26,813 nt of DNA. Origin: a virus. Below are positions 1 to 26,813 of this stretch, one piece after another. The stretch is from IMG/VR virus record IMGVR_UViG_3300020055_000128, positions 1 to 26,813 of that record; one strand, given 5' to 3'. Each line of letters begins with the position of its first letter. Within the stretch, counting starts at the first letter, position 1. The notes under the pieces are model-generated. The model had not been told where the DNA came from. It saw only the letters and a program-made list of their open reading frames with translations, and made no database searches. The translations under genes were made by a program, and so were the position numbers.

Positions 1-392
1 AAGGCTCTTACTTCCAGACCTACAGCGTCCTTGATCGCAGTGCTGATGCTATAGCCAATGACTTAGCTAACGCTAAAGCTAACAAACGCGCACAGCGTAA
101 CCAGAGACTGACAGAAACTGACTGGGCTATCCTGCCTGACTCACCACTGAGCGATGCAGACAAGACTATCTATCAGAACTACCGTACTGCACTGCGCGAC
201 GTACCGGCACAGGATGGTTTTCCTGACAATGCGTTACCAGAAGGCCCAGATCAACAGCCTTACGCCTCTTGGACATACAATAGCACCAGTTTTGTATGGG
301 AAGCCCCGATAGCCAAGCCGGACGGGGAGCACACTTGGGACGAAGATGCGTACCAAGAAGATAATACTCAGGGATGGGTATCCATAGGATGA
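1..392 (+). CDS. Phage tail-fibre assembly chaperone, 3' part (Phage_tail_APC-like)
   Basis: The open frame begins at base 3 and runs to TGA at 390-392, giving about 129 residues with no start, so the 5' part lies outside the window. The stretch RNQRLTETDWAILPDSPLSD followed by YRTALRDVPAQDGFP matches the pattern recalled for phage tail assembly chaperones (PF16778 type). A Trp-rich tail follows, with WDEDAYQ and GWVSIG. These proteins help fold or assemble tail fibres and usually sit beside a fibre gene, so a fibre gene probably lies just upstream. The lysis cassette follows directly. Family assignment is by motif memory. Confidence 0.7.
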   Translation, partial: GSYFQTYSVLDRSADAIANDLANAKANKRAQRNQRLTETDWAILPDSPLSDADKTIYQNYRTALRDVPAQDGFPDNALPEGPDQQPYASWTYNSTSFVWEAPIAKPDGEHTWDEDAYQEDNTQGWVSIG

Positions 393-398
393 TCCTAA

Positions 399-893
399 AT
401 GATAGAAGTTGTAGCCGCTCTGAGTGCGGCAAACTCAGCGTTCAATGCGCTAAAAGCTGGGATACAGAAAGGTCAAGAAATACAGGATATGGCAGGTACC
501 CTGTCTAAGTTTTTTGAAGCCAATGACCAGATTAGCGAAGCAAACATCGAGAATGAGGAGACATCCACTACAGCCAAACTTATTGTTGGAAAAAGTATTG
601 ATGAGCAAGCCCTTGAGATTGCCCTTGCGAAGCGAAAAGCAGCTCAGATGGAAAAAGACCTTAGAGAGTTGCTTATATATACCGGCGAAGGTGATACGTA
701 CCGAGAAATGCTTAAACAACGTCGGAGGCTTAGGCAAAAGAGACTAGAGCAAGCTAGGGCCGCAGCAAAGCGTAAAAGTGATATTATTGATATTGTAGTA
801 GCTATAGTGGGCCTAAGCGTAGTAGTTGGGGCTTGTATTTTTATGATAAGTTTAATGGCGGAAGTAAGCGCTAAACCAAATTTTTATTTATAG
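399..893 (+). CDS. Conserved phage membrane protein with coiled coil and C-terminal anchor
   Basis: This protein has 164 residues. The N-terminal 35 residues form an Ala-rich amphipathic stretch (MIEVVAALSAANSAFNALKA). Residues about 65-125 are charged and predicted coiled coil, rich in Lys, Arg and Glu. Residues about 128-154 form one hydrophobic helix (IVVAIVGLSVVVGACIFMIS), followed by a short tail. Starting 6 bases after the chaperone stop and leading into two more small membrane proteins, a holin and a lysozyme, it is probably part of the lysis cassette. A spanin-like or holin-accessory role is possible, but no family is recognised. Confidence 0.75.
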   Translation: MIEVVAALSAANSAFNALKAGIQKGQEIQDMAGTLSKFFEANDQISEANIENEETSTTAKLIVGKSIDEQALEIALAKRKAAQMEKDLRELLIYTGEGDTYREMLKQRRRLRQKRLEQARAAAKRKSDIIDIVVAIVGLSVVVGACIFMISLMAEVSAKPNFYL

Positions 894-902
894 GAACACG
901 TC

Positions 903-1148
903 ATGGCAACCCAGAAAGAACCAGCCAAAAAAGTAGCTAAAAAGAAAGTGGCTAAAAAGAAAGTGGCTAGGAAATCATCTCCAAATCAGAGAATGGACGT
1001 ACATGAAGCGGAGTGTGCGCTAAGATACAAGCGCATCGAAGAACTACTGGGTGAAAGTAACGATAAGTTTAACAAGCTCGAAAAGATAGTTTGGGGTGTA
1101 TACCCTTTTGTAATTTTATTGTATGCAGTTGAAAAATTTGGCGGATAG
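903..1148 (+). CDS. Small Lys-rich membrane protein of the lysis cassette
   Basis: This protein has 81 residues, and an AGGA sequence lies upstream of its ATG. Residues 8-25 are almost entirely Lys, Val and Ala (AKKVAKKKVAKKKVARK), encoded by a 15-bp tandem repeat. A charged helix follows at about residues 33-60, then one hydrophobic helix near the C terminus (VWGVYPFVILLYAVEKF). The very basic soluble N terminus would be expected on the cytoplasmic side. The position between two other membrane proteins suggests a lysis accessory or antiholin-like function, but nothing in the sequence proves it. Function unknown. Confidence 0.7.
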   Translation: MATQKEPAKKVAKKKVAKKKVARKSSPNQRMDVHEAECALRYKRIEELLGESNDKFNKLEKIVWGVYPFVILLYAVEKFGG

Positions 1149-1157
1149 GAGAAAAAC

Positions 1158-1280
1158 ATGAGTATATTCAAGAAGATAGGTTCACCTTGCTGGAAGTTAG
1201 TACAGAATTGCACCCATGAGCAACTGGGTATGATCGTCAGCGGTATTGTATTGGTCATGGTCGTACTGGCTGTCCTATGA
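1158..1280 (+). CDS. 40-residue single-span membrane protein of the lysis cassette
   Basis: This short ORF has a good AGGAG site 9 bases before its ATG and ends in TGA at 1278-1280, overlapping the ATG of the next gene as ATGA. The protein begins MSIFKKIGSPCWKLVQ and ends in one hydrophobic helix (MIVSGIVLVMVVLAVL). The fit between its neighbours, the strong ribosome site and the coupled stop/start all support a real gene. It is small enough to be a holin partner or pinholin-like protein, which is inference only. Confidence 0.7.
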   Translation: MSIFKKIGSPCWKLVQNCTHEQLGMIVSGIVLVMVVLAVL

Positions 1281-1753
1281 AGTTTGGCAAACTAAAAAGT
1301 CTGGTTGGTGCTATTGCCCCAACAATCGGCGCTAGTCTAGGTGGGCCGTTAGGCGGTACAGCCGGGAAGGTTATTGCTGATGTCCTAGGATGTGAGCCGA
1401 CACCAGAGCAGATCGGTAAAGCAATGCAGTCGGCTACCCCCGAACAGCTTGCAGAAATCAAGAAAGCCGAGATTGCCTACAAAGAACGTATGGCAGAGCT
1501 AGAAGTAGATGTATTTGAACTAGAAAACCAAGACAGACAGGATGCTCGTTCAAGGTTTGCATCGGATTACACAAGCCGAATACTAGCCATAGCAATGACG
1601 TTTGGCTTTTTGATGTACATTTACATTGTAACCATAGACCCGGAAGGGCACCCAATGGAGCTAGTAAACTTAATTCTAGGTTATCTAGCAGCTCAGATAA
1701 GCCAGATTAGCAGCTTCTATTGGGGCGGGAGTCACGAGCCTAAAGATGACTAA
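1277..1753 (+). CDS. Holin, three-helix GTA type
   Basis: This protein has 158 residues. The N terminus (ASLGGPLGGTAGKVIADVLG) is the Gly-rich first segment recalled from 'holin of 3TMs, for gene-transfer release' (PF11351). A charged helix then ends in ENQDRQDARSRFASDYTSR, the conserved DR-x-SAR-like element. Two hydrophobic helices follow at about 100-120 and 127-147, and the tail is hydrophilic. Members are thought to form membrane lesions that release endolysin from the cytoplasm. There is no convincing ribosome site of its own; its ATG overlaps the stop of the upstream 40-residue gene, so translation is probably coupled. The lysozyme overlaps its 3' end by 8 bases. Confidence 0.8.
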   Translation: MKFGKLKSLVGAIAPTIGASLGGPLGGTAGKVIADVLGCEPTPEQIGKAMQSATPEQLAEIKKAEIAYKERMAELEVDVFELENQDRQDARSRFASDYTSRILAIAMTFGFLMYIYIVTIDPEGHPMELVNLILGYLAAQISQISSFYWGGSHEPKDD

Positions 1754-2183
1754 ACTACTTGAAATGCTAAAGAGGCACGAGGGGGTAGAGAAACACGTTT
1801 ACCTAGATACTGAGGGTCTTGAGACTATTGGCGTAGGTAGAAACATTTCAAAAACAGGTTTGGGTTTATCTGATGATGAGGTAAACTACCTGTTACAGAA
1901 CGATATTTCCCGCGTAATCAACGAGTTAAGCGGTGCATTTCCTTGGTTTTCTGGGTTAAATGAAGCCCGCAAAGATGCCATGATTTCGTTAGGATTCAAC
2001 CTAGGTTTACCAAGGTTGCTCAAGTTTAAAAACGCTTTAGAATCAATGAGTTCTGGCGATTTTGAAGAGGCTGCTGAACATTTCTTGGACAGTAGATGGG
2101 CAACGCAAGTGAAGGGTAGGGCTATTGAATTGACTGACATGATTAGGTCTGGGGAATATGCCGGTACAAAAAATCCAGTTTAA
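1746..2183 (+). CDS. Endolysin, T4-type lysozyme (GH24 muramidase)
   Basis: This 145-residue protein hydrolyses the MurNAc-GlcNAc bond of peptidoglycan. The T4 lysozyme catalytic triad is in place: Glu12 (in RHEGVEK), Asp21 (YLDTEGL) and Thr27 (ETIGVG). The C-terminal lobe shows ARKDAMISLGFNLG and SRWATQVKGRA, equivalent to the T4 helices. No signal peptide is visible, so release depends on a holin; the adjacent gene supplies one. The 3' end overlaps the next gene by 26 bases in another frame. Length is close to T4 lysozyme (164 residues), so it appears intact. Confidence 0.92.
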   Translation: MTKLLEMLKRHEGVEKHVYLDTEGLETIGVGRNISKTGLGLSDDEVNYLLQNDISRVINELSGAFPWFSGLNEARKDAMISLGFNLGLPRLLKFKNALESMSSGDFEEAAEHFLDSRWATQVKGRAIELTDMIRSGEYAGTKNPV

Positions 2184-4056
2184 GCCCGGAGTTGACCGGG
2201 AAACTACCCGATACAATGCCGAAGGTACATGGTATGAGACGGACAAAGTCCGTTTTCGTCGTGGTATGCCCCAAAAGATAGGTGGTTGGGAGCGTATCTC
2301 TACAAGTACGTTTCTGGGTGTATGCCGTTCTCTGTTTAACTGGGCTACGCTAAGTGGTCAAAACTTAATATCCGTCGGTACTAACATCAAATACTACATA
2401 GAGCGTGGTGGTGCTTACTACGACTCTACCCCCTACCGAGACATTACCGCTGCTGGCGATGCTACATTTGCTGCCGTCAATGGGGATGCAACCATTACGG
2501 TTACTGAAGTAGACCACGCCGCAAATGCAGGGGATTATGTAACTTTTTCTGGTGCTGTATCTCTGGGCGGTAATATTACCGCAGATGTCTTAAACCAAAA
2601 CTACATTGTAGCTACTGTAGTAGACGCAAATAACTTTACTATTGAGGCCGTCGACACCTCTGGTGCAACGGTACTGGCTAACGCTTCAGACACCGGCAAC
2701 GGTGGCTCTTCTGTTGTTGCCTCATACGAAATCTACCCCGGAGCCGAATATGCCGTACCATTTACGGGTTGGGGTGCCGGTACATGGGGTTCCAGCACTT
2801 GGGGTACTGGCGGAACTACTAACACGACTATACGGCTATGGAGCCAAGCTAATTTTGGCGAAGACCTGATTCTGGCTGATCGTGGAGGTAATGTTTACAC
2901 TTGGGATGCCAGCACTGGGGCGGTTACAGGCAATAGAGCCACGATCTTATCTGATGTTGTAGGGGCGGATGCAAGTACACCTACGATAGTTAATTACGTT
3001 ACTGTATCTGACATATACCGTTTTGTTATCTGTTTTGGATGCAATGACTATGGTAGTTCTATCTTAGACCCAATGCTTTTACGGTGGTCAGACCAAGAGG
3101 ACTCGCTTACTTGGGCACCTTCAGCTACTAATCAAGCCGGTAGTCTACGCCTTTCCAATGGTAGTGAAATTATTACAGCCCTACAGTCTAGGCAAGAGTT
3201 ACTTATATGGACAGATGCAGCTTTGTACAGTATGCAGTATCTGGGTGCCCCAGAGGTGTGGGGGGCTAATTTGCTAGGTAGTAACACGACTATAGCTAGC
3301 CAAAACGCTGCTGTTTATGCTAATGACGTTGCCTACTGGATGGGCACAGACAAGTTCTATATGTACGACGGTATAATCAAGACCCTACCTTGCTCTATCC
3401 GTAGCTACATTTTTGACGACTTTAACCAACAGCAGAGAGATCAGGTTATTTCTGGTACTAATGAGCGATTTACTGAAATATGGTGGTTCTACTGCTCTTC
3501 CGGCTCAACTACGGTAGATAAATACGTCATATATAACTATGGTGAAAACGCTTGGTCTTATGGAAGTCTAGCTAGAACTGCTTGGCTTGACTCTGATTTA
3601 CGTGACCTACCCCTTGCCGCAACATATAGTAACAATCTTGTAAAACATGAAACTGGCTACGATGACAAGGAAACCGGCACGGTAAACCCAATTACAGCTA
3701 CGTTAGTATCAGCAGAGTTTGATTTAGATGACGGCGACAGGGCTATGTTTATATCTCGTGTCCTACCTGACGTTACTTTTGAGGGGTCTACTACGTCTTC
3801 ACCAGCAGTAACTATGACCATATCACCCCTGACTAACTCAGGTTCTGGGTATAAATCACCGCTTTCCGAAGGTGGAAACAGTGCAGCTACTGTAACGCGT
3901 ACAGCTACTGTGCCTATTGAAAAGTTTACAGGGCAGGCTTATGTGCGTCTCAGAGGCCGTCAGATGGCTTTTAAGGTTGAGTCTACGGCAGAAGGGGTAG
4001 CGTGGAAACTAGGTGCTACACGCTTCGATATGCGTCCTGATGGCAGGAGAGGCTAA
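2158..4056 (+). CDS. Packaged-DNA stabilisation / tail-hub protein, P22 gp10-like
   Basis: This protein has 632 residues. The N terminus (MPVQKIQFKPGVDRE, then YNAEGTWYETDKVRFRRG) and the C-terminal strand set ending in ATRFDMRPDGRRG resemble the P22 gp10-type beta-propeller proteins that close the portal after DNA packaging. In between lie beta-rich repeats, a Gly/Trp segment (WGAGTWGSSTWGTGG) and an insertion at about residues 95-195 (DATITVTEVDHAANAGDYVT) that looks like an added beta domain. The ATG lies 26 bases inside the lysozyme gene behind GGGGAA, and the stop shares one base with the start of the next gene. It is surely a virion protein; the gp10 assignment is less certain. Confidence 0.6.
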   Translation: MPVQKIQFKPGVDRETTRYNAEGTWYETDKVRFRRGMPQKIGGWERISTSTFLGVCRSLFNWATLSGQNLISVGTNIKYYIERGGAYYDSTPYRDITAAGDATFAAVNGDATITVTEVDHAANAGDYVTFSGAVSLGGNITADVLNQNYIVATVVDANNFTIEAVDTSGATVLANASDTGNGGSSVVASYEIYPGAEYAVPFTGWGAGTWGSSTWGTGGTTNTTIRLWSQANFGEDLILADRGGNVYTWDASTGAVTGNRATILSDVVGADASTPTIVNYVTVSDIYRFVICFGCNDYGSSILDPMLLRWSDQEDSLTWAPSATNQAGSLRLSNGSEIITALQSRQELLIWTDAALYSMQYLGAPEVWGANLLGSNTTIASQNAAVYANDVAYWMGTDKFYMYDGIIKTLPCSIRSYIFDDFNQQQRDQVISGTNERFTEIWWFYCSSGSTTVDKYVIYNYGENAWSYGSLARTAWLDSDLRDLPLAATYSNNLVKHETGYDDKETGTVNPITATLVSAEFDLDDGDRAMFISRVLPDVTFEGSTTSSPAVTMTISPLTNSGSGYKSPLSEGGNSAATVTRTATVPIEKFTGQAYVRLRGRQMAFKVESTAEGVAWKLGATRFDMRPDGRRG

Positions 4057-4706
4057 TGAGTGAAGCCTTAATTAACAGAACTCCGCCCCCAGCCCTACCA
4101 ATACCGGGCGATAACATAGATAAGCGGTATATAGACTCACAGAATAACGTGCTTAGGTTGTATTTTGGGAATATATCTAACGCGGTAAATAACGTCACAG
4201 GGCACTTGGGTGGTAGGTTTTTAGATATATCTAACGCGCTTTTCTACTCTACTGTAGACCAAACCGCAGCTGCCATAAACACAGGCTACACAGTTCAATT
4301 TGAGAATACTTATTTAAATCATGGTGTTACAATAAACGGCGGGTCTAGCTCACAGATAACCGTAGAATACTCAGGTATATATAATTTCCAGTTTACTGGG
4401 TCTGTGTATAGTGTCTCTGCGTCGCCTAAGAATGTGTACTTGTGGATTAGGCGTAACGGTACTGATATTGGATACTCCACTAAGCAGTACGTATTGTCCG
4501 GCTCTGGGGACGCCGTCCCGGTAACGTGGAACTTTAATATAGATATGACCGCAGGACAGTATTTGGAGATGGTATGGGCTACTTCCGATACGACAGCCAT
4601 TCTTGAAGCCGCCGCGCCGTCTAGCCCCCACCCCGGTATACCGTCTGCTGTTATGGCGGTTAGTCTAGTATCAGCGTTGCCTGACACGCTGCCCACTCCT
4701 CCATAG
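4056..4706 (+). CDS. Virion protein with C1q/TNF-like jelly-roll region
   Basis: This protein has 216 residues behind a strong AGGAG site. A Pro-rich N terminus (INRTPPPALPIPGDNIDKRY) leads to a helix with two ISNA motifs, then a beta-rich region from about residue 65. The pattern DQTAAAINTGYTVQF, SGIYNFQFTGSV, YLWIRRNGTDI and AGQYLEMVW is what I recall of C1q-like trimeric jelly rolls in marine phage structural proteins. Such domains often form trimers that bind surface ligands, so a decoration or receptor-binding role is plausible. It sits between the gp10-like gene and the internal-protein block. The Pro-rich tail (PDTLPTPP) is unexplained. Confidence 0.6.
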   Translation: MSEALINRTPPPALPIPGDNIDKRYIDSQNNVLRLYFGNISNAVNNVTGHLGGRFLDISNALFYSTVDQTAAAINTGYTVQFENTYLNHGVTINGGSSSQITVEYSGIYNFQFTGSVYSVSASPKNVYLWIRRNGTDIGYSTKQYVLSGSGDAVPVTWNFNIDMTAGQYLEMVWATSDTTAILEAAAPSSPHPGIPSAVMAVSLVSALPDTLPTPP

Positions 4707-4714
4707 GTGATGTT

Positions 4715-5983
4715 ATGAAGAAATTTAATGCAGGCGGCGCACCTCAATACACAATGGATGTGACTTACGATCCTAGCCCTTCTGGGGGATTTTCTCGTTT
4801 AGATCGTAGGTCGGATGTATACGCTGGAAGCCCCGGTACTCTTAGTGTGGGTGAAATGGAGCAAGAAGCTAACTTACGTGCAGATATATTAGCAGAGTTA
4901 AGTGAACCATTACTTACCCCAGAAGAAAAAGCACGACGCGAAGCTGCCGCTAAAGCAGAACAAGAGCAGAATTTATTAGAAGAAATAGCTAATGCTCAAG
5001 CTGATTTAGAGAGGACGTACGCAACAAAGCCAGAAACAGGTAGCTTAGACGATTATTTTGACCGTGTAGGTAAACAAAGAGATTACCTTAGGAGTTTAAC
5101 CCAGAGAGCTAGAGACGCTGGTTTAAAAGTACCGGGCACTGGGTTTTTTGACTCCGTAGGTCAGGTGTTAAGCAGAGCTTCTGATTATACGGGTATACCC
5201 CTTCCTGACCTTGTAACCGGTGGCCCCGGTGGACTTACTGGTGTTTGGGGTACGCCATCAGGAACACCTGTAGGCACTAAAGCAGTACCGAGAACTGCTG
5301 GGTCTACTTATAGCGGTGGCCCTATGAGAGCGGGTGTACTTACTGGTATTCCTGCTATAGACATACTTTTAAGTAAAAGCTCCCAAGAAGGTGGGTTTTT
5401 TGAAATACCCGACATAGAAGATATTGGTGAAATACTTAGGGGTGGTGGTGCCCCAGCCCCCGGAACACAAACTTTTACCGGTGACACAACCGGTAACGAC
5501 AAAAAAACTAAATTTGGCGTAGACGGTAAAACACCTATTGATGACAGTAAAACACCTACTGATGACAGTAAAACACCTACTGATGACGACGCTAAAACAC
5601 CTATTGATGATAAAACACCTACTGGTGGTGGCGATAAAACTCCGACCCCTCCCGGTGGCAACCTAAATGAAACCCCTACCGGTGGCAGTGACGAGACTCC
5701 TGCCGATGACGAAACTCCTGCTGGTGAAGGTGCTGGTGGTGCTGGTTACGGGCAAGGTATTGGGGTAACTACAGGTGCGCCGGGGCCGACTGTAGATATA
5801 GACTACTTATACGATATAGCAGGAAGTAGTATATTCAATCCTGCTATGGGTAAAACTGAAGAGAAAGACGAAGAAAAGAACAAACGTGGCCCCTACGTTT
5901 ACGCGAATATGGGTGGTATGATACGGAATAACTACGACTTGACAGACGAAATATTGCGTTTGTTGCGGAGAAGACATGGGTAA
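4715..5983 (+). CDS. Repeat-bearing phage virion-associated protein, function unknown
   Basis: This protein has 422 residues. It opens with MKKFNAGG, close to the MKKYQTGG start of a gene 2.5 kb downstream. Residues about 55-130 are acidic helix with coiled-coil character. Residues about 265-345 are a low-complexity tract built on TPxDD and TPxGG units, partly encoded by near-perfect 21-bp repeats. The C terminus reads VYANMGGMIRNNYDLTDE, then LRLLRRRHG. The 3' end overlaps the next ATG by 8 bases. No enzymatic motif is seen. Position and shared motifs suggest a virion or assembly protein; the repeat tract could be a flexible linker. Confidence 0.65.
   Translation: MKKFNAGGAPQYTMDVTYDPSPSGGFSRLDRRSDVYAGSPGTLSVGEMEQEANLRADILAELSEPLLTPEEKARREAAAKAEQEQNLLEEIANAQADLERTYATKPETGSLDDYFDRVGKQRDYLRSLTQRARDAGLKVPGTGFFDSVGQVLSRASDYTGIPLPDLVTGGPGGLTGVWGTPSGTPVGTKAVPRTAGSTYSGGPMRAGVLTGIPAIDILLSKSSQEGGFFEIPDIEDIGEILRGGGAPAPGTQTFTGDTTGNDKKTKFGVDGKTPIDDSKTPTDDSKTPTDDDAKTPIDDKTPTGGGDKTPTPPGGNLNETPTGGSDETPADDETPAGEGAGGAGYGQGIGVTTGAPGPTVDIDYLYDIAGSSIFNPAMGKTEEKDEEKNKRGPYVYANMGGMIRNNYDLTDEILRLLRRRHG
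5526..5645 (+). repeat. 21-bp tandem repeat coding for TPxDD units
   Basis: Three consecutive 21-bp units begin at 5526, 5547 and 5568, with core AAAACACCTANTGATGAC. Degenerate units follow to about 5645. Each full unit adds seven residues (K-T-P-x-D-D-S). The period is a multiple of three, so copy-number change would preserve the reading frame. The last copies shift from DD to GG units. Confidence 0.85.
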
Positions 5984-7193
5984 TTTTGAAAAAGGATTAG
6001 CGGTACTCGGAGGTGCACTTGCTGGTGCGTTTGGTGGTGGCTCTGATAATAAAGGCTCTCAAGGATATACCGGTGGTATACCTGAACTAACGGCTCAAAG
6101 AGAGCAAGTTCCCGGTGCATTTGACCCTACAGGCAGGCGTCCCGGCGAAGCGGGTAGACGTTATTTTACCGATGTGCAGTACACCCCGAAAACAAACGCC
6201 GAAGGTATCCAGACTGTTATGGGTGGAGATTATCTTGCCCAATTAAACGCTAATGCACTTGCTAGGCAACAACAGCAACAAGAGCAAGGTTTAGGCTTAC
6301 TATCTTTATTTACTGGCGTAGGTGTAGATGAATTACCCGACTACTTTAAAAACCGTGGTATCACCAAAACCATAAGTGATCCGCAAACACCACAGACACC
6401 TACAGGCCCAACAGACGCAGAAATAAGTACAGCCGTAAAGGGTATAAAAGAGCAGTACGGTATGACCCCTGCTGGATACGAACGCATGATAAAGGCCATG
6501 ACAAACTATGGTGTGTCCCCAGATAGACTTGCAGGGATTATTGGTGTTCCAGTAGATACAATTCGTGGATACGTAAACGATTACTACAACAAAACTGGTG
6601 TGTTTGCGCCTACACCAAAATTACCAGAACTAGATGTAGAACCCCCAATAATATCTGACCCGGTGGAAGCCTTTGAGGATAAGCCGGTAGATGATTTTAG
6701 TTCGCTCCCAGATGTAAAAGAGCCTCAAGTATCAGACGCGCAGATACGAAAAGCAGTAGAAACAGTGCAAGCGGGTACTGGTACAAATCAAGAAAAGTAC
6801 GAACGCGTTATCAAAGCTATGGTAAATAACAACATATCTCCAGAGCGTGTATCGGAAGTTATGGGTATACCACTAAGCAACGTACAACGCGTTTATGATA
6901 AGTATAAAAACTTTGCTGGTGGTGGCCTTGCATCGCTGGGTAAAGGTTATTATCTGGGTGGCTCTACTGACGGTATGGCGGACAAAGTACCGGCAACTAT
7001 TGACGGTGCGGAACCGGCTCGGCTTAGTGATGGCGAGTTTGTAGTACCGGCTGATGTAGTAAGTCACTTAGGTAACGGTAATTCAGATGCCGGAGCCAAA
7101 CAGCTGTATTCTATGATGGACAGAGTCCGCAAAGCCCGTACAGGGACAACCAAACAGGGTACTGAAATAAACCCACGTAAATACTTAGGGTAA
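5976..7193 (+). CDS. Phage virion protein with duplicated helical domain and conserved C-terminal module
   Basis: This protein has 405 residues. It starts at an ATG behind GGAGAAG inside the previous gene. The N terminus is Gly/Ala-rich (LAVLGGALAGAFGGG), and a Gln-rich helix lies at about 92-105. Two 60-residue helical repeats occupy residues 146-205 and 253-312, joined by an acidic Pro-rich linker. They align without gaps at about 35% identity by hand count and share YER-x-IKAM. The C terminus carries FAGGGLASLGKGYYLGG, PATIDGAEPARLSDGEFVVP and LGNGNSDAGAKQLYSMMDRV, a module I recall from many uncultured marine phage proteins of unknown function. It is probably virion-associated. Confidence 0.65.
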   Translation: MGNFEKGLAVLGGALAGAFGGGSDNKGSQGYTGGIPELTAQREQVPGAFDPTGRRPGEAGRRYFTDVQYTPKTNAEGIQTVMGGDYLAQLNANALARQQQQQEQGLGLLSLFTGVGVDELPDYFKNRGITKTISDPQTPQTPTGPTDAEISTAVKGIKEQYGMTPAGYERMIKAMTNYGVSPDRLAGIIGVPVDTIRGYVNDYYNKTGVFAPTPKLPELDVEPPIISDPVEAFEDKPVDDFSSLPDVKEPQVSDAQIRKAVETVQAGTGTNQEKYERVIKAMVNNNISPERVSEVMGIPLSNVQRVYDKYKNFAGGGLASLGKGYYLGGSTDGMADKVPATIDGAEPARLSDGEFVVPADVVSHLGNGNSDAGAKQLYSMMDRVRKARTGTTKQGTEINPRKYLG

Positions 7194-7200
7194 GGTTGAC

Positions 7201-7989
7201 ATGAAAAAATATCAAACAGGTGGTATGTCTACTGCTAATGTAGACCCAATGGCAGGGCAGGTACTTGGTCAGTCCTCTTCCCTTTCTCCTTGGGCGGGGC
7301 CGTACGTTACTCAGATGCTCGGTAAGGGCGCTGCTCTTGCAAATATGCCCTACACCGCATACGAAGGCCCGCTCACTGCCGGAGAATCTGGACTACAGCA
7401 ACAGGCGTTTCAGGGCTTGGCTAATCTTGCAGTACCTACCGCTTCTACCGCAGGGTCTTTTACCGCTCCGGGTGTGGCTCAACAGTACATGAACCCATAT
7501 ATGGATATGGCGCTTCAACCGCAAATGGATGAGGCGCGTCGTCAATACCAGATAGAACAGCAGAATCTACAAAGTAGATATGGTAGAGCCGGTGCGTATG
7601 GTGGTGGTCGTCAGGCCGTAGCCGAATCCGAGTTATCAGGCGGATTACAAAGAAACCTTGCCAACATATATGGCACAGGGATGCAGCAAGCCTACGACAG
7701 AGCTGCTGATTTGTTTAACCAAGAGCGTCAGTATGGATTAAGTGCGCTAGGTCAGCAGTTAGGTGCGGGTGCACAGCAACGCGCTATAGAGCAAGAAGGT
7801 ATACTGGCTGACATTGCTCAGTTTGAACAGGAACGTGACTACCCATATAAACAAGTACAGTATATGCAGTCATTACTACAGGGACTTCCAATAAGCACAC
7901 AGTCATACCAGTACGCAGAACCAAGCACTTTTGCATCTGCTTTAGGTGGAGCTACAGGTATTGCTGAGTTAATAAACTTACTTAAGTAA
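7201..7989 (+). CDS. Putative internal virion / ejection protein, Gln-rich
   Basis: This protein has 262 residues behind an AAGG site. It begins MKKYQTGGMST. The central region is helical and rich in Gln, Ala and Tyr (QYMNPYMDMALQPQMDEARR, then QNLQSRYGRAGAYGGGRQA), and continues with repeated helices up to RDYPYKQVQYMQSLLQGLP. This pattern is frequent in uncultured marine phages. As the first of three consecutive helical proteins that grow in size (262, 517 and 1905 residues), it occupies the place of the small ejection protein in T7 (gp14) or P22 (gp7). That analogy rests on order and composition, not on recognised homology. Confidence 0.6.
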   Translation: MKKYQTGGMSTANVDPMAGQVLGQSSSLSPWAGPYVTQMLGKGAALANMPYTAYEGPLTAGESGLQQQAFQGLANLAVPTASTAGSFTAPGVAQQYMNPYMDMALQPQMDEARRQYQIEQQNLQSRYGRAGAYGGGRQAVAESELSGGLQRNLANIYGTGMQQAYDRAADLFNQERQYGLSALGQQLGAGAQQRAIEQEGILADIAQFEQERDYPYKQVQYMQSLLQGLPISTQSYQYAEPSTFASALGGATGIAELINLLK

Positions 7990-8001
7990 AGGTATTACGA
8001 G

Positions 8002-9555
8002 ATGATGGGAATAGATAGGCAAATACAAGCTCGTATGGCGTTGGGTGAGGATCGCTTACGGCAAGAGTATGCTCTGAACCAACAGACTATAGACCTTCTT
8101 GCGTTACAGCAAATGGCTAGGCAAAGAGAAGCCAATACTAAAGCTATACAAGCTAGTTTGCAGACTAATCCCGCCACGGTAAAGGATCAGTTAGAACAAC
8201 AAGAACTAGAAGCTAACAGACAGGGTATAGCTGCGATGATGCCGGGTGTACAGATGCAGGGGCAGCGTATGGCCCAAGCACAGGCGCGTAAAGCTGCGGG
8301 TTTAAGCCAACTCCCTTCTCCTAACATGGCTCGTATGGCTGGTGGCGGTATCGTTGCGTTTGATGAAGGTGGCGAAGTAACAGAAGAAGACGAAGGTGGT
8401 TTTATGCAAGTAGCTTCTGATGTTGCAGACTGGGCTACTGATAATCCTGCGGATGCTATCTCTATGGGTCTTATGTTTATACCGGGTCTTGGTTGGGGTA
8501 CAGCAGCCGGGATACGTGGACTTGGTGCCTTGGCTCGCTTTGGCAAACCTATAGTTCAAAAATATGGGCCTAGGGTTTTAGAAACGATGAGAAAAGGCGC
8601 TCAAGCAACAGTTACTAAGCCTACTACTAAACTAACTAAGGCTGGTACACCACTAAGAAACCCCCCAGTAAGAGGGCCGGGTGGAAAAATGCAGTCGGGT
8701 GGGGTGAAAAGAGAATTCTCTCCCATGAGGACTTCTTTTACCACTGGTGCTGGCCTAGGTATTGGAAATGCGCTTTTCGGAGATGAGGAAGAAACCGAAG
8801 CGCCAGTACAGGATGCTGTACAGATGCTAGAAGAAACGCAGACTTCCCAAGACTTAATAGATGATTTTGCGGAACAAGATAAAGTTGCCCAAGATTATAG
8901 AGCGGCTATGGTTGAAGCCGAAAATGTAGCTAGACAAGCAGAGCAGATAGAAGACCCAGAGGAAAAACAGAACTTTATAGTACGTGGTATTTCCGCTATA
9001 GGTAGCATATTTGATTTGGATGACGAAAAGTTTGACCAACTTATGGCTTGGGGTACTGGTGCAGCAAGCGGTACTAATTTAGCAGAATCCTTACGGTTAG
9101 CTGGACAGAACGTTGGTGCTACGCGACTAAGTCAACAGGCAAGACGCGATGCGCTTGAGAAACAACGTCGTACCGAAGAAACACAGGCATCGCAGTTTGA
9201 AGCTACTATGGCCTTAGAACGCGAAAAAATAGAAGTGCAAAAGTACGTAGCAGAGCTTGGTGCTTTAAAAGGTTATGCTATAAACCAAAACGATGTGCGA
9301 AAAGAGATACTAGACATAATGTCTGATATTTCAAAAGACACAATGCAAGTACAGGCCATTAGACAAGCTATAGCTACACGAGATGACAAAGACCTAAATG
9401 AAGTAACTCAAAATGAGTTGTCCGCTGCAATTAGGAACCAAGCTATACAAACATGGGAAATGGCTAGTGGAATTAGTTTAAATAGTTCGGGGGCCACATC
9501 CGAAGAACAAGACCCAGAATTAGCGGCAGATTTGGCTAAGTATCTTGGTGAGTAA
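8002..9555 (+). CDS. Putative internal virion / ejection protein, second of the set
   Basis: This protein has 517 residues. Residues 1-95 are Gln/Ala-rich helix (RMALGEDRLRQEYALNQQ). Residues about 109-126 contain the Gly motif MARMAGGGIVAFDEGGEV. A hydrophobic stretch follows (AISMGLMFIPGLGWGTAAGI, about 150-170), then a basic low-complexity region with KPTTKLTKAG and an acidic coiled-coil C-terminal half. The single amphipathic hydrophobic stretch in an otherwise soluble helical protein fits proteins ejected into the host envelope. AAAGGT precedes the first ATG; a second ATG follows immediately. The stop overlaps the next start (TAATG). Function is inferred from position. Confidence 0.6.
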   Translation: MMGIDRQIQARMALGEDRLRQEYALNQQTIDLLALQQMARQREANTKAIQASLQTNPATVKDQLEQQELEANRQGIAAMMPGVQMQGQRMAQAQARKAAGLSQLPSPNMARMAGGGIVAFDEGGEVTEEDEGGFMQVASDVADWATDNPADAISMGLMFIPGLGWGTAAGIRGLGALARFGKPIVQKYGPRVLETMRKGAQATVTKPTTKLTKAGTPLRNPPVRGPGGKMQSGGVKREFSPMRTSFTTGAGLGIGNALFGDEEETEAPVQDAVQMLEETQTSQDLIDDFAEQDKVAQDYRAAMVEAENVARQAEQIEDPEEKQNFIVRGISAIGSIFDLDDEKFDQLMAWGTGAASGTNLAESLRLAGQNVGATRLSQQARRDALEKQRRTEETQASQFEATMALEREKIEVQKYVAELGALKGYAINQNDVRKEILDIMSDISKDTMQVQAIRQAIATRDDKDLNEVTQNELSAAIRNQAIQTWEMASGISLNSSGATSEEQDPELAADLAKYLGE

Positions 9556-12500
9556 TGGTAGACAAAGCTAAATTAGTAAAAGCGTTTAAAAACGCCGATG
9601 CTGCCGGAGATGCGGAAGCTGCTACTAGGCTTGCTATTGCTATAAAGCGTGTAGATGACCCGTTCTATACCCCTCCAGAAACTACCATAGGGGGATACCT
9701 GCGAGAAATACCCAAAGGATTAGCAGCAGGTGCTGCGGGGCTTGTTGAATCGGCGGCTACTGGGGCCGCTTTTTTATTACCTGAAGAACAAGAACAGGCC
9801 GCCCGCGAAAAGATAGCTGAGATAGGTGAAGACGTTCAGGAAAGTTTAGCCCCCCGTAGAGGTTACCGCGATACTGTGGTGCGTAAAGGGGCGGAAGCAC
9901 TTGGCTCTACCGTACCGTTTTTAGCTACAGGTTTTCTCGGTGCGCCGGGACTTGCCGCTGGTGTTGCTACAGGTGCAGCCGCCGGTGCGGGCGAAGCCGC
10001 TAGAAGAGCCGAAGCTGCTGGCGCTACAGAAGAACAGATAAGCAAAGCCGCAGGACTGGGTGTACTACCGGGGCTAGGTGAGACAGCCGTACCGTTTGGT
10101 ATAGGCCGATCAGCTATGGCGGTAAGAAAAGCCCTAGGCAAAGCTACAGGCGAAAAAGCCACAGAAACATTAATAAGAAGTTTACGTAGAGTTAGTACAG
10201 CAGCCGGTGCCGAAGGACTACAAGAAGCAAGTGCAGAAGTAGCCCAGAATTTAATCGCGCAAGGGGTATACGACCCCGAAACAGGGCTTTTTGCTGGAAC
10301 TGGGGAGTCACTTGGCTATGGCGCTGGTGTAGGTGGTTTACTACAGGCTATAGCCGAACTTGCGTTAATACCCGGTAGGCGCAGAGCCGTAGCTGCAAGA
10401 AGGGTAGATGCAGCAGAAGAAACAAAAGAAGAAATAGCTAAAGAAACTCCAACCCCTACAACCCCTCCTGTAGAGCCAGCTGCTGTACCCCCTGTCGGAA
10501 CCGTTGCTGACATGTTTGAGGAAGGGCAAGCTCGTCCTCCGGCAACACCACAAGAAGAGGTAATAGAAGAAGAGCCTACCGTAGCTGCACCTGTATCTGA
10601 CGCACAGTTAGACATGTTTCCAACAGATATGTCCGATGCTGATGTACAAGAAGCGCTACGTTTGTATGCAGAGAAAGAAAATAAAACTGTTAAAGATATA
10701 GCAAGTACACTTACTCCCGAAGAAGTAACCGACGCTGTGTCACTGTATATGGAGCAGCAAGTTAAAAGGCAGCAGCAGGATTTACAGTTAGCTAAAGAAG
10801 TACAAGACCGACTACAAACTGCACCAGAGCCAGACGTTGCACCTACAGACGTTACACAAGAACCAGAGGTTGTACCTACACCAGAGCCAGAGGTCGTAGA
10901 AGAGCCGGAAACAGTATCTGCGCCTAGAGCAGATATAGTAGCTAGGGTACAACAACAAAAACAAGTTAGTGAACAAGCAAGAGCACAAGACTTAGCTGAG
11001 GCTGCACCTACTCAAGAAGAAGTAGCCAAAGTAGCAAATGCTGCCAAACAAGCAGAAACAGCTACAGCCCCCACTACTGAAACAGAAAAAGTAACTATAG
11101 ACGGTAAAGAATTTGCAATACCAACTGGGGTAGAAGCGGTACAGCCTACTACTATAGAAGAAGAAATAACTGACCAACAGTTTATAGACAACTTAGATTC
11201 TACCGATCCGGCGTATACCTTTCTCAATGGCAAAAAACTAGATGAAGGTCTATATGACTTAGCAAATGCTTACATAGCAGAGAAAGCAGCCAAAAAAGGA
11301 AAAGAAGAATACTCCCAAGAAGTTTTTGATGCGTTTAACTCTACACTTAAAAACTTAACTACCACAGGCAAACAGATACTTAATAGTAAGGTAGAGGCAA
11401 TACAAAGTGAAGATATTGATCTTTTACCCGCTTCCGCAATAAGTAAATTAACGTCTCCGGTAGACCCTACCGTAGCTCAAGCTGCCTTAAACAATGACCT
11501 GAATACAGCGCTTGAAGAACTGGGTAAGTCAAAAGATAAAACCGTATCCAGAGTAGCCAAGGCTTTGCAGAAAGACGTTGGTACAACTCAGATAACTTTT
11601 GAAAGTAATATCCGCAACAGTTCCGGCAAGCTGATAGCCGGTATGTTTAACCCCGCCACTAATACCATAGTCATAAACAGAGACATACCGCTAACAAACC
11701 ATGTCTTATTGCATGAAATGACCCATGCAGCTACCTCGCACACAATAGCTAATGCGTCTAACCCCATAACTAAACAACTTCAAACTATATTTGATGGTGT
11801 CAGGGACAGACTGGATACTGCTTATGGGGCAGAAAGTTTAGACGAGTTTATAGCAGAAGCGTTTAGTAATCCTGAGTTTCAAGCATCGCTTAATAAAATA
11901 ACAAGTTCTGGTGAAAACTACTCAGCTCTTGACAAGTTCGCAAATGCTGTAATGAACGTAATACGTAGACTGCGTGGTTTACCTTTAAAATCAGTAACTT
12001 CTGCTAAAACAGACGTAGATAATCTAGTTTACCAAATACTATCTCCCGCTCCAGAAACGCGTAATGCTAATCGTATATATTCTGAAGCTGTAAGGGGCGA
12101 CAAAATAGGTCTTCTAAATAAGCTAATGCCGAAAAGAACTGAATCTGAAAAAAGCAGTATGGATTCTGTTCGCGCTTGGTTAAACAATAGCGACAATGCT
12201 GTAAAGATGCAGAAAGCAGGTCTTTTAGACTTACTACCGCTAAACGCCATAGCTAAAATGAATGAAGAACAAGTACCGGCTATAGGCAAGTTACTAGATG
12301 TAATTAGGTTTAAAGTGGGTGACAGGTCTAATGGGTTCGCGAAAGTAAACGACACAGCCCGTAAAATGGAAGCCGCATTTAAAGGCAGACCTAAAGAAGA
12401 AAGAGAAAACTTTGACAATTTGGTAGCAGAATCTACCTTGATGCGAGTTGATCCCACACAAAAGAAAAGCTACTACGAAAACTTTTGGTACTTTTACGAA

Positions 12501-15272
12501 GACCCTGCCACTAAATCAACTGTACGATCCCGTGCGTATGCTACAAAACAGGAAAGGGACAAGGGTTTAGCTGATTGGCGAGAGAAAAACCCCGACGATT
12601 TCACATGGCGCGTTGTAGACAAAGACCAAGCTAAAGTAGAAGAGTGGGACAAAATTAACGGGATGTACAAAAAGTTACGTCCTGAGCAGCGCAAAGCTTA
12701 CGAGACTTTGAGAGACGCGTACGCAGAAGAGTATCAGACATTACGCAACGTCATGCGCGAGCGTATAGACGGGCTTACAGAAGATAACCAGCAAAGAGCT
12801 TCCCTAAAACAAAAACTAATTTACCAGTTGATGGCTAAAGAATCTATTGAGCCATATTTCCCACTTTATAGGAGGGGGGAATACTGGATGGCTTATAACG
12901 TATATAACCCAGAAACTCAGTCACTAGAACCTTACAAAGAAGCGTTTGAGAGTTTGAGGGACAGGGATAATGCTAGGGCTATACTAGAGCAAGACCAACA
13001 GCGCATAGCTGATTTGCAGAACATATCTGGTGAAAATTTAGCCCAGACATATAAATCTCAAGGTCTTACTGATGAAGAAGCTGCTGCAAAAATATCCGAT
13101 ACGCTACCGAACATAGCTGATGTGTTTGTGTTTGACAACACAGTAGAGAATAGAAGAAACAGAAGACGCCAAAACGTACCTACAGAATTTGCCTACGATG
13201 TGTTAGCAGAACTTAAAAACATGAACGCACCTAGCGAAACTGTAGATTTGGTGACAAACATGTTGCTTGACGTAATGCCAGAAAGGGCTTTAGCGAGAGC
13301 GTTTAGACCAAGACAAGGTATTGCAGGGTTTGAAAGGGACGCACTTAAAGTATTTAGAAGTCGTATGCCCGCGTTTGTAAACCAAATAAACAACGTAAAA
13401 TTTGATATACCGCTAAGTGATGTACAGAAAGAGATAAGACAGCAGATTGAGGAAGCAGCCCAAGCCGATCCCGATTCTCGCCAGTTTTTGAACAACCTAA
13501 ACAAAAGCATGGATGAGTACGTAGAGTTTGCCAAAGACCCATACCTAGCTCCGTGGAGTAAAGGGTTAAAGTCTGTAGGGTTTGGTTTTACGCTTGGCTT
13601 CAACATATCGTCTGTGCTCGTAAACGCGACCAACGTACCCATAGTAGTTTTGCCATACCTAGGCGGTATACATGGGTATAAAAATGCTAGTGCCGCGATA
13701 TATGACGCTATGGGTTTATATTTTGGTGCTGGTAAAAGTAATGAAAGCGTACCGTTTCTACCGTTTATGCGTAAGAGAAAACGCACTACCACCACCTACG
13801 GTGAAGGTGAAAGCCTAGAAACAGCCGGATACAACCTAACAAATGTAGACTTTTCGGATATAAATGCGGTACCGGAAAAGTATCGGCCTTATAAGGAACT
13901 TGCTGACACTTTAGACGCTCAAGCTCAGGCAACTCGCTCTTTGGTATCAGATGTATTTGAGTTAGAAAACCCAGAAGGTGGGATCGTATCAAATGTAAAC
14001 AAAGTACAAGGGTTTGCGTTTCATCACGGAGAGCGAGCAAACAGGCAGATTACAGCCATAGCCGCATATAAACTAGCGCTGGATAAAAAAGTAAGGGACA
14101 AAAAACTTAGTGATCCAATGCAGCTTACCGAAGCCGACAGAAAAGAAGCAGCTCTTGAAGCTATCGACGTTACTGAATTGACAAACAGTGGTGCTATGAC
14201 CGAAACAGCTCCTAAGTTTGCACAGGGCAATATTGGTAGCATAGTAATGATGTACAAACGCTTTGGTATATCTATGTATTACTTGCAGGCTAGGATGGCT
14301 AGACAAGCATACATGAGTGCCGGTGACCCAGAAAAAGCAAGACGTAGGGTACTGGACAATGGTGGTACAGAACAACAAGCGGAAGCTGCTGCTCAAGAAG
14401 CTATAGAAATGAAGAAACAAGCTCGCCGTCAGATAGCCGGTATATTTGCTTCTTCGGCTATATTTGCGGGCGTTCAAGGTTTACCACTATACGGTATTGT
14501 ATCTGCTGTAATGAATCTGGTTCGTGACGACGACGAAGAAGATTTTGATAGTGCGGTGGCTGCAACTGTCGGTGAAGGACTTTTTTCCGGTTTAATAAAC
14601 TATACTTTTGGGGTGGATGTAGCACCCCGCATTGGTATGACAAACTTAATATACAGAAGTCAGCCAAATCGAGAGCAAGAAAGTTATGTTAAGTTCGCTA
14701 TAGAGCAGCTTGGTGGCCCTGTACTTAGTTCCATTACCAGAGCAGAGGCAGGAGCTAGGTTAATCTACGATGGCGAAGTATATAGGGGTGTTGAAAGAAT
14801 GCTCCCAGCTGCATTTAGCAACGGTATGAAGAGTTTAAGGTATGCAACAGAAGGCGCTACAACATTGCGTGGTGACCCGATAGTAGAAGACATAAGCGCT
14901 TTTAATGTGTTCGGGCAGCTTATAGGTTTGGCCCCTGCCGGTTACGCCAAACAACAAGAAATAAATGCGCGGGACAAACGTATTGATAATAATATAGCTA
15001 AGAAACGAACCAGATTTCTCAGAGAATACTATATGGCAATGCGTATTGGTGACTACAATGCAATGGCTGAGATACAAGAAAAAATGCTTGAGTTTAATCA
15101 AAAACACCCAGAAGTTGCTATATCAGGAGATACAGTATCTAGGTCTATGCGTCAGCATTCAGTAACTTCAGAAATAGCTAGACAGCTTGGTGGTATTACT
15201 CTAAACAGACGTAGGATAGCTAAAATATTGGCTCAACGTGCAGATGAGCTAGGTATAGACTATACGCTTTAG
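9555..15272 (+). CDS. Giant virion protein with zincin motif and LPD-like C-terminal region
   Basis: This protein has 1905 residues and is the last + strand gene. Residues 1-275 are Ala/Gly-rich hydrophobic helices (FLATGFLGAPGLAAGVATGA). Residues about 290-520 are an acidic Pro/Glu/Gln linker. A zinc metallopeptidase-like domain follows: HEMTH at 720-724 with a downstream DEFIAEAFSNPEF (Glu764 or Glu768 as third ligand). Residues about 860-1500 are charged helix. The C-terminal part has HGERANRQITAIAAYKLA and IVMMYKRFGISMYYLQARMA, resembling large polyvalent-protein domains (LPD38 type), then a hydrophobic pair (IFASSAIFAGVQGLPLYGIV). It probably enters the cell with DNA, as T7 gp16 does; that is inference. 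Confidence 0.7.
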   Translation: MVDKAKLVKAFKNADAAGDAEAATRLAIAIKRVDDPFYTPPETTIGGYLREIPKGLAAGAAGLVESAATGAAFLLPEEQEQAAREKIAEIGEDVQESLAPRRGYRDTVVRKGAEALGSTVPFLATGFLGAPGLAAGVATGAAAGAGEAARRAEAAGATEEQISKAAGLGVLPGLGETAVPFGIGRSAMAVRKALGKATGEKATETLIRSLRRVSTAAGAEGLQEASAEVAQNLIAQGVYDPETGLFAGTGESLGYGAGVGGLLQAIAELALIPGRRRAVAARRVDAAEETKEEIAKETPTPTTPPVEPAAVPPVGTVADMFEEGQARPPATPQEEVIEEEPTVAAPVSDAQLDMFPTDMSDADVQEALRLYAEKENKTVKDIASTLTPEEVTDAVSLYMEQQVKRQQQDLQLAKEVQDRLQTAPEPDVAPTDVTQEPEVVPTPEPEVVEEPETVSAPRADIVARVQQQKQVSEQARAQDLAEAAPTQEEVAKVANAAKQAETATAPTTETEKVTIDGKEFAIPTGVEAVQPTTIEEEITDQQFIDNLDSTDPAYTFLNGKKLDEGLYDLANAYIAEKAAKKGKEEYSQEVFDAFNSTLKNLTTTGKQILNSKVEAIQSEDIDLLPASAISKLTSPVDPTVAQAALNNDLNTALEELGKSKDKTVSRVAKALQKDVGTTQITFESNIRNSSGKLIAGMFNPATNTIVINRDIPLTNHVLLHEMTHAATSHTIANASNPITKQLQTIFDGVRDRLDTAYGAESLDEFIAEAFSNPEFQASLNKITSSGENYSALDKFANAVMNVIRRLRGLPLKSVTSAKTDVDNLVYQILSPAPETRNANRIYSEAVRGDKIGLLNKLMPKRTESEKSSMDSVRAWLNNSDNAVKMQKAGLLDLLPLNAIAKMNEEQVPAIGKLLDVIRFKVGDRSNGFAKVNDTARKMEAAFKGRPKEERENFDNLVAESTLMRVDPTQKKSYYENFWYFYEDPATKSTVRSRAYATKQERDKGLADWREKNPDDFTWRVVDKDQAKVEEWDKINGMYKKLRPEQRKAYETLRDAYAEEYQTLRNVMRERIDGLTEDNQQRASLKQKLIYQLMAKESIEPYFPLYRRGEYWMAYNVYNPETQSLEPYKEAFESLRDRDNARAILEQDQQRIADLQNISGENLAQTYKSQGLTDEEAAAKISDTLPNIADVFVFDNTVENRRNRRRQNVPTEFAYDVLAELKNMNAPSETVDLVTNMLLDVMPERALARAFRPRQGIAGFERDALKVFRSRMPAFVNQINNVKFDIPLSDVQKEIRQQIEEAAQADPDSRQFLNNLNKSMDEYVEFAKDPYLAPWSKGLKSVGFGFTLGFNISSVLVNATNVPIVVLPYLGGIHGYKNASAAIYDAMGLYFGAGKSNESVPFLPFMRKRKRTTTTYGEGESLETAGYNLTNVDFSDINAVPEKYRPYKELADTLDAQAQATRSLVSDVFELENPEGGIVSNVNKVQGFAFHHGERANRQITAIAAYKLALDKKVRDKKLSDPMQLTEADRKEAALEAIDVTELTNSGAMTETAPKFAQGNIGSIVMMYKRFGISMYYLQARMARQAYMSAGDPEKARRRVLDNGGTEQQAEAAAQEAIEMKKQARRQIAGIFASSAIFAGVQGLPLYGIVSAVMNLVRDDDEEDFDSAVAATVGEGLFSGLINYTFGVDVAPRIGMTNLIYRSQPNREQESYVKFAIEQLGGPVLSSITRAEAGARLIYDGEVYRGVERMLPAAFSNGMKSLRYATEGATTLRGDPIVEDISAFNVFGQLIGLAPAGYAKQQEINARDKRIDNNIAKKRTRFLREYYMAMRIGDYNAMAEIQEKMLEFNQKHPEVAISGDTVSRSMRQHSVTSEIARQLGGITLNRRRIAKILAQRADELGIDYTL

Positions 15273-15273
15273 G

Positions 15274-15299
15274 AAAAAAAGCCCCCAATGAAGGGGGCT
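15274..15299. terminator. Convergent hairpin terminator between late and early blocks
   Basis: A seven-pair GC-rich stem (AGCCCCC at 15280-15286 with GGGGGCT at 15293-15299, loop AATGAA) sits just after the + strand stop. Seven As precede it, so - strand transcripts read the stem followed by seven Us: a canonical intrinsic terminator for the replication operon. The same hairpin, with a weaker downstream T tract, may also stop + strand transcription. Confidence 0.85.
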
Positions 15300-15347
15300 A
15301 AATGGTTTCTCTTTTTGAGAATGATGAGCTTGTATGGTAGCAAATAC

Positions 15348-15569
15348 CTAGCTTAACCGCCATACCCGCACTCCATATTTACCATTCTCTACACAAACGC
15401 GTTTTGCTATGTCACTTTTATCCAGCCGCGTAGCTTTTAGTAAGTGACTAACCGCCTTAGTGGTGTTTATAGCCGGTATAAATACTGAGGTTCCGGGTAG
15501 GAACGCAGACCATTCAACTACTATACGGATTCCGTCCGGCGATATGTCAGTTATTGCTTCTCTTGTCAT
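15348..15569 (-). CDS. Small conserved phage protein, function unknown
   Basis: This 73-residue protein begins MTREAITDISPDGIRIVVEW and ends GKYGVRVWRLS. It looks like a compact alpha/beta protein, and no motif is recognised. Its start lies 23 bases inside the end of the primase-helicase gene, so it is the last gene of the - strand operon. The stretch VSHLLKATRLDKSDIAKRVC could be read as a helix-turn-helix, but too weakly to call. The terminator at 15274-15299 follows about 50 bases beyond its stop. Confidence 0.65.
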   Translation of the reverse strand: MTREAITDISPDGIRIVVEWSAFLPGTSVFIPAINTTKAVSHLLKATRLDKSDIAKRVCVENGKYGVRVWRLS

Positions 15570-18396
15570 TATTTGCCCATGACATTTCTATAACGCGTTG
15601 AGTGGGTAAGTCTAGTTTTGTACCGCGCCCCAACCTAATTCTAGTAGATTTACCACGTAAATGCTGTTTTATAAGCTCTACTATACCGTCGTAGTGATGC
15701 CCTTTCTGCACACACCAATCTTTAAGTACGCTTGGCCTAACATAAAACTTACCTACATCGTACTCGTGCCTACCAACCCATTTATATACAGGCGTAGAAT
15801 CGGGGGTAACTATGTGTTGCATTTCTTCATCTAGCAAAGCATTACCCTTTACACGTAGTATATTCCTAACATGATCGGCGTAAAACTGGGCTATTACTTC
15901 TTCCACATCTAAAGTCATATCATCCAAACCGGCACGAGACATAGCCAGTTTATTTACTATCCAGTCATATAGCGCATCTAAGTCCCAATCTATTAGGTCT
16001 AACTTTTTAGCAATAAGTAACCCTGTGTACACGGTAGCGCCTTGTGCTGACCAATGCCTATGCTGTGCTTCTAGTTGTGCATCTTCAGTTATCTTAGTGC
16101 GTATATCGTTTACTAATAACTCAGTAGTTTTATAGTTCTTTATGATCTTCTGTATGAATACTTCTCCGGCATGCCCGTAGTGATTTTCCAAGTCTTGGTT
16201 AAGCGTAAAACTTAACTTAGCGCCTTCAGTTCCAAACAATCTTTTGTGTACCAATGTCTCCAATACGCGTCCTGCTTCACCTTTCGGTAGCTCTCTATGT
16301 TTACTAATTACTTCCAAAAGACTAACGTTGCCGTTTGTACCGCAGTTTAGACTCCATTCTTCGCCTCTGTACCGTTCTTGGTTATTGCCTGTGTTCGACA
16401 ACCTGTTGCGCTGTACGCCGTCAGATACGGAATAGGCAAACTCACTGGCTTTGTCTGGGGGGTAGTTTGTAACTTCGTCTACATACAGCACTATGTTTTT
16501 ATATATCTCAGCCCTGTTCCAAGCTGAGTTGGGTGTATCCTTACCCTTCAAAACAAGCTGTTTGTGGTTACCCCAAACCGAAGCCCCACCTAACATACCG
16601 GTAGTCTTACCGCGACCTGTTTCACTACTTAGAGCATGGAATATACACCCTGCTATACTCGGTATCATTTCCATCAAAGGCGATCCGAAACTAAGCCCCA
16701 TCATGTACTGATGCTCTTCAAACCCCGGCTTGTTGTAAAACTTAACTACTTTCTTCCAACCCTCTAACGTGCCTTTCTTACCAAAGTGCGGGAAGTATTG
16801 CGACGTTCTACTACCTGCGGGATTCTTTTCTACGCGGTCAGCAAATATCTCCCTATCCCCTACCACAAAAGATTTATGGTCTGGTGTCCACCCAAACTGA
16901 GTGCGGACGTGCGTAACGTCTTGTGTAGCTTTAAGTTTTTCGACCCATTTAATCATATAGCTTTGTATATCCGTTCCGGTTCTCTGCGGTACAATTATGT
17001 CGTTTAGGGCTAGTATCTTATTAAACTGTTCTTTATTGGTGAGTTGCGTAGCTTTAATTATGAATCTATGTAGTCCTTCTCGTGCCGTATGGTGTGCTAC
17101 TTCATAGCATGGGCCACCCTCTGGCCCCGGTTCGTACATACGTTTAGTTAGGTACAGATCATGTATGTATATAGTTTCTGTATCGGTGTTTCCATCCTTG
17201 TCTCTTGTGTATCTACCTATACCACCTGAAGGGTTCAATCTAAAGTACGGCTCTGGGTATTCTGGGATGTCTACTTTAGTAGTTACTACTTCTTGCTCTA
17301 CTGTTTCTTCCCCTTCAGCTAAAGGTTCTACTTTTTCTACAACCTCTACGGTATTAGATTCGGCTTCCCTCAACTCCATACATAGAGAAATAGGAGACTT
17401 TATTTTGTTCCTATGTGGACAGCCCTTGCACCCTTCAGGATTACTAACTGTAAACGTACTACAGTGGTGTGGAGCGTTTATAGATGCAGCGGTCTTTTCT
17501 GTTTCTTCCGCACTGTACCCATCGTAATTGCAAGATATAGCGTGTATGGCATGCTCACTGTCATCGCAATGCTTGGCAATAGATAGCAAATTAAGCCATA
17601 ACGGATACTCGACCTCGTTGGGTTCTAGCAACGCGTCTCTGAATTGCTTACAGCCCCCGCCGTTAAGTGATGACTTTAGTAGTTTTGTAAATGTCTTTTT
17701 GTGCGTTTCACCGATTATGTTGCGCATATCCTCGTCGGCTACAGCAGTAAACTCTTGAGGGTATGTAACTGGTATCAATGACTCTGGTAACTTCTCGACA
17801 AACGTATCTAAGTCAAACACGCTGTCTTCTTTAAATATCATAATCCGTACGTCGGAGGCAGGATCGGATTTAAAGTTATGCGTATTCGGGACGCGTAGTA
17901 TTCGAGCAGCGTCAGCAGTAACAACAGGGTCTGCTTCTAAACCAAACTCTACACAGGCGGACTTCAAGCGCTCCGCTACAGGTAGCCATTCAGCTTTGGG
18001 GTAGGAGTGGGTCAACGCCCAATATACATGTATACCACGCCCAGAATTAACTATGCTAGTAGGTTCTGGTAACGAGTATTCTTGGCAAAATCCAAGGAGT
18101 GCGGTAAGCGCTTCGCCCTGTGTACTGTAGGGTTTGTCTGCACCACAATCTAAATCTAAGAACAACGCCTTCATGTGAAGTACGTTGTCTGCCTTACGTG
18201 TTGTGTCTTTCTCAAACGTACCTAATGCAAAGTACGTGTCGTGTCCGTTAGCGTCTAGTGTAGTGGCTTTTTCTGTAATTGCTTCTATTGAATCGTAAAA
18301 TTGTTGATGTGTTATTTTTTTGTTTTTTATGCCTACCAGACAGTAATGCCCTTCTCCGCTTAATATAGCGTCAAAGAATTTTCTTGTATTATCCAT
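15547..18396 (-). CDS. Replicative primase-helicase (AEP primase fused to DUF927-type ATPase)
   Basis: This 949-residue protein should make primers and unwind the fork. The N-terminal archaeo-eukaryotic primase-type domain shows the metal pair Asp81/Asp83 (LFLDLDCG), the SGRGIHVYW motif with His123, and Asp162 with Arg165 and Arg168 (ADAARILRVPNTHN). A Cys cluster (CKGCPHRNKIKSPISL) lies between the domains and may bind zinc. The C-terminal ATPase has Walker A GRGKTT with Lys597 and Walker B IVLYVDE, plus AGCIFHALSSETGRGKTT and VSDGVQRNRLSNTG of DUF927-like helicases. The ribosome site is weak. Its start lies 56 bases beyond the SSB-like gene, past a hairpin. Confidence 0.85.
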   Translation of the reverse strand: MDNTRKFFDAILSGEGHYCLVGIKNKKITHQQFYDSIEAITEKATTLDANGHDTYFALGTFEKDTTRKADNVLHMKALFLDLDCGADKPYSTQGEALTALLGFCQEYSLPEPTSIVNSGRGIHVYWALTHSYPKAEWLPVAERLKSACVEFGLEADPVVTADAARILRVPNTHNFKSDPASDVRIMIFKEDSVFDLDTFVEKLPESLIPVTYPQEFTAVADEDMRNIIGETHKKTFTKLLKSSLNGGGCKQFRDALLEPNEVEYPLWLNLLSIAKHCDDSEHAIHAISCNYDGYSAEETEKTAASINAPHHCSTFTVSNPEGCKGCPHRNKIKSPISLCMELREAESNTVEVVEKVEPLAEGEETVEQEVVTTKVDIPEYPEPYFRLNPSGGIGRYTRDKDGNTDTETIYIHDLYLTKRMYEPGPEGGPCYEVAHHTAREGLHRFIIKATQLTNKEQFNKILALNDIIVPQRTGTDIQSYMIKWVEKLKATQDVTHVRTQFGWTPDHKSFVVGDREIFADRVEKNPAGSRTSQYFPHFGKKGTLEGWKKVVKFYNKPGFEEHQYMMGLSFGSPLMEMIPSIAGCIFHALSSETGRGKTTGMLGGASVWGNHKQLVLKGKDTPNSAWNRAEIYKNIVLYVDEVTNYPPDKASEFAYSVSDGVQRNRLSNTGNNQERYRGEEWSLNCGTNGNVSLLEVISKHRELPKGEAGRVLETLVHKRLFGTEGAKLSFTLNQDLENHYGHAGEVFIQKIIKNYKTTELLVNDIRTKITEDAQLEAQHRHWSAQGATVYTGLLIAKKLDLIDWDLDALYDWIVNKLAMSRAGLDDMTLDVEEVIAQFYADHVRNILRVKGNALLDEEMQHIVTPDSTPVYKWVGRHEYDVGKFYVRPSVLKDWCVQKGHHYDGIVELIKQHLRGKSTRIRLGRGTKLDLPTQRVIEMSWANNDKRSNN

Positions 18397-18420
18397 TTTC
18401 TGACCATATAAAAGAGAAAC

Positions 18421-18443
18421 ACGGGCACCACTAGGATGCCCGT
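18421..18443 (-). terminator. Hairpin between SSB-like and primase genes, possible attenuator
   Basis: On the - strand a perfect seven-pair stem (ACGGGCA and TGCCCGT, loop of nine bases) lies right after the SSB-like stop and is followed by GTTTCTCTTTTAT. The stem is GC-rich but the T run is broken, so it may terminate partially or act as an RNA-processing or stability element. Either would let the phage make more SSB-like protein than primase. Confidence 0.55.
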
Positions 18444-18452
18444 ATCATTGGT

Positions 18453-19373
18453 TTAATCATCAAACTCGTCCAATAAACTGGCAAGATCAGCTTTTTCCGG
18501 CGGTGTGTCTTTGCTCTTTTTAGCTTTCTTGACAGTTGGTTCTTTGACAGGTTCATCGGCTTCAGCTTTTTGTTCCTCCGATGCCGGAGGTAGACTGGCA
18601 ACTTTATCATTAGTTAATTGCTCTGTTCCAGTATCTTCTTTCGGTTTTACTGTCAAAGCTACTAATTTATCAGTTTCCGGGTTCTTCTGAGTCTCGATTA
18701 CTAACTGTAGTTCTTCTTTAGATATAGGACGCTCTGGCTTGAATAGCAGTTTTGGTGTACTGCTATCTGTATCAAAACGTATCTCTGTAACTATAGAAGC
18801 CACCATAGCCCCTTGACCCGCAAGGAGTTTTGCATAAGCCTGTAAGCCCATCTTCTTCCCATCGTTACCGAATAGGCTAGTAGCGGGTAGGTTCAGCAAG
18901 TAGAGTTCGTTGCTACGTACGGTGCCGTCTTGGTCAGCTAGAAGCACAGCAATACGTTGTTTGAATCTACACGCACGGCTTTCACCCATACCGGAGCCTT
19001 TGATGTTCTGCTTACAGTCAAAGCAAGTAGTAGACTGCCTATCAGTAGCCACTACATCTTCAGAAGGCGTACCGGTATTAGTATCGGCAGACCAGCACGT
19101 TGGGGGGTTATTTTGCCCTGCAACAAACTGCCCTTCGTAATACTCCCTTGAGATAGGTGCGGTCTTTACTATGATAGCTTTTAGGCTACGATCCTCTAAT
19201 TCCGCTATCTCCTTACCGTTCACTACCTTACGGAAAACACCCCCGCGAATGCTTAGGCGTTTGATACCGCTACTCCCGCTACCAGCACCAGTATTTTCTT
19301 CTGGCTGTAGCTGTGCTAGTAGCTCTTTGTAGTCATCCGGCATATTCTCGAACAGAGTTACATTGGTACTCAT
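18453..19373 (-). CDS. Probable single-stranded DNA-binding protein
   Basis: This protein has 306 residues. The N-terminal core is beta-rich (IKRLSIRGGVFRKVVNG, then LKAIIVKTAPISREYY). A Cys set (PTCWSAD, STTCFDCKQN, RACRF) could bind zinc, as in the T4 SSB gp32. After residue about 235 comes a Lys/Glu/Pro-rich linker, and the chain ends in an acidic tail, LASLLDEFDD, as in bacterial SSB and phage SSBs whose tails recruit replication partners. Placement just ahead of primase-helicase fits. No exact family is recognised, so the assignment rests on architecture and context. The start overlaps the stop of the HTH gene by four bases. Confidence 0.6.
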   Translation of the reverse strand: MSTNVTLFENMPDDYKELLAQLQPEENTGAGSGSSGIKRLSIRGGVFRKVVNGKEIAELEDRSLKAIIVKTAPISREYYEGQFVAGQNNPPTCWSADTNTGTPSEDVVATDRQSTTCFDCKQNIKGSGMGESRACRFKQRIAVLLADQDGTVRSNELYLLNLPATSLFGNDGKKMGLQAYAKLLAGQGAMVASIVTEIRFDTDSSTPKLLFKPERPISKEELQLVIETQKNPETDKLVALTVKPKEDTGTEQLTNDKVASLPPASEEQKAEADEPVKEPTVKKAKKSKDTPPEKADLASLLDEFDD

Positions 19374-19675
19374 ATATCTTCATCCTCGCTAAAATCTAGT
19401 TCTAATTGTTCTGGTTCATTGCTGTCTTCTTCGGCGAATAACTCGTCCTCGTAAGTGCTTACAATGTCTTCTATACTGGCGTTGGCTGTCTCTGCGGGTG
19501 CAGAATCACCCCGTAAGTTAGCCACTACCGTGGGTATATTGAATCGGTATGTGCTACCAATCTTTATATACCCGGCTTTTGCGATAAGACCTTTCTGCAC
19601 CCAACTGCGTACAGTGCTAACTTTTACGCTTAGGTGTTTCGCTAGGTCATCTATAGGGACGTACGCGTCACTCAT
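19370..19675 (-). CDS. Small HTH DNA-binding protein with acidic tail
   Basis: This protein has 101 residues. Residues 5-30 form a MerR/excisionase-like helix-turn-helix (VPIDDLAKHLSVKVSTVRSW, then VQKGLIAKAG), followed by a small wing (IKIGSTYRFNIPTVVANL). The remaining 45 residues are strongly acidic and end LELDFSEDEDI. Such HTH proteins may act as regulators, excisionases or origin-recognition factors. Its place between Gam-like and SSB-like genes, with four-base overlaps on both sides, favours a replication or recombination role over a stand-alone repressor. Confidence 0.75.
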   Translation of the reverse strand: MSDAYVPIDDLAKHLSVKVSTVRSWVQKGLIAKAGYIKIGSTYRFNIPTVVANLRGDSAPAETANASIEDIVSTYEDELFAEEDSNEPEQLELDFSEDEDI

Positions 19676-20073
19676 TTTTTCCTCCTAACAGTAACGGTGT
19701 ATTCGCTATCGACGTTCAATCCCGGCGGTAGCAAATCTGGGTTTTCCTCAAGAAAGACGCGCATATTACCCTGATGGATACGCTTCTCCATTAAGTCTAC
19801 GGCATTGTTATCAATGATAAACTGACCCATAGCCTCCCAATCACCAGTCCAGTATTTGGTCTTGGTAGAACGGTAGAACGTGCCATGCTCAGTACGCACA
19901 GACTCGACATTATTTTCTTTACAATGCTCCAGTAGCGCGTCGCTTATCACTTTTAACTTAGTGTCAAGTTCAGCCAGTTTGTCGTTTAACTCACTGGTGA
20001 TTTGTGCTTTTTTGTCACGTATTTTCAAGTATACATCGACAATACGATCAAGGTCTGGTTTAGTATCAGACAT
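19672..20073 (-). CDS. Gam-like nuclease inhibitor (tentative)
   Basis: This protein has 133 residues. The N-terminal half is a long helix of coiled-coil type (KIRDKKAQITSELNDKLAEL). The C-terminal half has HGTFYRSTKTKYW, DWEAMGQFIIDNN, LEENPDLLPPGLNVDSEYTV and a basic end. The order of coiled coil, a G-x-F/W-R strand, helices and a final strand recalls Mu Gam-type proteins, which bind duplex DNA ends and block host exonucleases. The sequence match is not strong enough to be certain. It is first behind the promoter at 20107-20135, with AGAGG upstream of its ATG, and is coupled to the HTH gene. Confidence 0.55.
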   Translation of the reverse strand: MSDTKPDLDRIVDVYLKIRDKKAQITSELNDKLAELDTKLKVISDALLEHCKENNVESVRTEHGTFYRSTKTKYWTGDWEAMGQFIIDNNAVDLMEKRIHQGNMRVFLEENPDLLPPGLNVDSEYTVTVRRKK

Positions 20074-20106
20074 TTCATCATCCTCTTGGTTTATTATGTT
20101 TTGTGT

Positions 20107-20135
20107 AATATAGTGCTTTATATTTTATGTTTCAA
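20107..20135 (-). promoter_or_regulatory. Sigma70-like promoter for the Gam-HTH-SSB-primase group
   Basis: Read on the - strand: TTGAAA, a 17-bp AT-rich spacer, then TATATT. The -35 lies in the last codons of the SNF2 gene and the -10 in the 51-bp gap before the Gam-like ATG at 20073. Five of six bases match consensus at each box, with optimal spacing. It would allow the second half of the replication operon to be transcribed separately. Confidence 0.6.
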
Positions 20136-21666
20136 GTATTTCGTTGTACAAATCTATTATTTTTGTATGTATATCTATTCTGCCATCTAGGAGGCTGTAA
20201 ATTCGTTTCTCAGCAGCGGAGCCTTGTAATTGAACAACGGTGCAGGGGTGTTTCTGACCTGACCTGTGAACGCGAGCATTGGCCTGTGCGTATGTCTCTA
20301 GTGACGATACCGGCCCCCACCACACTATCGTGTTTGCAGCTGTCAAAGTAACTCCATGCGCAGCAGCTTGTGGTTGTATTATGAGAACGCGTGGGTCTTC
20401 CCCTTCTTGAAAACGCTTGAATATCTCGGTTCGTTTCGGTGCGGATACATCACCACGGATTATGTCGCTAGTAATACCGTCGTTAGTCAGCTTTTCTTTA
20501 AGTAAATCAATGACATGCTTGAACGGTACAAATATCAAGACCTTCTGACTGGACTCGTCTATGACTTCACGTAAGACTTTGTATCGGTTCTTTATGTCGA
20601 ATTGCACTGTGTCTCCGGTGTCGGTATAAACAGCACCACAGGATATTTGTAGTAACTTGTTCATATTAACCGCCGCGTTTGCCGCCGTTATCTGCTCTCC
20701 TGCGGCTACCGAGATCATTTCTTTCTTCAGTTCGTTGTAGTATTTCTTCTGTTGAGCTGTTAGTTCTACCTCACGTTTGGTGTATGTCATTTCTGGTAGG
20801 TCTAAGCATTGCTCTTTCGTGTACCGTATAGCCGGTTGTAGGGCGTTAAATACCACATCCACAGCGTTTGGTTTCGGCACCCATTTAAACTGCGTAACCT
20901 TGTACATAACCATCTCGCGGAATGCACCAAAGAATCTGGGTACTGCCTTTGGATTGACTAGCTTTGCTAACCCGTACGCGTCTACAGGAGACTGAGCAGC
21001 TGGGGTTCCGGTCATCATCCAGAGCCACGTTTCGGGAGTCAGTAGTGAGTTAAGTACCTTCCATCGTTTAGAGTTTGCGTTCTTGTAGTGAGTAGCTTCG
21101 TCTACGATTATTAGGTCAAACCCACCATTTGCTATCTCTTCTTTTACAATCTCTACGCCGTCGTAGTTTATGATTACGTATTCTGCTCCGCTGTTTATTA
21201 TCTCTTGGCGTTTCTTACGTGCCCCATACGCTATGTCTACAGTACGGTGCATGGCAAAGTTAAACAGATCGTTACGCCATGCCGAATCCATAATCGACAA
21301 TGGGCATATAATCAGGACTCGATTGATAGTTCCTTCTTTTAATAGAAAGTCAGATGCCCAGATAGCCGAGCCTGTTTTCCCAGTGCCCTGTTCGTTGAAA
21401 CAAAAAGCCCTGCGGTTCATGGTAAGAAAAGAAGCTGTCGTGCGTTGATGGTCAAAGGGTTCGTACTTACCAACCCAATCATACTTGCCTAGTATGGGAG
21501 ACGGCACATTGCGGATGTTCAGGTTGTGAAGGACTCTGGACTCGTCTACACCCCACTTGACAAGCACATCGTTACCACCCAAATGCTTGCTGTTAGGTAT
21601 AGCTGTCGTTATCTTTTGAGGGTCACGTACGTGTAAAAGTAAACCCCTGTTATCTACTACTCTCAT
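20125..21666 (-). CDS. SNF2-family DNA helicase/translocase
   Basis: This 513-residue superfamily 2 ATPase has both RecA-like lobes. Motif I is NEQGTGKTG with Lys97; motif II is IIVDEATH with Asp189/Glu190; motif III is MMTGTPAA; motif VI is QANARVHRSGQ. Motif Ia (VLIICPLSIMDSAWRNDL) is also clear. SNF2 proteins translocate on duplex DNA and remodel bound proteins. Phage versions are common beside polymerase and recombination genes and probably serve replication or recombination. Its ATG overlaps the stop of the small PD-(D/E)XK gene (ATGA). Confidence 0.9.
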   Translation of the reverse strand: MRVVDNRGLLLHVRDPQKITTAIPNSKHLGGNDVLVKWGVDESRVLHNLNIRNVPSPILGKYDWVGKYEPFDHQRTTASFLTMNRRAFCFNEQGTGKTGSAIWASDFLLKEGTINRVLIICPLSIMDSAWRNDLFNFAMHRTVDIAYGARKKRQEIINSGAEYVIINYDGVEIVKEEIANGGFDLIIVDEATHYKNANSKRWKVLNSLLTPETWLWMMTGTPAAQSPVDAYGLAKLVNPKAVPRFFGAFREMVMYKVTQFKWVPKPNAVDVVFNALQPAIRYTKEQCLDLPEMTYTKREVELTAQQKKYYNELKKEMISVAAGEQITAANAAVNMNKLLQISCGAVYTDTGDTVQFDIKNRYKVLREVIDESSQKVLIFVPFKHVIDLLKEKLTNDGITSDIIRGDVSAPKRTEIFKRFQEGEDPRVLIIQPQAAAHGVTLTAANTIVWWGPVSSLETYAQANARVHRSGQKHPCTVVQLQGSAAEKRIYSLLDGRIDIHTKIIDLYNEILET

Positions 21667-22076
21667 ATCTCTCTAAACTCATTCATAGGGATGTAGATAC
21701 AATCCTCTACATCAAGTGGGTTATTTCTGTCACGCCTACCACCTTTTGCGGTAGGGTATTCAGACTTTAGTTTTGTCGCATAAATACCATCCGTAAATCC
21801 TACGAAAAGTAATGCGGGTATGTTTTGAGAAGTAGATATGTCGATTAGATTGCTGTGCTTGTTGGCACTTAGCATGTAAGTAGGGTACTTGTTATGGGCG
21901 TTATTGCGTTTCTTTACTTCGACAACTGCCCCACGGGACTCGTCCTCGTACAGTAAATACCCATCTGCGTAAGATAACTGCTCACATGGCTCTACCTTAC
22001 AGTTATACTTTCTAGTTACAGTGCCAAATATGGCTGATTCGTTTGCACGATCAGCTTCCGTCTCGTATATCACCAT
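21663..22076 (-). CDS. Small PD-(D/E)XK-like nuclease
   Basis: This 137-residue protein has the motif spacing of PD-(D/E)XK nucleases: Glu13 in the first helix (ANESAIFG), Asp38 (YADGYLL), then Glu53-x-Lys55 (AVVEVKKRN) after 14 residues. A later stretch reads ALLFVGFTDGIY. Phage proteins of this size include Holliday-junction resolvases and VRR-type nucleases. The specific activity cannot be told from the sequence, and the family call is inferred from motif spacing. An AGGTAGAG site precedes the ATG. Confidence 0.6.
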   Translation of the reverse strand: MVIYETEADRANESAIFGTVTRKYNCKVEPCEQLSYADGYLLYEDESRGAVVEVKKRNNAHNKYPTYMLSANKHSNLIDISTSQNIPALLFVGFTDGIYATKLKSEYPTAKGGRRDRNNPLDVEDCIYIPMNEFREI

Positions 22077-22088
22077 TCTCTACCTAAA

Positions 22089-22415
22089 CTACTTTTTAGT
22101 AGTCTTTTTCTTACGTTCGCGCTTGCTAGTTTCTGAAACTAATTTACCTTGCGAATTCCTACGGAAAGACCGATTCTTAGACTTACTCTGTATCTTTACA
22201 CCATCAGAGTTCTTACCGCCTTTACTTAGCGCTCTCTTGTGTGATACGTCCTTGCCTTCGCGTTTATCAGCTTTACCGTTTTTGTTCTTGTCTGCGCCTT
22301 CTTTATCTATTTTACGTCGGGCGCGTTGTCTTTCCATACGATCAGCATGCTCACCACGTTTTTTCTGCTGTTCGTATTCTTTCTTATATGGTCGTTTCTT
22401 TTTGGTATACGGCAT
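22089..22415 (-). CDS. Highly basic phage protein related to HNH nucleases, probably degenerate
   Basis: This protein has 108 residues, very rich in Lys and Arg. The ATG at 22415 has GGGAGG five bases upstream; a GTG one codon earlier has poor spacing. The chain has a charged helical N-terminal half, then GKDVSHKRALSKGGKNSDGV and SKNRSFRRNSQGK. This aligns with the HNH core of phage nucleases (D-H-x-x-P-L-S-K-G-G-x-N-S, then N-R-S). Here the Asp before the histidine is Ser58 and the Pro is Ala; His59, Asn69 and Asn81 remain. It may be a DNA-binding protein that has lost or altered catalysis. Confidence 0.6.
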   Translation of the reverse strand: MPYTKKKRPYKKEYEQQKKRGEHADRMERQRARRKIDKEGADKNKNGKADKREGKDVSHKRALSKGGKNSDGVKIQSKSKNRSFRRNSQGKLVSETSKRERKKKTTKK

Positions 22416-23101
22416 CACCGCCTCCCATTATGTGGACATTCCAATACTATACAATGCGCACGACATAACCCTGTTGGGCGTGGGTTCCATACATCATTTT
22501 CGTACGCTTTCTCCATCTTACCGTACTCGGCTAACCATTTCTGCCATAACGTAGGTTCTTGATTTACTTCATATAAATCTTTCACAAACGCGTTACAGAC
22601 AACAAACAAAAGCCCTGCTTTTACGGTATGTATTTCTGGGAAGTGCTTGAAGATACATAACGCCATCAGTTCAAGCTGTCCCTTATCTGCATACTTAGCA
22701 GACTTACCTGTCTTGTAGTCTATAACCCTAGCCGTACCCGCTTCCCTGTCTAGTATGGCTAAGTCCACTACACCTCTAAACCACACGTTGTCATCGAAAA
22801 AGCCACAAGGATCGAGATTAGATGTAAGCCCCATCCTGTGTTCGCACAACTTCTCACCCTTCATACTAATTAGCTTATCTAATGCAGTCTGAGCATAGTC
22901 AAAGCGTGGGTCTAACTGTTCTACTACACCGCTAACATAATCTTCAGCAGCTTTGTGAAACTCGTTTCCATAAAGTATGGCTTCGGTATTGAAGTCTTCT
23001 TCGTAATCCTTAGCAACTTTAATGTGGTAATACTTCTTCGGGCACTGGTCAAAAGTTTTTATGCTACTGAAAGACCAAGCGGGTTTGTTTGGGGTTGCCA
23101 T
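22415..23101 (-). CDS. Cas4/RecB-like PD-(D/E)XK exonuclease with probable Fe-S cysteines
   Basis: This 228-residue protein has SFSSIKTFDQCPKKYY at the N terminus, the usual RecB/Cas4 opening with Cys20. The catalytic residues are Asp113 (GVVDLAIL), Asp128 and Lys130 (IDYKTGK), followed by GQLELMAL. Three cysteines near the C terminus (Cys213, Cys217, Cys222, ending ECPHNGRR) with Cys20 could hold a 4Fe-4S cluster as in Cas4 and AddB. The spacing (C-x3-C-x4-C) is not the classic Cas4 pattern. It probably processes DNA ends during replication or recombination. No CRISPR genes are nearby. Its first 43 bases overlap the polymerase gene. Confidence 0.85.
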   Translation of the reverse strand: MATPNKPAWSFSSIKTFDQCPKKYYHIKVAKDYEEDFNTEAILYGNEFHKAAEDYVSGVVEQLDPRFDYAQTALDKLISMKGEKLCEHRMGLTSNLDPCGFFDDNVWFRGVVDLAILDREAGTARVIDYKTGKSAKYADKGQLELMALCIFKHFPEIHTVKAGLLFVVCNAFVKDLYEVNQEPTLWQKWLAEYGKMEKAYENDVWNPRPTGLCRAHCIVLECPHNGRR

Positions 23102-24933
23102 AACTTGCAGTTTCCGTAATCTTTGCCAACTTCAACGTCACCACAAACGGGTAAGCCTTCTGCCCATTCCGGTACGTATGCCATACACTCACCAACGTAG
23201 CGAGCAGCTTCGTCGACTTCAGTGTCCTTCACACAGCATACCACAGAATCGTGTACTGTAAGTGCTATAGGGTATCTTTCTGATATTTTTAGCATCTGTT
23301 CTGCCATCACACAACGAGCGATACCCTGACATACATTTTCTATAACCTTACCACCGTATATTTTTACCCGCCCCATGCGAGTCTTGTAAGAAAACTGTAA
23401 GCCCTTCTCTTCTTCCTCACCATCTAAGTCTTCGTACCTCATTAACAGACCAGATGGTAATCTTATAGCAACGTCTTTGTGCAACACACCTAACACGCCC
23501 GCCCTGCCAAACGCTATGCTCTCTTTCTGGTGCATGCCTATGAGACAAGCCTGTGCATCACGCCATAGCTGAGTAATCTGACTGTTGGCTTCTCGGTATA
23601 CTCGGATAATCCTACGACATTCTTCTTCGGATACATCGACACCGAACGTCTTTAACTGTTCACGAAACCGGACTGCACCCATACCGTACCCTGCCCCAAG
23701 GATTGTGGTCTTACCTATGAAGCGTTCTTCGGACGTTACTTCGTCTTCCTTCTTGTTGTATATAATAGAAGCCATCTTTTTGTATACATCTTCGCCTTTC
23801 TCAAATGACTTCACTAGATTGTTCTGCTCTGCTAACCACGCAAGCACACGAGCTTCGATCTGCGCAGAGTCGGATTCGATTAAGGTATAGCCTTCGGGCG
23901 CACGAATACAGGACTTGAGTACCTTGGCATTCTGACCGCGAGACGGTAAGTTCTGTAAGTTCACCTTATCTAACCCACCCCACCTTCCGGTGTGAGCCGC
24001 GTAGTAGCGTATAGGCACAGGTAATTTGCCGCGCATAGCTATGTCAATAAACCTTTGTGTACGCGTTTCCTCAAGTGTACTTTTTAAACCTACCCGTGCT
24101 GCTACTAGAGCCTGTACTCTTGGGTCTTCGTGTTCTTGCAGTTCCTTGAATGCTTCGTCGCTCTTGGCGAATGCAAAGGTTTCTTTGCCTGTACGTAAGG
24201 ATATTTTAGTGGGGGGTTCCACACCTAGGTTAGTCAGAGCATCTGCAAACTTAGGGTTAGACATGAGTTCGTCTTTCTCTATGCCACATTGTTCCAGCAG
24301 GTTATCCTTCTGTTGCTTAAGTGTGAGAATGTGTTTTTGTAACTTAGGTAAGTCCAGCTCAAGCTGGGCGTTGGTATACATCTTCAAAGTCATGTCTATA
24401 ACTTTGAGTTCTTTCTTCGGGAAGCCTTTGTCCATGAATATGCCGAACAGCTTGTAGGTAAGCTCGACATCGTTGATACAGTAGTCGCCGTATCGGGATA
24501 GTTCGTCAGCAGTAAAGTCAGCGCGTCGTTTGCCTAGGGCGTTTATTACCTCGTCGCCTTTCTGCCCGACGTTGTACATCTCACTAACTTTTCGCAGAGA
24601 TGCAGACACTTCGACACCGTGCATCCCCCTAGCCATACACATAGTATCAAGCCATAACTTAGGGTGTATATCAAAAAGCCAAGAGAGAATAGCACCATCG
24701 AACATAGTGTTATGAGCAAGTACCGCAGAGTTTGCCCAATCGTAGTTGTCATGTAAGTAGTTTTTGATCGCATCGAAACTCCCACTCAACCATATTGTAT
24801 CTTCATCATTCGCTTTTATGCCCACACCTATAACTTCAAAGTCTGGGCTACGAACGTATTCCTCTGTAGTTATCTTAGACAAACTAAACTGTTTGTCATA
24901 ATACGTTTCAAAATCTATTGTTATTATGTTCAT
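23059..24933 (-). CDS. polA: DNA polymerase, family A, with 3'-5' proofreading exonuclease
   Basis: This 624-residue enzyme is the likely phage replicase. The exonuclease motifs are Asp7/Glu9 (TIDFETYYD), LAHNTMFDG, and YGDYCINDVELTY. The polymerase motifs are motif A (ESDSAQIEARVLAW, Asp355), motif B (RFIGKTTILGAGYGMGA: Arg404, Lys408, Tyr416) and motif C (LTVHDSVVC, His561/Asp562). The residue equivalent to E. coli Pol I Phe762 is Leu412. There is no 5' nuclease domain, which is normal for phages. The ATG overlaps the stop of the upstream 72-residue gene by four bases, and the 3' end overlaps the Cas4-like gene. Confidence 0.95.
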   Translation of the reverse strand: MNIITIDFETYYDKQFSLSKITTEEYVRSPDFEVIGVGIKANDEDTIWLSGSFDAIKNYLHDNYDWANSAVLAHNTMFDGAILSWLFDIHPKLWLDTMCMARGMHGVEVSASLRKVSEMYNVGQKGDEVINALGKRRADFTADELSRYGDYCINDVELTYKLFGIFMDKGFPKKELKVIDMTLKMYTNAQLELDLPKLQKHILTLKQQKDNLLEQCGIEKDELMSNPKFADALTNLGVEPPTKISLRTGKETFAFAKSDEAFKELQEHEDPRVQALVAARVGLKSTLEETRTQRFIDIAMRGKLPVPIRYYAAHTGRWGGLDKVNLQNLPSRGQNAKVLKSCIRAPEGYTLIESDSAQIEARVLAWLAEQNNLVKSFEKGEDVYKKMASIIYNKKEDEVTSEERFIGKTTILGAGYGMGAVRFREQLKTFGVDVSEEECRRIIRVYREANSQITQLWRDAQACLIGMHQKESIAFGRAGVLGVLHKDVAIRLPSGLLMRYEDLDGEEEEKGLQFSYKTRMGRVKIYGGKVIENVCQGIARCVMAEQMLKISERYPIALTVHDSVVCCVKDTEVDEAARYVGECMAYVPEWAEGLPVCGDVEVGKDYGNCKLWQPQTNPLGLSVA

Positions 24934-25148
24934 CTTACCACCGTTACATCTGCTTCAGTTTCTACCCACACCCTAGCACCACACGACAACGGCTTGTCAG
25001 GTGAGTATACCACTACACTTGGGCCATCTATCTGTACCTCGTTACACTTACGGTTCTGTTTGTAATCTTTAACGGTAAGTACAGGTAAGTCAGCACCCTT
25101 AGTGTTCGCTTTTATGTTGTGTTGGTTTACGTGTATTCGCGTTTTCAT
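24930..25148 (-). CDS. Small conserved phage protein ahead of DNA polymerase
   Basis: This protein has 72 residues. MKTRIHVNQHNIKANTKG, PVLTVKDYKQNRKCNEVQI and KPLSCGARVWVETEADVTV suggest a small all-beta protein. I recall similar sequences in many phages and some bacteria without a known function. Four-base overlaps on both sides couple it to the 106-residue gene and to the polymerase, hinting at a role connected with replication. That is inference from position only. Confidence 0.75.
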   Translation of the reverse strand: MKTRIHVNQHNIKANTKGADLPVLTVKDYKQNRKCNEVQIDGPSVVVYSPDKPLSCGARVWVETEADVTVVR

Positions 25149-25465
25149 TCAGAAAACCCCAAGAATTTTTTCCATGCCGTATCATTTATTTCCCAAATAT
25201 CGCTGTCTGGTTCAAACTCGGAAAACTCTCCACATATTTCGTCGATTTCTCTGGTTTCGGCACGTTCCCACCAATCTTCTTGGGAGTTATACTCATAAGG
25301 TATACAAAAACTCATCTGTCGAGCTTTAGGTATTCTAATTACATCAGCAGAACAGGGGTCACCATACTGATCTATGTTGTCAAATATGTCTTCCCATGTA
25401 TGCCCTTCAGCAAAACCTACCCATGCTTTATCGCCTTCGGGTTTAAATCTAAATGCTACTCTCAT
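25145..25465 (-). CDS. Small conserved phage protein, function unknown
   Basis: This protein has 106 residues starting MRVAFRFKPEGDKAWVGFAE. A longer frame opens at 25492, but AAAGGAGA lies five bases before the ATG at 25465, so the shorter start is preferred. The protein is acidic, with many aromatics (EDWWERAETREIDEICGEFS, then WEINDTAWKKFLGF), and no motif is recognised. It is the first gene of the polymerase operon after the terminator at 25556-25584. Confidence 0.7.
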   Translation of the reverse strand: MRVAFRFKPEGDKAWVGFAEGHTWEDIFDNIDQYGDPCSADVIRIPKARQMSFCIPYEYNSQEDWWERAETREIDEICGEFSEFEPDSDIWEINDTAWKKFLGFSE

Positions 25466-25470
25466 ATCAT

Positions 25471-25478
25471 TCTCCTTT
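25471..25478 (-). promoter_or_regulatory. Ribosome binding site fixing the start at 25465
   Basis: AAAGGAGA on the - strand lies five bases before the ATG at 25465. The upstream in-frame ATG at 25492 has no comparable site, and it falls at the edge of a + strand promoter. Confidence 0.7.
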
Positions 25479-25485
25479 ATTTTTG

Positions 25486-25514
25486 TTGACACCTAAGTTA
25501 TTAAGTAATATATT
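25486..25514 (+). promoter_or_regulatory. Sigma70-like promoter on the + strand inside the - strand block
   Basis: TTGACA at 25486-25491, a 17-bp spacer, then TATATT at 25509-25514. The -35 is perfect, the -10 is five of six, and spacing is optimal. It points away from the polymerase operon towards a terminator only about 45 bp further on, with no + strand gene in between. Confidence 0.5.
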
Positions 25515-25520
25515 TTGTTT

Positions 25521-25584
25521 CGGTAACCAGAATCTCTGTGCTCAGAGTTCTAACTAAAAACCTCAGCTTCGGTTGGGGTTTTTT
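25521..25584 (+). ncRNA. Candidate small RNA of about 64 nt
   Basis: The promoter at 25486-25514 predicts a start near 25521. The transcript would form a first hairpin (AGAA-CTCTG at 25529-25538 with a bulged T, loop TGCT, then CAGAG-TTCT to 25551). A terminator hairpin with a UUCG loop and six Us follows. No ORF of useful length lies within it. Promoter, two hairpins and terminator in about 100 bp of otherwise gene-free sequence is the layout of a phage small RNA. The target is unknown, and transcription is not shown by sequence alone. Confidence 0.4.
25556..25584. terminator. Bidirectional terminator with UUCG tetraloop
   Basis: AACCTCAGC (25559-25567), TTCG loop, GTTGGGGTT (25572-25580): nine pairs including two G-U, closed by C-UUCG-G on the + strand RNA and followed by TTTTTT. 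Flanking A and T runs can extend the stem. On the - strand the same hairpin is followed by five Us and sits at the stop of the cell-wall hydrolase gene, so it also ends that transcript. Confidence 0.8.
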
Positions 25585-25987
25585 ATTGCCTGTAAAAAAC
25601 ATGATTGTTGACCTGTGTTGTTAATGTCATTGGTATAGACCATCTGGGTTTTACGGAAGTAGCATGGTAATGCGTTGCGCCTTCTGTAGTATCAGGTAGC
25701 CACCCCATATACACTGTACCCGCATATATAAACGCAGTACCCCAAGCGTCAGGATTAGCTATCACTTCGGGTCTGCCATCGCACCAGAAACTAAACTGGC
25801 ACTTATGTCTTATGGGTACGTGTTTCCAGTACCTACCTTGCTTGACTACATCACAAACAGTATTCGGGTACTCTTCACTTTCCACGCGGTTCATCACCAC
25901 TTGAGCTACTGCAATCTGCCCTTCTACGGGTTCGCCTCGTGCTTCAAAGTATATTGCCATCGTTAGGCACATAACTGCTTCTAGCAT
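25583..25987 (-). CDS. SleB-type cell-wall hydrolase
   Basis: This protein has 134 residues when started at the ATG at 25987, which has GGAGG seven bases upstream; the longer frame from 26011 lacks such a site. It matches the Hydrolase_2 (SleB) pattern: [20 protein letters not shown] with catalytic Glu15, [43 protein letters not shown] and NNHVFYRQ. The family cleaves peptidoglycan. There is no signal peptide. It is the second peptidoglycan hydrolase in the window and lies in the early block, not the lysis cassette. The start overlaps the zinc-ribbon gene. Confidence 0.88.
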
Positions 25988-26141
25988 TGTTCGGCCTCCA
26001 AACTCGTTCACGCCCTATCGCCTTGGTAAACCCTCGGCATTCAGGACAGTACCACCCCACTCGTGTGTTCTTCTCTGGGTTGATTACTTCTTCGCGCTTT
26101 TCCCCGCATTCGCAAGGGATTGTTTCCATCGTGTCGGTCAT
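25944..26141 (-). CDS. Small zinc-ribbon protein
   Basis: This 65-residue protein has two CxxC-type knuckles: Cys10-x-Cys12 ([10 protein letters not shown]) and [10 protein letters not shown], which together can bind one zinc ion. The C terminus is basic and polar ([14 protein letters not shown]). Its ATG overlaps the TAA of the acetyltransferase gene, and its end overlaps the start of the SleB-type gene by 44 bases. Small zinc ribbons of phages often bind nucleic acid or RNA polymerase; the function here is unknown. Confidence 0.75.
25995..25999 (-). promoter_or_regulatory. Ribosome binding site fixing the SleB-type start at 25987
   Basis: GGAGG on the - strand lies seven bases before the ATG at 25987. 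This supports the 134-residue form beginning [10 protein letters not shown] over the eight-residue longer frame. Confidence 0.65.
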
Positions 26142-26683
26142 TAGTGCAACGTAACCTGTTCTATTTTGTACTCGTAATTAATAGTTTCTACATTAGGGCT
26201 GAACAGTATAGCACCGTTACCTAAGTGAAAATTCATAGCCATCTTAGTCGGAGGCGACATAGTTATAACGTGCGTTATATATGGATACCTCTCAGGTATA
26301 GCTTCTAGTAAGTTGTTTATCAGCTTTTTACCAGACCCTTTCTTGTACGACCATAAACTGTATGGGGTAAAGATAGATGCCACCGGAGGCTCGTCATCGA
26401 ATGCACCCTCAAATAGTTCTGATAACGTGTTTATGAAATCACCTTTGTTTGCTGCTAGTTCGCGTAATAAATCTTCGTCCTGCATTATGAAAGGGCATAC
26501 CACCGCACAGAGTATTGCGTTTACCTCTGTAGTTCCGGTTTCCTCATCAATATCTATGTCAGCAAAAACGTAGAAGCCGTCCTTGTTATTAAATCTCTGT
26601 TGGTCATCTTCAAACAAGTCCGGTCTTACTGGATCGTCTTTCATATACTGTAAATAAGTTTCTGCGTCACATATCGTCAGCAT
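26141..26683 (-). CDS. GNAT-like acetyltransferase
   Basis: This protein has 180 residues from the ATG at 26683, which has GGAG seven bases upstream; a longer frame from 26767 lies inside the preceding ORF and reads as basic low-quality sequence. The acetyl-CoA loop is SYKKGSGKKLINNLLEAI. It is followed by ITHVITMSPPTKMAMNFHLG and NGAILFSPNVETINYEY, an arrangement I recall from many marine phage acetyltransferase-like proteins. The substrate is unknown; acetylation of a host protein during takeover is one possibility. The stop shares bases with the zinc-ribbon start. Confidence 0.65.
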   Translation of the reverse strand: MLTICDAETYLQYMKDDPVRPDLFEDDQQRFNNKDGFYVFADIDIDEETGTTEVNAILCAVVCPFIMQDEDLLRELAANKGDFINTLSELFEGAFDDEPPVASIFTPYSLWSYKKGSGKKLINNLLEAIPERYPYITHVITMSPPTKMAMNFHLGNGAILFSPNVETINYEYKIEQVTLH

Positions 26684-26813
26684 CGCCGTACTCCATATCT
26701 GCTTTGTTCGCTTCGTATTCTTGCTTCTCTTGTGATCTTGTGTACGCGTTACCATAAGTCTCGTCATAGTCCCGCTCTAGTTCTGCTACATCTACTGGGT
26801 CACGTCCGGTCAT
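26667..26813 (-). CDS. Small acidic phage protein, possibly complete
   Basis: An ATG lies exactly at the window edge (26811-26813), and the frame runs 48 residues to TGA at 26667. It begins MTGRDPVDVAELERDYDETY and ends YGDADDM. The composition is polar and acidic, with no hydrophobic core. It overlaps the acetyltransferase start by 17 bases. Because the sequence stops at this ATG, the true start may lie further upstream. No family is recognised. Confidence 0.55.
   Translation of the reverse strand: MTGRDPVDVAELERDYDETYGNAYTRSQEKQEYEANKADMEYGDADDM

Follow-up and report, generated by a model that had tools for sequence, protein, structure and literature searches.

In phage lambda, the OOP RNA and cII overlap by 52 bases (PMC5869508), and an antisense RNA of the endolysin gene, PAK_P4as15, has been reported in the lytic Pseudomonas phage PAK_P4 (PMC12197685). 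Here, a promoter-hairpin-terminator unit was analyzed in a 26.8-kb fragment of an uncultured phage; the whole of this stretch is referred to as the window. Small RNAs of uncultured lytic phages are, to our knowledge, almost never annotated. The present candidate small-RNA gene was detected from DNA alone, it is apparently under selection, and natural relatives without it exist.

Structural genes occupy the + strand of the window up to about 15.3 kb. The - strand carries a long operon encoding a DUF927 primase/helicase-like protein, an SNF2-type helicase, a PD-(D/E)XK nuclease, a family A DNA polymerase and several small proteins, with a cell-wall hydrolase gene upstream of the replication genes. 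A strong intrinsic terminator (15280-15299, - strand, AGCCCCC/GGGGGCT followed by a T-run) is located in the convergent gap between the structural and the replication genes. The named phages nearest to the window showed only 30-39% protein identity. The polymerase was closest to those of KPP25-like Pseudomonas phages and Rhizobium phages, and a structural protein to those of phage DSL-LC04 and of Roseobacter and Pelagibacter phages. The sample numbers of the nearest contigs suggest coastal salt marsh as the source.

The unit is located on the strand opposite to the operon, in the gap between the hydrolase stop codon and the ATG of a 106-aa gene (Table 1). The hydrolase gene probably starts at an internal ATG, and its stop codon (25583-25585) overlaps the end of the T-run of the unit. 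In the relative L172 the - strand genes extend more than 5 kb further upstream, and the 106-aa gene is therefore not the first gene of the operon. The sequence-only reading had placed the unit at the head of the polymerase operon, with the first ribosome site 20 bp behind the promoter. Both statements had to be revised: the unit is found in the middle of the operon, where the hydrolase gene ends, and the ribosome site is only 7 bp from the -35 box.

Table 1. Positions of the small-RNA unit and its neighbours in the window
Feature	Position	Strand	Remarks
-35 hexamer TTGACA	25486..25491	+	identical in L041 and L074/L063
-10 hexamer TATATT	25509..25514	+	17-bp spacer
Predicted small RNA, ~63 nt	25522..25584	+	start predicted from -10 box, end from T-run
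Hairpin 1, AGAA-(U bulge)-CUCUG / UGCU loop / CAGAG-UUCU	25529..25551	+	sequence variable, fold kept
Intrinsic terminator, 12-pair stem	25556..25583	+	UUCG tetraloop 25568-25571; near-invariant in variants
Cell-wall hydrolase / endolysin-like gene	25583..26011	-	PF07486; PHROGs: endolysin; convergent with RNA
106-aa gene, function unassigned	25145..25465	-	behind promoter; ATG 25465, AAAGGAG 25472-25478
Family A DNA polymerase	23059..24933	-	further down the same operon

TTGACA-17-TATATT was the only sigma-70-type site with 11 of 12 consensus positions in the window, in agreement with the near-consensus promoter of 17-bp spacing proposed earlier. Three sites reached at least 10/12, whereas second-order Markov copies of the window had 8.15 +/- 2.9, and at a spacing of 17 bp the copies had 0.13 sites matching 11/12 or better. 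Sigma-70-like promoters were depleted outside the unit, and the first 20 kb had 19 sites at 9/12 or better where 30 were expected. No convincing - strand promoter was found in the gap by the promoter scan. One - strand candidate was a 9/12 site inside the hydrolase gene (25630-25601), the hexamers of which are not kept in L041.

Folding of positions 25520-25587 resulted in two hairpins with a free energy of -23.0 kcal/mol (z = -4.4), and none of 200 shuffled sequences was as stable. The second hairpin is a UUCG terminator followed by a run of six T's (25579-25584), so that the two hairpins described in the sequence-only reading were confirmed. Its transcript of about 64 nt was right in size and is corrected to a predicted 63 nt or so. 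The UUCG terminator was missed by a standard terminator scan and was detected by a purpose-made scan. The window contained one promoter of at least 11/12 with a terminator within about 130 nt, a combination absent from all 300 Markov copies; at 10/12 the scan gave one case in the 300 copies. In 1.29 Mb of partly redundant phage DNA, the scan returned this unit, a further family (described next) and two weak cases at 10/12.

A second promoter-hairpin-terminator unit was observed in another marine phage group (L182 3192-3300, + strand; L183 1497, + strand; L184-L190). It consists of TTGACA-18-TATAAT, a hairpin, UGUGUUAACAACACA or UGUGGUCAAACACA, a variable linker and a strong terminator, and is followed by an inverted repeat, TTACATAAGTATAC ... 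GTATACTTATGTAA. The phages carrying it have a related hydrolase gene, and the unit precedes a terminase-small-like gene.

Relatives of the window were found by pattern and protein scans of IMG/VR. The unit was present in four further contigs, L075, L041, L074 and L063. The L075 unit is identical to that of the window, L041 and L074/L063 represent two independent variants, and only three distinct variants (window, L041, L074/L063) are known. Both hexamers were identical at 12 of 12 positions across all variants, and the spacer at 12 of 17 between the window and L041. Invariant hexamers around a diverged spacer within the unit speak for selection on a predicted promoter. The linker and terminator were identical at 33 of 35 positions in the same pair. 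Over the whole unit 87 of 103 positions were identical, compared to 19 of 47 fourfold-degenerate sites in the adjacent hydrolase gene (Fisher p ~1e-7), a comparison of rates that would be weakened by recombination, by which the unit may have been exchanged. Between L041 and L074, identity was 14/24 in hairpin 1, 77/79 in the rest of the unit and 46/57 at the fourfold sites, and the faster change of hairpin 1 relative to the fourfold sites was borderline (p = 0.052). Several IMG/VR contigs are broken in or beside the unit (the end of L063 and the starts of L008, L009 and L005), as expected if the unit is a conserved island between variable neighbours.

Hairpin 1 reads AGAA(U)CUCUG/CAGAGUUCU in the window, AGGAU(U)UCUG/CAGA(U)GUUCU in L041 and GGGUAU(C)UGU/GCAAUACCU in L074. 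The sequence is altered on both arms, and in all three variants it folds, better on the + strand than on the - strand. A covariation check in relatives had been suggested; the fold itself is conserved in the three variants, but column-by-column covariation is weak and, with three variants, not demonstrable. The small-RNA reading had been made dependent on more than the terminator surviving in relatives, and the promoter, the fold of hairpin 1 and the terminator all survive in both independent variants.

On the + strand, 8, 12 and 9 of 500 shuffled sequences were as stable as hairpin 1 of the window, L041 and L074, respectively. The corresponding counts on the - strand were 14, 144 and 123 of 500. 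Furthermore, lineage-specific G-U pairs are present in the hairpin of L041 (two), in the hairpin of L074 (two) and in the terminator of the window (one), and these are A-C mismatches on the - strand. The advantage of the + strand fold, together with the G-U pairs, indicates that it is the + strand RNA that is maintained. No conserved open reading frame was found in the RNA across the variants, and a leader peptide or small protein was rejected because no frame is kept among them. The unit combines the features expected of a small-RNA gene, namely its own promoter, an intrinsic terminator within about 100 nt, a conserved structure and the lack of conserved coding sequence. Judged from these sequence features, it is very probably a real, selected small-RNA gene with its own promoter and terminator.

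The terminator is the best conserved part of the unit, and in L041 and L074 it also forms a fair stem on the - strand. It could be that the terminator alone matters by insulating the hydrolase gene from its neighbours, and that the promoter and hairpin 1 are present by chance. This was considered improbable, as both hexamers are invariant at constant spacing despite the divergence of the spacer, and an 11/12 promoter with a downstream terminator did not arise in any of the 300 simulations. In addition, a C to U change in the stem of the window preserves pairing on the + strand only, and phages without the unit have no terminator at this position.

The arrangement in relatives without the unit was informative. 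In L084/L087, 12 nt separate the hydrolase stop codon from the polymerase start codon. In L010, a contig holding just the last few hydrolase codons, the stop codon lies directly before the ribosome site of a homologue of the 106-aa gene. The unit can therefore be described as an accessory cassette, made up of promoter, RNA and terminator, which sits at the hydrolase 3' end. The 106-aa gene is present in L041. In L074 the unit is found at the same hydrolase end with a different gene behind the promoter and with the polymerase gene on the other side, which shows that the unit goes with the hydrolase 3' end and not with the polymerase genes. The unit is not a leader of the gene behind its promoter. 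A mobile "RNA moron" would be a cassette that enters genomes at the hydrolase 3' end, and its hairpin would diversify fast with the fold kept, so that each RNA recognises only the mRNA of its own operon. Such behaviour would resemble the incompatibility types of plasmid antisense RNAs, and we regard it as unlikely.

The location of the unit among replication genes raises the question of whether + strand transcription itself is functional, either by priming or transcriptionally activating a replication origin close to the polymerase gene or by collision with the RNA polymerase transcribing the operon. The pO promoter of OOP has been reported to be important in lambda replication (PMC12197685). 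However, no iteron-type repeats were found around the unit, the skew does not turn at the unit, and relatives with the same polymerase lack it. A function of this kind was accordingly given little credence.

Full-length, near-threshold matches to Proteo-phage-1 (RF03044), a phage sRNA family of Rfam, were observed in L172 (9018-9101, - strand) and L173 (15033-15116, - strand), with scores of 40.3 and 38.5 bits against a cut-off of 42. The matches belong to the L041 and L074 contigs and are located 1.3-2.6 kb upstream of the small-RNA unit in the same operon. The window position matching the site in L041 would fall beyond the end of the window.

A free-standing small-RNA gene acting as an OOP-like cis-antisense RNA is our preferred explanation, tentative when taken as a whole and with its mechanism included. 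The small RNA would be transcribed by the host sigma-70 RNA polymerase against the - strand operon, and its own terminator would end it precisely where the hydrolase gene ends. The mRNA of the operon (hydrolase, 106-aa gene, ..., polymerase) would cross the gap and carry a perfect complement of the whole RNA. Crossing is required because no convincing - strand promoter was found in the gap and because genes continue more than 5 kb upstream in L172. Pairing may cut or destabilise the mRNA at the junction of the lysis-type gene with the genes that lie downstream, and the ratio or timing of these genes would thereby be adjusted. A kept structure with a free hairpin 1 sequence is to be expected of an RNA whose partner is its own complement, because no outside seed would have to be kept. 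Like OOP, the predicted RNA is opposite to an operon and has its own promoter and terminator; the substantial overlap with a coding end that characterizes an OOP-like RNA is absent, as just 2-3 nt of the hydrolase gene are overlapped. Pairing would therefore be almost wholly intercistronic. The earlier statement that the transcript enters no neighbour holds for the genes, apart from these 2-3 nt at the hydrolase stop. Any mRNA crossing the gap, however, contains an intercistronic stretch to which the RNA is exactly complementary. If the RNA acts as a cis-antisense RNA, it would link the expression of a lysis gene to that of replication genes in an environmental podovirus-like group.

An RNA acting in trans through short seeds is nearly as likely as a cis-antisense RNA. 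It is possible, if doubtful, that the unit encodes a trans-acting and perhaps Hfq-dependent RNA pairing with host or distant phage mRNAs, like PreS and VpdS. Such RNAs typically have a stand-alone promoter, a small stem-loop, an A-rich linker and a U-rich terminator tail, as the unit does, the invariant short motifs AA[CU]CAG, UCUGU and ACUAAAAACC are candidate seeds, and examples in phages have been reported (PMC12197685). Against this, the most exposed parts of the RNA, the 5' end and hairpin 1, are the most variable. Regulation of host or phage mRNAs in trans, as suggested in the sequence-only reading, has so far received no support, and the phage start regions in the window bound the RNA no better than shuffled RNA (minimum -20.2, shuffled mean minimum -22.6, p = 0.83). 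The variable hairpin between invariant ends makes the choice between action in cis and in trans directly testable.

No Rfam 15 family scored above its gathering score for the unit, and a distant blastn search of the region against phage records gave no match. A covariance model of our own, R1, used to look for bacterial homologues, gave two matches in 398 bacterial genomes (48 and 42 bits), both of which were terminators behind ribosomal-protein genes. R1 scores below about 50 bits were therefore regarded as meaningless; matches in L136, L139 and L141 (22-27 bits) were dropped as evidence of homology, and only matches above 100 bits were used. A search of bacterial and archaeal genomes with the promoter-core pattern gave four matches without a -35 box or terminator, which were ascribed to chance. 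One of these ribosomal-protein terminators (L198) is of the same CCCAGC-UUCG type as that of the unit and, together with the similarity to DSL-LC04, weakly hints at a gammaproteobacterial host.

That the phage had captured a host small RNA of the Pseudomonas ErsA family (Pseudomon-1) was suggested by the end-to-end alignment of RF01719 at the unit in L165 (29.1 bits, E 0.011) and L166 (25.4 bits), and by the arrangement of one hairpin followed by a terminator in both RNAs. These scores are far below the gathering score of 50, the promoter is treated as RNA in the alignment, and the copy in the window gave no match. The true ErsA copies used for comparison have a different, C-rich terminator loop, which is missing from the unit. 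Membership was rejected on these grounds, and such an origin is extremely improbable.

Among the known systems, the unit resembles in layout lambda OOP, a short RNA with its own promoter, opposite to an operon and just before the replication genes, which is stopped by an intrinsic terminator where the upstream gene ends (PMC5869508); the likeness is one of layout, and a sequence relation is not claimed. OOP differs in its 52-base overlap with cII, where the overlap here is 2-3 nt and the upstream gene encodes a cell-wall hydrolase. PAK_P4as15 is likewise an RNA of a lytic phage tied to an endolysin gene, and a close relative of the phage that carries it lacks it (PMC12197685), but it is described as antisense to the endolysin gene, whereas the RNA predicted here ends at the end of the gene. 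PreS of lambda and VpdS of VP882 are small phage RNAs with a terminator and U-tail anatomy compatible with the unit. Both are Hfq-dependent; for the unit, Hfq binding and targets in trans are candidate features only, and it has no sequence match in Rfam. ErsA shares the hairpin followed by a terminator and aligns weakly from end to end. It differs in score (25-29 against the cut-off of 50), in its C-rich loop, in its promoter class and in its polA-engB locus in Pseudomonas. As a very probable phage small-RNA gene, the unit is unusual in combining invariant control elements with a variable hairpin.
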